Assembly (NCBI GenBank): GCA_946413815.1
Contig: CAMKMD010000010.1
Coordinates: forward strand, 1-64,000
Length of the DNA stretch: 64,000 nucleotides
Source of the DNA: an uncultured Ruminococcus sp.
GTDB lineage: Bacteria; Bacillota; Clostridia; Oscillospirales; Ruminococcaceae
Direction: 5' to 3'
The notes beneath the pieces were generated by a model, which saw only the letters and a list, made by a program, of their open reading frames with translations, did not search any database and was not told where the DNA came from. The stretch's first letter is position 1; each line of letters begins with the position of its first letter. Below, in pieces: positions 1 to 64,000 of the stretch. Made by a program: the position numbers and the translations under genes.

Positions 1-7
1 TTCTCTC

Positions 8-322
8 CCTTGTGTTTCATTGATTCCAACTTGTATGCTTGATGGCCAAAGGGGGCTGTCGCACGGGCAACTTAATGTGAGCGGCTGTTTTTTTGTGGTG
101 GGCGAATTTTGTGTAGGGGGCGATGCTCACATCGCCCCGCCCCTACAGTCATGTTCGCATTGTAGAGGCTGCCTTCGGCAGCCCGCATCTATTAAGCGAT
201 TCGACAACCTGCGGACCGCCAAAGGCGGTCCCTACACTTTTTATTCTTTTCCTTGTGTTTCATTGATTCCGGCTTTTACTCTCAGTGGCCAAAGGGGGCT
301 ATCGCACGGCCAGCTTGTACTG
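8..322. repeat. Intergenic direct repeats flanking hairpins
   Basis: No credible gene lies in the first 440 bases. A segment of about 70 bases starting ccttgtgtttcattgattcc at about 9 recurs at about 251, and both copies continue into a shared ggccaaagggggct block followed by tcgcacgg. Between them lie three short palindromes: 112-147, one around 164-183 with a ttcgg loop, and one around 211-231 (ggaccgcc/ggcggtcc). A third, shorter relative of the tcgcacgggcaa block is at 4139-4175. The arrangement looks like a dispersed non-coding repeat family; there is no transposase or protein-like reading frame. Confidence 0.6.
112..147. repeat. Strong intergenic hairpin
   Basis: The arms tgtagggg (112-119) and cccctaca (140-147) pair, with an inner stem of cgatg/catcg around a ctca loop. 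There is no T-run on either side, so this is more likely part of a repeat element than a terminator. Confidence 0.6.
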
Positions 323-445
323 TGCTGTTTCTGCAGGGATGACCGTCCGTTCCCGAACAGTACATTTCCTTTACCCCTTCACAGCACAAATATATAATAT
401 TGACACAAAACATTAATATTTACACCTTTTTCTTTAGAATGTGGG

Positions 446-475
446 TTGTACGAACAACTGCCGGTGTGATATAAT
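446..475 (+). promoter_or_regulatory. Sigma-A-type promoter of the GH127/146 gene
   Basis: The -35 ttgtac (446-451) and -10 tataat (470-475) are separated by 18 bases. The transcribed leader then holds a hairpin at 497-532 (gtccg/cggac and acggc/gccgt) upstream of the ribosome binding site at 545-552. Confidence 0.65.
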
Positions 476-560
476 AAAGTTGTACGATAGAATACAGTCC
501 GGCCACGGCATATGGGGATAAGCCGTACGGACAACCTCTTATGAAAAAGGAGTTGAAACT

Positions 561-3500
561 ATGAGAAATCATTCTTTCCTTCGCATGGTCTCAGCCGCTG
601 CTGCCTTCGCGGTATCACTCGGAAGCGCTGCAGTATTCCCGCAGTCCCCTCTGACTGCGGAAGCCGCTGAGAATATGCACATCGAAGACTTCAGTCTCAG
701 TGACATCACGATGCTTGACGACTACTGCACCAATGCTTTCTCCAAGGAGGTAGAGTATCTTCTCTCCTTCGACACCAACAGACTGCTCGCAGGATTCCGC
801 GAGAACGCAGGGCTCAACACCTACGGCGCAAAGCGCTACGGCGGCTGGGAGAACACCAACATCGCAGGACACGCAGTAGGCCACTACTTCACAGCCATTG
901 CACAGGCCTACCAGAACCCCGCCCTCTCCTCCGACCAGCGCAGCGACCTTGAAAAGCGCATGAAGGACATGATGAGTGCTCTGCTCGAATGTCAGAGGAA
1001 CTCAAAGGGCAAGCCGGGACTTATCTGGGCGGCATCCCACAAGGGCGGCACATCGGTGGAGATACAGTTCGACAACATCGAACAGGGAAAGGCCAATATC
1101 ATCGATGAGGCGTGGGTGCCGTGGTACACCATGCACAAGATAATGGCCGGTATCATCGACATCTACCATGCCACAGGCGACGAGAACGCCAAGACTCTCG
1201 CTTCCAATCTCGGCGACTGGGTATACAACCGCTGCAAGAGCTGGGACAGCAACAAGCACCGCACAGTCCTCTCAATAGAGTACGGCGGCATGAACGACTG
1301 TCTCTATGAGCTTTACATGATAACCGGAAAGCCCGAGCACGCAGAGGCCGCTCATTTCTTCGACGAGACCAACCTGCATGAGCTGGTACTCAAGGGCGGT
1401 GCCAACGTCCTCAACAACAGGCACGCCAATACCACTATCCCGAAATTCCTCGGCGCCCTCAAGCGCTATATCGCTCTTGACGGCAAGACTCTCAACGGCG
1501 AGACTGTCGATGCTTCAAAGTATCTCCAGTACGCTGAGGCCTTCTGGGATATGGTAGTCACACATCATACCTACATCACAGGCGGCAACAGCGAATGGGA
1601 GCACTTCGGCATGGACGATGTTCTTGACAAGGAGCGCACCAACTGCAACTGCGAGACCTGCAACTCCTACAATATGCTCAAGCTCAGCCGTGAGCTCTAC
1701 AAGATAACCGGCAACAGCAAATATATGGATTTCTATGAGGGCACCTACTACAACTCCATACTCTCCTCACAGAACCCGGAGACAGGTATGACCACCTACT
1801 TCCAGCCCATGGCCACCGGCTACTTCAAGGTATACAGCTCACCCTTCGACCATTTCTGGTGCTGTACCGGAAGCGGCATGGAGAACTTCACCAAGCTGGG
1901 CGATACTATCTATATGCACCGTGACGATACCCTCTTCGTCAACCTCTATCAGAGCTCCCTCCTCAACTGGGAGGACAACGGAATGAAGATAAAGCAGGAG
2001 AGCGCCATCCCCGAGGGCGATACCGCCGAATTCACTATCGACGGCAGCGGCCATGCTGATATCCGTTTCCGCATCCCTGACTGGAGAGCCGGAAACGTGA
2101 CCGTAAAGCTCAACGGCGAGAAGTACTCCTACAAGACCGTTGACGGCTACGCTCAGGTGGAGGAGGATTTCTCTGCCGGCGATAAGATAACCGTTACTAT
2201 ACCCGAGACAGTCAAGGGCTATCCCCTGCCGGACAAGAGCTCCGTTTACGGCTTCAAGTACGGCCCCGTCGTGCTCAGTGCAGAGCTGGGCAAGCAGAAC
2301 ATGGCCACAGGTTCAACAGGTATGTGGGTAACTATCCCCAAAGAGCAGATAACTCCCGACCAGAATATCACCATCACCGAGCAGGGAGTATCAGTAGCAG
2401 AGTTCATGTCAGAGCTCGATGAATACCTGGTACGTGACGGAGACTCACTCCGCTTCAAGCTGGAGGGCACGACAGCGAACCTCACCTTCACTCCCCACTA
2501 CCGTCAGTACCAGCAGCGCTACGGCATCTACTGGAACTTCATCTCCAACGGCTCCGCAAGCAACGAGCGTCCTCCGAGAGCGAAGACCACTACCGTTGAT
2601 ACCGTACAGCCCGGCTACGGACAGTACGAGAACGACAACCTCCACAACATGACCGAGAAGGACACACAGAGCATCACAGATGACTCCACCTACCGCTACG
2701 CAAAGCCCGGCGGATACTTCTCCTACCGCATGGCTGTTGAGCCGGAGGCTCCCTTCACAACTCTGACCGTTACCCTCCGCAAGGCAGACAACGGCAAGAC
2801 TCTCCGCATCGTGGCAGGCGATACCATCCTCTATGCCGGAACACTCGATTACACCGGACGCAAGGACACCTACAACAAGGTGCTCGTCATACCAAAGGAA
2901 GTAATGGACAGCTGTGTTCAGCACATCACTGCTGACGGCGAGGAGTATGACGTTATCGATATCACCTTCTCCGCCGACAACAACGAGGAATCCGCAAAGG
3001 TATGCGATTTCATCTACACAAAGTCCGTAAAGCCCCTCTATGAGTACGACGAGAGCATTGCCTACTTCGTTGACTGCGGCGACCATGACAGCTACACCCT
3101 CTCAGGCAGCGACAAGCTGGGCAGCTGGAACAGCGTTACCGAGCAGCTCTACGGCGAGGACCCTGTGACAGGAGCTGTATGGGGACTTATTGACGACCCG
3201 ACAGACCAGTACAACGGCAGCTCCAAGAGCGGCGGCCTGTACACAGCTAATACATGGTGCGATGAATACAACACCAATGACGGCAGGGACAAGTCAGCCT
3301 CCTACCGCTACACCAAGAACCAGTACGAGAACGGCATCGACCGCAGTCTCCGCTACGGCTTCTCACTCCCCAGCGGAAAATACTCCGTTGAGATGTGCTT
3401 CAGCGATCCCTGGAGCTGCTCAACAAAGCCCTCCGTATATGCAGGCTACGGCACAGCCTCACAGCAGGCGATAGCCGAGAACTGCACTTCTGACGGAAAG

Positions 3501-3869
3501 ACTGTCAGCAAGGGCGAGGTAACTGTAGACAGCAGCAAAGAGCTCGAACTCACATTTGTTTCCGAGGACAAGGCCATCAACCTCAACTACATCATCATCC
3601 GTCCCATAGAGCTTGACCCCCTGCCCAAGGCAGAAGCTCCCGGCACTGTTACCGGCGGCATGAAGGGCGATGCAAACTGCGACGGCAAGGTAAATGTTGC
3701 TGATGCGGTAGCTATACTCCAGTATATCGCAAATCAGACGAAATATCCCCTTACTGATGAGGGCATGATAAACGCTGATGTTGACGGCGAGCCCGGCATC
3801 ACAGGCGGCGATTCCGTTGTTATCCAGAAGATCGACGCGGGTATCGTGACCATCGAAGAATTATCCTGA
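561..3869 (+). CDS. Secreted GH127/GH146-type beta-L-arabinofuranosidase with dockerin
   Basis: This is a 1102-residue secreted protein. Residues 1-36 form a signal peptide. The next 600 or so residues match the (alpha/alpha)6-barrel family once called DUF1680 (GH127/GH146), whose members remove beta-L-arabinofuranose from plant glycans. The metal-binding and nucleophile cysteines expected for the family are visible as the CETCNSYN motif (C364, C367) and the WCCTGSGMEN motif (C434, C435). A malectin-like beta-sandwich occupies about 860-1025. A type I dockerin with two calcium loops (GDANCDGK and NADVDGEPG) closes the protein at 1036-1102. The start follows AAAAGGAG with good spacing. A promoter and leader hairpin precede it and a terminator follows it, so it is monocistronic. 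The choice between GH127 and GH146 is uncertain; the dockerin is clear. Confidence 0.85.
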   Translation: MRNHSFLRMVSAAAAFAVSLGSAAVFPQSPLTAEAAENMHIEDFSLSDITMLDDYCTNAFSKEVEYLLSFDTNRLLAGFRENAGLNTYGAKRYGGWENTNIAGHAVGHYFTAIAQAYQNPALSSDQRSDLEKRMKDMMSALLECQRNSKGKPGLIWAASHKGGTSVEIQFDNIEQGKANIIDEAWVPWYTMHKIMAGIIDIYHATGDENAKTLASNLGDWVYNRCKSWDSNKHRTVLSIEYGGMNDCLYELYMITGKPEHAEAAHFFDETNLHELVLKGGANVLNNRHANTTIPKFLGALKRYIALDGKTLNGETVDASKYLQYAEAFWDMVVTHHTYITGGNSEWEHFGMDDVLDKERTNCNCETCNSYNMLKLSRELYKITGNSKYMDFYEGTYYNSILSSQNPETGMTTYFQPMATGYFKVYSSPFDHFWCCTGSGMENFTKLGDTIYMHRDDTLFVNLYQSSLLNWEDNGMKIKQESAIPEGDTAEFTIDGSGHADIRFRIPDWRAGNVTVKLNGEKYSYKTVDGYAQVEEDFSAGDKITVTIPETVKGYPLPDKSSVYGFKYGPVVLSAELGKQNMATGSTGMWVTIPKEQITPDQNITITEQGVSVAEFMSELDEYLVRDGDSLRFKLEGTTANLTFTPHYRQYQQRYGIYWNFISNGSASNERPPRAKTTTVDTVQPGYGQYENDNLHNMTEKDTQSITDDSTYRYAKPGGYFSYRMAVEPEAPFTTLTVTLRKADNGKTLRIVAGDTILYAGTLDYTGRKDTYNKVLVIPKEVMDSCVQHITADGEEYDVIDITFSADNNEESAKVCDFIYTKSVKPLYEYDESIAYFVDCGDHDSYTLSGSDKLGSWNSVTEQLYGEDPVTGAVWGLIDDPTDQYNGSSKSGGLYTANTWCDEYNTNDGRDKSASYRYTKNQYENGIDRSLRYGFSLPSGKYSVEMCFSDPWSCSTKPSVYAGYGTASQQAIAENCTSDGKTVSKGEVTVDSSKELELTFVSEDKAINLNYIIIRPIELDPLPKAEAPGTVTGGMKGDANCDGKVNVADAVAILQYIANQTKYPLTDEGMINADVDGEPGITGGDSVVIQKIDAGIVTIEELS

Positions 3870-3884
3870 AAACACTCCATAAAT

Positions 3885-3922
3885 GAAAAGGGCTGCATGG
3901 CTTCGGTCATGCGGCCTTTTTC
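3885..3922 (+). terminator. Terminator after the GH127/146 gene
   Basis: The stem ggctgcatg/catgcggcc closes a ttcgg-type loop and is followed by ttttt. Confidence 0.8.
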
Positions 3923-3989
3923 ATATCCCTGCATCATTGAATTCTTTCTATCCCTCGTTTTCCGTTAATCCATACCTGTACTGCTGATG

Positions 3990-4124
3990 CCAGAGGGGGA
4001 AACCAGGGGAGTTGGGGGAAGAAAAGAAAACCGCAGCAAAAGCTGACATCCTCCCCCTTCCCCAGTTTTCCCCCTCTGGGCTCCCCCTTCCTTGCCCCTT
4101 ATCCCCTACCTGTCAGCTTTTGCT
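3990..4124. repeat. Two interlocked inverted repeats
   Basis: Arm A1 ccagagggggaaa (3990-4002) pairs exactly with A2 at 4067-4079. Arm B1 agcaaaagctgaca (4035-4048) pairs exactly with B2 at 4111-4124. The order A1-B1-A2-B2 is the topology of a pseudoknot rather than of nested hairpins. The strand is strongly G-rich then C-rich. A reading frame at 4012-4263 crosses it but has no protein-like features. Function unknown. Confidence 0.6.
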
Positions 4125-4138
4125 TTGCTCAGACACGC

Positions 4139-4290
4139 AGGCTAAAGAGGGCTATCGCACGGGCAACATAAGGGTTTGGCGGATTAACAAACGGCCAGTG
4201 GCCGTCCCTACGCTTAACGTCAATTACAAATCAATCGCCGTCAGGCGATACCGCCAATTATGAATTATGAATTAAGAATTATGAATTGGT
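4139..4290. repeat. Partial copy of dispersed repeat plus A/T-rich repeats
   Basis: Bases 4143-4170 resemble the repeat at 42-80 and 283-310 (gggct, then atcgcacggg). A short palindrome (acggccagtggccgt) and an array of four gaatta-type words at 4255-4287 follow. The stretch between the GH127/146 terminator and the GH3 promoter has no gene. Confidence 0.45.
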
Positions 4291-4337
4291 AAGCTAACGG
4301 CTGAAAATAAATATGCTATTAATCTGTATTATTATCA

Positions 4338-4366
4338 TTGCTTTTTGTGCAATAATCTGTTATAAT
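4338..4366 (+). promoter_or_regulatory. Promoter of the GH3 operon
   Basis: The -35 ttgctt (4338-4343) and consensus -10 tataat (4361-4366) are separated by 17 bases. Confidence 0.6.
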
Positions 4367-4400
4367 TATAGTACACACTTTATCTGTACGAGGTGATATG

Positions 4401-7187
4401 ATGAAAAAGATACTGGACTGGAACAGATACCTTGAAACTGCCGCTCAGACTGCGGCTGAGGGTATCGTCATGCTCCGCAATGACAATTCTGCATTGCCCC
4501 TGCACAGGGATGACAAGGTGGCAGTTTTCGGACGTATACAGCTGCACTACTACAAGAGCGGTACCGGCTCCGGCGGAATGGTCAACGTAACAAAGGTCAC
4601 CGGCATAACGGACGGACTTATTGAAGCCGGCATAAGCGTTGACGAGGAGCTGCTCGGGATATACCGCCGCTGGGACAAGGAGAATCCCTTTGACGAGGGA
4701 AGCGGCTGGGGCGGAGAGCCCTGGTCACAGAAGGAGATGCCCCTCACCGATGAGATAGCCGCACAGGCAGCAGAGCGCTGCAATGCCGCTGTTGTCATCA
4801 TAGGAAGGACTGCCGGAGAGGAACAGGACGCAAGGCTTGCTCCCGGCTCCTATCTGCTGACTGATGAGGAGAAGGATATGCTCACTAAGGTACGCAGGGC
4901 TTTCGGCAGGATGATAGTCCTGCTCAATGTGGGCGGTCTCCTTGACCTTAACGAAATAGAGGAGATAAAGCCGGATTCCCTGCTGTTCGTATGGCAGGGC
5001 GGCATGACCGGCGGCACAGGTACAGCTGACGTGCTCACCGGAAAGACCTCCCCCTCAGGAAAGCTCCCCGACACCATCGCTTACAGCGTCAGCGACTACC
5101 CGAGTAACAGGAATTTCGGCGGCGAGGACAGGGATATCTATCAGGAGGATATCTACGTGGGATACCGCTGGTTCGAGACCTTCGCCCCGGAGAAGGTACG
5201 TTATCCTTTCGGCTACGGACTCTCCTACACCCGCTTTACTACGAATATCATATCAGCCGCCGAGAAGGAAGGCTGCTTCACTGTCCGCTTCTCCGTTACA
5301 AATACAGGCAGCTTCAGCGGCAAGGAGGTAGTTCAGCTCTATCTGAAGAAGCCTCAGGGCACTCTCGGTCAGCCTGCAAGGATACTCTGCGGCTATGAGA
5401 AGACCGGAGAGCTTGCCCCCGGCGAATCGGAGACACTTGAGATAAACGTTACACTCGCAGACTTCGCATCCTACGATGATTCCGGCGTTACCGGAAAGCG
5501 CTTCTGCTGGCTGCTGGAAAAGGGCGAATACAGCTTCTTCATCGGCTCTGATGTACGCAGTGCAGAGGAGATATATACTGTCTGTCTGCCGGAGGATATC
5601 CTTGTGAAGGAATGCGAGCAGGCTCTTGCTCCCGTTACTCCTTTCAGGCGCATACGCCCCGATGAGCAGGGCGATACCCTTATCCCCGCCGAGGAGGATG
5701 TTCCTCTCAGCGAGATAAACGAGACAGAGCGCCGTCTTGAAAGGCTGCCGGAGGAGATAGCCTATACCGGCGACAAGGGCATAAAGCTGGCGGATGTACT
5801 GGACGGAAAGCACACCATGGATGAATTCATCGCCCAGCTTTCCGACTATGACCTGAGCTGCATAATCCGCGGCGAGGGCATGGGCAGCCCGAGAGTAACA
5901 GCAGGTACCGCTTCCGCATTCGGCGGCGTCAGCGATAACCTTTCAGGCTTCGGCATACCGGCTGTCTGCTGCGATGACGGACCCTCCGGTATGCGTCTTG
6001 ACTGCGGTGAAAAGGCTTTCAGCTTCCCGAATGGTACAATGATCGCCTCAACCTTCAACAAGGAGCTTGTGACAGAGCTTTACTCACTTGTGGGACTGGA
6101 GATGGCTGCCAACAAGGTGGACACTCTCCTCGGCCCCGGCATGAACCTCCACCGTCACCCCCTCAACGGCCGCAATTTTGAATACTTCTCCGAGGATCCC
6201 TTCCTCTCAGGCACTATCGCTGCCGCAGAGCTGACAGGACTGCACAGTGCAGGAGTAACAGGCACCATCAAGCACTTCTGCGGAAACAATCAGGAGAAGC
6301 GCCGCCATTTCCTCGACTCAGTGGTATCGGAAAGAGCGCTGAGGGAGATATACCTCCGCAGCTTCGAGATCGCTGTACGTCTCGGCAATGCCGATATGAT
6401 AATGACTACCTACGGAAAGATCAACGGTCTCTGGACAGCCGGAAACTACGATCTCAACACCACCGTGCTCCGCCGTGACTGGGGCTATACCGGCATCACA
6501 ATGACGGACTGGTGGGCCAATATAAACCGCCGCGGCCAGGACACCGACCGCAGCGACTTTGCAGCTATCGCCATGGCACAGAACGACCTTTACATGGTAT
6601 GCGCCGACGGCAGCGACAATCCCGACAACACCCTTGCAGAGCTTGAGAACGGCTCTCTCCGCCGCAGCGAGCTCCAGAGGAACGCCGCCAATATATGCCG
6701 CGCGGCAATGGGCACCTATGCCATGAAGAGACTTAACGGCACTGCCGATACCATAGATATAATCAACCGCCCCGCTGAGGACTGCAATACCGGAAAGCCG
6801 CCTGTATTCTACGAGCTGAAGGACGGTCTCACTCTTGATCTGAGCAGCATGGACAGGGCCGCTGACGGTACGGTATGCTTCGTTATGACTGTTATCGCTT
6901 CGGGCTGGTACAACTTCTCCCTTACGGCTTCATCCGAAAACCCGGAGGCTAAGAGGCTTCCCCTGACCATATACGCAATGGGTACCCCGAGCGGTACTCT
7001 TGTATGGGAGGGCAAGGATACCGAGCCTTCGGCAAAGGACCGCAGGATACCCATGTTCTCACGCTACACCGCTGTAAGGCTCAGACCCGGTGAGAGCGGT
7101 CTGAAGCTGCACAGTCTCACCTTCCGCCTTGAGCAGCAGGAGGATGATATCAATATCGCATTCGGCGTGAACGAGGAGGAAGGCTGA
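4401..7187 (+). CDS. Cytoplasmic GH3 glycosidase with permuted domain order
   Basis: This is a 928-residue glycoside hydrolase family 3 enzyme without signal peptide, probably hydrolysing imported oligosaccharides as a beta-glucosidase or beta-xylosidase. The domain order is reversed relative to most GH3 enzymes: the alpha/beta sandwich normally found second comes first (residues 1-265), then a fibronectin III-like domain after YPFGYGLSYT (about 267-360), then the TIM barrel (about 470-800). The barrel carries the GMNLHRHPLNGRNFEYFSED signature and the nucleophile D703 in TMTDWW. A beta-rich tail of about 125 residues ends the chain. This swapped order is known for some Ruminococcus and Butyrivibrio beta-glucosidases. 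There are two adjacent ATGs; the second (4401) is chosen because AGGTGAT touches the first. Its stop overlaps the next start by one base. Confidence 0.88.
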   Translation: MKKILDWNRYLETAAQTAAEGIVMLRNDNSALPLHRDDKVAVFGRIQLHYYKSGTGSGGMVNVTKVTGITDGLIEAGISVDEELLGIYRRWDKENPFDEGSGWGGEPWSQKEMPLTDEIAAQAAERCNAAVVIIGRTAGEEQDARLAPGSYLLTDEEKDMLTKVRRAFGRMIVLLNVGGLLDLNEIEEIKPDSLLFVWQGGMTGGTGTADVLTGKTSPSGKLPDTIAYSVSDYPSNRNFGGEDRDIYQEDIYVGYRWFETFAPEKVRYPFGYGLSYTRFTTNIISAAEKEGCFTVRFSVTNTGSFSGKEVVQLYLKKPQGTLGQPARILCGYEKTGELAPGESETLEINVTLADFASYDDSGVTGKRFCWLLEKGEYSFFIGSDVRSAEEIYTVCLPEDILVKECEQALAPVTPFRRIRPDEQGDTLIPAEEDVPLSEINETERRLERLPEEIAYTGDKGIKLADVLDGKHTMDEFIAQLSDYDLSCIIRGEGMGSPRVTAGTASAFGGVSDNLSGFGIPAVCCDDGPSGMRLDCGEKAFSFPNGTMIASTFNKELVTELYSLVGLEMAANKVDTLLGPGMNLHRHPLNGRNFEYFSEDPFLSGTIAAAELTGLHSAGVTGTIKHFCGNNQEKRRHFLDSVVSERALREIYLRSFEIAVRLGNADMIMTTYGKINGLWTAGNYDLNTTVLRRDWGYTGITMTDWWANINRRGQDTDRSDFAAIAMAQNDLYMVCADGSDNPDNTLAELENGSLRRSELQRNAANICRAAMGTYAMKRLNGTADTIDIINRPAEDCNTGKPPVFYELKDGLTLDLSSMDRAADGTVCFVMTVIASGWYNFSLTASSENPEAKRLPLTIYAMGTPSGTLVWEGKDTEPSAKDRRIPMFSRYTAVRLRPGESGLKLHSLTFRLEQQEDDINIAFGVNEEEG

Positions 7188-7534
7188 TGGGGGTACAGAT
7201 ATTCGGCACAAAGAAATGCTCCGTCACACGAAAGGCTGAGCGCTTCTTCAAGGAGAGAGGCATAAAGTACCAGTTCATCGATCTGAAGGAGAAGGATCTC
7301 AGCAGAGGCGAGTTCGACAGCGTGAAGCAGTCTGCCGGCGGCATCGATGCCATGATAGACGAAAACGCCAAAGACAAGCAGACTCTCACACTTATGAACT
7401 ACCTCCTTGACAGCGACAAGGAGGAGAAGCTCTTCGAGAATCAGCAGCTTCTCAGAACACCTATCGTCCGCTGCGGCAAAAAGGCTGTCATCGGAGAAGC
7501 CCCAGAGGTATGGAAGGAGTTTGCAGAGAAATAG
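7187..7534 (+). CDS. ArsC/Spx-family thioredoxin-like protein
   Basis: This 115-residue protein has the arsenate reductase/Spx/YffB-type thioredoxin fold. It begins with the strand MGVQIFGTKKC, where C11 is the usual single active cysteine, and has the conserved late LRTPIVRCGKKAVIGE segment that forms the substrate-side loop. The cysteine is followed by S and no second cysteine sits two or three residues away, so it is not a CXXC Spx regulator of the Bacillus type. The ATG overlaps the stop of the GH3 gene (TGATG) and a GGAGGA ribosome site lies inside that gene, so translation is probably coupled. The link to the glycosidase may be only positional. Whether it reduces arsenate or has another redox role cannot be told. 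Confidence 0.75.
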   Translation: MGVQIFGTKKCSVTRKAERFFKERGIKYQFIDLKEKDLSRGEFDSVKQSAGGIDAMIDENAKDKQTLTLMNYLLDSDKEEKLFENQQLLRTPIVRCGKKAVIGEAPEVWKEFAEK

Positions 7535-7566
7535 GCTGTATCCACCGCTGTTTATTGACAGCTTGT

Positions 7567-7599
7567 ATTATCCGGCAGGAATAATCCCTGCCGGATAAT
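7567..7599 (+). terminator. Terminator after the GH3 operon
   Basis: The 13-base arms attatccggcagg and cctgccggataat pair exactly around gaataat-type loop sequence. The T-tract downstream is weak, so it may be an inefficient terminator or act on both strands. Confidence 0.6.
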
Positions 7600-7630
7600 T
7601 GTTAAAACAGAATTATATCTCCGTCCTCTA

Positions 7631-7659
7631 TTGATTTAAGTTGTATAATTTGATATAAT
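7631..7659 (+). promoter_or_regulatory. Promoter of tRNA-Gln
   Basis: The -35 ttgatt (7631-7636) and -10 tataat (7654-7659) are separated by 17 bases and end 18 bases before the mature tRNA. Confidence 0.65.
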
Positions 7660-7677
7660 ATTATTCAGTGACTTTAT

Positions 7678-7752
7678 TGGGGCATAGCCAAGCGGTAAGG
7701 CAACAGACTTTGACTCTGTCACTCGTGGGTTCAAATCCCGCTGCCCCAGCCA
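7678..7752 (+). tRNA. tRNA-Gln (anticodon TTG)
   Basis: The acceptor stem tggggca (7678-7684) pairs with tgcccca (7742-7748), followed by discriminator G and an encoded CCA. The anticodon stem acaga/tctgt holds the loop ctTTGac, so it reads CAA/CAG. The T arm has the expected ggttcaaatc loop sequence. Length is 75 bases with CCA. It lies 41 bases upstream of the dCMP deaminase gene and may share its promoter. Confidence 0.95.
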
Positions 7753-7793
7753 TATCGGAAAACTGTCAGACCTGCTAACAGCGAGGTGAGTAC

Positions 7794-8273
7794 ATGAAAC
7801 GTACAGATTACATAAACTGGGATGAATACTTCATGGGGATCGCTATCCTCTCGGCTGAGCGCAGCAAGGACAACTCCACCCAGGTGGGCGCCTGCATCGT
7901 GAGCCGTGATAATAAGATCGTATCCGTAGGCTACAACGGCATGCCGACCGGATGCAGCGACGATGAGATGCCCTGGGAGAGAACGGGAGATACCCCCCTT
8001 GATACGAAGTACCCCTTTGTCTGCCACGCAGAGCTGAACGCCATACTCAACAGCCGCAACAGCGTTGAGGGATGCACACTGTATGTCACTCTCTTCCCCT
8101 GCAACGAATGCGCCAAGGCTATCATACAGTCCGGCATAAAGCGGGTGGTGTACTTCAGCAACAAATATGCCGGCACAGACAGCGTTCTCGCCTCAGAGCT
8201 CCTCTTCCGTGCCTGCGGTGTGGAGATGAGCGAGTACATCCCCTCAGGCAAGGAGATAACACTGAAGCTGTAA
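7794..8273 (+). CDS. comEB: dCMP deaminase (ComEB-like)
   Basis: This 159-residue zinc enzyme converts dCMP to dUMP and so feeds thymidylate synthesis. The zinc ligands and catalytic glutamate are seen in CHAELNAI (H and E of the HAE motif) and PCNEC. The early motif STQVGACIV and YNGMPTGCSDD are typical of the dCMP deaminase subgroup rather than of cytidine or tRNA adenosine deaminases. Length fits the family. It starts at an ATG 5 bases after GAGGTGAG. No comEA or comEC gene is adjacent, so the name reflects homology only. No clear terminator follows before the next promoter. Confidence 0.9.
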   Translation: MKRTDYINWDEYFMGIAILSAERSKDNSTQVGACIVSRDNKIVSVGYNGMPTGCSDDEMPWERTGDTPLDTKYPFVCHAELNAILNSRNSVEGCTLYVTLFPCNECAKAIIQSGIKRVVYFSNKYAGTDSVLASELLFRACGVEMSEYIPSGKEITLKL

Positions 8274-8354
8274 GGCGAAGCTGCCGGAATGTGACGGTTT
8301 TATGATAAGATAATGACGTTTTTCAAAGGCTTTGTTTACATTTTATTAAACGCC

Positions 8355-8383
8355 TTGACAAACCGGTACCCTGCGTGTATAAT
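8355..8383 (+). promoter_or_regulatory. Consensus sigma-A promoter of the cohesin-like lipoprotein
   Basis: TTGACA (8355-8360), exactly 17 bases, then TATAAT (8378-8383): a perfect consensus, suggesting strong constitutive expression. The leader is about 95 bases long. Confidence 0.85.
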
Positions 8384-8484
8384 ATAGTTAACAGGAAGCT
8401 TTATGTTTCCGCAGGGCTATGGCGCAGAAACCGGAAGCACTGCCGTATGCGCCGCACGACGAAAAGATGAAAGGAACATGAAAA

Positions 8485-9495
8485 ATGAAGAATATCACAA
8501 AAAGAATAATTGCAGTCGGTGCTCTTCTCAGCATCGTCATGACTTCGGCAACAGGCTGTAGTTCCGTAAGAAGACACACCAACTCTTCAAGCGAGACTCC
8601 CACTGCTGAAGCTCCTATGCTTGAAATGCCCCTCGAGTTCATAGATCCCGACGAGAACAGCGATAATCCTCTCAGCGAATACGACATAGACCTTACCGGC
8701 GATGATCCGGTGGCTGAGGATACTACTCAGGTCGTTGTTGAGAACGCTACAGACTATATCAAGGTAACTGACGACAAGGGTCAGCCCGTTACAGAGGTAC
8801 AGCAGGCTACTCAGGCAGACGGCCAGCCCGCTACCGAGATCCAGAAGATGACTGAGCCCGACGGCCAGCCCGCTACTGACGAGAACGGCGAGCAGAAGAC
8901 ACAGGTAGTCAACGCTACAGTTGTTGTTGAGAAGACTCAGGTCGTTAACGTAACAGATGCTGACGGACAGATCGTAACTCAGGTATCCAACAGCACAGTT
9001 ACAACTGCTGCAAACAGCTATACTCCCAAGCAGAAGAGCCGTTACGCTATGTGGCTCGACATCTCCGAGGACAAGAACTTCTTCTTCGAGGGTCAGTTCC
9101 TGAAGTACACCTTCAAGGTCAAGGACGGCATCCCGGACGGCGATTACAAGATCAAGCTTGCTCCTGACTTCTCAGACGTTACAGGTACTTCTGTATACGC
9201 TGACAAGGTGATCGATGGTGTTATCCGTGTAAACAACGGTTCTGTCGAGAAGGTAGATGTTGCTTCCGAGACAGGTCTCATCGTTTACGGTGACAGCGTT
9301 GCCTGCAAGCAGGGCGATACAGTTGACCTCTACGTAAGCATCAAGAACAACTCCGGTATCGTTGCCTTCGTTATGAAGTTATACTACGACGGAAACGCTC
9401 TGGAGCTCGTAAACAACGGCGCTGCCGGCGAGTTCGAGGAGATCTCCTCCAAGAAGACTGACTTCGGTGAGGCTAACAACAACAGCAACAACTGA
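8485..9495 (+). CDS. Lipoprotein with permuted cohesin-like halves
   Basis: This 336-residue protein has a lipoprotein signal peptide (lipobox SATGC, C25), so it should be anchored to the outer face of the membrane. Residues 26-80 are acidic and low in complexity. About 85-170 holds imperfect DGQPATE/TQVV-type repeats, a likely spacer. Residues 186-245 (FLKYTFKVKDGIPDGDYKI then DFSDV and DGVIRV) read like the second half of a cohesin beta-sandwich. Residues 260-310 (GDTVDLYVSIKNNSGIVAF then MKLYYDGNALELV) read like a cohesin first half. The halves are thus in reverse order and the protein ends soon after. It stands alone between its own consensus promoter and terminator. It could be a circularly permuted cohesin, the scar of a deletion between two cohesins, or an unrelated beta-sandwich. 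The lipoprotein call is firm and the cohesin relation is inference. Confidence 0.6.
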   Translation: MKNITKRIIAVGALLSIVMTSATGCSSVRRHTNSSSETPTAEAPMLEMPLEFIDPDENSDNPLSEYDIDLTGDDPVAEDTTQVVVENATDYIKVTDDKGQPVTEVQQATQADGQPATEIQKMTEPDGQPATDENGEQKTQVVNATVVVEKTQVVNVTDADGQIVTQVSNSTVTTAANSYTPKQKSRYAMWLDISEDKNFFFEGQFLKYTFKVKDGIPDGDYKIKLAPDFSDVTGTSVYADKVIDGVIRVNNGSVEKVDVASETGLIVYGDSVACKQGDTVDLYVSIKNNSGIVAFVMKLYYDGNALELVNNGAAGEFEEISSKKTDFGEANNNSNN

Positions 9496-9513
9496 GCCGG
9501 ATAAGAATATCAT

Positions 9514-9543
9514 CAGCCGCATCCTTCGGGGTGCGGCTTTTTT
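9514..9543 (+). terminator. Terminator after the cohesin-like lipoprotein
   Basis: Stem agccgca/tgcggct with a ttcggg loop region, followed by tttttt. Confidence 0.85.
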
Positions 9544-9601
9544 ATGCCCTGATATGCCGCATCAATGGTACAAAAGTTCACCGAAAAAGCGCAGAATGTT
9601 A

Positions 9602-9630
9602 TTGCATGTACGCCTTTAGTATGATATAAT
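9602..9630 (+). promoter_or_regulatory. Promoter of the GH43 gene
   Basis: The -35 ttgcat (9602-9607) and -10 tataat (9625-9630) are 17 bases apart. A leader hairpin tgtccg/cggaca (9646-9667) sits just before the AGGAGG at 9671. This placement rules out a translation start at 9632. Confidence 0.7.
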
Positions 9631-9682
9631 TATGCTAAAGAAAAATGTCCGTACATCATCGCGGACACAAAGGAGGAAATGT

Positions 9683-12511
9683 ATGATACTCAGAAGGATC
9701 ATTTCTGCTGTACTTGCCTCTGCGCTCGTTTTAGGCCCGGGCGCTCCCCTCAGCATCACAGGCAATGCAGCAGACAAGGCAAGAGTATCCGTTCACGATC
9801 CCTCGGTCATCAAGGCAGATGACGGTCAGTACTACGTGTTCGGATCACACATCGAGGCCGCACGTTCCCGTGATCTTCAGAGCTGGTTACGTTTCAGCAA
9901 CGGCTACGCACGGACGAATAACGTTGAGTTCGGAAACCTCTCACAGAACCTGAAAAAAGCCTTCGACTGGTCGGGCGAAGACCTGGAGGACTGCAAAGGA
10001 GGCTTTGCAGTATGGGCGCCGGACGTTGTATGGAATCCGGATTTCATCAACGAGGATGGCTCAAAGGGTGCTTACCTTATGTACTTCTGCACCTCATCCA
10101 CCTATATCCGTTCCGTCATAGCCTACGCAGCCTCAAAGAAAATCGAAGGACCATACAAGTTCGTTGATACCCTCATCTATTCCGGCTTCACCGGCAACGA
10201 TCAGTATGTCTCAAGTGACACAAAGAGAGTAAACAAGAAGTACATCTCAACCAATGTGGACGAGCTTATTGATTCCGGCGAGGTCACCTTCAACAACTCC
10301 TGGTTCAATAACAACAACTTCAACAATCAGCTCTTCCCGAATGCCATAGACCCCACTATCTACTATGATACCAACGGAAAGATGTATATGTGCTACGGCT
10401 CCTGGTCGGGCGGCATCTTCTCACTGGAGATAGACCCGGCAACAGGTAAGTGCATACACCCGAAGACCGGCACCACCTCCGACGGACGCATGGTGGACAG
10501 CTACTTCGGCACCAAGATTTCCGGCGGCTACGGAAAATCCGGCGAGGGTCCCTTCATTGAGTACAATCCGGAGACAGGCTACTACTACCTGTGGGTGACC
10601 TACGGCGGCCTCACTTCCACCGGCGGATACAATATGCGTGTGTTCCGCTCAAAGAGCCCTCTCGGCCCCTTCACCGACCCTGCGGGCAGGAACGCCGTTC
10701 TCCCGACGAACCCGAACCTTGACAGCACAGGACTCAAGGTCATGGGCAACTACAAGTTCTCCTCCCTCGCAAAAGCTTATATGGCCTGCGGTCACAACTC
10801 GGTACTCCGTGACGATGACGGCAGATGGTATCTCTTCTATCATGCACGCTTCGATGACGGCGGAGAGTTCCATGAGGTAAGAGTACACGAGATGTTCTTC
10901 AACTCCGACGGCTGGCCGGTAGTGGCTCCCTTCGAGTTCAGCGGCGACAGTATCGCAGAGAACGGCTACGAGGAGAGCAGCATCACCGGAGAGTATGAAT
11001 TCATAGACCACGGCCTCGCCACTGACGGCAAGATAATAAACAGCAGCAAAATAACACTTAACGCCGACCATACGGTCTCCGGCGCAGTTACAGGCACATG
11101 GGAGGAATCCCCCGCAGACGCAAGGGTATCACTCTTCCTCGGCGGACAGGCCTATAACGGAACATTCCTCGCCGCACAGAACGAGAGCGGCAAGAACGTC
11201 ATGTCATTCACGGCAGTCGGCAGCAACAACCATACAGTATGGGGCGTAAGGAACGACGCCTATACTCCTGCCGAGCGCGGCGGCGGACGTGACCTCTCAG
11301 ATAAGAACAGCCCCCTCATCAACAAGGCGGAGACAGTCTCCGGCACAGGCAGCGACCTCTATGTCAGCGGCACTGACATCATAAGCGGAGCTGCTTACTA
11401 CATCACCAACCTCAACAGCGGTATGCCAATCGATATAAAGAACGGTGAGCTCGAACCCGGCACCAATATCCAGCAGTGGGAAAAGAACGGCCTCTGGGCA
11501 CAGCAGTGGCGCATAGTATCCGAACCCGACGGCTGGTGCCGTATCGTCTCCCTCGGCGATGAGAGCAGATGTATCTCAGTCGCTCAGACCAGCGCAGAGG
11601 ACGGCGTGAATATACAGCTGGCGGAGTATACCTCCGGCGACAGCAGGCAGCTCTGGAAGTTTGTGAAGAACGGCACCTCCTACGGTATAGTATCGAAGTG
11701 CTCGGAGGGCACTGCCGGCCTTGATGTATACGAATGGTCCAAGGAGGCAGGCGGAAATATCAACCAGTGGAACTACTGGGGCGGAGAATGCCAGCTCTGG
11801 AACCTCACGCCGGTATACCCCACAGTCAACGAGGGCAGCTATACAATACGCAGCCTTGATACGGGAAAATACATCAGCCTGTCCGACGGCAGGCTCGTGA
11901 CAGGAGAAGCCAGGTCCTGGAATCTCGTCAAAGAGGAGGGCGGTATGTTCTCCCTCCGTGACGCTTCCGGAAAAGCTGTTTCTCCTGAGGGCGATGATTT
12001 CATACTTACATCACCAGGAAGGACGGACAGTCTCTTCACCATTTCAGCCAACAGAGACGGAAGCTACTCTGTCATCCCGGCCTGGACAGGCATCTACGGT
12101 GCTGTGGCTATAGACAAGAGCGGCAGGATCACGATAGAGGAGCAGAGCGGAAGCATCGCTCAGAGTTTCATCATAGAGCCCGCCCAGCCTGAGGAGGCAG
12201 TACAGCCGCCGACGGAAGAGCCTGCGGAACCGCCCACAGAGCCCCCGACGGAGCCTCCGACGGAGCATGAAACTGATGCTCCGGCTGAAGTGCTCTACGG
12301 CGATGCCAATACTGACGGCACTGTCAACGTGGCGGACGCTGTGGCAGTGCTCCAGTACGTAGCCAATCATACCAAATACCCCCTGGAGGCACAGGGCATC
12401 ATCAACGCAGATATCGACGGTGACGAAGGTATCACAGGTACCGACGCCATCGTTATCCAGAAGATAGACGCAGGTATAGTCAAGCAGGAGGACCTGCCGC
12501 TGAAAAAGTGA
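9683..12511 (+). CDS. Secreted GH43 arabinanase-type enzyme, CBM13, dockerin
   Basis: This is a 942-residue secreted enzyme. After the signal peptide (1-31), a five-bladed propeller of family GH43 spans about 35-420. The three catalytic acids are seen as D39 (HDPSV), D223 (AIDPTIYYD) and E288 (SGEGPF). A beta-barrel extension typical of endo-arabinanase-like GH43 follows (about 430-530). A ricin-type CBM13 with three QxW-like motifs spans about 573-713, and a more divergent ricin-like module about 714-830. A proline/threonine/glutamate linker leads to a dockerin at 873-942. Likely substrates are arabinan or arabinoxylan; the exact activity is not decidable by eye. The start at 9683 is set by AGGAGG six bases upstream; an in-frame ATG at 9632 lies at the expected transcription start and is rejected. 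Confidence 0.87.
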   Translation: MILRRIISAVLASALVLGPGAPLSITGNAADKARVSVHDPSVIKADDGQYYVFGSHIEAARSRDLQSWLRFSNGYARTNNVEFGNLSQNLKKAFDWSGEDLEDCKGGFAVWAPDVVWNPDFINEDGSKGAYLMYFCTSSTYIRSVIAYAASKKIEGPYKFVDTLIYSGFTGNDQYVSSDTKRVNKKYISTNVDELIDSGEVTFNNSWFNNNNFNNQLFPNAIDPTIYYDTNGKMYMCYGSWSGGIFSLEIDPATGKCIHPKTGTTSDGRMVDSYFGTKISGGYGKSGEGPFIEYNPETGYYYLWVTYGGLTSTGGYNMRVFRSKSPLGPFTDPAGRNAVLPTNPNLDSTGLKVMGNYKFSSLAKAYMACGHNSVLRDDDGRWYLFYHARFDDGGEFHEVRVHEMFFNSDGWPVVAPFEFSGDSIAENGYEESSITGEYEFIDHGLATDGKIINSSKITLNADHTVSGAVTGTWEESPADARVSLFLGGQAYNGTFLAAQNESGKNVMSFTAVGSNNHTVWGVRNDAYTPAERGGGRDLSDKNSPLINKAETVSGTGSDLYVSGTDIISGAAYYITNLNSGMPIDIKNGELEPGTNIQQWEKNGLWAQQWRIVSEPDGWCRIVSLGDESRCISVAQTSAEDGVNIQLAEYTSGDSRQLWKFVKNGTSYGIVSKCSEGTAGLDVYEWSKEAGGNINQWNYWGGECQLWNLTPVYPTVNEGSYTIRSLDTGKYISLSDGRLVTGEARSWNLVKEEGGMFSLRDASGKAVSPEGDDFILTSPGRTDSLFTISANRDGSYSVIPAWTGIYGAVAIDKSGRITIEEQSGSIAQSFIIEPAQPEEAVQPPTEEPAEPPTEPPTEPPTEHETDAPAEVLYGDANTDGTVNVADAVAVLQYVANHTKYPLEAQGIINADIDGDEGITGTDAIVIQKIDAGIVKQEDLPLKK

Positions 12512-12557
12512 CAGTCTGCGGTGTGAAGTCCATATAACAGCAGTATAACATCAAGTT

Positions 12558-12599
12558 GAGGGAAACCGGTCAGAAAGCGGTTTCCCTCACTTCTTTTTT
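12558..12599 (+). terminator. Terminator after the GH43 gene
   Basis: Arms gagggaaaccg (12558-12568) and cggtttccctc (12578-12588) pair exactly, then acttctttttt. Confidence 0.85.
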
Positions 12600-12723
12600 C
12601 CGCAGCTTCCGCTGAATACCGGCAGTTCTGAAACCGCAACTTTTGACCAGATGCAATTAAAGCCGAAAAAATTGCCGGTATTGGAGTTAAAATGTATCAG
12701 ATTGCCGAAAATACGGCATGATA

Positions 12724-12751
12724 TTGACAAACGCTCAAAAAATGGTATACT
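12724..12751 (+). promoter_or_regulatory. Promoter of ppa-prs
   Basis: TTGACA (12724-12729) and TATACT (12746-12751) with 16 bases between. Confidence 0.7.
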
Positions 12752-12807
12752 AAATATATCGGATATTGTAATATCGGAATACAAAATTCTATGCGGAGGG
12801 AACAGTA

Positions 12808-13341
12808 ATGATTAACATCTGGCATGATATCAGTCCCAAAAGGATAAGCCCGGACAGCTTCTATGCAGTCATTGAGATCGGCAAGGGAAGCAAGATAAAG
12901 TACGAGCTTGACAAGGAGACCGGCTTCATCAAGATGGACAGGATCCTTTATACCTCAACTCATTATCCGGCCAACTACGGCTTTATTCCCCGTACCTACT
13001 CCGATGACAACGACCCGCTTGACGTTCTGGTGCTGTGTTCAGAGCAGCTCAGTCCGCTCACTCTTGTCGAGTGTTATCCTATCGGCGTTATACGTATGCT
13101 CGATAACGGCCACCACGATGACAAGATCATCGCTATCCCCTTTGATGACCCAAATTACAATATGTACATGGATATCGAGCAGCTCCCGAAGCATATCTTC
13201 GACGAGATGACTCACTTCTTCACAGTGTACAAGGAGCTTGAAAACAAAACGACCGCCGTCAACGAGATCGATCATGCAGAAGTGGCTAAAGAGATAATCG
13301 CCGGTGATATAGACAACTATATCAACAATTTCTGCAAGTGA
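12808..13341 (+). CDS. ppa: Inorganic pyrophosphatase, family I
   Basis: This 177-residue cytoplasmic enzyme splits pyrophosphate to phosphate and pulls biosynthetic reactions forward. The family I signature is seen in the DDNDPLDVLVL segment, whose aspartates bind the catalytic metal ions, and in HYPANYGFIPRTY. Length matches soluble bacterial enzymes. The start is an ATG eight bases after GGAGGGAA. The gene is followed after 30 bases by the PRPP synthetase gene without a terminator, so the two are probably cotranscribed. Both reactions belong to nucleotide metabolism. Confidence 0.92.
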   Translation: MINIWHDISPKRISPDSFYAVIEIGKGSKIKYELDKETGFIKMDRILYTSTHYPANYGFIPRTYSDDNDPLDVLVLCSEQLSPLTLVECYPIGVIRMLDNGHHDDKIIAIPFDDPNYNMYMDIEQLPKHIFDEMTHFFTVYKELENKTTAVNEIDHAEVAKEIIAGDIDNYINNFCK

Positions 13342-13371
13342 GACCGCCACAAAAACGAAAGGGAAAGATTT

Positions 13372-14520
13372 ATGACTGCTTCAAATGAGAACTTATTCAG
13401 CAGCAACACACACGCTGCACCTCTCGGTATCATCGCTATGGACAGCGTTACCGAACTCGGAAACAAGATCAACAACTTCCTCGTTGACTGGGCTAAAAGA
13501 GCCGGTCAGGACGTGGACACCTTCCTCATCGAGTGTGAGTGCCCCCGCTTCTCCTCAGGAGATGCCAAGGGACTTATCAAGTCCACTGTAAGAGGAAAGG
13601 ACCTCTTCATCATCGTTGATGTCGGCAACTATAACTGCAAGTACGATTACTTCGGCTTCCAGAACGCTATGTCCCCTGATGACCACTATCAGGACCTCAA
13701 GCGTATAATACAGGCTGCCAGCGGCAAGGCTCACAGGATCACCGTTATCATGCCCCTTCTCTACGGCGGCAGACAGCACCGCAGAAGCTACAGGGAATCT
13801 CTTGACTGTGCATTCGCACTCCAGGAGCTCGAGGCAATGGGCGTATCCAACATCGTTACCTTCGACGCACATGATCCCAGAGTACAGAACGCTGTTCCGA
13901 TCATGGGCTTCGATAACGTAATGCCTACATATCAGGTGCTCAAGACTCTCCTCCGCGATATCAAGGATATCAGCTACACAAAGGACAAGTTCATGATCGT
14001 AAGCCCTGATGAAGGTGCTCTCAACCGCAATATGTACTATGCTTCAGTTCTCGGCGTTGACATGGGTATGTTCTACAAGCGCCGCGACTACTCAACTATC
14101 GTAAACGGCAGAAACCCCATTGTGGCTCACGAGTACCTCGGCAACCCCGTTGACGGAAAGGATATCTTCGTTGCTGATGATATCATCTCCTCCGGCGAGT
14201 CCATGCTCGATCTTGCATACTCACTCAAGGAGAAGAATGCAGGCCGTATCTTCACATACGCTACCTACACCATCTTCACAAACGGTCTGGACAAGTTCGA
14301 CAAGGCCTACAAGGACGGCATCATCGACGGCGTTCTCGGTACTAACCTCACCTACAGGACACCTGAGCTCCTCAGCAGAGAGTGGTTCCACGAGGTCGAT
14401 GTTTCCAAGTATATTTCCTACTTCATTGAAGCTATCAACCATGACGTATCAATCAGCAAGATCCTTGATCCCCATGCAAAGATCGAGGCACTGCTCGAGA
14501 AGTACGGTATGCAGAAGTAA
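13372..14520 (+). CDS. prs: Ribose-phosphate pyrophosphokinase (long form)
   Basis: This 382-residue enzyme makes PRPP from ribose 5-phosphate and ATP. Recognisable parts are the N-terminal half with YGGRQHRRSYRES, the position of the ATP loop that normally reads ARQDRK, the FDAHDPRVQNA segment, the KRRDYS flexible catalytic loop and the PRPP-binding VADDIISSGESMLDLA loop (usually DDMIDTAGT). It is about 65 residues longer than the classical 315-residue enzyme and departs from it in these loops, so it belongs to a divergent clostridial-type branch. It follows ppa by 30 bases and ends at a clear terminator. Catalytic role is likely; allosteric properties may differ. Confidence 0.85.
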   Translation: MTASNENLFSSNTHAAPLGIIAMDSVTELGNKINNFLVDWAKRAGQDVDTFLIECECPRFSSGDAKGLIKSTVRGKDLFIIVDVGNYNCKYDYFGFQNAMSPDDHYQDLKRIIQAASGKAHRITVIMPLLYGGRQHRRSYRESLDCAFALQELEAMGVSNIVTFDAHDPRVQNAVPIMGFDNVMPTYQVLKTLLRDIKDISYTKDKFMIVSPDEGALNRNMYYASVLGVDMGMFYKRRDYSTIVNGRNPIVAHEYLGNPVDGKDIFVADDIISSGESMLDLAYSLKEKNAGRIFTYATYTIFTNGLDKFDKAYKDGIIDGVLGTNLTYRTPELLSREWFHEVDVSKYISYFIEAINHDVSISKILDPHAKIEALLEKYGMQK

Positions 14521-14525
14521 TATCA

Positions 14526-14552
14526 AAGCCCCGGATTTATTCCGGGGCTTTT
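14526..14552 (+). terminator. Terminator after prs
   Basis: Stem aagccccgg/ccggggctt with tail tttc. Confidence 0.85.
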
Positions 14553-14608
14553 CATTATCTGTCTGTAGTATTCAGGTGTTTTTATGAACAGGGAACTGCC
14601 ATAATGCT

Positions 14609-14640
14609 GAAAGCCCGCAGGAGCTGCCTGCGGGCTTTCA
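14609..14640 (-). terminator. Terminator of the Mrp ATPase gene
   Basis: Arms gaaagcccgcag (from 14609) and ctgcgggctttc flank gagctgc. It lies immediately after the minus-strand stop at 14646 and could work on both strands. Confidence 0.75.
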
Positions 14641-14645
14641 TATTA

Positions 14646-15479
14646 TCAGAGATTGTTTTCGATATGATCGGCTGCGCCCTCGAGCCAGTCGCCTTCAAAC
14701 AGCTCGATAGTACCCTTGTCGCAGTTCCTTGCGAGATCTGAGCATATGGGGAGCTGTGCGAGAACGGGGATGCTGTACTGTGCAGCGATCTCCTCGATGT
14801 GGCTGTCGCCGTAGATCTTGTGACGCTTGCCGCAGTCGGGACATTCGTAGTAGCTCATGTTCTCCACGATACCGAGTACGGGGATGTTCATCAGCTTTGC
14901 CATCTTTACCGCCTTCTCAACGATCATGGAAACGAGCTCCTGAGGTGAGGTGACGATAACGATGCCGTCAACAGGGATGGACTGGAATACTGTCAGCGGA
15001 ACATCGCCTGTTCCGGGGGGCATATCAACGAAGAGATAATCGATATCCTTCCAGATAACGTCTGTCCAGAACTGCTTGACTACTCCGGCGATAACGGGGC
15101 CTCTCCATACTACAGGATCGGATTCGTTCTCAAGGAGGAGGTTGATAGACATGATATCGATGCCCATCTTGCTCTTCTGGGGGATGATGCCGAATTCACA
15201 GGCATCTGCCTTCTGGTGTATTCCGAATGCCTTCGGTACTGAGGGGCCTGTGATATCGGCGTCCATGATGCCGACGTTCTTGCCTCTGCGCTGCATAGTA
15301 ACAGCAAGGAGTGAGGAAACGAGGGTCTTGCCGACGCCGCCCTTTCCGCTTACAACACCTATCACCTTGCCGATTTTGCTCATTTTATTGGGTTCTTCCA
15401 TCAGGCTCTGCGGCTTGCTGCTGCAGTTGCCTGCACTCGGACAGCCTGCGCAATCCGAGGGCTTACAGTTTTCGCTCAT
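14646..15479 (-). CDS. mrp: Mrp/Nbp35-family Fe-S carrier ATPase
   Basis: This 277-residue P-loop ATPase belongs to the Mrp/ApbC/Nbp35 group that carries iron-sulfur clusters to target proteins. A cysteine-rich N-terminus (C5, C10, C13 and C19 within the first 20 residues) resembles that of Nbp35. The deviant Walker A motif SGKGGVGKT and the switch region VDMPPGTGDVPLT are clear. A C-terminal CPDCGK pair probably binds the bridging cluster. It has its own promoter and terminator and is convergent with prs. Role in cluster transfer is inferred from the family. Confidence 0.88.
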   Translation of the reverse strand: MSENCKPSDCAGCPSAGNCSSKPQSLMEEPNKMSKIGKVIGVVSGKGGVGKTLVSSLLAVTMQRRGKNVGIMDADITGPSVPKAFGIHQKADACEFGIIPQKSKMGIDIMSINLLLENESDPVVWRGPVIAGVVKQFWTDVIWKDIDYLFVDMPPGTGDVPLTVFQSIPVDGIVIVTSPQELVSMIVEKAVKMAKLMNIPVLGIVENMSYYECPDCGKRHKIYGDSHIEEIAAQYSIPVLAQLPICSDLARNCDKGTIELFEGDWLEGAADHIENNL

Positions 15480-15528
15480 TATTATGCTCCTTTTTTACTT
15501 ATATACGGGAGTTTGATCCCTCCTTTCT

Positions 15529-15557
15529 ATTATACCCCATTATTTCAACTAAGTCAA
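15529..15557 (-). promoter_or_regulatory. Promoter of the Mrp ATPase gene
   Basis: Read on the minus strand: TTGACT, 17 bases, TATAAT, followed by an AAGGAGC ribosome site before the ATG. Confidence 0.7.
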
Positions 15558-15562
15558 GGCCG

Positions 15563-15625
15563 GAGGGAGACAGTCTCTTTGGCAGGGTTGTGATGGGGGC
15601 GCACCCGCTTTCTGTCCGTCAGAGC
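15563..15625. repeat. Decayed half-copy of the palindromic element at 50154-50384
   Basis: The words gtctctttggcagggttgtg and gggggcgcacccgc match, with changes, the right half of the element at about 50315-50350 (cctctttggcaggggtgtgg then gggggcagcgccccc). This suggests a dispersed repeat family. Confidence 0.45.
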
Positions 15626-15664
15626 TGGCGTCAGCTGTTCCTGTTTATATCCACAAAGGCAGAA

Positions 15665-15689
15665 TGCCGCAGGCACAAGGCCTGCGGCA
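15665..15689 (-). terminator. Possible terminator of the giant LRR gene
   Basis: Stem tgccgcaggc/gcctgcggca with loop acaag lies 24 bases past the minus-strand stop. The T-run is poor, so efficiency is doubtful. Confidence 0.5.
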
Positions 15690-15712
15690 CCCCGCGTTAA
15701 CCAAATTTTCCC

Positions 15713-18700
15713 CTATTTCACATCATGGAAGTAGTCATTTGATTTCTTGTCTCCTCCGGTGGAGATATAGGCGTAGTATTCCAGTATCAGTGATGCATCG
15801 CTGGAATCAGCCATTCCGTCGAAGTTGACGTCCGCTATCTTCAGAGTCTCCTCTGAGATCGGCTCTCCTCCGGTAGACATCTGTGCGTACATACTGAGCA
15901 GCTCGGATGCGTCGTTGGAATCGACGGTTCCGTCGCGGTTCACGTCGCCCAGGAGGTAGTCTCCTGCGGGCTCAGTGCTGTGGCCGGGCTCATCTTCTCC
16001 GCTGCCTGTGGTACTCTGTGACGGGTCGGATGTACCCTCACCGCTTGTGGTTCCCTGTGACGGGCCGGATGTAACCTCACCGCTTGTAGTTCCCTGTGAC
16101 GGGTCGGATGTACCCTCACCGCTTGTGGTTCCCTGAGACGGGTCGGATGTACCCTCACCGCTTGTGGTTCCCTGTCCGGGGTCAGAGGTTCCCTCACCGC
16201 TTGTGGTTCCCTGTCCGGGATCGGAGGTTCCCTCACCGCTTGTGGTTCCCTGTGACGGGTCGGATGTACCCTCACCGCTGGTGGTTCCCTGTGACGGGTC
16301 CGGCGTAGTCTCAGTAGACTGGCCGGGCTGCGGCTCATCAGTAGTTGTCTCCGGCGGCTCGGGCGGTGCTACGTAGTTGAATACCACCTTGTCTGTGGCT
16401 TCATCGAAGTAGGGATGCTCTATCGCATTCCACTGCTCCTCTGTGCCTGTAAAGTTGAAGGTTCTGTCTATACCATAGTCATTGAAGAAGGAAGCGAATT
16501 CCTCTTTAAAGTCAACAGTCTCGATATTGATCGTCCTGAGTGAAGGATCATCACTGACTGCGCGCTTTCCTATCTCCTTTACGGTAGACGGGACAGTGAC
16601 CTCTTCGAGCTGTTCAAGTCCCCATAAGCCGTAGTTGCCAACGCGGGTGATGCCGTCGGTGATCTCCGCCTTCTTTATCCTGTCCTTCTCCTCATGCCAG
16701 GGAGGAAGCTCCTCCTCCTTGTAATCGTACATATCACCGGAGCCGACTATAGTCAGTTTTCCGTGTGCCTCGTCTATGATATAGGCTGCATTCTCGCCGC
16801 ACTTGCCGTTTATCTCGGTGAAGCCTGTATTCTGCTCCTGCGCATACTTCTCTGCCGCTGAATCCTTCAGGCCGTATACGGTGAAGTCCTCACGTGGGTT
16901 AAGGCCGGAGTCTGCTCCGAATGCGCTCCTGCCTATCTCCTTTACAGAATCTGGTATGATGACGAAATCAGAAGCATCATTGCCTGCAAATGCAGCTTCG
17001 CCTATCTTCTCAACAGTCTCGGGGATGACTATCTCCTCAGCTTTTTTAAAGTCTGCAAAGGCCTTGTCGGGTATAACTGTGATACCCTCCTGGATATCTA
17101 TCCTTGCTGCCTCCCCTGCTATTCCGCTCCAGGGGTACTCTCCGTCAGGTTTTGCACTGATCTCGCCGCTGCCGTATACATCAAGCTCTCCTGTGGAAGG
17201 ATCGTATACCCAGTATGCAGTCTCGCCGCAGCTGCCGGATTTTACGCCGGTCTTTACTTCCTTCTGAGCCTTGGTCTCGTCGTAGAGATCCCTGGTGAGT
17301 TCCTCCCACTTCTCCTGTGTGCCCTCGTAGAATACTTCTGTATTCGGCTTGAAATAGATCTCGCCCAGGTCGGCCTTCTCTATGGTATCGGGAAGAACGA
17401 TGAGTTCAAGCTTGTCGTCGCCTGTGATGATGCCTGTACCCATTGTGTCTGCGTTGTCGGGGAGAACAAGGACAGTCAGCTCCTTGTTGCCGCTGAATGC
17501 GCTGTCGCCGATGGCAAAGGTCTCAGACTCAACGTAGATCTCCTCCACGCTGTCAAGATCGCTGAATGCGTGGTCGCCGATGGTATATATATCCCCTTCG
17601 ACTACGATCTTCTTTATCTTCTCCTTGTACTCGTCAAAGGGTCTGCCCTCAGGTTTCTTGTAGTCCGGTATGCTTCCCTTGCCGGATACTGTGAGAGTAC
17701 CGGTCTCCTCATCGAAATCGTACCTGACCTCGCTGGTGACTATCGCCTCTGCGGAGTAGGGATTGACCTTATAGAGAACGGGCTTGGAATTTTCTGTAAC
17801 GTACCATACCACATCGCCCTCTGCTGTCATTATGGGCTGACAGTCGGAGAGACGGAGATCGGTGGTCCTGACCTCTGTGAGCTTGTCGCCGTACTGGTCT
17901 ATGGCCATGTACCTGGTCACGATAAGGCCTGTATCGTTGTTCAGCTCCTCCCACATCACAGCATATACATTGCTGCTCACCTTTACAAGCTGGGGAGTTC
18001 TCGGGGTAATGCTGCTGCCCTCGGGATAGTCCGTGAGCCATATAAGCTTTGATTCAGTGAAGTCCCTGTCGGTAACTGTCACGAATATGTTTCTCTGTGC
18101 GCTGGTCTCCGTCTCCGGGGTCTGGAGCACGCTGTTGCCCACCATGAGACAACCCGAGCCGGTGGCTTCAAGTCCGCCTATGGATACACCCGTATCGTTC
18201 TGGTGCATACCGTGTCCCTTTACCACGATATCAAGAGCTGTTACAGCCTGCATATTTGTGGTGGAGGAAACGTTCCTGTTGAAGCGGTACTGTATGATGG
18301 ATCTGGGAGAGATGTCTCCGTGATCCGCCGTGAATACGTGATCGTCGTCTATGGATACGAACTGGTTGAAGCTGTGGGATACGAGGGCTGCGATTCCGGC
18401 CTCGTCACGCTCCATGGTCTCAAGGTCTATAGCGTATACCAGGTTGCTCTGGTGCTGTGCGACCTCGCCGGGATAGAGGCTGAAGTACTCAAGTCTGTTG
18501 GACACGAAGTAGAGGTACTTGTCAGTCTCCGCCATACGTGCCAGCTTGTAGCCGATGCCTGTTGCGCCGATATCCTTTATCGAACAGGCAAGAGGCTCTG
18601 TCCAGTCCTTGTTGTAGCGGACTATGCGTACTATCTCCTTATTGTCGTCCTCCTCATGGTTGTCCTGGCAGAATACAAGGAAGTTGTACTTTGCGCCGTT

Positions 18701-21700
18701 ATAGAAGCCGATGAAGAAGGAGGGCGATACGAAGGGATTCTCGATGGTCAGTGATCTGATGAGCTTATAGTCCTTGTCGTATTCCTGTATCAGTGCGTCC
18801 TGTCTGCCCTCTGTATCAGCTGCCTCGATTATCGTGAGACCGCCGTCTTCACGCTGCATGATGTGTGAGGTGAGCTGATTTGAGGCCGGTGACGCATAGT
18901 CGTTATTGGAGATGTTGTTGCTGATAGCGCCTTCAAGGAGAACTGTCTCCGGCTTGCGTGAATGGTAGCCGTTCTTGTCGGAGGCCTTTACCATGAAGCT
19001 GGCCGTGATGTCCTCTGCGCCGGCTGCACGGACGGTGATGGAGGCAGTACCTGCAGCGTATGCCGTAACATCGCCTCTTGCAGATACCTGCACCACTCCG
19101 GGCTCGCTGCTCTCCCATATAAACTCCGTAGCTATCCTCGGGTCAAGCTCTATACCGACTCTCACCTGATCGCCTATGGCTATCTCACCGGGAGCGTCCT
19201 TGAGGATGATCTTGTCGGAGGTGGATTCCTTGTCAAGGTCCTTCAGGATCGTGCTGCTGTGGAAGCCGAGGGTGCTGCCGTTTCCGGCTGCGAACTCTGC
19301 CCAGCTCTCATCGGAGCCGTGGTAGTACACGGTCATATTCTTCGTGGAGGTGAGCTTCCTCTGGGCCGCAGCCACTGCTCCGGTTATCTCCGGATGGCTG
19401 CCCTCGAAAATGATGACTCCCAGATTCTCACACTTCTGGAATGCGCTTATGCCTATCTCCGTAACTCCTGCGGGAATAAGCACCCTCTCCAGGTCTGTAC
19501 AGCCCTGGAAGGCACTGTTGCCGATGTGGGTAAGGTCTTCGGGGAGGCTGACCTTTGCGACCTTGTCTGCGCCCGAAAGGAAGGCATTGCCGATGGAGGT
19601 TATGCCGCTGTCGAAGCGTACCTCCCTTATCCTGCCGAGTATCGCCTCTCCGCCCTCGGGAGCCTGTGCCCACGGTGCGGGGGAGGCTGATGTATAATCA
19701 TAGGTGGCGCCGGAGCCGTAGATGAAAAGTACGCCTGACTCCTCGTCGAAAGCCCATACAGCGCTCTCGCCGCAGCTGCCCTCTGCTGTTACGGAATTGA
19801 TGCCGCTCTCCTCAGCATACTTGGCAGCCGGTGTGCCGGAATAGGTAATCATGGCAAAGCCCGGTGTCTTTCTTTCGTCTGACTGGAAGCCCAGAGCCTT
19901 GTCTCCTATCTCAGCTGTCTGCGAGCGGACGAATACGTCCTTGAGACTGGTACAGCCCTCAAAGGCCCGCGGGCCGATGGAGGATACCGCATCCGGCAGC
20001 TTCACGCTGCTTAGTCCGGTGCAGTTGAGGAATGCGGAATCACCGACTGTCTTCAGGGAACCGGGGAACTCTGCCCCGCTGATGCCCGCACAGCCGTCAA
20101 AAGCATGGTCGCCTATAGCTGTGAGGCCTTCCGAGAACTCCACATCTGTAAGTCCTGTGCAGTCCTTGAAGCTGCCGTCGCCGACCTCTTCTATATTGCT
20201 GCCGAGGTCCACGGACCTGACCGAGGTGAAGCCTGCAAAGGCATTGTCGCCGACTGCCGTCACGCTGTCAGCAAGAATGATATCCTCTGTCTCCTCTGCA
20301 TACTCCTTCCAGGGCGCTTTGCCCTCCTCGCAGGGTGCCATGGCGCCGCTGCCGAATACCGTAAGAGACTTGTCGTCCGGGTCGTATGCCCAGCCGTGGT
20401 CTTCACCGAGAGTACCGGTATCACAGCCGAATGCAGCCTTGTCCGATACCTTTTCGGGAACATTGGCATAGGAAGACCTGCTGCCCTTATAGAACACCTT
20501 CTTCGCTTCTGCGCCGGAGCCTGTGTCAAAGCCCTTGTCACCCTGATATCCGGCTGACTCGGGATAGGCTATATAGGTCACTGCGTCATCGTTGTAGAAT
20601 GCCGACCTGTCAAAGGAGGTCACGCCCTCCGGTATGTATACCCATGTGAGAGCATGGCAGTTGGAGAACGCCTCTGAACCGATAGTCCTGAGGCTGTCGG
20701 GAAGTATGACGCTCCTGAGCTTGTCTGCTCCTCTGAAGGCACAGCTGCCGGCTGAGGTGATGCCGTCGGAGAGACGCACCTTCTCTATGGTCCCGATGAC
20801 GTCGTTCCACGGCCGCTCAGCAAGGGTATCTGCTGTCCACGAGTACATATCCCCGGTACCCACGACCGTCAGTTCGGTCTTTTCCTTGTTTACGGCATAA
20901 CCCGCGCTGCCTCCGCAGATGCCGTCAACTGCGGTATACTTCATGCCGGCTTTCTTTGCATACTCCTCGCCTGCCGAGCCCGCTATAACGAATACCTCGT
21001 GCTCTGCATCACCGAATGCCCCCTCGCCTATGTTCTTTAGGCTGTCGGGTATCATAAGGCTCTTTACGCCTGTACATCCCGCAAAGGCGCCTTTTCCGAC
21101 TGAGGTTATGCCGTCAAGAGGTATGGCTGTTACAGAGGGCAGGTCTGCAAAGGCATAGTCGCCTATGGAGGTTATGCCAGGTGCGAGAACTACCGACTTT
21201 ATCCCCTCTGCGTGCTCTGCAAGCGGAGACTTGCCGCGCTCGAAGCTGCCTATCTCACCGGTGCCCTCAACATGGAGGGTGCCGCTGTCGTCTATGTATG
21301 CGTTGAGACCCTTGCCCAGGTCCATTTTCGGAGTACTGCATATTATCTCGGGGATACTTTTCTCATAGAATGCGCCGTCCTTGACCTTGACCGCGCTCCA
21401 TTCCTCCTCTGTTCCCTCGTAGTAGACAGTCTTAATGCTCACCGAATAGAAAGAACCCGGCCCCAGAAACTTTACAGACTTAGGAAGAGTAACGCTCTCC
21501 AGCCCCGGACACAGGGTAAACACATTCGAGCCTATTGATGCGATATCCTTGCCGAATACCACCTTCCGGAGAGCGGGAGCGTTCGCAAACATATTCGCAT
21601 TCAGATGTGTGATGCCGTCGCCGATGATGATGGTCTCCACATCAGCCAGAGCATCGTTCCACGGTCTGTCGCTCAGATCATTGCTGTAGGAATAGGTCAC

Positions 21701-21934
21701 CACGTTCTTAGGCCTTTCAGCGTTCTCGTCCTTCAGCGAGAGAGTTGCCACCCCGTCCCTGATGACGAGTCTGATGTTATCGCCGGCGTCCCATTCGCCG
21801 CCGGCAGTCACTGAGGCAGTTTTCTGCGGCTCAGGCAGTATCCCGACAGCATCTGTCATCACTGCTCCGGCCGGCAGAGAGCTCAGCGATATCGCCATCG
21901 CAATGGCTCCTGCCAGATATTTCTTATGATCCAT
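15713..21934 (-). CDS. Giant secreted BspA-like LRR protein with dockerin
   Basis: This 2073-residue secreted protein has a signal peptide (about 1-27) and no recognisable catalytic domain. Residues 50-890 are BspA-type leucine-rich repeats (I-G-x-x-A-F and V-x-x-P-x-x-V/I patterns), punctuated by repeated blocks like CGxxxxWxYDExxGxLxIxGSG. An Ig-like domain of the bacterial Big2 kind spans about 905-985. About 990-1390 is a beta-rich region with propeller-like strands and no family I can name. More LRRs follow (1395-1850). A linker of seven perfect-length 13-residue DPSQGTTSGEGTS units leads to a dockerin at about 1994-2065 (GDVNRDGTVDSND, ADVNFDGMADSSD). The ATG at 21934 is preferred over a TTG at 21940 because GGGAGG lies seven bases before the ATG. 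It probably binds surfaces or glycans as a dockerin-borne adhesin; this is inference. Confidence 0.82.
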   Translation of the reverse strand: MDHKKYLAGAIAMAISLSSLPAGAVMTDAVGILPEPQKTASVTAGGEWDAGDNIRLVIRDGVATLSLKDENAERPKNVVTYSYSNDLSDRPWNDALADVETIIIGDGITHLNANMFANAPALRKVVFGKDIASIGSNVFTLCPGLESVTLPKSVKFLGPGSFYSVSIKTVYYEGTEEEWSAVKVKDGAFYEKSIPEIICSTPKMDLGKGLNAYIDDSGTLHVEGTGEIGSFERGKSPLAEHAEGIKSVVLAPGITSIGDYAFADLPSVTAIPLDGITSVGKGAFAGCTGVKSLMIPDSLKNIGEGAFGDAEHEVFVIAGSAGEEYAKKAGMKYTAVDGICGGSAGYAVNKEKTELTVVGTGDMYSWTADTLAERPWNDVIGTIEKVRLSDGITSAGSCAFRGADKLRSVILPDSLRTIGSEAFSNCHALTWVYIPEGVTSFDRSAFYNDDAVTYIAYPESAGYQGDKGFDTGSGAEAKKVFYKGSRSSYANVPEKVSDKAAFGCDTGTLGEDHGWAYDPDDKSLTVFGSGAMAPCEEGKAPWKEYAEETEDIILADSVTAVGDNAFAGFTSVRSVDLGSNIEEVGDGSFKDCTGLTDVEFSEGLTAIGDHAFDGCAGISGAEFPGSLKTVGDSAFLNCTGLSSVKLPDAVSSIGPRAFEGCTSLKDVFVRSQTAEIGDKALGFQSDERKTPGFAMITYSGTPAAKYAEESGINSVTAEGSCGESAVWAFDEESGVLFIYGSGATYDYTSASPAPWAQAPEGGEAILGRIREVRFDSGITSIGNAFLSGADKVAKVSLPEDLTHIGNSAFQGCTDLERVLIPAGVTEIGISAFQKCENLGVIIFEGSHPEITGAVAAAQRKLTSTKNMTVYYHGSDESWAEFAAGNGSTLGFHSSTILKDLDKESTSDKIILKDAPGEIAIGDQVRVGIELDPRIATEFIWESSEPGVVQVSARGDVTAYAAGTASITVRAAGAEDITASFMVKASDKNGYHSRKPETVLLEGAISNNISNNDYASPASNQLTSHIMQREDGGLTIIEAADTEGRQDALIQEYDKDYKLIRSLTIENPFVSPSFFIGFYNGAKYNFLVFCQDNHEEDDNKEIVRIVRYNKDWTEPLACSIKDIGATGIGYKLARMAETDKYLYFVSNRLEYFSLYPGEVAQHQSNLVYAIDLETMERDEAGIAALVSHSFNQFVSIDDDHVFTADHGDISPRSIIQYRFNRNVSSTTNMQAVTALDIVVKGHGMHQNDTGVSIGGLEATGSGCLMVGNSVLQTPETETSAQRNIFVTVTDRDFTESKLIWLTDYPEGSSITPRTPQLVKVSSNVYAVMWEELNNDTGLIVTRYMAIDQYGDKLTEVRTTDLRLSDCQPIMTAEGDVVWYVTENSKPVLYKVNPYSAEAIVTSEVRYDFDEETGTLTVSGKGSIPDYKKPEGRPFDEYKEKIKKIVVEGDIYTIGDHAFSDLDSVEEIYVESETFAIGDSAFSGNKELTVLVLPDNADTMGTGIITGDDKLELIVLPDTIEKADLGEIYFKPNTEVFYEGTQEKWEELTRDLYDETKAQKEVKTGVKSGSCGETAYWVYDPSTGELDVYGSGEISAKPDGEYPWSGIAGEAARIDIQEGITVIPDKAFADFKKAEEIVIPETVEKIGEAAFAGNDASDFVIIPDSVKEIGRSAFGADSGLNPREDFTVYGLKDSAAEKYAQEQNTGFTEINGKCGENAAYIIDEAHGKLTIVGSGDMYDYKEEELPPWHEEKDRIKKAEITDGITRVGNYGLWGLEQLEEVTVPSTVKEIGKRAVSDDPSLRTINIETVDFKEEFASFFNDYGIDRTFNFTGTEEQWNAIEHPYFDEATDKVVFNYVAPPEPPETTTDEPQPGQSTETTPDPSQGTTSGEGTSDPSQGTTSGEGTSDPGQGTTSGEGTSDPGQGTTSGEGTSDPSQGTTSGEGTSDPSQGTTSGEVTSGPSQGTTSGEGTSDPSQSTTGSGEDEPGHSTEPAGDYLLGDVNRDGTVDSNDASELLSMYAQMSTGGEPISEETLKIADVNFDGMADSSDASLILEYYAYISTGGDKKSNDYFHDVK
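16028..16300 (-). repeat. Seven 39-bp tandem repeats in the linker
   Basis: Seven units each encode DPSQGTTSGEGTS with small changes (DPGQ twice, one GEVTS, one GPSQ), followed by a decayed eighth. The units are contiguous, in frame and without spacers, so they form a flexible coding linker and may vary in number between strains. Confidence 0.9.
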
Positions 21935-22085
21935 AGTCAAGCCTCCCTTTCATTATTATGAAAGTTTTGATTAAGAAATATTCCTATTGTCAACAGCTTT
22001 AACCGAAGAAATATTTCATCCTTTTTATACTTGCAGTATACTCTGTCAACAGCTGTCAATCCGCACTATACTGCACTATACTATA

Positions 22086-22115
22086 ATTATAGCACGCTGT
22101 CTGAGGTAAAGTCAA
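22086..22115 (-). promoter_or_regulatory. Promoter of the giant LRR gene
   Basis: Minus strand: TTGACT, 18 bases, TATAAT. The leader of about 140 bases contains direct repeats of tatagtgc and two overlapping ttgaca words (about 22040-22070), which may be regulatory. Confidence 0.55.
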
Positions 22116-22217
22116 TATACTCCACGTAAAGTGATATTATTTCGTCCTTCATCATAATTTTTGAGATAATAATTGTACATATTCACCAAAAACCAACGTT
22201 CTGTTTTTAAGATATCG

Positions 22218-22246
22218 TTGACTTCAAGTGTTGAATATGTTATAAT
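22218..22246 (+). promoter_or_regulatory. Promoter of the EAL protein gene
   Basis: TTGACT (22218-22223), 17 bases, TATAAT (22241-22246). Confidence 0.75.
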
Positions 22247-22312
22247 GACTATGTATAAAGGATGATAATGCCTGCATTTGCAGTTATCCTGAAAAGGAAG
22301 GAGCTGATCCTT

Positions 22313-24274
22313 ATGAGGCATATACTGAGATTTCTCGGATTCGAACACCGCAGCCGGCACGTTAAGGAATACTTCTTTGCGGAGAATATGAAGGCTGCAA
22401 TTTATATGTCTGCCGTTATCATAGTGCTTGAAGCAGCAATGATAATCCGGCGTGCCCTGATAATCGTCAGCAGGGAGACATATGACAAAATGCCCTCCTA
22501 CTTCATGAAGTACTACCTCGACCCTCTGCTGCTAATCATAACGGCATCGGTAATGCTCGCCTTCTCGGTGAGATTCATGAAAGGCATAACCCGGAACAAG
22601 AGGATAGGTACGGCAATGCTGCTGTTCTTCACGTTCATATGCCTGTATTTCGGCATCAAGGTCTCCGTCGGGGATTACCGCTCCGGCGAACAGATACTCA
22701 CACTTATGACCATGGAGCTGTTTGCGGTATGCCTCCTTAACTGGCAGCCCTTCATCAGCATCATGATACTCACCGCCTCGTACCTGTATATGTATCACAG
22801 GATGAACGGACTCATCGCCCCGAATACAGGCGGCGAGGGCGTTACGACCGCGATGAAGATAAACCTCTTTACCATGTGGATATCCATGATTATGGTATGC
22901 ATAAGCAACTACAACAACACCCGCTCGCAGGCCATAAAGGACGAACGTCTCGAGAACATGAACGCCTATCTCAGCAAGCTTTCCCTGACGGACGATCTGA
23001 CGGGTATGCACAATATGAACTATTTCCACGCTGAAGCGAAGAAGGTGCTGGACGGCACCGTAAAGGAGCCGGATGAGCCCGTATTCCTATTCATGGATAT
23101 CGAAAACTTCAAGTCCTACAACGAGAAATACGGCTTCCACAAGGGCACCGAACTGCTGAAGGAACTTGCCGTCCTCATAGAGGACATCTTCAACGGTTCT
23201 CTGACAGCCCGCTATTCCGATGACCACTTCGTAGTCCTCACAAGCCTTGAGAGCTACAGGGACAAAGTAAAGAAGCTTGCAAAGATCGTGCATGATATGC
23301 AGGGAGATGTACAGCTCTCCCTGAAGTGCGGTGCGTACTGTCCCGTAAAGGAGGACAGAGACCCGGATCTCGCCTGCGACCGTGCAAGATTCGCCTGCAA
23401 CAGCATCAAGAAGCACTACAGGGAAACGGTGCGTATGTACGACGAGAAGCTTCAAAGCCAGTTCAGGCAGAAGCAGTACATAGTCAACAACATCGACCTT
23501 GCCATACAGAGCGGCTATATCAAAGTCTACTACCAGCCCGTCATATGCGTTACGGACGGCTGTATATGCGGACTTGAAGCCCTCGCCCGCTGGGAGGACC
23601 CGGAATACGGTCTTCTTCCTCCCTCTGCCTTCATCGATATCCTTGAGGAATACCGCCAGATATACAAGCTCGATAAATGTATCATCGAGCAGGTATGCCG
23701 CGACCACTGCGCCGCAGCCGGCAGGGGCATGGAATTCCCGCCGGTCTCCATCAACCTCTCACGACTTGACTTCGAGCTCTGCGATATCGTGGGATTCCTC
23801 TGCGATATGACCGGAAGATACAATATCTCCCGCAACAAGCTGGATATCGAGATAACCGAAAGTGCTCTCACGAATAAGCAGAGCCAGCTGCAGCGCTCCC
23901 TTGCAGACCTCCGCAGGAACGGCTTCAGCATCTGGCTCGACGATTTCGGAAGCGGTTACTCCTCCCTGAATGTACTGAAGGATTTCCACTTCGATGTGCT
24001 GAAGATAGATATGAAGTTCCTTGCCGGACTCGGCACCAATGAAAAGGCAGGCACCATACTCAGCACCATCATCACTCTCACCAAACAGCTCAATATGTAC
24101 TCCCTCACCGAGGGAGTGGAGCACGAGGAGCAGTTCAACTATCTCTCCTCCCTGGGCTGCACCAAGGCACAGGGCTACTTCTTCAGCAAGCCCGTGACCC
24201 TTGATGACCTCAACGAGCTGATAAGCTCCGGCAAGCTGAGACTTCCCGCTGCTGCGGCCAGTCAGAACGCATGA
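22313..24274 (+). CDS. Membrane c-di-GMP phosphodiesterase with degenerate GGDEF
   Basis: This 653-residue protein has six hydrophobic segments (about 25-210), then a GGDEF domain (about 235-380) and an EAL domain (about 400-640). The cyclase signature is replaced by SDDHF (around residue 301), so synthesis of c-di-GMP is not expected. The EAL domain keeps the motifs for hydrolysis: EALARW, the NLS after PPVSI, the glutamate of IEITES, DDFGSGYSS, KID, the glutamate of TEGVE and QGYFFSKP. It should therefore degrade c-di-GMP at the membrane, perhaps modulated by the dead GGDEF domain. The start at 22313 follows GGAAGGAG; an in-frame ATG at 22262 lies too close to the -10 box. A hairpin terminator separates it from azlC. 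Confidence 0.88.
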   Translation: MRHILRFLGFEHRSRHVKEYFFAENMKAAIYMSAVIIVLEAAMIIRRALIIVSRETYDKMPSYFMKYYLDPLLLIITASVMLAFSVRFMKGITRNKRIGTAMLLFFTFICLYFGIKVSVGDYRSGEQILTLMTMELFAVCLLNWQPFISIMILTASYLYMYHRMNGLIAPNTGGEGVTTAMKINLFTMWISMIMVCISNYNNTRSQAIKDERLENMNAYLSKLSLTDDLTGMHNMNYFHAEAKKVLDGTVKEPDEPVFLFMDIENFKSYNEKYGFHKGTELLKELAVLIEDIFNGSLTARYSDDHFVVLTSLESYRDKVKKLAKIVHDMQGDVQLSLKCGAYCPVKEDRDPDLACDRARFACNSIKKHYRETVRMYDEKLQSQFRQKQYIVNNIDLAIQSGYIKVYYQPVICVTDGCICGLEALARWEDPEYGLLPPSAFIDILEEYRQIYKLDKCIIEQVCRDHCAAAGRGMEFPPVSINLSRLDFELCDIVGFLCDMTGRYNISRNKLDIEITESALTNKQSQLQRSLADLRRNGFSIWLDDFGSGYSSLNVLKDFHFDVLKIDMKFLAGLGTNEKAGTILSTIITLTKQLNMYSLTEGVEHEEQFNYLSSLGCTKAQGYFFSKPVTLDDLNELISSGKLRLPAAAASQNA

Positions 24275-24283
24275 TGCCGCTTC

Positions 24284-24314
24284 GTCCCCCGTCAGGAACG
24301 GGGGACTGATTTTT
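24284..24314 (+). terminator. Terminator after the EAL protein gene
   Basis: Arms gtcccccgt (24284-24292) and acgggggac (24298-24306), then tgattttt. Confidence 0.8.
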
Positions 24315-24338
24315 CTGAAAGAAAGGACAGTTACACAT

Positions 24339-25058
24339 TTGAAACCCAACAACAAGAATGAATTCCTCCGCGGTATGGCCCACGGCATACCCATCTCACT
24401 CGGCTACCTCTCGGTATCCTTCGGCTTCGGCATACTCGCCTTCAAGCTCGGGCTGTCTGCATTCACAGCCTCTGTCATATCTGCCACCAATCTCACCTCG
24501 GCCGGTCAGGCCATGGGGGTGAACGTCATAGCAGCGGGCGGCACCCTCCTTGAAATGGCGCTGGTACAGATAGTCATCAATATGCGCTATTCTCTCATGG
24601 CCCTCTCCCTCTCCCAGAAGCTGCATCCGTCCTTCACCACCGGACACAGGCTCGCCGCATCCTACGGCATAACCGACGAGATATTCGCCGTATGCTCCGG
24701 ACAGCCGAAGCCCCTGACTCCTGCCTATATGTACGGCATGATACTCATAGCAGCTGCCGGATGGATAACCGGCACCGCCCTCGGCGGAGTCGCCGGAGAG
24801 ATACTCCCCGACTCTGTCTCCGATGCCATGAAGATAGTGCTCTACAGTATGTTCATTGCCATCGTAGTTCCCCCTGCAAGAAAGGACAGGCGGGTGCTTG
24901 CTGTTGTTATAGCCGCCGCTGCGCTCAGTACACTGTTCAGGTATGTCCTCACCTTCGTTTCGGAGGGTTTCGCAGTTATTATCTGTGCAGCCGCAGCTGC
25001 CGCCTTCGGTGCGGCACTCTTCCCGCATGAAGAAGAAACAGAGGAGGTGGAAGCATAA
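24339..25058 (+). CDS. azlC: AzlC-type amino acid exporter, large subunit
   Basis: This 239-residue membrane protein is the large subunit of the AzlCD exporter for branched-chain amino acids and related compounds. Family features include the early GIPISLGYLSVSFGFGILAF segment, NMRYSLMALSLS and the RLAASYGITDEIFA loop. Several hydrophobic helices fill the rest. The start is read as TTG at 24339, eleven bases after GAAAGGA; the first ATG (24375) would cut into the conserved N-terminus. The next gene overlaps its stop by one base. There is no obvious promoter between the upstream terminator and this start. Confidence 0.88.
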   Translation: MKPNNKNEFLRGMAHGIPISLGYLSVSFGFGILAFKLGLSAFTASVISATNLTSAGQAMGVNVIAAGGTLLEMALVQIVINMRYSLMALSLSQKLHPSFTTGHRLAASYGITDEIFAVCSGQPKPLTPAYMYGMILIAAAGWITGTALGGVAGEILPDSVSDAMKIVLYSMFIAIVVPPARKDRRVLAVVIAAAALSTLFRYVLTFVSEGFAVIICAAAAAAFGAALFPHEEETEEVEA

Positions 25059-25357
25059 TGCCTGTAGCACTCTATATAATCGTCATGGCAGGAGTTACCT
25101 ACCTGATACGCATGATACCCTTTACCTTCTTCCGGAAGAAGATAAAGTCCCGTTTCTTCCGCAGCTTCCTTTACTATATCCCCTATGCCGTGCTCACGGC
25201 CATGACCATACCGGCCATATTCTACAGCACGGAGAATTTCATCACCGCTCTGGCGGGTACGGCTGTTGCCCTCATACTCGCCTTCTTCGGACTTCCGCTC
25301 ATAGTCGTGGCGCTGTCTGCGTCACTTGCTGCATTCCTCACAGGACTGCTCCTGTGA
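25058..25357 (+). CDS. azlD: AzlD-type exporter, small subunit
   Basis: This 99-residue protein has three or four membrane segments and the AzlD pattern (YLIRMIPFTFFRKKI, then YYIPYAVLTAMTIPAIFY). It pairs with AzlC to form the exporter. The ATG overlaps the azlC stop (TAATG), a standard sign of coupled translation for two subunits needed in balance. Size fits the family. Confidence 0.88.
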   Translation: MPVALYIIVMAGVTYLIRMIPFTFFRKKIKSRFFRSFLYYIPYAVLTAMTIPAIFYSTENFITALAGTAVALILAFFGLPLIVVALSASLAAFLTGLLL

Positions 25358-25376
25358 TAACGAAAGGAGAATCATC

Positions 25377-26027
25377 ATGAAAACAATATCCGTGAAAGGC
25401 ACGGGAGAGGTCAGCGCTGCACCCGATACCGCAAGGCTGACACTGACGCTCACCGCAGAGAACGAGAACTGCATGGAGTGCAGCAAGGCTGCCGCTGCCA
25501 TGGCAGATGAACTCATGGAGACATCGAAGGCTCTCGGCTTCGCAGAGAATGACCTGCGCTCAGGGCGCTATGACCTCAGCGTGAAGTATGAGGACTCCCA
25601 CACCCCCGACGGCCGCTATGTACGCACCTTTGCAGGCTTCATGTGCACACAGACCCTGACCGTTGAATTTCCCCTTGATATGGAGAGAGTATCAGAGGTC
25701 ATAACAGCCTTTGCCGCCTGCAAGGCACAGCCGCAGCTCCATATCTGCTTCAGCGTGGATGATACGGAGCCCCTCCGTCAGAAGGCTCTCACAGCCGCCG
25801 CAGAGAACGCACGCCTCACAGCAGAGACCCTCTGCAAGGCCTCCGGAGCAAAGCTCGGCGGACTTGTACGCATCATGAGCGGCACCGAGAATATAAACAT
25901 AATCTCCGGCACGGATATGTGTCTCCCCGTTGCCGCACCTGCCATGAGGCTCGCAAAGGCCGCCCTCCCCATGCCGGAAGATGTCAGCATAACGGAGAAC
26001 GCAGTATTTGAATGGGAGATAGAGTAA
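25377..26027 (+). CDS. SIMPL-domain (DUF541) protein
   Basis: This 216-residue protein has the SIMPL/DUF541 fold from its first strand (TISVKGTGEVSAAPDTARL) to the end. Family members occur in periplasm, cytosol or on the surface and have no settled function. No signal peptide is seen here, so it is probably cytoplasmic. The start at 25377 follows AAAGGAGA by six bases; an in-frame ATG at 25326 lies inside azlD and lacks a ribosome site. It sits 19 bases after azlD, so it may be the third gene of that operon. The link to export is only positional. Confidence 0.8.
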   Translation: MKTISVKGTGEVSAAPDTARLTLTLTAENENCMECSKAAAAMADELMETSKALGFAENDLRSGRYDLSVKYEDSHTPDGRYVRTFAGFMCTQTLTVEFPLDMERVSEVITAFAACKAQPQLHICFSVDDTEPLRQKALTAAAENARLTAETLCKASGAKLGGLVRIMSGTENINIISGTDMCLPVAAPAMRLAKAALPMPEDVSITENAVFEWEIE

Positions 26028-26055
26028 ATTTTATCAGAAAATTTCAGAAAAGGTC

Positions 26056-26084
26056 TTTTATTTTCTTTTCCGGTGTGTTATAAT
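26056..26084 (+). promoter_or_regulatory. Weak promoter of the DacA-like gene
   Basis: Consensus -10 tataat (26079-26084) with a poor -35 ttttat 17 bases upstream. Confidence 0.4.
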
Positions 26085-26123
26085 AGTAGGGATAGATTTC
26101 ATTACAGAAGAAAAGGAGCCGCC

Positions 26124-27527
26124 ATGAAAAGAATAATAGCCGCCGGTGCAGCCGCTCTTATGATGATACCTGCCCTTTCCGCAGGCGCTGTGACTGCTCA
26201 GGCACTCAACTTCACAGTTAAAAGCCAGCTTATGAGCGAGGCTGCGATACTCATCAACCTCGACACAGATACTGTTATCCACGAGAAAAACCCCGACGAC
26301 AAGCAGATGCCCGGTACCCTTACCAACATCATGACTGCCGTTGTCGTCCTTGAGAACTGGAACGACCTGGGATTTGAGGTCACCATGAACGACTCGGTCT
26401 ACTCCGACCTCTACAACATCCAGTACACAGAGGACCTCAGGTTCATAGACATCGAGAACGGCGATGTGCTCACCATAAGCGACCTGCTCTATGCCATGAT
26501 GCTCACCTCCTCCATCGAGGCCTCACAGACTCTTGCCTATACCGTAGGCGAGGGAAAAGTGGAAGCCTTCGTTGATATGATGAACACCAAGGCTGCCGAG
26601 ATAGGCATGAAGGACACCCACTTCACGAATCCCACGGGTATGTACGACGAGAACCAGTACACCACCGCAAGGGATATGGCTACACTTACCAAGTACGCCC
26701 TGAAGGTGCCGCTCTTCGATACCATCTCCTCCACCTACGCCTACAATCCGTCAGTCCCGAACCTGGACAGGCACAAGAACCATGAGCAGTGGATATGGAC
26801 ACATTCCAACACTATGATGGATCCCGAAAACACCTCCGACTACTACCCCGGAGCAAGAGGCATCAAGACCTCCACTCTTGAAGCTGCCGGAAGGAACATC
26901 GTAACCACAGCGAGCAAGGACGGAAACAACTACCTTGCCATACTCATGCGTTCCCCTCTCACCGACAACGAGGGCAACACCATGTTCTATCATCTCCGCG
27001 ATGCCAAATCCCTCTTCGACTGGGCATTCAAGCATTTCTCCTACACCGTGGTGCTTGCAGGCACGGCTGAGATGGGAGAGCTTCCTGTAAAGCTTGCGGA
27101 CGGCCATGACTATGTTCTCGCACGTCCGAAGAACGAGGTATCCATGCTGTGGTATGACGAGGTCGATACCGCTACCATCAGCAAGGACGACATCACCTGG
27201 TACAAGCCTGTGCTCCAGGCGCCGGTCAAGAAGGGCGAGCCCCTCGGAGAGGTCACACTGAAGTACGGCGGAGAGGAGCTCCGCACAGTTGAGCTCATTG
27301 CTGTATCGGATGTACATCGCTCAGCTTCAAAGTACAACATCTTCGCCGCATCCCGCTTCCCCAAGTCCTCCTGGTTCAAGAAGGCTTTCATCGTATCGGG
27401 TATGCTCTGTGCCATATATATCCTGATGTGCATCTACTCCTACGTCCTCTTCAAGAACAAGGGCAAGCCGGTCAAGGCAAAGATGGCTGTTCCGAAGGTG
27501 GATCCAAAGAAAAACAAGAAAAAATAG
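26124..27527 (+). CDS. DD-carboxypeptidase homologue lacking catalytic motifs
   Basis: This 467-residue protein has a signal peptide, a domain of the DacA (penicillin-binding protein 5, S11) family and a C-terminal membrane helix (about 420-445) followed by a lysine-rich tail. The fold markers are clear (AAILINLDTDTVIHEKNP, NIMTAVVVLE, FVDMMNTKAAEIGM, TNPTG). All three active-site motifs are altered: SxxK is T65-L-T-N68, SxN is S129-S-I131 and KTG is K248-T-S250. The serine nucleophile and general-base lysine are therefore absent, and carboxypeptidase activity is not expected. It may bind peptidoglycan or regulate another enzyme. The start at 26124 follows AAAAGGAG. It is transcribed alone and ends at a strong hairpin. 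The family call is firm; loss of activity is inferred from the residues. Confidence 0.85.
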   Translation: MKRIIAAGAAALMMIPALSAGAVTAQALNFTVKSQLMSEAAILINLDTDTVIHEKNPDDKQMPGTLTNIMTAVVVLENWNDLGFEVTMNDSVYSDLYNIQYTEDLRFIDIENGDVLTISDLLYAMMLTSSIEASQTLAYTVGEGKVEAFVDMMNTKAAEIGMKDTHFTNPTGMYDENQYTTARDMATLTKYALKVPLFDTISSTYAYNPSVPNLDRHKNHEQWIWTHSNTMMDPENTSDYYPGARGIKTSTLEAAGRNIVTTASKDGNNYLAILMRSPLTDNEGNTMFYHLRDAKSLFDWAFKHFSYTVVLAGTAEMGELPVKLADGHDYVLARPKNEVSMLWYDEVDTATISKDDITWYKPVLQAPVKKGEPLGEVTLKYGGEELRTVELIAVSDVHRSASKYNIFAASRFPKSSWFKKAFIVSGMLCAIYILMCIYSYVLFKNKGKPVKAKMAVPKVDPKKNKKK

Positions 27528-27560
27528 AATAAAAAAATCCTCAAATAGTAAAAATCTATT

Positions 27561-27623
27561 CCCCATATACAGAATGTCCAGCTGCCTCCGGCAGTTTCTG
27601 CGCGCCTGTATATGGGGTTTTTC
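27561..27623 (+). terminator. Terminator after the DacA-like gene
   Basis: Arms ccccatatacag (27561-27572) and ctgtatatgggg (27605-27616) enclose a second small hairpin and are followed by ttttt. The next 200 bases are A/T-rich and hold no gene. Confidence 0.8.
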
Positions 27624-27822
27624 AATATATGCTGCACCGGTGCAAATAGCACGAAATGATTACAAAAGTAAAATTTTGTAGTAATTTCTTGCTTAAAAGC
27701 ACAAAAATGAAACTCCGCAAACGGCTATATTTCGGCAGAAAGTTAATAAAAGCAATTATTGGTAACATTATTTTAATATCGCAATTTTTGGTTATTCATT
27801 GTCTCCATCAGCAAATTTTAGC

Positions 27823-27851
27823 TTGAATTGTTCACTAAATTGTCATATAAT
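27823..27851 (+). promoter_or_regulatory. Promoter of the xylanase/esterase gene
   Basis: TTGAAT (27823-27828), 17 bases, TATAAT (27846-27851). The leader of about 105 bases carries a hairpin gcagtg/cactgc at 27881-27898. Confidence 0.7.
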
Positions 27852-27963
27852 ATACATAGAACTATAGAGGGGAGGGACCTGCAGTGCTGCACCACTGCTT
27901 GCCTTCTGTAGTCTCCGCATTTATTTTTTATACTATACTTACAGAAAGCGAGGAATGAACACA

Positions 27964-30405
27964 ATGAAAAACAGCACATATAAAAAGATACTTGCTGGAA
28001 CCGTCTCCGGAATAATGTGTCTCTCGGCAATGCCTTCGGGAATTGGGGCAAGCGCCGCTGACTATCAGGACAAATTCAAAAAAGACGGTTACACTTTTGA
28101 GCTGTGGAATCAGGGCGGACAGGGAAATGCCAGCTGGACGACCGGCAACAGCGGTCTCTACGACTGCTCATGGAGCGGCATCCAGAACGTACTTTTCCGC
28201 GCAGGAAAGCGCTGGGAAGAGTTTCTTGACTGGAAATCACTCGGTACGGTCACTGTAGACTACGATGTAGACTACAACCCGAGCGGCAACTCCTACCTCT
28301 GTATCTACGGCTGGACGAAGAGTCCGAACGTCGAGTACTACATCTGCGACAACCACCATGACAGCTGGAGACCTCCGGGAAACGGCTTCACAAAGAAAGC
28401 AGACGTAAACCTTGACGGCGGTACCTATGAGCTTTATCAGGGCGAGCATTCCGGTCCCTCCATCTTTGCGGACTGGGATACATTCGGCCAGTACTGGAGC
28501 ATCCGTAAGAGAGAGCAGCGCCGTACAAAGGGTATCATCACAGTTACCGACCACTTTGCTGCATGGGAAGAGCACGGCATGAAGCTGGGACAGCTCTACG
28601 AGATAGCTCTTAATGTCGAGGGCTACGGCAGCTCAGGAAGAGCCAGCGTAAAGAAGAACGATATCGAGATCGGCGGTGAGCCCAAGACCAATGCTCCCAC
28701 AGAGCCCCCGACGGAGGCTAAACCCAACGATGACGGTTCATACTTCATGAACGATTTCGAGAGCTCCACTGACAAGTGGTCCGGAAGAGGCTCCGCAAAG
28801 GTCGCTTCTTCTTCCGATATCGCTTACTCCGGCAGCTCATCACTGGCCGTAACAGGAAGAGCTGACAACTGGAACGGCGCATCCATCTCTCTGGATCCTG
28901 CGATCTTCGTTCCCGGCAAGAGCTACAGCTTCAGCGCTGCTGCTTACCAGAAGAGCGGAGCCGCTACCGACATCAAGATGACTCTCCAGTACTCAGGCGG
29001 TACAGGCGATGTTTATGACGAGATCGCCCTCATATCCGTACCCAGCGGTGCATGGACAGACGTTTCAAACACAAGCTATACTATCCCGTCAGGTGCAACA
29101 AGTGCTACACTCTACTTCGAGGCACCCGACAGTCTTACAGACTTCTACATCGACCACTTCACCGCAGCCGTATCGGGAACACCTTCCCCCATCAGCGGCG
29201 GCACAGTAACACCTCCTGCACCTACAGGAGTAACACTCGGCGATATCAACGGCGACGATGTATGTGATGCATTCGACGTTGTTGCAGGCCGTCAGGCTAT
29301 CATCAAGCAGATGGCCGGCACAAACGCCCTGAAGTATCCCAACAATGCTGACGTTGACGGCAGCGGAAGCTACGAGATCAATGACCTCGTTCTTATCTCC
29401 AAGTACGTTCTTGGTCAGATCAAGACCTTCCCGCAGGTTGCTCAGCAGCCCACTGCTGCTAAAACCAATCCTCCCGTGGTACAGCCCACCCAGCCCACAG
29501 TTACTACAGCTGCACCTGTAGCTGACCCCGGCACCAGCGGCGGACAGTACGCAAATGCCAAGGAGTATATGGCAGCAGTCAAGTCCAACTTCACAGCAAG
29601 TGTTCCCGGTAATATCGGCGGCGCATCGGACAAGGGATCTACCACAAAGATCAAGTACCACTCCAAGAAGGCTAACCGCGACAAGCCCCTGAACGTATGG
29701 CTCCCTCCGAACTACTCCGAGAGCAAGAAGTATCCTGTTCTCTACATGAACCACGGCGTAGGCGGCGGCGAGGACGATATGCTCGGCAAGGACTGGGCTG
29801 TACGCCAGATGGCTTCTGCTCTTATCGAGAGCGGCGAGGTTCAGCCCTTCATCATCGTATTCCCGCAGATGTACACAGATCCCGCTTCTGAGAGAGGCGC
29901 TATCACTCAGGAGGGTATGGATCATTACGATGACTTCGTATACGACCTCTCCGACAGCATCATGCCCTACATGGCTGAGCACTACTCAGTAGCAGAGGGC
30001 AGAAAGAATACTGCTATCGCAGGCTTCTCAATGGGCGGCAGAGAGTCACTCTACTGCGGACTTATGCTCCCCGACAAGATCGGTTATATCTGCGCTTCAT
30101 CACCTGCACCCGGCATCTTCCCCTGCCAGGATTCCTTCCTGAATCACCGCGGAAGCTATAACCTCGATGGCAAGGTAATGGGCGACAGCGACTTCAAGTT
30201 CCCGAGCGGACTTGAGCCCTACATCCTCATGATCGGCGGCGGTACCAATGACTTCGTTGTTGGCACATTCCCCGAGCAGTATCACAAGAAGTTCGAGCAG
30301 AACAGCGTTGACCACTACTGGTTCTCTGTAAACGGCGCAGGTCACGATGCAAGCGTCGGCAAGCCTCTGTTCTACAACTTCATGAAGAACCTTTTCAAGG
30401 CATGA
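27964..30405 (+). CDS. Bifunctional xylanase-esterase: GH11, CBM22, dockerin, CE1
   Basis: This 813-residue secreted enzyme attacks xylan in two ways. A signal peptide (about 1-32) precedes a GH11 endoxylanase (about 35-235) with nucleophile E124 (VEYYICDN) and acid/base E219 (VEGYGSSG). A CBM22-like xylan-binding module spans about 259-400. An internal dockerin (GDINGDDVCDAFD, ADVDGSGSYEIND) lies at 425-492. A threonine/proline linker leads to a CE1 esterase (about 556-813) with S689 in GFSMGG and H794 in GAGHDA, expected to remove acetyl or feruloyl groups. The same order is known for R. flavefaciens XynB/XynE-type proteins. Of two ATGs (27955, 27964) the second has proper spacing to GCGAGGA. 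Transcribed alone. Confidence 0.92.
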   Translation: MKNSTYKKILAGTVSGIMCLSAMPSGIGASAADYQDKFKKDGYTFELWNQGGQGNASWTTGNSGLYDCSWSGIQNVLFRAGKRWEEFLDWKSLGTVTVDYDVDYNPSGNSYLCIYGWTKSPNVEYYICDNHHDSWRPPGNGFTKKADVNLDGGTYELYQGEHSGPSIFADWDTFGQYWSIRKREQRRTKGIITVTDHFAAWEEHGMKLGQLYEIALNVEGYGSSGRASVKKNDIEIGGEPKTNAPTEPPTEAKPNDDGSYFMNDFESSTDKWSGRGSAKVASSSDIAYSGSSSLAVTGRADNWNGASISLDPAIFVPGKSYSFSAAAYQKSGAATDIKMTLQYSGGTGDVYDEIALISVPSGAWTDVSNTSYTIPSGATSATLYFEAPDSLTDFYIDHFTAAVSGTPSPISGGTVTPPAPTGVTLGDINGDDVCDAFDVVAGRQAIIKQMAGTNALKYPNNADVDGSGSYEINDLVLISKYVLGQIKTFPQVAQQPTAAKTNPPVVQPTQPTVTTAAPVADPGTSGGQYANAKEYMAAVKSNFTASVPGNIGGASDKGSTTKIKYHSKKANRDKPLNVWLPPNYSESKKYPVLYMNHGVGGGEDDMLGKDWAVRQMASALIESGEVQPFIIVFPQMYTDPASERGAITQEGMDHYDDFVYDLSDSIMPYMAEHYSVAEGRKNTAIAGFSMGGRESLYCGLMLPDKIGYICASSPAPGIFPCQDSFLNHRGSYNLDGKVMGDSDFKFPSGLEPYILMIGGGTNDFVVGTFPEQYHKKFEQNSVDHYWFSVNGAGHDASVGKPLFYNFMKNLFKA

Positions 30406-30580
30406 TTTCAAAGCGTTGACCAATGACATAATCACAGGAGCATCAGCTCCCGGACATCCGGTTCTGACATCACGATAGTGACACAGGCACCAGACACTAA
30501 TATCTGCATTATTTATAACCTGCGACCGGAGGGCACAGCCGGTCATATTCCAAAATTTGTTGTAAGGGACAAATCAGAGA

Positions 30581-30614
30581 CAGCCGTACCGGGCGAAGGT
30601 ACGGCTGTTGTTTT
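30581..30614 (+). terminator. Terminator after the xylanase/esterase gene
   Basis: Stem acagccgtacc/ggtacggctgt with loop gggcgaa, then tgtttt. A smaller hairpin at 30524-30543 precedes it. Confidence 0.8.
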
Positions 30615-30626
30615 GTCATAACGCTG

Positions 30627-30659
30627 AAAAGCCGGAGGGAATATCCCCTCCGGCTTTCA
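30627..30659 (-). terminator. Terminator of the nucleotidyltransferase operon
   Basis: Arms aaagccggaggg and cccctccggcttt flank aatat. On the minus strand it directly follows the stop at 30660 and leads into a tttt run. Confidence 0.75.
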
Positions 30660-31784
30660 TCATTTTGTTTTCTTGTTTATCTCATCGAGCTCGGCAGATA
30701 TGAGACCTTTCTTGATGGTGAGTACCCGAAATATCCTCCATACATAGGCGAAGGGTATGGTGATCTTGTGGCGGAAGAACCGGGGGAAATGCTTCCTCAT
30801 ATGTGCAAGGTCAGGAAAGAGCCTGCGGCGCATATAATAGAACTTTGAATGCTGCTTTCCGTCTGCATCCAGCTTAGCCAGCACGTTTCTTGCCTTCGTG
30901 TGATAAGAACCGTAGGTGCCGGAGCAGAGATATCTTTCAAGCAGCTTCTCCTCCCCGGGAGTGAGTTCTGCCGCACCGTATGAGGTGAAAAGCTTGTCTG
31001 CCAGCTCGCGGCGCTGCTTCTCGTACTGAGTCATCCCCGTCAGCTCCAGCTGCTCTGCGATATACTCCCAGTCAAGGGATCCGCCCTTCTCACGCATGAA
31101 GACATAGCTGTCCATCAGAGGACGGATGCCTATGCCGCTGATGTTGAAATGGTTGTATTCATGAGCCGTGATATATAGATAGAAGTCATTGTCGGAGAAA
31201 TGGCGGAGATATCCGCCGCCCTCATCCTTTTTAAGGAAGCGGCCGAAATCCTTGTAGTAGCTCAGCAGCTTCTCGTCCGCATGATGGCTGAACAGGTCGG
31301 TATGCATCTCAAAGTTCAGAACAGGCGGTTTCATGAAGACATCGTGATGGTTCTTCTCCTTGTTCTCCGGGGTATAGCCCGCCGCTGTCATTATCTCCCG
31401 CAGCTCGTCGTGTTTGTCCTTGTCGAAGAGGATATCCACATCGGCCATCTCACGCATACCCGCCGACGGATAGAGCTCCTTCAGCAGATACCCCTTCATA
31501 GGCATATACCATATCCCGCTTTTTTCAAACTCGCCCATTATCTTCCTGCATTCCGCTTCAAAGAAGACGTGCTTGCGTATGGACTGAGTGCAGGCCTGCA
31601 CGAACTTCAGATCGGTTATGCCCGCATTGCTGAGGGCTGTGCCTGCCGCAGCTGAAACAGAGTGTTTCCTGCTCAGCTTATACACCGCATCCAGATCCAT
31701 AGCGGCGACCTTCTCCTTATCCGGAGCCCCGCCGTCAACGGCATATCTGAGCAGATATATCAGGTTCCTGACATTCTTATCCAT
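30660..31784 (-). CDS. Nucleotidyltransferase-fold protein (NTP_transf_5 type)
   Basis: This 374-residue protein fits the uncharacterised nucleotidyltransferase family (Pfam NTP_transf_5). The key pattern is MPMKGYLLKELYPSAGMREM followed by ADVDIL, whose paired aspartates are the expected metal ligands of the fold. A histidine-rich middle part (HEYNHFNISGIG, FEMHTDLFSHH) is typical of the group. There is no signal peptide. It starts two bases after the stop of the PqqD-like gene, with its GAGGA site inside that gene, so the two are translated together. In some lasso-peptide clusters such enzymes modify a peptide carried by a PqqD-type domain, but no precursor or cyclase is visible here. Substrate unknown. 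Confidence 0.75.
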   Translation of the reverse strand: MDKNVRNLIYLLRYAVDGGAPDKEKVAAMDLDAVYKLSRKHSVSAAAGTALSNAGITDLKFVQACTQSIRKHVFFEAECRKIMGEFEKSGIWYMPMKGYLLKELYPSAGMREMADVDILFDKDKHDELREIMTAAGYTPENKEKNHHDVFMKPPVLNFEMHTDLFSHHADEKLLSYYKDFGRFLKKDEGGGYLRHFSDNDFYLYITAHEYNHFNISGIGIRPLMDSYVFMREKGGSLDWEYIAEQLELTGMTQYEKQRRELADKLFTSYGAAELTPGEEKLLERYLCSGTYGSYHTKARNVLAKLDADGKQHSKFYYMRRRLFPDLAHMRKHFPRFFRHKITIPFAYVWRIFRVLTIKKGLISAELDEINKKTK

Positions 31785-31786
31785 GA

Positions 31787-32050
31787 TCAGTCCTCAATAG
31801 CGCCGATAGAACGCAGCTTGGCAATTATACCGGCAACGTCCTTCTCTACGACTGCTCTGTCAGCATCGGAGTATTTCTCCATGATCCTGTCAACTATCTC
31901 GCTCTCTGTGGTATCACTGTCGAGGCAGCCGATAATGAAGGCGGCAGTTGAATTGCTCTTTACGATGCCGCTGAAATCAGTAGCACCTGTGGATACCATG
32001 ATGTGTTCGCCTTTGGATTCGTGTATAAGGAAACTGGAATTGATCTTCAT
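31787..32050 (-). CDS. PqqD-like small protein (RiPP recognition element fold)
   Basis: This 87-residue protein resembles PqqD: a short beta region (HIMVSTGATDFSGIVKSN) followed by a winged-helix-like part with TESEIVDRIMEKYSD and VEKDVAGIIAKLRSIGAI. PqqD domains bind leader peptides of ribosomally made peptides, though many stand-alone copies have no known peptide partner. It is sandwiched between a lipoprotein esterase gene (40 bases upstream) and the nucleotidyltransferase (2 bases downstream), all on one strand. The ribosome site AAAGGA is eight bases before the ATG. The family call is likely and function here is open. Confidence 0.72.
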   Translation of the reverse strand: MKINSSFLIHESKGEHIMVSTGATDFSGIVKSNSTAAFIIGCLDSDTTESEIVDRIMEKYSDADRAVVEKDVAGIIAKLRSIGAIED

Positions 32051-32090
32051 AGTTATAGTCCTTTCTGCGGCCTTGGCCGTATTTATTATC

Positions 32091-33581
32091 TCAGTCAGAG
32101 TGTTCAGCGGGAGGATAGAATTCCTTCATCATATCACTGAGCACTGTTGTCATACCGGCGGAGTGATCCTTCGGGGAAAGATCGTACTTCATGCCGGCGC
32201 TGCCGTCTGCTGCGGCGATGGCAGCATAGCCATTCTCAAAAGCGGGGTATTCGTCATTGCCGGTGTGTATGAAGAACTTCCTGTCCGGCTTGTCAGCCAA
32301 TTCAGCAGGGATCCTGCCCGCCTTCAGGCTCTCAGTCCAGCCCTCCGGGACATCATCACCGAAGGCAGAGAATACCGTGCTTGCAATGGCATACCTGCCA
32401 AAGACCTGATTCTCGAACTTATCTTCATTCAGCATGGCATACTGCACCATAACCGCCGCGCAGGAATACCCGAATAGCGAAGACCTGTCATAGTCCACGA
32501 TATACATCTCGCCGAGCAACGGCATCAGATTGTTGACGATAAAGGAGTGCATATCCTCACGTTTCGTGATATAATCCCTTACCCTCACCTCGTCAGAGGC
32601 GGAATCCGTACCGTAGTCATATCCTAAGGAGACGATAATGACGTCCTCCGTCTCTCCCCTCTCCATCTGTCCGTACAGCTCAGGCACGCAGCCGAAGAAG
32701 AAGGCGGCATCTGTCAGCAGAAGTACGGGGTATGAGCTGTTCCTGTCATAGCCGGGCGGCAAGGTCACCTCAGCAAGGAAATTCCTGTCCAGCTTCTCGT
32801 CATAAAGCTCTATTTCCTCGGTGCTGTTCTGTATCTTTCCCATACTGCCGGCATCAAAACTCCAGTTGCTGCGGTAATCGGCGAAAGGATCCTTGTCGCT
32901 CCAATGAGCCCTGCCCTTCCGGACGGTATCGTATTCCCCTGAAGATATGCCTTCAAACACGAAACGTATCTGCTTCATAAGGCTGTCAGTCTTCACAGGG
33001 GGATCACCGCGCTTCTCCGATCTCTCTTTCTCGTATGAAAGATAGCTCTCTAAGCCGGAGAAGGTCATTTCCGCAGTCTCTCCGTCACCGTTTTCAAAGG
33101 AAGCCGTGAATTCGCCGCCGTTGTAGTCAAGAGGCGGTATGACTCCTTTATAGCGGCATCCGTCTATCGCCGCGCTAAGTGCTTTCAGTCTGCTTCTGCT
33201 GTCAGCAGTGCTGCTCTCCTCGCCCGGTACAGTATCTTCGTCTGTCATCCCGGGATCTGCATCGCTCTTTTGTGTCGGCTCTTCATCCGTCTCAGTGACT
33301 TCTATGGAAAGAGTATGCTCCTTCAGCTCCTCCGTATTGAGCAGCGTGAGGCCGTGTACCTTTACGCTCCTCTTCTCATCGGGATTCATATAGTTGCGTA
33401 TCCTCGGCATATCGTCAGTCTCAGCATCCTCTGAAGGCTTTGAAAAGCGTTTTTCTGTCGCAGGTTCAGTCGGCGCCTGTGTCGGCTGCACTGAGGAACG
33501 CTCCCTCCTCCCGGATGTGCTGCTGCATGAAACGCAGCTGAGAAGGATCGCTGCTGCAGCGATGATCGGCTTTAACTTCAT
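32091..33581 (-). CDS. Lipoprotein with EstD/IroE-like esterase domain
   Basis: This 496-residue protein has a lipoprotein signal (lipobox SCVSC near residue 19) and a long acidic threonine/glutamate-rich stretch to about 130. From about 265 on it matches the putative esterase family (PF00756): AEVTLPPGYDRNSSYPVLLL, the nucleophile elbow GYSCAA in place of the common GxSxGG, and a late DHSAG that may give the histidine. It should be a surface-anchored serine esterase, perhaps on acylated glycans or on a cell-wall ester. The start at 33581 follows GGAGGATC by five bases; a start at 33638 would lie upstream of the -10 box. First gene of an operon with the PqqD-like protein and nucleotidyltransferase. 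Confidence 0.75.
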   Translation of the reverse strand: MKLKPIIAAAAILLSCVSCSSTSGRRERSSVQPTQAPTEPATEKRFSKPSEDAETDDMPRIRNYMNPDEKRSVKVHGLTLLNTEELKEHTLSIEVTETDEEPTQKSDADPGMTDEDTVPGEESSTADSRSRLKALSAAIDGCRYKGVIPPLDYNGGEFTASFENGDGETAEMTFSGLESYLSYEKERSEKRGDPPVKTDSLMKQIRFVFEGISSGEYDTVRKGRAHWSDKDPFADYRSNWSFDAGSMGKIQNSTEEIELYDEKLDRNFLAEVTLPPGYDRNSSYPVLLLTDAAFFFGCVPELYGQMERGETEDVIIVSLGYDYGTDSASDEVRVRDYITKREDMHSFIVNNLMPLLGEMYIVDYDRSSLFGYSCAAVMVQYAMLNEDKFENQVFGRYAIASTVFSAFGDDVPEGWTESLKAGRIPAELADKPDRKFFIHTGNDEYPAFENGYAAIAAADGSAGMKYDLSPKDHSAGMTTVLSDMMKEFYPPAEHSD

Positions 33582-33614
33582 AACTTGATCCTCCGCATGA
33601 AAAATCATATAATA

Positions 33615-33643
33615 ATTATACCACAGTTCACGCCTCAATGCAA
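33615..33643 (-). promoter_or_regulatory. Promoter of the esterase-PqqD-nucleotidyltransferase operon
   Basis: Minus strand: TTGCAT, 17 bases, TATAAT, starting 26 bases after the nucleoside phosphorylase stop. Confidence 0.7.
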
Positions 33644-33668
33644 TAGGATAAGTGTGATACGCCTTTCC

Positions 33669-34436
33669 TTACATATCCGCAATAATATCCATACACAGGG
33701 CAAGGGCTTTTTCCTGTGAAGCCCTGCCGAAATCGCGGAGGTCGTAGTTTTCCACATCGGCAAGTGAATCGGCTGTATAGAAGAACTGTGCGAACTTCAC
33801 TCCCCTGAAACGGCACACCGCTGCAAGGGCGGAGCACTCCATGTCCACGACCTCGCAGCCCTCGCTGAGACGGTATTTCACCTTCTCCGGAGTTTCCCGG
33901 AAGAGGCCGTCCGTAGTCCAGACAGCCGTCCGCCTGTAGGATATCCCCCTCCTGTCGAAGCTGCGGCAGAGGGCATCCGTCATATCGGGATCAAGCTCGA
34001 TGAAGCGTGAAGCAGGGAGGTAGTGATAGGAGGTGCCCTCATCACGGAGGGCCCTCTCCGGGATGATAAACTCGTTCTCCGGCAGGTCAATAAGCACGCC
34101 GCAGGAGCCCGCCGCAAGGACCTTCTTCACTCCGCAGGCGATAAGGCATTCCAGTATCTCAGCCGCAGCCGAAGCTCCCATAGGCGCCTGTATGAAGCAT
34201 ATATCCTGCTCCTTGTATTTACGCACATAGACCGGATAGAAACGGGTTATAGTCTCTATCTCGCTCACCTTCTCCGCACCGCAGGCTTCGGCATAGGCGT
34301 CGGTACAGTTTCCCACAAAGGCAAATACAGCCTTCTCAGGGAGTTTCTCATCGCCCTTGAGATCCGCCGGATCGAACACTGCCGACCGTTCATCATCGAA
34401 TTCTGCGAGGGGTATTGCGTTTCTGATAATACTCAT
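33669..34436 (-). CDS. Nucleoside phosphorylase (uridine phosphorylase-like)
   Basis: This 255-residue cytoplasmic enzyme belongs to the PNP/UDP phosphorylase family that splits nucleosides with phosphate to free base and ribose 1-phosphate. Family motifs are APMGASAAAEILE, the phosphate-site AAGSCGVL, RDEGTSYHYLP, VWTTDGLFRET and VVDMECSALAAV, whose ME-E-type residues hold the ribose. The pattern is closer to uridine than to purine nucleoside phosphorylase. The ATG follows AAAGGAG by eight bases. The downstream operon has its own promoter, so it is probably monocistronic and part of nucleoside salvage. Confidence 0.85.
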   Translation of the reverse strand: MSIIRNAIPLAEFDDERSAVFDPADLKGDEKLPEKAVFAFVGNCTDAYAEACGAEKVSEIETITRFYPVYVRKYKEQDICFIQAPMGASAAAEILECLIACGVKKVLAAGSCGVLIDLPENEFIIPERALRDEGTSYHYLPASRFIELDPDMTDALCRSFDRRGISYRRTAVWTTDGLFRETPEKVKYRLSEGCEVVDMECSALAAVCRFRGVKFAQFFYTADSLADVENYDLRDFGRASQEKALALCMDIIADM

Positions 34437-34491
34437 GGTCAGTTCTCCTTTTAAAGCCCCCTGTTATTCATGCGAGCAGAGTGATAAAACA

Positions 34492-34520
34492 TTGACAAAG
34501 CCTGAGAAAAGTGATAGAAT
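34492..34520 (+). promoter_or_regulatory. Promoter of the unknown 34566 gene
   Basis: TTGACA (34492-34497), 17 bases, TAGAAT (34515-34520). Confidence 0.7.
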
Positions 34521-34565
34521 GGATTTATAGAATGCAGCTCAGTGCATGATATGGAGGGTAATATA

Positions 34566-35117
34566 ATGGGATTCAAAAATACGATAAAAAAGGCCGTTGA
34601 TACAGCCCGTGATCTTCTCGATGACGGCAAGCTGAACGGCTCCATATACAACAAGCCTGAAGAGGATGCCGCAGAGGATAATTCCGACGTCCCTGATCCC
34701 GAAGAAGAGGAATCCACCACAACGGTCCGGGGCGCAGAGGTCCTCGAGGACGGCAGCTTCCGCTTCACCTTCGGCAGCGGACAGCCTGTGAGATACCGCG
34801 AGCCCGAATTCGGCCTTGAGATAGGCGTGAACTTCAACGGCACAGCAGTAGCAAGAGCAAAGGACTCTGCCTCTGTTCCCGTGGATGACGCCAAGGCCAT
34901 CATACTTGACGGAATATCAAGGATAATATGCAGCGAACCGGTAAAAGTGGCCGATCTGCCGGCAATGTGCCGCAGCATACAGTCTGAGATATCACGCTGC
35001 TTCAGCGGCAGCATGATAGAGCTCACCCAGCTCAGGCTCAGCAGCATCTGCCCCGACAGCGATTCCTGCGAGCTCCTTGAGCAGAAGCGCCGTGAACTGG
35101 GCATCGCAGGCGTTTGA
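34566..35117 (+). CDS. Unknown acidic cytoplasmic protein
   Basis: I do not recognise this 183-residue protein. It begins with a short basic amphipathic helix (MGFKNTIKKAVDTARDLLDD), has an acidic low-complexity stretch (about 37-60) and then a globular part of about 120 residues with mixed strands (FRFTFGSGQPVRY, FGLEIGVNFNG) and two helices near the end. There is no signal peptide or membrane helix. A promoter with TTGACA and a terminator at 35244 make it a single-gene unit. The start at 34566 is set by GGAGGG eight bases upstream; an ATG at 34542 would put that site inside the gene. Confidence 0.7.
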   Translation: MGFKNTIKKAVDTARDLLDDGKLNGSIYNKPEEDAAEDNSDVPDPEEEESTTTVRGAEVLEDGSFRFTFGSGQPVRYREPEFGLEIGVNFNGTAVARAKDSASVPVDDAKAIILDGISRIICSEPVKVADLPAMCRSIQSEISRCFSGSMIELTQLRLSSICPDSDSCELLEQKRRELGIAGV

Positions 35118-35122
35118 TACTA

Positions 35123-35212
35123 TTGATGCACCAACTATCTCTTGAAGCTATCTGCTTGTCTTTTTGCCGTGATACTGCGCATCTATTCTTCAAGATTTAA
35201 TTGGCACATCAA
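35123..35212. repeat. Imperfect 25-bp inverted repeat
   Basis: Arm 35123-35147 begins ttgatg and ends cttgaag; its partner 35188-35212 is the reverse complement with 20 of 25 positions matching. The 40-base centre has no gene. It could be a small hairpin element in the 3' region of the preceding gene. Confidence 0.5.
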
Positions 35213-35243
35213 TATTATAATTAATTTATCATACTTTGTCAAG

Positions 35244-35279
35244 AACAGGCGCTGCCGCATCCGGAGGCGCCTGTTTTTC
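35244..35279 (+). terminator. Terminator before the polysaccharide operon
   Basis: Stem aacaggcgc/gcgcctgtt with tail tttt. Confidence 0.8.
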
Positions 35280-35328
35280 GTATACACTCACAATCATTCC
35301 ATATATTGCGCTCTTCAGGCTCTCCGGC

Positions 35329-35357
35329 TTGACTTTCGGGCTGTATTACTGTATAAT
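35329..35357 (+). promoter_or_regulatory. Promoter of the polysaccharide operon
   Basis: TTGACT (35329-35334), 17 bases, TATAAT (35352-35357). Confidence 0.75.
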
Positions 35358-35404
35358 AGAAAGAGCGCATATCTGCAAATCAACAATCTGGAAGGAACAT
35401 TTTT

Positions 35405-36187
35405 ATGAAAGTCGTATTGTTAGCAGGCGGCCTCGGAACACGTATCTCCGAGGAATCACAGTTCAAGCCCAAGCCGATGATAGAAATAGGCGGACAGCCC
35501 ATACTCTGGCACATAATGAAGGAATACTCCTGGTTCGGATTCAACGAGTTCATCATCTGCGCCGGCTACAAGCAGCACATCATCAAGGAATGGTTCGCTG
35601 ACTACTTCCTCCGCAGCAGTGACGTGACATTTGATTTCACCGGCGGCAGGAACGATATGACCGTTCATCACAGCAATACCGAGCCCTGGAAGGTAACTGT
35701 AGTTGATACAGGCTACAGCACCATGACAGGCGGAAGGATAAAGCGCATACAGGAATACGTAGGCAATGAGACCTTCATGATGACCTACGGCGACGGTGTA
35801 TGCGATGTTGATATCAACAAGCTCCTTGAGTTCCACCGCAGCCACGGCAAGACAGCTACTCTTACCGCAGTAATGCAGGAGCAGCAGAAGGGCGTGCTCA
35901 ATATCGGCGGAGACAATGCCGTCAAGTCCTTCAGAGAGAAGAACCTCTCGGACGGTGCCCCCATAAATGCGGGATATATGGTGCTCGAGCCGGAGATATT
36001 CGACTACATCGACGGCGATGATACCGTATTCGAGAGACGTCCACTTGAGAGACTCGCAGAGGAGGGACAGCTTATGTCCTATATGCACCGCGGCTTCTGG
36101 CAGTGCATGGACAACAAGCGCGAGATGGATATGCTGGAGAAGCTCCTCGCAACGGGAGAAGCTCCCTGGAAGAGATGGTCTGACTGA
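35405..36187 (+). CDS. rfbF: Glucose-1-phosphate cytidylyltransferase
   Basis: This 260-residue enzyme makes CDP-glucose from CTP and glucose 1-phosphate, the first step toward CDP-linked 6-deoxy and 3,6-dideoxy sugars. The signature loop LLAGGLGTRISEESQFKPKP and the MIEIGGQPILWHIM segment are diagnostic, as is TYGDGVCDVDI (metal-binding aspartate) and the late MHRGFWQCMDNKREM. Length matches RfbF. It opens a five-gene unit with GT2, CDP-glucose dehydratase, a large membrane protein and a GtrA-like protein. Confidence 0.93.
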   Translation: MKVVLLAGGLGTRISEESQFKPKPMIEIGGQPILWHIMKEYSWFGFNEFIICAGYKQHIIKEWFADYFLRSSDVTFDFTGGRNDMTVHHSNTEPWKVTVVDTGYSTMTGGRIKRIQEYVGNETFMMTYGDGVCDVDINKLLEFHRSHGKTATLTAVMQEQQKGVLNIGGDNAVKSFREKNLSDGAPINAGYMVLEPEIFDYIDGDDTVFERRPLERLAEEGQLMSYMHRGFWQCMDNKREMDMLEKLLATGEAPWKRWSD

Positions 36188-36277
36188 GAAATGTCCGGCG
36201 AAGACCGCTCTGTACGAAAGTAAGAAACATAACCGTGCCATGCCGCACGGCACAATATATTTAAAAGGAAGATGCAA

Positions 36278-37228
36278 GTGAAGAAAGTTAGTGTGCTCGT
36301 ACCGACATACAACGAGCTTGAAAATGTTGAGCCCCTCAGCGCAGCCATCGTTGCAGAGTTTGAAAAACTGCCGCAGTACGATTACGAGATCGTTTTCATA
36401 GACAACGATTCAAAGGACGGCACCCGCGACAGGATACGCTCTATCTGTGCGAACAATCCGCACATCAAGGCTATATTCAACGCCAAGAACTTCGGACAGA
36501 GCAATTCACCTTACTACGGTCTCACACAGACCACAGGAGACTGCACCATACTTATGTGCGCGGATTTCCAGGACCCTGTTGAGATGATACCTGTCCTCCT
36601 GAAGGAATGGGAGAACGGCTACCGTATCGTAAGCGCCATAAAGACCACCAGCAAGGAGAACAAGCTGATACGCTTCTTCCGCACCTGCTACTACAAGGCA
36701 CTGAAGAAGCTCTCTGATGTCGAGCAGATCGAGCATTTCACCGGCTTCGGTCTCTATGACAAGTCCTTTATAGATATACTCCGCGATCTCAATGATCCCA
36801 CCCCCTTCCTCAGGGGAATCGTTGCAGAGTTCGGCTCCAAGCGCAAGGAGATACCCTATGAGCAGCAGCTCCGCAAGTCCGGAAAATCCAGCAATAATTT
36901 CTATTCCCTCTACGACCTTGCCATGCTCAGCTTCACATCCTATACCAAGATAGGCCTCAGGCTCGCTACCTTTGTCGGCCTGTTCATATCACTCGGCAGC
37001 TTCATCGTTGCACTGGTATACTTCATTATGAAACTCATATTCTGGGATACCTTCAACGCCGGTATCGCTCCCCTCATCATAGGAATATTCTTCCTCGGAG
37101 CGGTGCAGCTCATATTCCTCGGCCTTATCGGCGAGTACATACTGAGTATCAACAAGCGTATAATGAACCGCCCTCTCGTCATCGAGGAGGAGCGCATAAA
37201 CTTTGAAGAAAGCAAGGAGGAGAAGTAA
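36278..37228 (+). CDS. GtrB/DPM1-like membrane glycosyltransferase (GT2)
   Basis: This protein of about 316 residues is a GT2 transferase of the kind that moves a sugar from a nucleotide to undecaprenyl phosphate. The nucleotide-binding VLVPTYNELENV start, the FIDNDSKDGT motif, CADFQDP in place of the DXD-like loop and two C-terminal membrane helices (about 225-255 and 265-295) match GtrB/ArnC-type enzymes. GTG at 36278 is preferred as start because AAGGAA is eight bases upstream; the ATG at 36272 has only two bases of spacing. The dehydratase starts one base after its stop. The sugar could be glucose or the CDP-derived product, which sequence cannot settle. Confidence 0.85.
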   Translation: MKKVSVLVPTYNELENVEPLSAAIVAEFEKLPQYDYEIVFIDNDSKDGTRDRIRSICANNPHIKAIFNAKNFGQSNSPYYGLTQTTGDCTILMCADFQDPVEMIPVLLKEWENGYRIVSAIKTTSKENKLIRFFRTCYYKALKKLSDVEQIEHFTGFGLYDKSFIDILRDLNDPTPFLRGIVAEFGSKRKEIPYEQQLRKSGKSSNNFYSLYDLAMLSFTSYTKIGLRLATFVGLFISLGSFIVALVYFIMKLIFWDTFNAGIAPLIIGIFFLGAVQLIFLGLIGEYILSINKRIMNRPLVIEEERINFEESKEEK

Positions 37229-37229
37229 T

Positions 37230-38297
37230 ATGGATACTGCATTCTACAGCGGCAGAAAGGTCTTCATCACCGGCCACACCGGCTTCAAGGGCGCATGGAT
37301 GTGCATGGTGCTCCTGCTTGCAGGCGCAGAGGTGACGGGCTATGCCCTCCCCGCTGAGGAGAAGTCACTCTTCCGTCTCTGCGGCATCGACAAAAAGATG
37401 AAGTCCATCGAGGGTGATATCCGCGACCTCGACAGCCTTCAGAAGGCCGTCAGCGAGGCACAGCCGGAGATAGTCATCCACATGGCCGCCCAGCCCATAG
37501 TAAAGGAATCCTATGTACGCCCGGTATACACCTATGAGACCAACGTCATGGGTACTGTTAATATACTCGAGGCTGTAAGGAACTGCCCTTCAGTAAAGTC
37601 CTTCGTTAATGTGACCACAGATAAGGTCTACCGCAACCGTGAGTGGGAATGGGGCTACAGGGAGAACGAGGAGCTCTGCGGATTCGATCCCTACTCCAAC
37701 TCAAAGTCCTGCTCTGAGCTCGTTACTGACTGCTACTGCAACTCCTTCTTCGCAGACAGGGATATATCCGTATCCACCTGCCGTGCAGGTAACGTTATCG
37801 GCGGCGGCGATTTCGCAAAGTTCCGCATCATCCCCGACTGCGTGGAGGCTGCCCACAACGGCGCTGATATCATCGTCCGCAATCCGGCATCTGTACGTCC
37901 ATTCCAGCACGTACTCGAGCCCGTGACCACCTATCTCACCATCGCAGAGAGACAGTACAATGACCGCAGTCTTGCGGGATGCTACAACATCGGTCCGGAC
38001 GAGTGCGACTGTCTTACTGCCGGATCGCTTGTTGATCTGTTCTGCGAGAAATGGAACAAGGCCAACTCTGCCTCCGTATCATGGAAGAACATCAGCGACA
38101 ACGGCCCTCACGAAGCAGGCCTCCTGAAGCTTGACTGCTCGAAGGTCAAGAGCGTGTTCGGCTGGCGTCCAACATGGCATATCGACAGAGCGATCGAAAT
38201 GATCGTTGACTGGTGCGGCTGCTATTTCAGCGGCGGCGATATAAATGACTGCATGAACAGACAGATAACCACATTCCTTTCACAGCAGCAGAGGTGA
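37230..38297 (+). CDS. rfbG: CDP-glucose 4,6-dehydratase
   Basis: This 355-residue short-chain dehydrogenase converts CDP-glucose to CDP-4-keto-6-deoxyglucose. The NAD-binding motif TGHTGFKG, the HMAAQPIVKESY segment typical of RfbG, the TTDKVYRN catalytic loop and the DPYSNSKSCSE motif (Tyr and Lys of YxxxK) are present. The start is the ATG at 37230, nine bases after AGGAGG; the TTG upstream overlaps the previous gene. Together with rfbF it gives a common precursor of dideoxy and branched sugars, yet no dehydrase (rfbH), epimerase or reductase gene is in the cluster. Confidence 0.92.
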   Translation: MDTAFYSGRKVFITGHTGFKGAWMCMVLLLAGAEVTGYALPAEEKSLFRLCGIDKKMKSIEGDIRDLDSLQKAVSEAQPEIVIHMAAQPIVKESYVRPVYTYETNVMGTVNILEAVRNCPSVKSFVNVTTDKVYRNREWEWGYRENEELCGFDPYSNSKSCSELVTDCYCNSFFADRDISVSTCRAGNVIGGGDFAKFRIIPDCVEAAHNGADIIVRNPASVRPFQHVLEPVTTYLTIAERQYNDRSLAGCYNIGPDECDCLTAGSLVDLFCEKWNKANSASVSWKNISDNGPHEAGLLKLDCSKVKSVFGWRPTWHIDRAIEMIVDWCGCYFSGGDINDCMNRQITTFLSQQQR

Positions 38298-38301
38298 ACA
38301 G

Positions 38302-40095
38302 ATGACGAAAAAAAGCAAAGCTCTCAGCATACTCTTTCTCTTTATAACAATGGCCGCAGCATTCGGCGTGATATTCTGCCAGATGCGTATATGGGAAATG
38401 GATCTCTCCGTTCCCCTCGGATTCGGCGGTGACTATATACTCGATTCCATGATCGTGAAAAGCATCTGCGAATACGGCTTCAGAGGACTTTACTTCTGCT
38501 ACCGTTTAGGTGCGCCCGGCATCTCGGAGATGATAGACACCCCCTTCTTCGACGTCAACCTCACCTCACAGATATGGGTGCTGTCGAAGTTCACACAATC
38601 CCATACAAAGATACTCTACATCATCTACTTCATGACCTATCCCCTTTCGGCAGGCACCATGTACCTGCTCACGGGAAGGTTCACAAAGCGCTTACCCCTG
38701 AGGATGATAGCCGGCGTCATATACGCCGCTGCCCCCTATCACTTCTTCAGGACCATATCACACATCACTCTTTCCAACTACTTCATGGTGCCCATATCCA
38801 TATGGCTGGCGCTCCTGATAGCTGAGGAGCCCTTCAAGGGCATCGCTCCCGAGCGCTACGGCAAGTCAAAGTGGAAGATCGCTGTAATGTACCTCTCCTG
38901 CATCCTCATCGGACTGAGCAATGTGTACTACGCCTTCTTCGCACTCTTCTGCATGGGCGTGGCTCTTGTATACAAGGGTATAAGCACAAAGAAGATAAAG
39001 GGGCTCCAGCGTGAGGCCCTCAGCCTTATCACCCTGCTCTTTGCGGTGCTTGTCGGACTTATGCCCAAGCTGATCTACACCTCACAGCACGGTGAGAACA
39101 CGGTTGCCGGAGTAAGAGCATATATGTCCTGTGAGATATACGCCCTCAAGGTCATCCAGATGATACTCCCGCCCAATTTCACACGTTCCGCCTTCCTGCA
39201 CAAGTTCATCGACCACTACGCAAGCACAGCCTTCAACGTAAACGAGAACTGCTCCTCCTCACTGGGAGCGGCTGCCGTTACAGGGTTCCTGATCATATGC
39301 GTATGGGTCATCTACAGGCTCTGCGCCCCCGGAAGAACGAAGAGCAGTACAACAGTGAAGCGGGTGGATCTCTTCTCTCTTATCACTGTCGCTATGGTGC
39401 TCTACAGCTCAGGCGGCGGATTCGGCGCTATCGTCGGCTACTTCATAACCCCCGAGATACGCTGTCTCACAAGATGCTCCATCTTCATTGCCTGTCTCAG
39501 CCTCTGCGTGCTTCTTGCCGCTCTTGATACCATACTTGATATGAAGAAGGAGAAGGGCGCCGTTATCAGAAAGGGTGCTGTATGGGTATTTGCAGCCGCC
39601 GTGACCTTCATGGCTCTGCGCATTGACATCCCGCAGTCAGCCCCGCACTGGCAGGACGGCATGAAACAGCGCCACGCCGAAGCTCAGGCATTCTTTGCCG
39701 AGGTTCAGAACACCATGGGCAGCAATGACATGATATATGAGCTTCCCTATATGACCTTCCCGGAGGTTCCCCCGATAGAGAATATGCCCGACTATCAGCC
39801 GGCTGTTCCCTACCTCTATACTGACGGGCTCTGCTACAGCTACGGTGCAATGAAGGGCAGAAGCGAGCCTCTGCTCGACCTTTCCGGACTTCCCGCAGGC
39901 GAAGAGCTCCTTACACATCTCCGTGAAAGAGGCTTTGCAGGCATCTACGTAGACCCCGCAGGATATGCGGACCAGGGCGCAGAGACCATAGCTATACTGA
40001 AGGAGCAGCTGGGCACCGAGCCTATAGTATGCGCCGGAAATTCAAGATACTTCTTCGATATCAGAGGCTACTCACCCGACGGAGGAGTTGAGTGA
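38302..40095 (+). CDS. Large polytopic membrane protein, possible GT-C transferase
   Basis: This 597-residue protein has about a dozen hydrophobic helices across residues 1-450 and a soluble C-terminal part of about 140 residues. The first outside loop contains DLSVPLGFGGDYILDSMI, with acidic residues where GT-C glycosyltransferases keep their catalytic site, and the YFCYRLGAPG segment resembles YfhO-like and related lipid-linked sugar transferases. I cannot name a family with certainty. Its place between a dehydratase and a GtrA-like protein suggests it transfers a lipid-linked sugar to a cell-surface polymer outside the membrane. Five bases separate it from rfbG and its stop is just before the GtrA start. 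Confidence 0.7.
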   Translation: MTKKSKALSILFLFITMAAAFGVIFCQMRIWEMDLSVPLGFGGDYILDSMIVKSICEYGFRGLYFCYRLGAPGISEMIDTPFFDVNLTSQIWVLSKFTQSHTKILYIIYFMTYPLSAGTMYLLTGRFTKRLPLRMIAGVIYAAAPYHFFRTISHITLSNYFMVPISIWLALLIAEEPFKGIAPERYGKSKWKIAVMYLSCILIGLSNVYYAFFALFCMGVALVYKGISTKKIKGLQREALSLITLLFAVLVGLMPKLIYTSQHGENTVAGVRAYMSCEIYALKVIQMILPPNFTRSAFLHKFIDHYASTAFNVNENCSSSLGAAAVTGFLIICVWVIYRLCAPGRTKSSTTVKRVDLFSLITVAMVLYSSGGGFGAIVGYFITPEIRCLTRCSIFIACLSLCVLLAALDTILDMKKEKGAVIRKGAVWVFAAAVTFMALRIDIPQSAPHWQDGMKQRHAEAQAFFAEVQNTMGSNDMIYELPYMTFPEVPPIENMPDYQPAVPYLYTDGLCYSYGAMKGRSEPLLDLSGLPAGEELLTHLRERGFAGIYVDPAGYADQGAETIAILKEQLGTEPIVCAGNSRYFFDIRGYSPDGGVE

Positions 40096-40096
40096 T

Positions 40097-40579
40097 ATGG
40101 CGCAGGGCTTCATAGAAAGGACAGTTGACAGGACTCTCGGAAAGAAACTCCAGCCGGAGAAGCAGGAGGCGCTGGTGCAGTTCATCAAGTTCGGCATCAT
40201 CGGCGTATCGAATACAGTCATTGCATACGTGCTCAATGCGGCGACTCTGCTGGCGCTGAGGCCCTATAATGTATCCTGGGATTATATCGCCGGAAACATA
40301 ATATCCTTCGTGCTGAGCGTGCTTTGGTCCTTCTACTGGAACAACAAGTACGTATTCACCGCCGGCGAGGGTGAGCAGCGAAATGCGCTGCAGGCTCTGA
40401 TGAAGACCTACGTGTCATACGGCTTCACAGGCATCGTGCTCAATAACATACTCTCCTATCTCTGGATAGAAAAGCTCGGTATATCGAAGTACATCGCCCC
40501 GCTGCTGAATCTTGTACTCAGCGTCCCGCTGAATTTCATCATCAACAAGTTCTGGGCATTCAGAACAAAAAAGGGATAA
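40097..40579 (+). CDS. GtrA-family membrane protein (putative flippase)
   Basis: This 160-residue protein has four membrane helices and the GtrA pattern (QFIKFGIIGVSNTVIAYVL, VLSVLWSFYWNNKYVF, NFIINKFWAF). GtrA proteins are thought to flip undecaprenyl-phosphate-linked sugars. The ATG at 40097 follows GGAGGAG by nine bases and begins just after the preceding stop; a TTG at 40088 would touch the ribosome site. With the GtrB-like and membrane transferase genes it forms a three-part glycosylation set. A strong terminator follows. Confidence 0.88.
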   Translation: MAQGFIERTVDRTLGKKLQPEKQEALVQFIKFGIIGVSNTVIAYVLNAATLLALRPYNVSWDYIAGNIISFVLSVLWSFYWNNKYVFTAGEGEQRNALQALMKTYVSYGFTGIVLNNILSYLWIEKLGISKYIAPLLNLVLSVPLNFIINKFWAFRTKKG

Positions 40580-40592
40580 AAGATCAATTACA

Positions 40593-40630
40593 ACGCACAC
40601 GTTCAAAAGCCGAACGTGTGCGTTTTTTCT
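40593..40630 (+). terminator. Terminator of the polysaccharide operon
   Basis: Arms cgcacacgttc (40594-40604) and gaacgtgtgcg (40612-40622) followed by tttttt. The next 130 bases contain nothing recognised. Confidence 0.9.
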
Positions 40631-40763
40631 TTATCATATAAACTGATTCAATGGTTTAGCTTAATTAATCCTGCATATCCGGCAGAATTCACAAATCAGG
40701 TCCTCCTGTTTTATCCGATTCACTGAATATTCGGGTTCAGGAGAAAAAAAGCATATTGTATTA

Positions 40764-40792
40764 TTGACAATACATATTAAATATACTATAAT
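40764..40792 (+). promoter_or_regulatory. Consensus promoter of the GH5-GH5 gene
   Basis: TTGACA (40764-40769), 17 bases, TATAAT (40787-40792), a perfect match to consensus, in A/T-rich DNA. Confidence 0.85.
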
Positions 40793-40883
40793 TTAATCAG
40801 AGAGAAACAATCTGTTAAGCCTTAATTTAATACAAGCCGTTTCTGAACGGAACTTCCCCTCTGCCACTATGAGGAGGGTTCAC

Positions 40884-40945
40884 ACAGCAGCTCCGCATCC
40901 GGTACGGAGCTGCTGTATATACGGAGAGTCCTGCACTGCTCTCCG
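40884..40945 (+). promoter_or_regulatory. Two stable hairpins in the leader of the GH5-GH5 gene
   Basis: The first stem is 12 bp (40884-40895 with 40905-40916) around a 9-base loop. The second is 7 bp, cggagag (40922-40928) with ctctccg (40939-40945). They lie in a leader of about 170 bases, 15 bases before the GGGAGG site. There is no T-run, so they may stabilise the mRNA or regulate translation. Confidence 0.55.
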
Positions 40946-40971
40946 AGGAAAAATAACGGGAGGAAAAAATT

Positions 40972-43755
40972 ATGAATGACAAAAAGAGAGGGATGCGCTT
41001 TATCAGCCTTTCCGCAGCGGCAGCCTGCCTGCTCGGTTCGCTGAATATCGCTCCGCTGGAGATCATGGAGGTCTCAGCGGCAGACAAGAGCGCATTTACT
41101 ATCACACAGGAAATGAAGATCGGCTGGAATCTCGGCAACACCCTTGATTCCTACAGCGATACCGCAAGCGGCCTTGCTACTGAGACCAGCTGGGGCAACC
41201 CGAAGACCACAAAGGCCATGATCGATGCAGTCAAGGCAAAGGGCTTCAATACGGTACGTGTGCCTACCACCTGGTTCCAGCATCTTGACGGCGACAACAA
41301 CATCGACTCCGCCTGGATGGCAAGAGTCAGAGAGGTAGTTGACTACGCAATCGATAATGATATGTACGTCATACTTAACCTCCACCACGAGAACTGGATC
41401 GACAGAGCCGACCTGGGCACAGCATACAGCGAGATGAAGCCGAAATTCATAAAGGTATGGACACAGATCGCTACGGAATTCAAGGACTATGACCAGCATC
41501 TTATCCTCGAATCCATGAACGAGCCGAGAGCCAAGGGTACAGACCACGAATGGTGGGGACCTCAGCAGTCCGAAGTCGATACCATCAACAAGCTCAACGC
41601 CGATTTCGTAAACACAGTCAGAAGCATAGATTCCCCCTACAAGGATTCAAGGCTCCTTATGATACCCGGCTACTGTGCATCTGCCGATTCAACGATGTTC
41701 TCAAAGATCACAGTTCCGCAGGATCAGTTCGTCGCAGTATCAATACACGCCTATATCCCGTATGATTTCACTATGAATACAGCAGTAAGCGACCACAGCA
41801 CATTTACGGAGTCCTACTCCGCAAACCTTGAGCAGACATTCGAGAGCATCAGGAGCACCTTTATCGCAAAGAATATCCCCGTTGTCATCGGTGAGTTCGG
41901 CACCTCGAACTTCAACAATACCGAGGCAAGAGTAAAGTGGGCTGACAAGTATATCTCCACCACTTCAAAAATCGGTATCCCCTGTGTTCTCTGGGACAAC
42001 AACGTTATCAAGTCTGCCACATCCCCCGGTGAATGTCACGGCTATCTCAACAGAAGCAGCCTTACATGGTACTCCGAGAGCGAGCCTGTAGTAGACAAGA
42101 TGATGGAAGTCCTCGGCATCAGTTCCTCTTCATGGGGCGGAGAAAAAGAGGGCGCAAAGTATGATCACGCCGATCTCTCTACAGGAGAGATACTCTCCGA
42201 CAAGAAGACCACCATCAACGCCGCAGACGAGCCAGACGGCAACTGTGCTCTCTTTGACGGCTACTGGACTCCCGAAGAGGGCGGCGAGGTCGCTGTAAAG
42301 TATACCGGTGATGCTCCCGTGCTTGCTGTCGTTGATTCCGAATGGGACAACTGGACAGAGATAAAGCCCTACAGCGACGAGAACGGTGTTGCCTACTACT
42401 CCGCAAAGAATATCCTTGCTGCATGGAGCGGCAGCGCTGATGATATAGCCCATTACTTCGTAAGAACTAACGGCTCCACCACTATCGAGCTGGCAGTTGC
42501 GTTGGGCGGCAGCTCTTCTTCACAGCCTCCGGCTGACACCCCCTCACAGACACCGCAGTCATCAGGCGCAGGCTTCCATGTATCCGGACAGAAGATACTC
42601 GATGCCAACGGAAATGAATTCATCATGCGCGGTATCAACGTAGCTCACGCCTGGTATCAGAGCAACACACAGCAGACCCTGAAGGCAGCCGCTGCAAAGG
42701 GCTGCAATACAGTCCGCGTGGTATGCGCAGACGGCGGTCAGTGGACAAAGACCTCCGCATCAGAGCTGAAGAAGATAATCGGCTGGTGCAAGGAGAACAA
42801 GCTCGTATGCGTGCTTGAAGCACACGACGCTACAGGAAGCGATAATATCTCCGATGTAGTCGCAGCTGCAAAGTACTGGGCTGAAATGAAGGACATACTC
42901 AACGAGAACAAAGACTATGTCATACTCAATATCGCCAACGAATGGGTCGGCACCTGGGACAGCAGCACCTGGGCACAGGGCAATCAGCAGGCTATCAAGG
43001 TAGTCCGCGATGCCGGCATAAAGAACATGATAATGATAGATGCGGCAGGCTGGGGACAGTATGCCAACGCTGTCAAGGAACAGGGCAAGAATGTATTCAA
43101 TTCCGACCCTGACAAGAACACTGTATTCTCCATCCACTTCTACGGCACAGCCGGAAAGGATGCAAATACCATAAAGAACAATATCGACGGCGCACTCTCT
43201 GCCGGCGCTCCGGTGCTTGCAGGAGAATTCGGCTACAACCACAGCGACGGCGACGTAGACGAGGCTTACCTGATGAGCTACTGCGACGAGAAGGGCCTCG
43301 GCTACCTTGCATGGTCATGGAAGGGCAACGGAGGCGGTGTAGAGTACCTCGACCTTGTAAATGACTGGGACGGCAACAGCCTCACAGAATGGGGACAGAT
43401 ATTCTTCGGCGCTATGAAGGGCTCAAAGCCTGCCTCTGTATACACAGAGGGAGTTTCCTCACAGCCTGCAACAGAGCCCCCCACACAGCCCACACAGCCT
43501 CCTACACAGCCTACACAGCCCGTGACCGTTCCTACAGTTCCGACAGCTGTCAAGCTGGGCGATGCAAACTGCGATGGTATTATCAATGTCGCTGACGCCG
43601 TAGCTATCCTCCAGTTCGTTGCAAACCAGTCCAAGTACCCTCTCGGCGAGGATGGCGCAAGGAATGCTGACTGCGACGGTGTGGCAGGTATCACAGGCGG
43701 CGATGCTACAGCAGTACAGAAGTACGATGCGGGTCTCATCCGTTCCTTCAGCTAA
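40972..43755 (+). CDS. Bifunctional cellulase-mannanase: GH5_4, GH5_8, dockerin
   Basis: This 927-residue secreted enzyme has a signal peptide (about 1-36) and two GH5 catalytic domains. The first (about 40-385) is of the GH5_4 endoglucanase type, with acid/base E184 in ESMNEP and nucleophile E308 in VIGEFG. A beta-sandwich of about 120 residues (395-515) with tryptophans in FDGYWTPEEGG and DSEWDNWTEI may be a carbohydrate-binding module. The second domain (about 530-815) is of the GH5_8 mannanase type: MRGINVAHAWYQ, E657 in NIANEW, HFYGTAG and E752 in AGEFGYNHSDGDVDE. A threonine/proline linker leads to a dockerin (863-927). Start follows GGGAGG. It should act on cellulose or xyloglucan and on mannans. 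Confidence 0.92.
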   Translation: MNDKKRGMRFISLSAAAACLLGSLNIAPLEIMEVSAADKSAFTITQEMKIGWNLGNTLDSYSDTASGLATETSWGNPKTTKAMIDAVKAKGFNTVRVPTTWFQHLDGDNNIDSAWMARVREVVDYAIDNDMYVILNLHHENWIDRADLGTAYSEMKPKFIKVWTQIATEFKDYDQHLILESMNEPRAKGTDHEWWGPQQSEVDTINKLNADFVNTVRSIDSPYKDSRLLMIPGYCASADSTMFSKITVPQDQFVAVSIHAYIPYDFTMNTAVSDHSTFTESYSANLEQTFESIRSTFIAKNIPVVIGEFGTSNFNNTEARVKWADKYISTTSKIGIPCVLWDNNVIKSATSPGECHGYLNRSSLTWYSESEPVVDKMMEVLGISSSSWGGEKEGAKYDHADLSTGEILSDKKTTINAADEPDGNCALFDGYWTPEEGGEVAVKYTGDAPVLAVVDSEWDNWTEIKPYSDENGVAYYSAKNILAAWSGSADDIAHYFVRTNGSTTIELAVALGGSSSSQPPADTPSQTPQSSGAGFHVSGQKILDANGNEFIMRGINVAHAWYQSNTQQTLKAAAAKGCNTVRVVCADGGQWTKTSASELKKIIGWCKENKLVCVLEAHDATGSDNISDVVAAAKYWAEMKDILNENKDYVILNIANEWVGTWDSSTWAQGNQQAIKVVRDAGIKNMIMIDAAGWGQYANAVKEQGKNVFNSDPDKNTVFSIHFYGTAGKDANTIKNNIDGALSAGAPVLAGEFGYNHSDGDVDEAYLMSYCDEKGLGYLAWSWKGNGGGVEYLDLVNDWDGNSLTEWGQIFFGAMKGSKPASVYTEGVSSQPATEPPTQPTQPPTQPTQPVTVPTVPTAVKLGDANCDGIINVADAVAILQFVANQSKYPLGEDGARNADCDGVAGITGGDATAVQKYDAGLIRSFS

Positions 43756-43790
43756 GCTGACTTCAGGTTTCACACTTTAACTATACCCCG

Positions 43791-43824
43791 AAAAGGCCGG
43801 AGCATTTCTGCTCCGGCCTTTCCC
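43791..43824. terminator. Bidirectional terminator between the GH5 gene and mreB
   Basis: Arms aaaggccggagca and tgctccggccttt pair exactly; it serves both convergent genes. Confidence 0.85.
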
Positions 43825-43845
43825 GTTATATCCGCATCTCAGTAA

Positions 43846-44865
43846 TCAGTGGTACTTCACCAGCGCCGCCTTGTCAAAGCCGTCAAGAAGGGTGGTGGTC
43901 TGGCTGAATGCCACGGCAGTACCCTTTGCGGCACAGTTTATAGTATCCTTTGCCACACGGCAGTCTATGCCGAGTGTGCGCTTGATGAGCTGTGTGAGTC
44001 CTCCGAGCAGCGCTCCGCCGCCTGTGAGAAGAAGTCCGTTGTCCTTGATATCGCCAACAAGCTCCGGCGGTACGTTCTCAAGGGACTGGCGTATAGCCTC
44101 CATGATAGCGAAGGTCTCGTCCTCTATAGCCTGGAAGAGCTCTGTCTCGCTGAGGACTACCTGTGCAGGAAGTCCCTTGAGCAGGCTCCTGCCCTTTACA
44201 AGGTATGTGACATCATCGCTGGGGTCATAGAGATTGCAGAGCTCCTTCTTCACGGTCTCCGCAGTTCTCTCACCGATGAGCAGCTTGAAGCGGTTCTGCA
44301 TATACTTCATGATTGCACGGTCAATGGTATTGCCGGCGTTCTTTATGGTATTGGATGCAACTACGCCGTTCATGGATATGACAGCGATATCCGTGGTGCC
44401 TCCGCCGATATCCACTATCATATGTCCCCTTGCCTTGGTAACATCCACGCCTGCGCCGAGTATCGCTGCGATAGGTGCCTGTATCAGGTATATCTGCCTT
44501 GCACCTGCACCTCTTGCCGCCTCAACGACCGCACGGCTCTCGATATCGGTAATGAAGGAGGGGATACATATAACTATCCTCGGCTTCATAAGCTGTCTGC
44601 CGCTTACCTTGATGACGAATTCACGTATCATGCTGTGAACCAGGTCCGCATCGGAGATAACGCCCTCGCTTATGGGGCGTGCAACAGCGATATAGTCAGG
44701 GTTCCTGCCTATCATATCATAGGCCTCCTGACCGACTGCAAGCACTCTGTCATTGCGTGTATTGTATGCGATGACCGAGGGCTCGCTGAGCACAACGCCC
44801 TTACTGCCCATCGTCATCACGATATTGGAGGTTCCGAGATCTATTCCTATATCAGAGTTTGCCAT
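43846..44865 (-). CDS. mreB: MreB-type rod-shape actin
   Basis: This 339-residue protein is an MreB/Mbl-family actin that guides lateral cell-wall synthesis. The phosphate-1 motif IGIDLGTSNIVM, the phosphate-2 motif IVDIGGGTTDIAVIS and the adenosine motif LLLTGGGALLGGL are intact. It is not next to mreC or mreD, which is common for second copies or Mbl-like members. It starts 21 bases after the recD2 stop with AAAGGAAC as ribosome site, so the two may be cotranscribed. Confidence 0.9.
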   Translation of the reverse strand: MANSDIGIDLGTSNIVMTMGSKGVVLSEPSVIAYNTRNDRVLAVGQEAYDMIGRNPDYIAVARPISEGVISDADLVHSMIREFVIKVSGRQLMKPRIVICIPSFITDIESRAVVEAARGAGARQIYLIQAPIAAILGAGVDVTKARGHMIVDIGGGTTDIAVISMNGVVASNTIKNAGNTIDRAIMKYMQNRFKLLIGERTAETVKKELCNLYDPSDDVTYLVKGRSLLKGLPAQVVLSETELFQAIEDETFAIMEAIRQSLENVPPELVGDIKDNGLLLTGGGALLGGLTQLIKRTLGIDCRVAKDTINCAAKGTAVAFSQTTTLLDGFDKAALVKYH

Positions 44866-44886
44866 AGCTTGTTCCTTTCCTGTTCT

Positions 44887-47166
44887 CTATTCTTCTGTAT
44901 CGGTCATACCGCCTATGGTCATAAGCTCTGCTGTATCTTCCGTTTCAGCGGAGAGGGGCTCCTTATCAGGCTCCTTCATCAGCATCGCCCTCAGGCAGGT
45001 ATAGCGGCGTGTGCGCCTGATATTGGCTACCATGCGCTCTATCTTGTCCTCTGTTCCCACAAGTATCAGCAGCTTCTTGGCTCTGGTAACTGCGGTATAA
45101 AGCAGGTTTCTGTAGCTCAGCTTCTCAAATCCGCCCATGACAGGCATTATGACGGCCTCGAACTCACAGCCCTGGCTCTTGTGTACCGTTATGGCGTAAG
45201 CAAGCTCAAGCTGCGGAAGAAGATCGAAGGTGTAAGCAGTCACTCTGCCGTCAAAATCAACAACGGCGGTCTGAGTGGCATTGTTGACGGAGACTATCTT
45301 TCCGATATCCCCGTTGAATACGCCTGTCCCCTGCTCGCTGCCACGCTTCCACACAAGGTCGTAGTTGTTCCGTGTCTGCATTACCTTGTCTCCTGTGCGG
45401 TAGGTGTAGATCATGCTCTTCACTTCCTGCTTCAGGCTGTCCGGCGGATTGAGGGCGTTCTGCAGCACCTTGTTGAGCTCTATGGTGCCGACTGTTCCCT
45501 TGCGTGAGGGGGATATTATCTGTATATCATCGATGGGCGAATAGCCGTAAGCCTTCGGGAGGCGATCCCTGTTAAGGCTGACGATGAGCTCCGTCGCATT
45601 ATTGTAGTCAGCGCGGCGGAAGAAGAAAAAGTCGCTGTCCTTGCGGGTAAGATCGGGCAGCTCGCCGGATATGATCCGGTGTGCATTGGTAACGATGCAG
45701 CTCTGCTGCGCCTGACGGAATATCTCCGTCAGCTGTACCACAGGCACCTCGCCGCTCGAGATAAGGTCTCTCAGGAGGTTTCCCGCACCGACTGACGGCA
45801 GCTGATCCGTATCGCCTACCATCACGAGCCTGCACCCGAGGCGCAGGGCTCTCAGCAGCTTTTCAAAAAGCACTACGTCCACCATGGACATCTCATCGAT
45901 GATGACAACGTCGCAGTCAAGGGGATTGTTCTCATTGTGGGCGAAGGTCAGCTTTCCGGAAGCATCGTATACCACCTCGAGCAGACGGTGTATAGTCTTT
46001 GCAGTGCATCCGGTAAGGTCTGACATACGCTTTGCGGCACGTCCCGTAGGAGCTGTCAGCAGCACCCTTTCTCCCCGTTTCCGGAAGATGGAGATTATGG
46101 CGTCAAGTGTGGTGGTCTTTCCTGTGCCGGGGCCGCCGGTGAGTATCATAAGTCCCCGTGATATGGCCGTATTTATCGCCTTGCGCTGCAGTGTCTGATA
46201 GTGGATGTTCTTTTCCTCCTCCTCGATATCGATAAGGGTATCGTAATCGAAATCCTCGGGTGAAGAAAAGGCTTTCAGTATATGTATGCGGTCGCTGATA
46301 TAGCTCTCCGCATAGAAGTAATCGGGAAGATAAGTGTACTCCCTCTCGTTCTTCATGAAATCGAACAGCTCATGGTCATCGATGGCTGCATTGAGGGAGT
46401 TGAAGAAATCGCGTTCGGTTATGCCCAGTGCGTTCTTCGAGAGTTCAAGGAGAGAATCCACCGGAAGGCAGGTATGTCCGCTCCGCACTGCATTCTCACG
46501 CAGGATGTACTGCATACCCGCTATGACTCTCTTGTCGGAATTCTTCTCAATGTGCATATCATGCGCTATCTCATCAGCCTTGCGGAAATCGATGCCTATG
46601 CTGTCGCTGCACAGGATGTAGGGATTCGATTTGATAAGCGTCATGGCATCGGCGCCGTGCTGGCGGAAGGTGTTCATAGCGAACTGCGATTTAATCTCGT
46701 ACTGCGAGAAGAAGGACATTATTATCCTCAGGGAGAAGAGCTTCCTCGCCTCCTCCGCAATGGAATCGCACATCTTCGGGGATATCCCCCTTACCTGAGA
46801 AAGCCGGTATGGGTCGTTCTCAATGACGGAGAGCGTCTGATCCCCGAACACGTTGACTATCTTCCTGGCAAGCCCCGGGCCTATACCCTTGATAGCTCCC
46901 GATGCAAGATACTTTTCTATATTCACCACGGTCGAGGGCAGCTTCCTTTCGCAGTATACCGCCTGGAACTGTGTGCCGAATTTCTTGTGCGTGATGTAGT
47001 TTCCTTCAAGGATGAGGCTTTCTCCCACATCCGTATCGCCCAGCTCACCGACTACAGTTATAAGCTCACCGCCCGCATCAAGGTCTATGACGGTATATCC
47101 GGTTATGTCATTGTGAAAGACTATGCTCTCAACTGTGCCCTCGATATGAAGCGTCTGCTCGGACAT
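44887..47166 (-). CDS. recD2: RecD2-type ATP-dependent DNA helicase
   Basis: This 759-residue SF1B helicase resembles RecD2/YrrC. It has the extra N-terminal region of the RecD2 branch with helix-hairpin-helix motifs (SGAIKGIGPGLARKIV, QVRGISPKMC), Walker A LTGGPGTGKTTT, Walker B VVIIDEMSM, motif III VMVGDTDQLPSVGAG and the late YAITVHKSQGCEF and LYTAVTRAKK motifs. It unwinds DNA 5' to 3' in repair, without RecBC. The start follows AAGGAGGGG. A promoter sits at 47205-47233, at the end of the upstream small gene. Confidence 0.93.
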   Translation of the reverse strand: MSEQTLHIEGTVESIVFHNDITGYTVIDLDAGGELITVVGELGDTDVGESLILEGNYITHKKFGTQFQAVYCERKLPSTVVNIEKYLASGAIKGIGPGLARKIVNVFGDQTLSVIENDPYRLSQVRGISPKMCDSIAEEARKLFSLRIIMSFFSQYEIKSQFAMNTFRQHGADAMTLIKSNPYILCSDSIGIDFRKADEIAHDMHIEKNSDKRVIAGMQYILRENAVRSGHTCLPVDSLLELSKNALGITERDFFNSLNAAIDDHELFDFMKNEREYTYLPDYFYAESYISDRIHILKAFSSPEDFDYDTLIDIEEEEKNIHYQTLQRKAINTAISRGLMILTGGPGTGKTTTLDAIISIFRKRGERVLLTAPTGRAAKRMSDLTGCTAKTIHRLLEVVYDASGKLTFAHNENNPLDCDVVIIDEMSMVDVVLFEKLLRALRLGCRLVMVGDTDQLPSVGAGNLLRDLISSGEVPVVQLTEIFRQAQQSCIVTNAHRIISGELPDLTRKDSDFFFFRRADYNNATELIVSLNRDRLPKAYGYSPIDDIQIISPSRKGTVGTIELNKVLQNALNPPDSLKQEVKSMIYTYRTGDKVMQTRNNYDLVWKRGSEQGTGVFNGDIGKIVSVNNATQTAVVDFDGRVTAYTFDLLPQLELAYAITVHKSQGCEFEAVIMPVMGGFEKLSYRNLLYTAVTRAKKLLILVGTEDKIERMVANIRRTRRYTCLRAMLMKEPDKEPLSAETEDTAELMTIGGMTDTEE

Positions 47167-47204
47167 TCTGCCCCCTCCTTTCCGTTACTGCATAGCTATT
47201 TTAT

Positions 47205-47233
47205 ATTATACTATACTTTCTCCGGAATTGCAA
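47205..47233 (-). promoter_or_regulatory. Promoter of recD2-mreB
   Basis: Minus strand: TTGCAA, 17 bases, TATAAT. The -35 lies within the last codons of the upstream small gene. Confidence 0.65.
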
Positions 47234-47549
47234 ATGTTTTCAATAATATTTTTTCGAGCTCCTCCGCCTTTACTATCACACAATCCGGCTCATTGGAGCA
47301 GAACTGACGGCACAGACCGAGCTGCTCCTCCGTAGCGGAATAATCCGCTATGATGAGCGAGGTCCTGCCGCCAGAGTGCAGAGCCAGCACATCAAGGCGC
47401 TGCGGCAGGAGGGTATCCTCCGCAAACACCGGCAGCACTGCCGCGTACAGAGGTCTCACCTCCCTTGCAGGCAGCAGAAAGACAAATACCACCTCGGCAG
47501 CCGCTATGAATGCCAGCACCGAAGCCGCTATCATTATCGTTATATCCAT
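47211..47549 (-). CDS. Small membrane-anchored unknown protein
   Basis: I do not recognise this 112-residue protein. One N-terminal membrane helix (about residues 5-27) is followed by a soluble part of 80 residues with alternating strands (LDVLALHSGGRTSLIIADYS, CVIVKAEELEKILLKTF). The ATG has a GGGGGAG site one short step upstream and the codon pattern looks coding. It is the first gene of the minus-strand group leading into recD2. A role tied to recD2 cannot be inferred. Confidence 0.6.
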   Translation of the reverse strand: MDITIMIAASVLAFIAAAEVVFVFLLPAREVRPLYAAVLPVFAEDTLLPQRLDVLALHSGGRTSLIIADYSATEEQLGLCRQFCSNEPDCVIVKAEELEKILLKTFAIPEKV

Positions 47550-47612
47550 ACCCTCTCCCCCTTCGTCACAGTCACTGCTTCATGATATGCGCGGTCAGGG
47601 GGATGTGATACA

Positions 47613-47648
47613 GAAAAGAGGCCGTCCGGTCAGACCGGGCAGCCTCTG
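47613..47648 (-). terminator. Terminator of the GH9 gene
   Basis: On the minus strand, agaggc...gcctct arms with an inner cggtc/gaccgg pair, followed by tttt, right after the stop at 47654. Confidence 0.75.
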
Positions 47649-47653
47649 TATCT

Positions 47654-50020
47654 TTATTCTGCTTCCTGTGCAACTACAAGCTTTCTGAGGAATACCTCAT
47701 CGAAGCTGTCAACTCTTCCGTCGCCGTTGAAATCGAACTGGTCAGCTATCTCCTTGGAATCGAAATCAGCTATACCGAGCAGCATACGGTTAAGGCGTAC
47801 AAGATGTGCGGCCTTGTATCTCTTGGCAGGTGTTGTGCCGTCGGGCTCAGTACCGCCTATGAGCTTGCCGCTTGCGTATACGCATACGTTATCGCACTTC
47901 TCCGCAAGCTCAACACCGCCGACGATATCGTCGTAATCGCCCTCGAGCTCCTTGATGCCCTTGCGGCTCCAGTCATTGGTGCTGTCCCACTTGTCGCCGT
48001 AGTACATACCGATGATGAGCTGATACTTCTTGTTGGAATTGGCTATAGCGTAGCCGTCCCATGATATCTCAACATAGTAGATATCGTCCTTGTACTGCTT
48101 CGGCTGGGAGAGAGTTGCTGACTTGTCAGCCACCTCGGTCTCCACCTGATCGTAGGTCTTCTGGAGAACGAAGCTGCCGGGGATGCCGGAATTGTTCTCG
48201 AATTCCTTGATGCTGAAATAGTAGCGGATGGAGATATCATCATGGGGCTCAAGTGAATCGGTGTTCACGAAGAATGTCAGCTTGGTAACGCCTGCGCCTG
48301 TGGACTCCGGTGAATCCTGACAGTAGCCTGCAACCCAGAAGCTGTCGCCGGCAAAGATCTGTGTATCATCCTGCTTTTCAGCGGGGGGGAAGTTGGGCTC
48401 CGCCTTCATGGAGGAGTCGCCGTACCTTGCATAGAGTCCGGCAGAAGCGCCTGTGAATGCGGCGTTGTAGTCGATGGTTACCTCGTTGTATACCCAGTCA
48501 GCCGTTGTATCGCTGTGGTTGTCAGCCTGATCGGGGCCGCCTGCGAGAGCGCCCCAGAGTACGTGCTTCTGCTCGCCCGGATCCTCAGCCATGGTAAGGC
48601 CGGATGCGGCACGGTGATGGGGGTACTTTACTGCGTTGTCCGAATATCCTACAACATAGCATCGGTCAAGGGGATTGTCGCCGAGGATGTATTCCATCTG
48701 TCCCTTTGCCCAGTCAGAGAAGCAGTAATCCGGGTTCTTGTCGTTGTATCTGTCCTTGCCCTTCTGATACTTGTCGTATACCAGAGCACAGAACTGAGCG
48801 GCTGTATTGTATCGGCAGCTGCCCCACTTGTCGAAGAAGAGGTATCCGCCGGCAGAGTATTTGCCCTTCTCGCCGTCACGGTAGGCATTGAGCGCCTTGG
48901 CCTCCATGTACCAGAAGTCTATATCCTCATAGGGATTGCGTCCGGCTGCTGTGCGGTATTCCTCGCATACCTCAGGGTATTCGTCCTGTATGCGGCCGAG
49001 GAGTATGGAAACGCCGTTCCACATATCGTTCCAGCAGAACACATATCCCGGAGGTGCATAGTAGTCAACATAGGGCAGGCAGGCCTCGAGGTAATCGTGA
49101 TCCTTTGTTATGAGGTAGAGCCAGCAGGCTGCAAAGGAATAATCGTCCTCCCACTTGCTTGAGGTATAGAAGCTCGCAGGACCATCTCCGCCCTTGCCGA
49201 CGCCCTTCTCGTTCCTTTCTGCGAACTCGAAGAGAGCCTTTGCGTAGTCGAGGCACTTGTCTGCATACTCCTTGTCTGTGTCTTTGAAGTTGAGGTAGTT
49301 GATAGCAAGAGCGGCAGCACTCTCGGAAACGTCATCCGTGGTCGGGAGATCGTCCGTTGCGAACCATGCAGGTCTTGCCATTGCATCTATCTCGGGAGAC
49401 TGCCAGTAGCTGTGGTCGATAGCGCCGTCGCCTACCTGATAGCAGAAGGCTATTACCTTACCGGACTTGTCGCGGAAGGTGGAGCGCATGAAGTAGTCGC
49501 AGAAATGACGGCATATAGTCTCGATGTGCTCTGTCTGCTCTGCTGCCTCGTATGAATCACGGAACTCATAGTAGCCCCATGATACGGCAGATGCGGCATA
49601 GGCCTCCGGAAGGCCGAATTTTACGTGGTCGCCCGCATCGTGATATCCGCCCGATACGTCAACAGTGCCGTCGCCGTCCGGGTCGAGTATGTCCTTGTAT
49701 TTTGCAATGAATGCCTCGGAAAGGTTAGTTCCCACCGACTGCTCATCCATCGGTCTCAGCGGCACCTTTGCATCATATACGTGGCAGTTGCCTCTCCACG
49801 GGAGCCGGTTCTTGCCCTCAACGTCAGTACCGCACATATTCGCATCGTAGAAGTGCAGCGAGTACTGCAGCAGCTTCGCCCAGTTCGCATCAACTTCATG
49901 ATACTCAGCTACATCGGCCTGTGCCGGGCCGGCAGCTACAGCCGGTATCGAGCCCGGCAAGGCAGACACAAGTGTGGCTGCTCCCGCTGCTAAAGCGGTC
50001 ATCCTTTTGTATATCTTCAT
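47654..50020 (-). CDS. Secreted GH9 cellulase with CBM3c and degenerate dockerin
   Basis: This 788-residue secreted enzyme has a signal peptide (about 1-30) and a GH9 domain (about 40-525) with the base motif GYHDAGDHVKF, the PHHRAASG histidine motif and the catalytic glutamate in YNEVTIDYNAAF. A CBM3c-like module (about 535-690; FRYYF-type SIRYYFSIKEF and DDIYYVEISWDG, NDWSRKG) is the usual partner of processive GH9 endoglucanases. The last 55 residues look like a dockerin that has kept one calcium loop (FDFNGDGRVDSFDE) while the first loop is lost. Start at 50020 follows GGAGG by five bases. It has its own promoter and leader hairpin and is transcribed alone. Confidence 0.9.
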   Translation of the reverse strand: MKIYKRMTALAAGAATLVSALPGSIPAVAAGPAQADVAEYHEVDANWAKLLQYSLHFYDANMCGTDVEGKNRLPWRGNCHVYDAKVPLRPMDEQSVGTNLSEAFIAKYKDILDPDGDGTVDVSGGYHDAGDHVKFGLPEAYAASAVSWGYYEFRDSYEAAEQTEHIETICRHFCDYFMRSTFRDKSGKVIAFCYQVGDGAIDHSYWQSPEIDAMARPAWFATDDLPTTDDVSESAAALAINYLNFKDTDKEYADKCLDYAKALFEFAERNEKGVGKGGDGPASFYTSSKWEDDYSFAACWLYLITKDHDYLEACLPYVDYYAPPGYVFCWNDMWNGVSILLGRIQDEYPEVCEEYRTAAGRNPYEDIDFWYMEAKALNAYRDGEKGKYSAGGYLFFDKWGSCRYNTAAQFCALVYDKYQKGKDRYNDKNPDYCFSDWAKGQMEYILGDNPLDRCYVVGYSDNAVKYPHHRAASGLTMAEDPGEQKHVLWGALAGGPDQADNHSDTTADWVYNEVTIDYNAAFTGASAGLYARYGDSSMKAEPNFPPAEKQDDTQIFAGDSFWVAGYCQDSPESTGAGVTKLTFFVNTDSLEPHDDISIRYYFSIKEFENNSGIPGSFVLQKTYDQVETEVADKSATLSQPKQYKDDIYYVEISWDGYAIANSNKKYQLIIGMYYGDKWDSTNDWSRKGIKELEGDYDDIVGGVELAEKCDNVCVYASGKLIGGTEPDGTTPAKRYKAAHLVRLNRMLLGIADFDSKEIADQFDFNGDGRVDSFDEVFLRKLVVAQEAE

Positions 50021-50047
50021 GTTTTCCTCCTTTGGCATCAGCCTCGT

Positions 50048-50069
50048 GTACCCGCCCCCCTCCGGGCAG
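50048..50069 (-). promoter_or_regulatory. Leader hairpin of the GH9 gene
   Basis: On the minus strand, acctgccc and gggcgggt form an 8-bp stem (one G-U pair) around a G-rich loop, in the leader before the ribosome site. Confidence 0.45.
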
Positions 50070-50095
50070 GTGTTTCCGATGTCCTCTATAACTCC

Positions 50096-50124
50096 AGTCT
50101 ACCATATTTCCACCCCCGTGTCAA
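50096..50124 (-). promoter_or_regulatory. Promoter of the GH9 gene
   Basis: Minus strand: TTGACA, 17 bases, TAGACT. Confidence 0.7.
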
Positions 50125-50153
50125 TCCAAAAAATGCGGATACGCAAACCGGCG

Positions 50154-50384
50154 GCCTTTGCAGTTATGTGATACCTCTGACAGACCGGTATTGAGGGCTC
50201 CGCCCTCAAACTCCCGCCAAAGGGACTCGTCCCTTTGGAATCCCACTGCAAAACCGGCCCTCCCCATAAATGGGGAGGGCCGGTTTTGAAATGAGAGTCC
50301 AGAGAGGTGAAACCTCTTTGGCAGGGGTGTGGGGGCAGCGCCCCCACTATCAGTACGCCGGAAGTATCATACACCGGCAAAGGC
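50154..50384. mobile_element. MITE-like palindromic element without transposase
   Basis: The whole 231-base stretch is an imperfect palindrome. Its ends gcctttgc (50154-50161) and gcaaaggc (50377-50384) are exact inverted repeats and similarity continues inward on both sides. The centre is a perfect 17-bp stem (50250-50266 with 50271-50287) with a taaa loop. Smaller palindromes lie inside each half (gagggctccgccctc, ccaaaggg/ccctttgg, gtgggggcagcgcccccac). It encodes nothing. A decayed half-copy is at 15563-15625. No target-site duplication could be recognised. It abuts the stop of the ABC-F gene. Confidence 0.65.
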
Positions 50385-50386
50385 TG

Positions 50387-52183
50387 TCAGTCTGCGTATT
50401 CGCCTCTTGCGATGCGTTCGGCGAGGTCGTTGAGGTAGACCCAGCGTTCCATCTTCTCCTCAAGCTTTGCTTCGAGGGCTTCCTTCTTCTCTGTAAGCTC
50501 CTGGAGCTTAACGTAGTCGGAGGAATTGGCAGCGATCTCCTTTCCGGCATCCTCGATCTGCTGTTCGAGTCCGGCGATCTCGTCATCTATCATATCGTAA
50601 TCTCTCTGCTCCTTGAAGGAGAATTTCAGCTTGGTCCTGCCGGTATAGACTCTTTCCTTCTTCACCTTCGGAGCCTTTGATATGCCGCTTTCCGCCTCAC
50701 TGCGCTCACGCACCTTTCCGGCGTAGTCGGAGTAGTTGCCGTTGTACCTTATGCACTCTCCGTCACGGAACTCAAAAATCTCCGTTGCCATCTTGTCGAG
50801 GAAATAGCGGTCATGGGATACAGCAATGACAGCACCGCCGAAGCTCTGCAGATAGTCCTCGAGAATGGTGAGGGTAGCGATATCAAGGTCATTGGTAGGC
50901 TCGTCAAGAAGGAGTATATTCGGCGCAGTCATGAGTATCTTCAGGAGATACAGTCTCTTGCGTTCTCCGCCGGAAAGCTTCTCTATGCGGTTCCACTGGA
51001 GCTCCGAACTGAACATGAAGCGTTCGAGCATCTGCGAGGCTGTAACTGTGCCGTCAGGAGTCCTCACGATATCAGCAGTCTCCCTGATGTACTCTATGAC
51101 CCGCATGGTGGGGTCCATAGTCTCGCATTCCTGCGAGAAATAGCCTATATTGACAGTATCGCCGATGACTATGCTGCCCCTGTCCGGTCTCACCTCACCG
51201 GTGAGCATACGCAGGAAGGTGCTCTTGCCTGCGCCGTTTCTTCCGACTATGCCTATACGTGCATCACGGGATATGATGTAGGAAAAGTCGGTTATCAGGG
51301 GCTTTCCGTCTATGCTCTTGGTGAGCCCCTCTATCTCTATGGTCTTCCTTCCGAGGCGGGTGGATACAGACTGGAGCTGCAGCTTTTCCGCCTCCGGTAT
51401 GACCTCACGGTTCTTCAGTTCCTCAAAGCGCTCTATCCTGTCCTTGGATTTCGTACCTCTCGCACGGGGGCCGCGGCTTATCCATTCCAGCTCACGGCGG
51501 TAGAGTGACCGTGCCTTGCGCTCTGAAGCCTCAGCATCAGCCTCGCGCTGTGCCTTGTATTCAAGATAGCGGCTGTAGCTGCCCTCGCAGGTGTAGACCT
51601 TTCCCCTTTCAACTTCGGCAATGCGGCTGCACACCTTGTTGAGGAAGTAACGGTCATGAGTGACCATGACTATAGCGCCGCGGTACTTCATAAGAAGCTC
51701 CTCCAGCATCTGAGCCGTCTCGTTATCTATGTGGTTGGTAGGCTCGTCGAGGAGAAGAACATCACTCGGCTGTATCAGTGCGGCCGCTATTCCGGCTCTT
51801 CGCTTCTCTCCTCCGGAGAGAGTGCTGATATCACGGCTGTGGTCAGGAAGCCCCATCTTGTCGAGTATTGCCTTTGCTTCGTACTCCTTCGATTCCTTCA
51901 GGTCAGCCGGCAGATGTGACAGCACCTGCTCAAGGATACTGCCGTGGTCATCAAATTCCGGTATCTGCGGGAGATAGGATATCCTGATGCCGTTCGTGCG
52001 TATCATCTCTCCGCTGTCAGGCTGCTCCGCTCCGGCAAGTATCCTCAGGAGGGTAGACTTTCCTGTGCCGTTTATTCCTATGATGCCGACCTTGTCGCCC
52101 TCGTTGAGATAGAAGGATACCTCATCGAGCACCTTCCTTTCCATGTAGGTCTTGGATATGTTCTGCGCTGTAAGTAATATCAA
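50387..52183 (-). CDS. ABC-F ATPase (ribosome-associated type)
   Basis: This protein of about 598 residues has two ABC ATPase domains and no membrane segment, as in ABC-F proteins that act on the ribosome. Walker A motifs are GINGTGKST and GRNGAGKST; the signature motifs LSGGEKRR and LSGGERKR and Walker B DEPTNHID and DEPTNDLD are intact. The linker between the domains and a C-terminal coiled coil (about 525-590) resemble Uup/YdiF-like members. The start is read as TTG at 52183, eight bases after AAAGGAGA; no ATG lies nearby with a ribosome site. It follows the small esterase by 72 bases, and the MITE-like element lies at its stop. Confidence 0.87.
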   Translation of the reverse strand: MILLTAQNISKTYMERKVLDEVSFYLNEGDKVGIIGINGTGKSTLLRILAGAEQPDSGEMIRTNGIRISYLPQIPEFDDHGSILEQVLSHLPADLKESKEYEAKAILDKMGLPDHSRDISTLSGGEKRRAGIAAALIQPSDVLLLDEPTNHIDNETAQMLEELLMKYRGAIVMVTHDRYFLNKVCSRIAEVERGKVYTCEGSYSRYLEYKAQREADAEASERKARSLYRRELEWISRGPRARGTKSKDRIERFEELKNREVIPEAEKLQLQSVSTRLGRKTIEIEGLTKSIDGKPLITDFSYIISRDARIGIVGRNGAGKSTFLRMLTGEVRPDRGSIVIGDTVNIGYFSQECETMDPTMRVIEYIRETADIVRTPDGTVTASQMLERFMFSSELQWNRIEKLSGGERKRLYLLKILMTAPNILLLDEPTNDLDIATLTILEDYLQSFGGAVIAVSHDRYFLDKMATEIFEFRDGECIRYNGNYSDYAGKVRERSEAESGISKAPKVKKERVYTGRTKLKFSFKEQRDYDMIDDEIAGLEQQIEDAGKEIAANSSDYVKLQELTEKKEALEAKLEEKMERWVYLNDLAERIARGEYAD

Positions 52184-52255
52184 ATGATTCTCTCCTTTTA
52201 CAGCATCATGCAGGGACTCCCGCCCCTGCATGATACCGTATGTTTTTAATTAATG

Positions 52256-52777
52256 TCACCATTCCCTGACGGCCTGAAGCGCCTTTTCAAGGTACTCCCC
52301 CAGTGGCTCTATGGAGCTGTGTCCGCCGTGTGCGCTCACCGCCATAGCCGAGAGCCTTTCACAGTTCGGCATATTACCGGGTATGAGAGTGTCCTCGTCG
52401 CCGCATATGGTATATGCAAGAGGATTCTTCTCCACCGGTGAGAGCTCACGGTACTGCCTGATGAACTCCTCCGGCATACCCGAGGTATTTATCAGTTCCA
52501 GCTCTGCCGGAAAATAGCAGGGGTTCGTGAGTATGCAGGGGCGTGTGAATATACGGCTCAGCCTGTCCGCATACCAGCAGCCCAGACTCTGTCCGACAAA
52601 TAATGTCTCCTCCGGAGCTATCATGCCCGAAAGCCATGAGAGCAGTTCCTCCGGAGCCTTATCCTGATATGGCATCTTCGGGGATACTATCGTATCCGCA
52701 GGTACTATCCCGCAGAGCGCCTTGTAGTTTCTGTTGTCCGCAGCTCCCAGGAAGCCGTGCAGATTGAGTATTTTCAT
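52256..52777 (-). CDS. Small YqiA/YcfP-like alpha/beta hydrolase
   Basis: This 173-residue cytoplasmic hydrolase has LNLHGFLGAADNRNY at its start (oxyanion region), the nucleophile elbow FVGQSLGCW (Ser in GQSLG), an aspartate in CGDEDTLIP and histidine in SAHGGHSS. This set matches the YqiA/YcfP/RBBP9-like esterases. It starts 11 bases after the stop of the LRR-transglutaminase gene, with GGAGGATG as ribosome site, so it belongs to that operon. Substrate is unknown. Confidence 0.8.
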   Translation of the reverse strand: MKILNLHGFLGAADNRNYKALCGIVPADTIVSPKMPYQDKAPEELLSWLSGMIAPEETLFVGQSLGCWYADRLSRIFTRPCILTNPCYFPAELELINTSGMPEEFIRQYRELSPVEKNPLAYTICGDEDTLIPGNMPNCERLSAMAVSAHGGHSSIEPLGEYLEKALQAVREW

Positions 52778-52788
52778 ATCATCCTCCG

Positions 52789-55620
52789 TCAGTTTTCAGT
52801 ATAGGCGGAAATATTCATCGTACCGCCCGTGGATATATAGGTATAGTAGCCGAGTATCGCCGTGGCATCGGCAGCGTTTATCTGTCCGTCCACATTCACG
52901 TCTGATACAAGTGTCTTTCTCTCGTCAAAGCTGCTGCCGGTGCTGACCGACATGAGGGAATACTCATCAAGGAGCATGGAAGCATCAGCGGAGGTTATAA
53001 ATCCGTCGCCGTCAACATCTCCCATCTTCAGCCTGCTCTTCTCCATGCGTGACATTGCAGCCGCAAGGTCTCCGGCAGAGGCCCTTCCGTTAAAGTCAAG
53101 GTCCGCCTTGATATCATACGTGTCCCCGGAGAGGAGTCTCTCGCGGATAGCCCTGATATCCTCATTGTCAAGGTCGCCGTCACTGTCCATATCGCCCATT
53201 ACGTCCTTGCATTCCGGAAGCTCCTCACTCTGGAAGGAGTGCAGGGATGAAGGCTTCCCCAGTTTCCAGGTCTTGTGGTCGCCGCCGATAAGGTGCAGCT
53301 CGGCATCAGAGCGCAGGAACCAGTATTCGCTGCCCTCCGAGTCGTCCCAGGTAGTATCTATGTGGAAAGCCTTTCCATCCAGCATAGCAACGTTCCATGA
53401 ATGGATATTGTTCTCAACGAACCAGCTGTCTATGCCGGCAGCATTGAGAAGGAGGTTGAATGTCCTTGAATATCCCTCACATACTGCCACGCCGTCCATG
53501 AATACAGCTACATCCACATGATTTGCCGGGTCTTCAAGGTCAGTCTTTGCATAGGTGGTATTATCGCAAATCCAGTCATGGAGAGCCTTTGCCTTCTCGA
53601 TATCGGACATGGTGTCGTCCGTGACCTCTGCCACCACTTCCTTTGCCTTGTTCTTTACGAAGTCGTCAATGAAGCCCACATTCTCAGCGCCGCCGAAATA
53701 CCTGCGGACGAAATCATCGAGCTCCTCAGTGAATCCGGCAGAATCGCCATTTACCACCCGGATGCCGTTTATCGTTCTGAGCTTCGTACAGCCATCGAAG
53801 GAATCCGGCGCAAGCTCAGGCTCCTCGTCAAAATCGAAGCTTTCCAGCGAAGTACATAATGAGAAGGCATTCGGACCGATCTTGTGCTTTCCGCTCAGAG
53901 TAACTGTTTCAAGAGCCGGATTTTCCATGAAGGCGTTGCCGCCTACAGCAACATCTCCGCCTATCTTCACGCTTTTAAGGTTCGGGCAGCACCTTACAGC
54001 AGCAAAGTCTATCAGTGAACAGTTGCTGCCGAGTTCAAGGCTCTTTATGCCTGTTTGGCTGAGTGCGTTCTCGCCTATGCGTATCTCCTTTATATCGGGA
54101 GAGAAGTTCAGCTCTGTGAGAGTAGGCAGTTCAACCAGAGCGCTGATCGTCAGATCAACGCAGTCGCCTGCCCCGAAGCTTATGGATTCTATCTTTCCGC
54201 TCACGCAGTGATTGCCGAGCTTGCAGTTTCCGGGGAACTTTATTTCCTTTATTCCCGTATCCCAGAAGACATGGCCGTCAAGCTCTATGGTATCGCTCTC
54301 TATAGTAACGCTTTCAAGATTTCTGCACCCATTGAAGGCGAAGGAGCCTATCTTTTTGATGTTCTCCGGTATCGTTATTTCTCTGAGGCGCAAGCTTTCT
54401 GCCAGACAGAAGCTCGGTATTTCGGAAGCAGCCTTCGGGAAAACAACTTTTTCGATCGTGCTGTATCCGAACTTAGGCATGGTGGTCAGATTTTCCGAGA
54501 ATCTTAACTCCCTGATCATGCTATACTCATCAGTGGTATCCTGGTCATAATATACCCTCGGAAGGATGGAATATGCCGTCGGGAAATCATAGTATACCGG
54601 AATGCCGTTGAACTCCTCCGGAAATTCAACTATCTCATCATTTCCGTTATACTCCGTTATCTTTGCAGTAACGCTGAGATCGTTGTGCAGTGTAAAAATA
54701 ACAGTCCAGTCTCCCACATACATCTGTATCTCGGTACCCCTGCAGTTCATTCCGTAATACTCCACGAATTTGTCTTCAAATGGTGTATCGTCAAATGCCG
54801 TTCCCGATATACCGATAATGCTGTCAGGAAGCACCACTTCCTTCAGTTTCGTGCATCTGTCGAAGCAGCAGTCCGGTATGAACCGTACACCGTCAGGAAT
54901 AACTGCCTTTGTGATATCTGAATCACAGAAAGCACACTGTTCAATTTCACAAATTGTATCCGGCAGAGTCACACTTTCAAGCACACCTGAATAGGCAAAG
55001 CAATCTGCCCCGATGACCCTGACTTCTGCTCCGGCCACCTTTTCCGGAACAACGGCATTAATCTTTTTAGAGACATAATGTCCGTCAACGAGCTCCATGA
55101 ATTCGTCGTCGAAGTCACCTCCATAATAATTATCTGGTTTTCCGTCTCCGTTATAATCAAATTCTGATCTCTGATACTGGTATCTGCTGTTGATAAGCGA
55201 AAGTCCGTTTTCCCCGCCCATTTCTGTCCGGGCGAAGCTGTAGGTGATAGTACCATCTATCGCCAGATCGATATGATATACATCACTGAATTCAAGCAGA
55301 TTGCCGTCGAAGCTTATGTTCTCGTCCGGCAGAGTGATACTGGAAACCTTCTGATTACAGTTATCAAAGATATGCGCTGATACCTCGGTGACCTTCGTCA
55401 TGACGATATCATAGGGAATGCTTACATCTGTATTTTTGCCTGTATACTCTACCAGCTTCACGCCGTCTTCGGTCTTTTCGTATATCCAGTCCAGATACGC
55501 ATACCGCGCCCCCGCCGCACTTGCCTGATATGGCTGTACAAAGCCGGAAATATTCCCGCCGAAGCCTGTCATTATGACTGCAAGAGCAGCTATACCGGCA
55601 ATTATCCTCTTTCTGTCCAT
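52789..55620 (-). CDS. LRR-transglutaminase protein with double dockerin, copy 2
   Basis: This 943-residue secreted protein has a signal peptide (about 1-35), BspA-type leucine-rich repeats over about 50-660, then a transglutaminase-like domain (about 660-800) with a complete triad C714 (GVAVCEGYS), H740 (HSWNV) and D755 (HIDTTWDD). Two dockerin modules follow in tandem: 809-870 (GDMDSDGDLDNED, ADLDFNGRASAGD) and 872-940 (GDVDGDGFITSAD, SDVNVDGQINAAD). The second is like the dockerin of the giant LRR protein at 15713. The start at 55620 follows GGAGGG. It lies 32 bases after its paralogue and 11 bases before the esterase gene. It may crosslink or cleave proteins at the cell surface; this is inference, since such domains can be transglutaminases or proteases. 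Confidence 0.87.
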   Translation of the reverse strand: MDRKRIIAGIAALAVIMTGFGGNISGFVQPYQASAAGARYAYLDWIYEKTEDGVKLVEYTGKNTDVSIPYDIVMTKVTEVSAHIFDNCNQKVSSITLPDENISFDGNLLEFSDVYHIDLAIDGTITYSFARTEMGGENGLSLINSRYQYQRSEFDYNGDGKPDNYYGGDFDDEFMELVDGHYVSKKINAVVPEKVAGAEVRVIGADCFAYSGVLESVTLPDTICEIEQCAFCDSDITKAVIPDGVRFIPDCCFDRCTKLKEVVLPDSIIGISGTAFDDTPFEDKFVEYYGMNCRGTEIQMYVGDWTVIFTLHNDLSVTAKITEYNGNDEIVEFPEEFNGIPVYYDFPTAYSILPRVYYDQDTTDEYSMIRELRFSENLTTMPKFGYSTIEKVVFPKAASEIPSFCLAESLRLREITIPENIKKIGSFAFNGCRNLESVTIESDTIELDGHVFWDTGIKEIKFPGNCKLGNHCVSGKIESISFGAGDCVDLTISALVELPTLTELNFSPDIKEIRIGENALSQTGIKSLELGSNCSLIDFAAVRCCPNLKSVKIGGDVAVGGNAFMENPALETVTLSGKHKIGPNAFSLCTSLESFDFDEEPELAPDSFDGCTKLRTINGIRVVNGDSAGFTEELDDFVRRYFGGAENVGFIDDFVKNKAKEVVAEVTDDTMSDIEKAKALHDWICDNTTYAKTDLEDPANHVDVAVFMDGVAVCEGYSRTFNLLLNAAGIDSWFVENNIHSWNVAMLDGKAFHIDTTWDDSEGSEYWFLRSDAELHLIGGDHKTWKLGKPSSLHSFQSEELPECKDVMGDMDSDGDLDNEDIRAIRERLLSGDTYDIKADLDFNGRASAGDLAAAMSRMEKSRLKMGDVDGDGFITSADASMLLDEYSLMSVSTGSSFDERKTLVSDVNVDGQINAADATAILGYYTYISTGGTMNISAYTEN

Positions 55621-55652
55621 AATAATCCCTCCTTGTCTGTCACAATACGATG

Positions 55653-58529
55653 TCATCTGTTTTCTGTATAGGCGGCAATATTATCCGTTCCGCCCGTGGA
55701 AATATATGTGTAGTATGCAAGTATCGCTGAGGCGTCAACGGCATTTACCTGACCGTCAACATTCACATCGGCGATAAGAGACTCTCTTTCACTGAAGGTC
55801 TTTCCGCTGCTCACTGACATGAGTGAATACTCCTCAAGGAGGAGTGAGGCATCTGCGGAGGTGATAAGGCCGTCGCGGTCAACATCCCCCATTCTGAGTC
55901 CCGGCGAATCGAGCCTTATAACAGCCTCTGCAAGATCGCCCGCACCGGCCTTTCCGTTGAAATCAAGATCTGCCCTCAGTTCATAAGCCGCTCCATTGAT
56001 GAGCCTCTCACGAAGCTCGCCGAGGTCTGCCGTATCAAGATCATCATCGCCGTCAAGGTCGCCCATGAAATAATCGCAGACAGGCAGATCATCCTTCTGG
56101 AAGGAATGCCAGTCAGAACAGATATCCGCATACCAGAGCTCATGGTCTTCGCCCGACTTCTTCATCTCCTTGTCAGTACGCATGAACCAGTCATAGCTAT
56201 CATGTGTATCGTCCCATGTTGTATCGATATGGAAGGCCTTTCCGTCGATCATGACAACGTTCCAGGAATGATTGGAATTGGTAACGAACCAGCTCTTCAC
56301 GCCGGCCTCGTTGAGCAGAAGGTTATACAGTCTTGCATATCCCTCGCATACAGCAACGCCGTCCATCAGCAGTGCAGAGTCGGTGTGGTTCCCGCGTGCC
56401 GCAAGGTCATCCTTTGCATACTCAGCATTAGCACATATCCAGTCGTGAAGAGCCTTCGCCTTCCCGAGATCGGACATATCATCGCTGACAGTCTCAGCAA
56501 CTATCTTCTTCAGACTGTTCCTGATATACTTATCAATAAATCCCGTTCCCTCAGCTCCGTCAAAAGCACTGCGGACAAAGCTGTCAAGCTCCGGAACAAA
56601 TCCTGTGCCGTCCGCAGTGAGGACCTCTTCGCCGTTTAACCTGTAAAGAGAAGAGCAGCCATTGAATGCCGTCACGTCTATCTCAGAAGCTGTATCAAGA
56701 ACGATATTGCTGAGAGCCTTGCAGTCCGCAAAGGCCTTGCTCTCTATGACAGGGGTGCCGGTCAGCTCTATGCTTTCCAGGCTTTCATTGTTCATGAAGG
56801 ACTCATAGCCGATACGTGCATTGCCTCTCAGTTTGAAGTGCTTCAGCTCTTTGCAGTCCTTGAATGCCGAATGGCTTATATCCTTAACATTGCTGCCGAG
56901 CTCCAGCTCCTCCAGTCCTGAATTGCTGAAGGCACTGTCCCCGATATATATTTCCCTGATATCCGGAGAGAACACAATTTTTTTCAGATCCTTTGCCCCC
57001 GCCAGTGACTCGACGCCGAGCTCGACCTTGTCTCCGGCGCGGATGGTAAGATCCTCAACACTGTCACAGAAGCATCCTTTGCCTGTCATAAGGTTTCCCG
57101 GGAGCTCCAGAGACCTGACAGCCGTACCGCAAAGGCTGTCCCATCCGAGCCATAAGCTGTCGCTCTCAACGATGAATTCCGAAAGGTTCTCGCAGTCCTG
57201 AAAGGCGCCGGGTTCTATTACTTTTACTGCCCGCGGTATAGTCACCGAGGTCAGCTTCCTGCATCCGCTGAATGTATTGATCTCTATCGTCGTAACTCCG
57301 GGGGGGATGTCTATCTTTTCGATATTGCTATCCCTGAGAAGCGGCAGCCAGTCCATGTCCTCCGGGAAACGTATCTCTTTTACAAAATCACTGTCCGAAA
57401 GGATCCCTTCACGATTGAACTCATAATTATAGTAAGAAAACCCGGTGTTGTCTTCTTCATAATCCGAGTAAGAGATTTCACACGTATTCTCCTCAACAGG
57501 CAGACCGTCTATCTCCGAAGGGAAATCCACGACCGTATCCCGGCCGAGATATTTTACCGGAGTCACAATCAGGCGCAGGTCGTCCGTATAATTATAGAAC
57601 AGTCTCCAGTCGCCCGAATCAGCTAAGGTCTCCGCTCCGTTTCCCGTCACATCATGGCCGTAGGGAATGGAAGCGGATTTTTCAAATATGGTATTGCGGA
57701 AGGCATTGTCGCTGACAGCGATAAGGTCGTCAGGAAGCTTCACCTCTTTCAGTTCTTCGCATTCAGCAAAGCAGCGGTCAGGAATGAAACGGATGCCCTT
57801 TCCTATACTGACAGAGGTAACGGTCGACTCCATGAAGCAGCAGTCACGGATAATATGCAGGGTATCAGGAAGTGTGACCTTATTTACCACCTCTGCATTT
57901 CTGAATCCGGAGCCCAGTTCGTAAACATCCACTCCGCAAACAGTTGCAGGCACGGTGATATCCACCTTTCCCTTTATCTGATACTTTCCGTCCACCAGTT
58001 CACAGTACTTTTCCCTGAAATTCCTCTCCTCCTGGGTCATTATCAATTTTCCCCAGTCATTCTCTTTATACATCTTCTCCCGCTCTTCAAAATCATCAAG
58101 GTAGAGCTGTTTGTAGTGTATTGTCCATACGTTTGCTTCCTGCGAATAACGGCAGACAGAATAATCCGGCAGATCGATCTCGTATACCCTGCTGTGGTCG
58201 AGAATATTACCGTCAAATCTTATAGTTTCGTCGTCAATATTGACAATACCGCATTCGCTCTGATCCTCAAGTATACCTGCCGATACCTCAACGACCTTCT
58301 GCCCCTCGTACTCAGACGGTATAGTAATCTCGGAGAACTGATAGTCACTCTTAACTTTCAGGAGCTTTATACCGCCGCTCACCTTTTCGTATTCCCAGCT
58401 GTAGCCTTCGACCTGATAATTCACCGCATCAGCCTTAAAGAGCGGTGCGCCGGAAGGCATTGCCATGCCGGAAGCAGATATTGCCGTTAAAAGTGCGGCA
58501 ATTCCTGCTATTATTCTTTTGCTGTCCAT
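55653..58529 (-). CDS. LRR-transglutaminase protein with double dockerin, copy 1
   Basis: This 958-residue paralogue of the next gene has the same plan: signal peptide, BspA-type repeats (about 40-675), transglutaminase-like domain with C728, H754 and D769, and two tandem dockerins (about 825-885 and 888-955; GDLDGDDDLDTAD, ADLDFNGKAGAGD, GDVDRDGLITSAD, ADVNVDGQVNAVD). The signal peptides of both copies begin with nearly the same MDxKRIIAGIAAL words, and the C-terminal third is much more alike than the LRR part, so the repeats have diverged while the enzyme and dockerins were kept. The start follows GGAGGG. It is the first gene of a probable four-gene operon reaching to the ABC-F gene. Confidence 0.87.
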   Translation of the reverse strand: MDSKRIIAGIAALLTAISASGMAMPSGAPLFKADAVNYQVEGYSWEYEKVSGGIKLLKVKSDYQFSEITIPSEYEGQKVVEVSAGILEDQSECGIVNIDDETIRFDGNILDHSRVYEIDLPDYSVCRYSQEANVWTIHYKQLYLDDFEEREKMYKENDWGKLIMTQEERNFREKYCELVDGKYQIKGKVDITVPATVCGVDVYELGSGFRNAEVVNKVTLPDTLHIIRDCCFMESTVTSVSIGKGIRFIPDRCFAECEELKEVKLPDDLIAVSDNAFRNTIFEKSASIPYGHDVTGNGAETLADSGDWRLFYNYTDDLRLIVTPVKYLGRDTVVDFPSEIDGLPVEENTCEISYSDYEEDNTGFSYYNYEFNREGILSDSDFVKEIRFPEDMDWLPLLRDSNIEKIDIPPGVTTIEINTFSGCRKLTSVTIPRAVKVIEPGAFQDCENLSEFIVESDSLWLGWDSLCGTAVRSLELPGNLMTGKGCFCDSVEDLTIRAGDKVELGVESLAGAKDLKKIVFSPDIREIYIGDSAFSNSGLEELELGSNVKDISHSAFKDCKELKHFKLRGNARIGYESFMNNESLESIELTGTPVIESKAFADCKALSNIVLDTASEIDVTAFNGCSSLYRLNGEEVLTADGTGFVPELDSFVRSAFDGAEGTGFIDKYIRNSLKKIVAETVSDDMSDLGKAKALHDWICANAEYAKDDLAARGNHTDSALLMDGVAVCEGYARLYNLLLNEAGVKSWFVTNSNHSWNVVMIDGKAFHIDTTWDDTHDSYDWFMRTDKEMKKSGEDHELWYADICSDWHSFQKDDLPVCDYFMGDLDGDDDLDTADLGELRERLINGAAYELRADLDFNGKAGAGDLAEAVIRLDSPGLRMGDVDRDGLITSADASLLLEEYSLMSVSSGKTFSERESLIADVNVDGQVNAVDASAILAYYTYISTGGTDNIAAYTENR

Positions 58530-58593
58530 AATAATCCCTCCATTTTATGTCATCAGCTTTAACAGTCATTTTACCATAGTCATCTTTGCTTTT

Positions 58594-58622
58594 AGTATAT
58601 CATGTCATGACAGTATTGTCAA
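58594..58622 (-). promoter_or_regulatory. Promoter with internal palindrome, LRR-transglutaminase operon
   Basis: Minus strand: TTGACA, 17 bases, TATACT. The spacer contains the perfect palindrome tgtcatgaca (58603-58612), well placed for a repressor. Confidence 0.7.
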
Positions 58623-58656
58623 TCATCAAAGTATCATTCTGTGCAAAAAGCACAAC

Positions 58657-58686
58657 AAAAAAGCGCCCCCGCAGGAGCGCTTCTTA
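58657..58686 (-). terminator. Terminator of the sigma/anti-sigma operon
   Basis: On the minus strand, aagcgc/gcgctt arms around a G-rich loop are followed by tttttt, just after the stop at 58699. Confidence 0.8.
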
Positions 58687-58698
58687 TGTGTCAGTTTA

Positions 58699-59997
58699 TT
58701 ACTCAGGGATTCCGATATGCTCGGTCATAGCATTGACATATTCGTCAAATGTGGCGACCCAGTTCTCATATACGCCCCATGCTCCGTTATGCTTTATGAA
58801 GTAAACATGATTGAAGCAGTAAGGATGCTCGTTCAGCTCCGGAATTGATGTTTGTCCGTAGTTACAGTTCTTACTAAGCACCCATACGGAGAAGCTTCCG
58901 TCATCCTCATGCTCTATGAACATCGGCTTGTCAAGGTAGAATTCAGTATACGGCGGGTTATACTCTACGTTCTCGGGGTTATTGCGGCAGTGTTCCGGAT
59001 TTGCATAGAGCTTGCCGTTATACTCGGTAGTTCTCGGGAATGGATCGTTACAGTCAATATAACTGCCCGGTGCAATATTATTGCCTATGCCCCATTCGCC
59101 TATCCCATTTTCATATATATCCTGATCCTTGACCAGAGTTTTATAAAGACAATCATGTATCTCCGCATAGGAGGAGAAATCAGGATCATTGTAGCGGACG
59201 AATGTCACTGTCCTCTCAGCCGGGCCGTCCATTCCGGGCTCGTTGTAGGTTACATCAAAGCTGTCACTGAAATCAAAATAGCTGTATTCGGGAGAACAGC
59301 ACACCCTGTAGATGTTTTCATATCTGGTGAGCAGATCCTTTGCTATGGCTGTATACTCCGGATCCTCGATGTAGCCCTCCCGGCCAAGCCTGTCGATCAT
59401 CTCCTCAGGTGTCTCGGGAGCGGAGGGAGTTACTGCTGATGTACCGTCAGCCTTTGTAGTCTCAGCTGCGGTCACGGTCTGTACTGCTGCGGAGGCTGCT
59501 GTACCGCTGCCCTGTCCGACAGCTGTAACAACTGTCTCAGCTGCGGCTGTGGCAGTCTCTTCGGTCTCTGCTGATGTGCCCGTACCTGTGACATCCGTCG
59601 CCTCTGTTGTACCCTCTGCGGCAGCTGTGGGAGATGTGGTATCCTCGGTAGAAGCAGCGATCACAGGCGGATTCGGATCATCCGGACCGACGGGATCATT
59701 GCGGTCCCTCAGAAGGTTTCCTGTCAGAGCAGCCACACCTGCAAGAAGCACCAGTGAAGCCGCAACAGGCAGCGCTCTTGACCATACCGGGCGCCTGTAG
59801 GTCTCAACTCCGCTTATCTCAGTCTCGTATTCGTCCCTGATGCCCGCTTCATCCTTCTTTCTTGCCCTGTATTTCTGCTCGCTCCTGTCAAGAAGGCGCT
59901 CAGCGGTCTCGCTGTCAAATTCCGGAGTGAACTTCATAAGCTCCATCATATCATCTTCTCCGGCGTTCTCAAGTCTGTTGAATATATCCTTTTTCAT
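58699..59997 (-). CDS. Membrane anti-sigma-like protein with unknown outer domain
   Basis: This 432-residue protein has a cytoplasmic N-terminus of about 70 residues (IFNRLENAGEDDMMELMKF, then TAERLLDRSEQK), a single membrane helix (about 74-94), a threonine/alanine/glutamate-rich linker (about 105-195) and an outer domain of about 235 residues that I do not recognise. The outer domain is rich in aromatic residues and has several cysteines (for example YRVCCSPEYSYFDF). The place right after a sigma factor gene (12 bases) and the topology point to an anti-sigma factor, as in SigI/RsgI-type sensors of polysaccharide. The second ATG (59997) is chosen because AGGAGG touches the first. The sensor idea is inference. 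Confidence 0.72.
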   Translation of the reverse strand: MKKDIFNRLENAGEDDMMELMKFTPEFDSETAERLLDRSEQKYRARKKDEAGIRDEYETEISGVETYRRPVWSRALPVAASLVLLAGVAALTGNLLRDRNDPVGPDDPNPPVIAASTEDTTSPTAAAEGTTEATDVTGTGTSAETEETATAAAETVVTAVGQGSGTAASAAVQTVTAAETTKADGTSAVTPSAPETPEEMIDRLGREGYIEDPEYTAIAKDLLTRYENIYRVCCSPEYSYFDFSDSFDVTYNEPGMDGPAERTVTFVRYNDPDFSSYAEIHDCLYKTLVKDQDIYENGIGEWGIGNNIAPGSYIDCNDPFPRTTEYNGKLYANPEHCRNNPENVEYNPPYTEFYLDKPMFIEHEDDGSFSVWVLSKNCNYGQTSIPELNEHPYCFNHVYFIKHNGAWGVYENWVATFDEYVNAMTEHIGIPE

Positions 59998-60009
59998 GTT
60001 CATTCCTCC

Positions 60010-60555
60010 TTAACCTGCGATACCTTTCTCTGCAAGCAGAGACCTCAGCTTTTTCAGTGCCCTTGAGCTGCGAAGTCTGACTGCAGCCGCGCTCATTGAG
60101 AGTGCTTCGGCTATATCGGCAGATCTGCGGTCATAGTAGTATTTCTGTATAAGTATGGTGGAATCCGGCTCACCGAGCGATCTGATCAGCCCGAGCATGA
60201 TGCTTCTCAGCTCGTTGGTCTCTGATATCTCCTCAACGCTGATATCTGAGCGGATCCCCTCAAACTCCTCGCTGCTGATATCAGCGCTTCTGAGGTTCCT
60301 TCCGGAGAGTCTGCGGTAATAGTCTATCGCCCTGCGCTTTGCGATGGTCCCGGCAAGCTTCTGCGCGGCGGCTGCGCCCTCCCTGTCAACTGCTGTGAAT
60401 ATATCCGCGAACACATCACTGAAGCATTCCTCTATGTCCTCTTTAGTTCCTGTGCTCCTGAGCTTATTATATATTATCGTGTATACATATCTTCCGTACT
60501 GATCCATGAGCTGTCTGTGCAGCTCCGGAATTCCGGTATTGGTGCTGTCCTTCAT
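60010..60555 (-). CDS. ECF-type RNA polymerase sigma factor
   Basis: This 181-residue protein has the two helical domains of extracytoplasmic-function sigma factors: region 2 (YVYTIIYNKLRS, EECFSDVFADIF, AIDYYRRL) for the -10 element and region 4 (ILIQKYYYDRRSADIAEALS, then AVRLRSSRALKKL) with a helix-turn-helix for the -35. The start at 60555 (ATG) is eight bases after GGAGG; the GTG at 60561 is too close. The anti-sigma-like gene follows by 12 bases. Neither a -35 gaac-type nor a sigma-A promoter stood out upstream (60562-60680). Targets could include the dockerin genes downstream, which is untested. Confidence 0.85.
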   Translation of the reverse strand: MKDSTNTGIPELHRQLMDQYGRYVYTIIYNKLRSTGTKEDIEECFSDVFADIFTAVDREGAAAAQKLAGTIAKRRAIDYYRRLSGRNLRSADISSEEFEGIRSDISVEEISETNELRSIMLGLIRSLGEPDSTILIQKYYYDRRSADIAEALSMSAAAVRLRSSRALKKLRSLLAEKGIAG

Positions 60556-60683
60556 TTTCACATCCTCCTTGATTTCTGCGCCCGACCGGTTCCTTATCAG
60601 GTGCTTTCATAAACTACTATCGCAGCCTGTTTTTCTTTTGTATCAAAGATCTTTTAAATTTTTCATTTAATTATATAAAGACA

Positions 60684-60714
60684 ACCCGGAGCATTCCGTA
60701 CAGATACCTCCGGG
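60684..60714 (-). terminator. Terminator of the metallo-hydrolase gene
   Basis: Stem cccggag/ctccggg with a 16-base loop; on the minus strand it is followed by ttgtcttt. Confidence 0.6.
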
Positions 60715-60720
60715 CGTATT

Positions 60721-61452
60721 TTATCCTCTTTTCCTGAGATATGCCTCTATTACCGGACGCGCCTCTGCAAATCTCAGAGGCAGGCCGTGACCGCAGGCGA
60801 GCCATTCCGGCGAAATCTCCAGTATGCGCCTCAATGAATCCTGCATCTCCTCAATGCTCACGGCATGAGGCGTGATATCCGGATGCTTCCACAGCGCCGT
60901 GAATGCGTCACCGCAGTAAAGCACCTTTCCGCTCAGGATCCCCGCCGAACCATAGGTATGCCCCGGAAGCGGAACTATCTCCGCCGGATATCCCAGCTCT
61001 GCAAGTATCCCCTCACCGCTGCCGGTGAAATAAATATCCGCCTTATATGCCGGGCTCCTGAAAATGCTTCCGTTCATCCACTGCGTGAGATTGCGCAGGA
61101 AGTATTTCGGATGTGTCGGCTTTACAGGCTGAGACATGAAATGCCTGTTAAGTCCTCTGTCCCGCTCGCTGAGTATTATCTCCGCCCCCTTCGCCTGAAG
61201 TCCGGCCGCATTCCAGTCATGGTCAGCATGAGCATGGGTAAGGAAGATATGCTTTATGCGGTAATCCTCCAGCCATTTTCCAAGCCCTCTGCGTATCTGA
61301 AAAAGTCCCGTATCTATAAGAAGGTCTCCCCTCTTGCCTCTTAATATATAGCAGGTCATGCCCCCCTGTGCATAGTAGCGTATGCCGCCGAGAGGCTTTT
61401 CCCGGTCAGTCACCGCCGGCATGAGCCTGTTGATCATCCATATCCTGTCCAT
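60721..61452 (-). CDS. Metallo-beta-lactamase-fold hydrolase
   Basis: This 243-residue cytoplasmic protein has the metallo-beta-lactamase fold. The metal ligands are in LTHAHADHDWN (HxHxDH), in LPGHTYGSAG, in the aspartate of YCGDAFTA and in ACGHGLP. This arrangement suits thioesterase, glyoxalase II-like or lactonase functions. It has its own promoter and terminator and no informative neighbour, so its substrate cannot be inferred. Confidence 0.82.
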   Translation of the reverse strand: MDRIWMINRLMPAVTDREKPLGGIRYYAQGGMTCYILRGKRGDLLIDTGLFQIRRGLGKWLEDYRIKHIFLTHAHADHDWNAAGLQAKGAEIILSERDRGLNRHFMSQPVKPTHPKYFLRNLTQWMNGSIFRSPAYKADIYFTGSGEGILAELGYPAEIVPLPGHTYGSAGILSGKVLYCGDAFTALWKHPDITPHAVSIEEMQDSLRRILEISPEWLACGHGLPLRFAEARPVIEAYLRKRG

Positions 61453-61502
61453 GTCCTTTCCTTCCGTAAAAGCTTTGTCTGATGATGTGATGGTATGATA
61501 CG

Positions 61503-61531
61503 ATTATATATCATATAAGACCTTATGTCAA
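61503..61531 (-). promoter_or_regulatory. Promoter of the metallo-hydrolase gene
   Basis: Minus strand: TTGACA, 17 bases, TATAAT, directly after the terminator of the upstream gene. Confidence 0.8.
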
Positions 61532-61532
61532 T

Positions 61533-61570
61533 AAAAATGCCGCAGCATCTCCGAAGGGATGCTGCGGCAC
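61533..61570 (-). terminator. Terminator of the 61583 dockerin gene
   Basis: Arms tgccgcagcatc and gatgctgcggca pair exactly around tccgaagg; on the minus strand ttttt follows. Confidence 0.9.
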
Positions 61571-61582
61571 AAGGTATATGTA

Positions 61583-63706
61583 TTATTTCTTTCCGGCAAG
61601 CTTTTTGCACATCACAACATAGTCAAAGGTATCAAGCACGCCGTCATTTACGAAGTCCGCCGCCTTCCAGTTTTTGATCTCCACCGATCTCTTTCCGAGG
61701 AGCCAGCCCTGTATCGTTACAGCATCGGCAACATTGAACTTGCCGTCGCCGCTGATATCTCCGGCAACTGCAGGCTTCTGAGTTGTGGGCTGCGTGGTCT
61801 TCTGTGTTGCGGGCTGTGTGGCCTTCTGTGTTGCAGGCTGCGTAGCCTTCTGTGTAGTGGGCTGTGTGGACTTCTGTGTTGCAGGCTGAGTGGCCTTCTG
61901 TGTAGCGGGCTGCGTGGCCTTCTGTGTAGCAGGCTGTGTGGCCTTCTGTGTTGCAGGCTGCGTGGTCTTCTGTGTTGCGGGCTGCGTGGCCTTCTGTGTT
62001 GCAGGCTGTGTAGCCGGCTGCTCAGCTGCATCCGGAAGCGGCATCTCCTTTATCTCCTTCGTCTCAAGACAGTAGCGCCAGATGCTGCCGTCCTTACGGA
62101 GGATGAACATATAGTTCTGTCCGCTCTCCTTGTCAGACCTGCGGGTGATGACCTTCTCAACGCCGCTTAAAGAGAAGTGCTGATCATGCCACTCTATCGT
62201 AAGCACATCATCATCGGATATGGTGCAGTATGCAGTCTCCGTGGCCGGATCATAGTAGTCCAGCTTGAAGCCGTTATAGTAACGGTAGCTGTAGTCACGC
62301 TCCTTCTGTTCACCGGTAACTTCCTCTTCCTCACCGCCGAAATCGTAGTAGTGACCGTCAAAGGTCTTGTAGCAGCGGGCTGTACCGTCAGTTGTATAAT
62401 AGTCGCCGACGCTCTCAACGTTCTCAGCGATCTTTGTCATATCGGCGGTGCCGCTTAATACTCTTCCCGACCAGAGAACATCGTTTTCATCGATGAATAT
62501 GCCCCCCAGTGACCACTTGGGGTTCATTATGCCGGTGGGAGTAACTGTTATCTCAGCCTTCCCGTCATCATTGACTACGTAGTAATAGTATACTACCTCT
62601 CCTGTCTTCGAGATATAGAACGCCTTGCCTTCTTCGGGGAATTCCCTGAAGTCATCCGCGATCTTGTATACCCAGGGCATCCTGTCGATCTTGTAAGGCA
62701 CCCAGAGCTGACCGTCCTCAGTGACCGCCCTTTCAAACTCTATAGCCTTGAACTTCTGATCCTTGACCGGCTCCTTGTTGACGTAGAGAGTGCCGTCATT
62801 CTTCAGAAGAAGGTCCGTGGTGTAGCTCTGGTTCATGCGTGCCTTTGAGGAGGCATACATGAAGTCCTTCACATCGGTATCAATGACTTTTATATCCTTG
62901 CCCTGTATCCCGTAGAGTGTGCCGTCACGAAGCATACCGTAGGCCTTGTCCCATGAAAGAATATCGAACTTGCTCTCCGCCTTTGTATTGCCGAGAGCCG
63001 GAGAATACAGATCCTGCTCCGTAACTTTGATATGTCCCTTGAAGCGCTCCTCACCGTCAACTATGACATGGTAGTCTGTCTCTCCGGGAGAAACTGCGTA
63101 AATACCTCTTATGGGGCCGAATGTGGACCAGTACGAGCCGCTGAGCTCAGCAACTGATGTATCGTCTATTTCTACTGTGTATTCGTGCTTCCAGAGTATG
63201 TTATCGGGATAAGCACCGATCTTTGCCATGAAGCCCTTCTCGACCGTAACGTCCGGGCAGCGCATGACAGCAAGCCTCTTGTCAAGGTCTATCTCCGGCA
63301 TATCCCTGATCTCGCAGATATCGAGCTCCAGATCCTTTACGAATGATATGTCGTCTGTCGGGATAGCTGTAAGGAAAAGATCCGTCAGTGAATCCATTTC
63401 CTTCAGTACGGAGAAATCAGTGATCTCACCCCTGGAAACGAGCACCCTTGTGCACTTGTCCAGGTCTGCAAGCCAGGAGATATCCTCTGTCCCCGTAAGA
63501 TCAAGGCTGATAAGATCCGCCTGCTTCAGCTCCTCCATGGTTATGATGTTGTCGCTGTCCTTGTCGTACTTCCAGGATACCTTCATGAGCTGATCATAGG
63601 CTGCCTGCCCGATATCAGCCGGGACCGCCTCCTCAGCGTTCACCGATACCGGAACAGTGCCGAGAAGCACCGAAAGACCGGCAATAACCGAAACTATCTT
63701 TTTCAT
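61583..63706 (-). CDS. Secreted EF-hand/LRR-like protein with dockerin, function unknown
   Basis: This 707-residue secreted protein has a signal peptide (about 1-24) and no enzyme motif I recognise. Near the N-terminus is a 12-residue EF-hand-like loop (DKDSDNIITMEE), followed by short leucine-rich stretches (about 65-150). About 190-560 is beta-rich with repeated tyrosine and tryptophan pairs (DGTLYGIQGKD, NDGTLYVNK, DGQLWVPY, ENDVLWSG, KDGSIWRY), which read like blades of an RCC1-like or other propeller. A linker of ten 8-residue ATQPATQK units (565-644) leads to a dockerin of another type (648-707; GDISGDGKFNVAD, NDGVLDTFD). Start follows AGGAGG. Transcribed alone. It could be a structural or binding protein. 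Confidence 0.8.
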   Translation of the reverse strand: MKKIVSVIAGLSVLLGTVPVSVNAEEAVPADIGQAAYDQLMKVSWKYDKDSDNIITMEELKQADLISLDLTGTEDISWLADLDKCTRVLVSRGEITDFSVLKEMDSLTDLFLTAIPTDDISFVKDLELDICEIRDMPEIDLDKRLAVMRCPDVTVEKGFMAKIGAYPDNILWKHEYTVEIDDTSVAELSGSYWSTFGPIRGIYAVSPGETDYHVIVDGEERFKGHIKVTEQDLYSPALGNTKAESKFDILSWDKAYGMLRDGTLYGIQGKDIKVIDTDVKDFMYASSKARMNQSYTTDLLLKNDGTLYVNKEPVKDQKFKAIEFERAVTEDGQLWVPYKIDRMPWVYKIADDFREFPEEGKAFYISKTGEVVYYYYVVNDDGKAEITVTPTGIMNPKWSLGGIFIDENDVLWSGRVLSGTADMTKIAENVESVGDYYTTDGTARCYKTFDGHYYDFGGEEEEVTGEQKERDYSYRYYNGFKLDYYDPATETAYCTISDDDVLTIEWHDQHFSLSGVEKVITRRSDKESGQNYMFILRKDGSIWRYCLETKEIKEMPLPDAAEQPATQPATQKATQPATQKTTQPATQKATQPATQKATQPATQKATQPATQKSTQPTTQKATQPATQKATQPATQKTTQPTTQKPAVAGDISGDGKFNVADAVTIQGWLLGKRSVEIKNWKAADFVNDGVLDTFDYVVMCKKLAGKK
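61775..62014 (-). repeat. Ten 24-bp tandem repeats in the linker
   Basis: Ten contiguous in-frame units encode ATQPATQK with S, T variants. There is no spacer sequence, so this is a coding linker, with likely copy-number variation between strains. Confidence 0.9.
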
Positions 63707-63797
63707 AATGTCCTCCTATATCATGTATTCGTCACTATACAATATCTCCGCAGGCATCCGTATTCCCGGGTGCCGTCAGCACATACCGTACGATTAT

Positions 63798-63826
63798 ATT
63801 ATAGCATCGGAAGCGTTAAAAATCAA
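63798..63826 (-). promoter_or_regulatory. Promoter of the 61583 dockerin gene
   Basis: Minus strand: TTGATT, 17 bases, TATAAT, with a leader of about 85 bases before AGGAGG. Confidence 0.7.
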
Positions 63827-63856
63827 GTGCATTAAGCATAAGCGTAAAAACAATTG

Positions 63857-63885
63857 TTGAAATGCCGGAAAGAATGTGTTATAAT
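63857..63885 (+). promoter_or_regulatory. Promoter of the nitroreductase gene
   Basis: TTGAAA (63857-63862), 17 bases, TATAAT (63880-63885). Confidence 0.75.
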
Positions 63886-63922
63886 ATAAGTACATACTAT
63901 AACCCAAGAAAGAGGTGCTATC

Positions 63923-64000
63923 ATGAACATAAGAGAAGCTATAAGAGAACGCCACAGCGTAAGGCAGTACAAAGCCGAGCCCATCTCTCAGGAACACAGA
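63923..64000 (+). CDS. Nitroreductase-family protein, 5' end only
   Basis: Only the first 26 codons are in the window; the gene runs off the right edge. The translated start MNIREAIRERHSVRQYKAEP is typical of flavin-dependent nitroreductases, in which the RHSVRQY segment binds the FMN phosphate. An AGAGGTG ribosome site lies six bases before the ATG, and a good promoter is 38 bases upstream. The substrate cannot be told from this fragment. Confidence 0.75.
   Translation, partial: MNIREAIRERHSVRQYKAEPISQEHR

Follow-up and report, generated by a model that had tools for sequence, protein, structure and literature searches.

Cohesins are modules that normally grip plant-digesting enzymes. The PDB chains called 'Autonomous cohesin' (4wkz, 4n2o) are presumably ScaG of R. 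flavefaciens, and the title of a paper on a standalone cohesin reportedly suggests an escort or shuttle role. For R. flavefaciens FD-1, the main text reporting a screen of cohesins and dockerins describes group-4 dockerins, which have Gly-Arg at their recognition sites, as binding the surface cohesin ScaE and also ScaG and ScaH, the binding to the standalone cohesin G being very weak on microarrays and supported by ELISA; 24 cloned dockerins were without a partner, LRR-protein dockerins mostly failed to bind, and the screen omitted cohesins judged too divergent (PMC5301203). According to the main text of PMC4081043, R. flavefaciens strains have between one and three proteins each in which a single cohesin is joined to a region whose function is unknown, and some of these may belong to the permuted family described below. 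A literature search of titles and abstract openings did not turn up any naturally occurring, circularly permuted cohesin. Within the main texts of PMC5301203, PMC4081043, PMC2930009, PMC2721979, PMC11557425 and PMC12484212, 'permut' was not used of cohesins, and its sole use there concerns enzyme modules (PMC2721979).

The protein considered here, P0001, is encoded in the window, i.e., the whole stretch of 64,000 nucleotides that was analysed, between a deaminase-like gene (by eye) on one side and a GH43-ricin-dockerin gene on the other. A tRNA-Gln (ttg) lies just upstream of the deaminase-like gene, at 7678-7752. The features of the locus are as follows:

8355..8383, + strand: sigma-70 type promoter TTGACA-N17-TATAAT, 12/12, by motif scan
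8485..9495, + strand: gene of the lipoprotein P0001, 336 aa, from the ORF list and translation
8485..8559, + strand: signal peptide and lipobox, residues 1-25, with putative lipidation at Cys25
8614..8643, + strand: conserved segment, residues 44-53, from conservation and a predicted strand 47-53 (pLDDT blocks 83 and 80)
8647..9018, + strand: repeat-rich spacer, residues 55-178, from the sequence, with low to middling pLDDT
9019..9255, + strand: second half of a cohesin (strands 5-9), residues 179-257, from the Pfam match, restored order, permutation scan and model
9256..9492, + strand: first half of a cohesin, residues 258-322 (strands 1-4 with the helix that follows strand 4), with a tail to 336, from restored order, permutation scan, six-frame search and model
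9515..9538, + strand: intrinsic terminator-like hairpin followed by a T run, weak on its own because two were found against 1.5 expected in shuffles

A protein search with P0001 gave 155 relatives at E ≤ 0.001, and among the best 120 of them the readable source names were 'hypothetical protein' of Ruminococcus. Alignment A2 comprises P0001 and 119 of these best 120 relatives, P0002 (99% identical) being left out, and has eleven invariant columns in its 120 rows. Among these is Cys25 (120/120 rows), the residue in which the signal peptide and its lipobox, read by eye, come to an end, and the lipobox named in a preliminary description of this DNA was thereby borne out. The repeat-rich spacer of that description was also present, as a segment of ~125 residues in which VTD/PVTEV-type repeats are abundant. 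Inspection by eye showed a short, polar stretch past residue 322 and no LPxTG-like end, i.e., no sortase signal of the ScaE type was found.

The central claim of the preliminary description, that the two halves of a cohesin stand in swapped order on this lipoprotein, held up both in Pfam matches after restoration of the order and in a permutation scan. When residues 258-336 were placed ahead of 179-257, P0001 gave a single match to Pfam Cohesin (PF00963) of 38.8 bits, covering positions 7-137 of the 139 in the profile. One of the two outcomes that the preliminary description named as refuting its claim, the lack of a cohesin profile hit in restored order, thus did not occur. Each of the ten members tested likewise gave, in restored order, a single near full-length Cohesin match above the curated cut-off, spanning at least positions 11-135 of 139 in nine of them and 10-120 in one. 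The native order was scanned in ten relatives picked for a precomputed Cohesin label, all of which passed the Pfam cut-off; when the best stretch of each is considered, it ran from profile position 46, 47 or 56 to 126-139 on earlier residues in three, and from 7-11 to 51-56 on later residues in seven, and six of the ten had two Cohesin stretches. In the aligned set, a native-order Cohesin match at E ≤ 0.01 was obtained for 54/120 members; native P0001 gave none at this threshold in that scan, and in a six-frame genome search it reached 28.3 bits over profile positions 7-71. For the permutation scan, every circular shift was scored against a profile of 34 canonical cohesins from the window's genome and related genomes, a training set without five long-branch canonical domains and three canonical lipoproteins. 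The results showed that the best cut fell within 15 residues of the junction, and not at the native ends, in 120/120 members, with a rise in the mean score from 23.5 to 48.4 bits and, for P0001, from 27.9 to 57.1 bits. The signal is far above chance, the maximum of 40 shuffled sequences being 5.3 bits, and the three canonical lipoproteins used as controls peaked at shifts of 0, 0 and 3. Because the best cut lies at the junction in every member, so that none follows the canonical order of strands along the chain, the family was classed as a circularly permuted homologue of the cohesin and not as a canonical one.

By profile, the nearest PDB entry was 4dh2, a 'cellulosome anchoring protein cohesin region' that we take to be from C. 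thermocellum. A profile of ten restored domains matched it with an E-value of 1.4e-5, against 0.0026 for the native full-length 120-row profile; for 3kcp the values were 0.0081 (over positions 18-150) and 0.094. At E ≤ 1, five of the six PDB rows matched by the restored-domain profile were cohesins, the sixth being an unrelated chain at E 0.57. This gain is supporting only, because the two profiles differ in rows and in length. Together, the permuted order of the cohesin halves is real and conserved across the family. From the aligned sequences, the chain is read as opening between the normal cohesin strands 4 and 5, with the old ends, strands 9 and 1, apparently joined via a conserved linker of ~15 residues.

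AlphaFold2 predicted a confident compact beta domain for residues 181-320 of P0001 (pLDDT 92-98), with strands at 183-192, 203-212, 219-230 and 241-249 in the part corresponding to the second half, and strands at 266-274, 279-287, 294-302 and 306-313 followed by a helix at 315-322 in the part corresponding to the first half. Such a helix after strand 4 is described for cohesins, except ScaA/ScaB of FD-1, in PMC5429695. A sequence-order structure alignment of the model, by an aligner of a kind that is blind to permutation, had no cohesin among the 50 rows listed; in all 50 the alignment started at residue 42-51, and in the model the segment 44-53 seems to pack on the cohesin domain. Known cohesins bind through their 8-3-6-5 sheet (PMC5429695). 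Judged by alignment, the outward residues of strand 3 in the permuted domain would be 294, 296, 298 and 300; most members have A, C/V, W and Y, respectively, at these conserved positions, and the clade of the window has Lys at 298 in place of W. Trp190 and Asp192 are further candidate residues of the putative face. This pattern would fit a conserved binding site with changed specificity.

In GTDB genomes, 65 loci of the family were found, including those of R. flavefaciens FD-1, MC2020, XPD3002 and YRD2003 and R. callidus ATCC 27760, and the permuted cohesin was also found in many uncultured relatives. A permuted copy lies at 2186572-2187402 of contig C1 of genome G117. Two contigs titled Alistipes (loci L057 and L072) carry this Ruminococcus family, their bins probably being mislabelled. 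A candidate second copy in the window's own genome, on contig C131 (E 0.126), was rejected, its ORFs being without a cohesin by eye, and a search of a plasmid collection gave no match. A tree was built from 63 domains, of which 42 were canonical and 21 permuted, the latter entered in restored order. Its backbone was unresolved; fifteen permuted rows grouped together, five formed a second group, and the remaining one (G106) joined a canonical row (support 98/92). A constraint that kept the 21 permuted rows together was not rejected by the AU test (p 0.12; p 0.38 without the G106 row), the tree being compatible with one origin of the permutation or several.

The family profile matched 27 of 197 genomes of the same family-level group at E ≤ 1e-5, and ten of these (G002, G022, G037, G059, G083, G089, G120, G143, G173 and G191) were not scored as carriers of the domain, their matches being confined to the spacer, canonical in appearance, short or cut by a contig end. 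By our own reading, the permuted C-terminal domain was present in 17 of 25 dockerin-rich genomes and in none of the 172 others (Fisher 7.7e-19, a value inflated by the shared ancestry of the genomes); the genome lists were made by hand, and dockerin-rich means at least 20 Dockerin matches, a cut set after the counts had been seen, the highest counts being at least ~31. The 17 genomes span nine genus codes. In three of them (G027, G085 and G138) the Cohesin matches total no more than two or three, and in G027 and G085 the permuted domain is among those listed.

The window's own genome had been thought short of cohesins, a claim that did not survive: at E ≤ 0.001 it has 10 Cohesin matches (11 at E ≤ 1), nine of them besides the P0001 gene. 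It also encodes an orthologue of ScaC (5lxv, E 3.5e-42) and, in one frame, a multi-cohesin scaffoldin, and by this gene content it is read as a cellulosome genome and not a cohesin-poor one. The ScaC orthologue and the large scaffoldin frame lie with a ScaA-like protein (by eye) in a sca-like cluster (L107 1984-10015, contig C25); the frame runs off the contig, and L109 (C28) resembles its other end by eye. Elsewhere in this genome, L108 383-8110 (C66) encodes a lipoprotein of 308 aa whose C-terminal part gives a canonical Cohesin match and, next but one to it, a 1673-aa leucine-rich protein (by eye) with an N-terminal Cohesin match. A 225-aa lipoprotein (C39, L110 154-831, - strand; lipobox by eye) carries a cohesin in canonical order that matches 4wkz at E 1.8e-54, and because it combines this match to the 'Autonomous cohesin' with a lipobox, the standalone cohesin of this genome seems to be lipid-anchored. 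As to the nine dockerin proteins that the preliminary description counted in the window, seven of ten proteins scanned had a Pfam Dockerin match (six over the cut-off) and two more, at 40972-43755 and 47654-50038, were dockerin-like by eye only. The window's dockerins come with GH43, GH127, GH11 and LRR-transglutaminase modules. At 52789-58529 of the window are two neighbouring proteins that each combine LRR, transglutaminase-like and dockerin parts.

Members of the family are also fused to dockerins. A relative in R. flavefaciens FD-1 (Contig53, 92-1024) has two dockerin-type repeats and then the permuted cohesin, with no lipobox by eye; it may already bear a Sca name in supplementary tables. 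A precomputed Dockerin label coincides with the permuted domain in all 22 of the proteins P0122-P0143. When ten proteins were rescanned, the Dockerin match was over the cut-off in seven, weak in two and absent in one, and in native order the seven that passed had a Cohesin match over the cut-off (three), below it (two) or none at E ≤ 0.05 (two). By eye, DGRDA occurs in both repeats of the FD-1 protein, P0122, P0123 and P0142, and its place is taken by DGSDA in P0128, P0134, P0139 and P0140, the four other adaptors examined. In P0144 and P0147, a permuted cohesin-like domain follows a Big_2 domain and one dockerin-type repeat scoring under the Dockerin cut-off, which is perhaps a third architecture. 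Canonical-order cohesin lipoproteins adjoin permuted ones in loci L017, L019 and L095; against these canonical lipoproteins, a profile of restored permuted domains scored 28.0, 36.7 and 30.1 bits, respectively, which places them among its best canonical matches; a multi-cohesin frame of G181 (35.9) and L020 (34.0) scored between them. Tandem cohesin lipoproteins were observed both as mixtures of canonical and permuted forms (L017 469-3470, L095 7850-10702) and as all-permuted runs (L086 8912-10897, L043 9917-12414).

The perfect consensus promoter proposed ahead of the gene was found, with its 17-base spacer, and it is conserved in the family: the same perfect promoter with spacer 17 stands upstream of 57 of the 62 members that have enough upstream sequence, a count that includes near-identical rows, related rows not being independent. 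The sample was drawn from loci L031-L095, those with fewer than 260 bases upstream, a score under 100 or a minus-strand position being dropped. The best of 62 shuffled upstream regions had two mismatches, and 630 other ORFs in these loci included 59 preceded by a perfect promoter with spacer 16-18, a figure that may be lowered by the mechanical setting of ORF starts. Perfect TTGACA-N17-TATAAT sequences also occur in the window upstream of the genes starting at 61452 (- strand) and 40972 (+ strand), at -79 and -208, respectively. A promoter so strong and so conserved suggests that P0001 is abundant and highly, constitutively expressed.

We read P0001 as a membrane-anchored, circularly permuted cohesin that would hold dockerin proteins or adaptors at the cell surface, and we put the probability of this reading at roughly 0.7. 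Dockerin binding would agree, indirectly, with the dockerin fusions of relatives and with the occurrence of the domain in dockerin-rich genomes. After export, a lipid on Cys25 would keep the protein at the outer surface of the membrane, where its cohesin face, the 8-3-6-5 sheet in known cohesins, would capture one class of dockerin-bearing proteins or adaptors, and the strong conserved promoter would keep it abundant. If the protein is anchored by lipid in this way, the permutation would put the tether on the strand 4/5 side, and therefore the binding face would point from the membrane differently than in a canonical cohesin. The partner may be found among the FD-1-type dockerins that had none in the screen. 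A larger proposal, that the family constitutes a second, lipid-based cellulosome anchoring system parallel to ScaE, in which an abundant and constitutive permuted cohesin is the missing partner of some orphan dockerins, is one that we put forward as a tentative possibility.

Other explanations of the same protein have to be weighed. Instead of anchoring dockerin proteins permanently, it might escort or shuttle them on the membrane side while they are exported and folded, and the combination of a single cohesin, a lipid anchor and a strong recurring promoter would suit such a task, as would the presence of another single-cohesin lipoprotein in the window's genome; a bound cohesin also stabilises dockerins expressed in E. 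coli, according to the main text of PMC5301203. These observations fit anchoring equally well, the dockerin-fused relatives suggest a structural adaptor, and we regard the escort role as unlikely. Somewhat more doubtful still is that the domain keeps a permuted cohesin fold without dockerin binding and instead binds a carbohydrate or another cell-surface ligand in the manner of CBM3.

The swapped halves might also be what is left of two broken tandem cohesins, the second half of one followed by the first half of the next, either completing each other by strand exchange between molecules or persisting as remnants. Multi-cohesin proteins in related genomes would give such a junction, and one of them, the 662-aa frame on contig C45 of G181, scores as well with the native-order profile as with the restored one. 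Against this, the same boundaries are conserved in many relatives, the model shows a compact domain at pLDDT 92-98, and the two halves together cover nearly the whole Cohesin profile once, which makes the broken-tandem origin very improbable next to a permuted cohesin that anchors dockerin proteins.

On the preferred reading of a permuted anchoring cohesin, inventories that seek complete cohesins would record half a match, or nothing, where these domains occur, and each permuted cohesin becomes a candidate partner for dockerins that lack one. The lipoprotein form would provide a lipid-based anchoring route beside the sortase route, and the retention of the permuted design in many relatives points to an overlooked way of holding plant-digesting enzymes on the cell. 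The domain is, in addition, a natural example of relocated ends in a binding module and could be useful for designer cellulosomes.

Compared with canonical cohesins (PF00963), P0001, after restoration of the order, matches almost the entire profile, and its model has the same helix after strand 4; it differs in having strands 5-9 ahead of 1-4 and its ends between strands 4 and 5. The 'Autonomous cohesin' (4wkz, 4n2o) and its C39 relative, the latter with a lipobox by eye, resemble P0001 as single cohesins on small proteins, but are canonical in order and without the VTD-repeat spacer. Of the preliminary proposal of a new kind of anchoring device, the permuted order is new as far as the titles and abstract openings searched show, and a lipid-anchored single cohesin is not wholly so, given the L110 protein with its canonical order. 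ScaE, like P0001, presents a cohesin at the cell surface; its attachment to the cell wall is sortase-mediated, as stated in the main text of PMC4081043, whereas P0001 has a lipobox. The adaptors ScaC, ScaF and ScaH combine a cohesin with a dockerin, and the FD-1 relative likewise joins dockerin repeats to one cohesin; in contrast to these adaptors, its dockerin repeats are N-terminal and its cohesin is permuted, and P0001 itself has no dockerin. The canonical lipoproteins P0193-P0197 and those of L017, L019 and L095 share with P0001 the lipobox (by eye), the C-terminal cohesin and, mostly, the VTD-type spacer, and differ from it in keeping the canonical order of strands.
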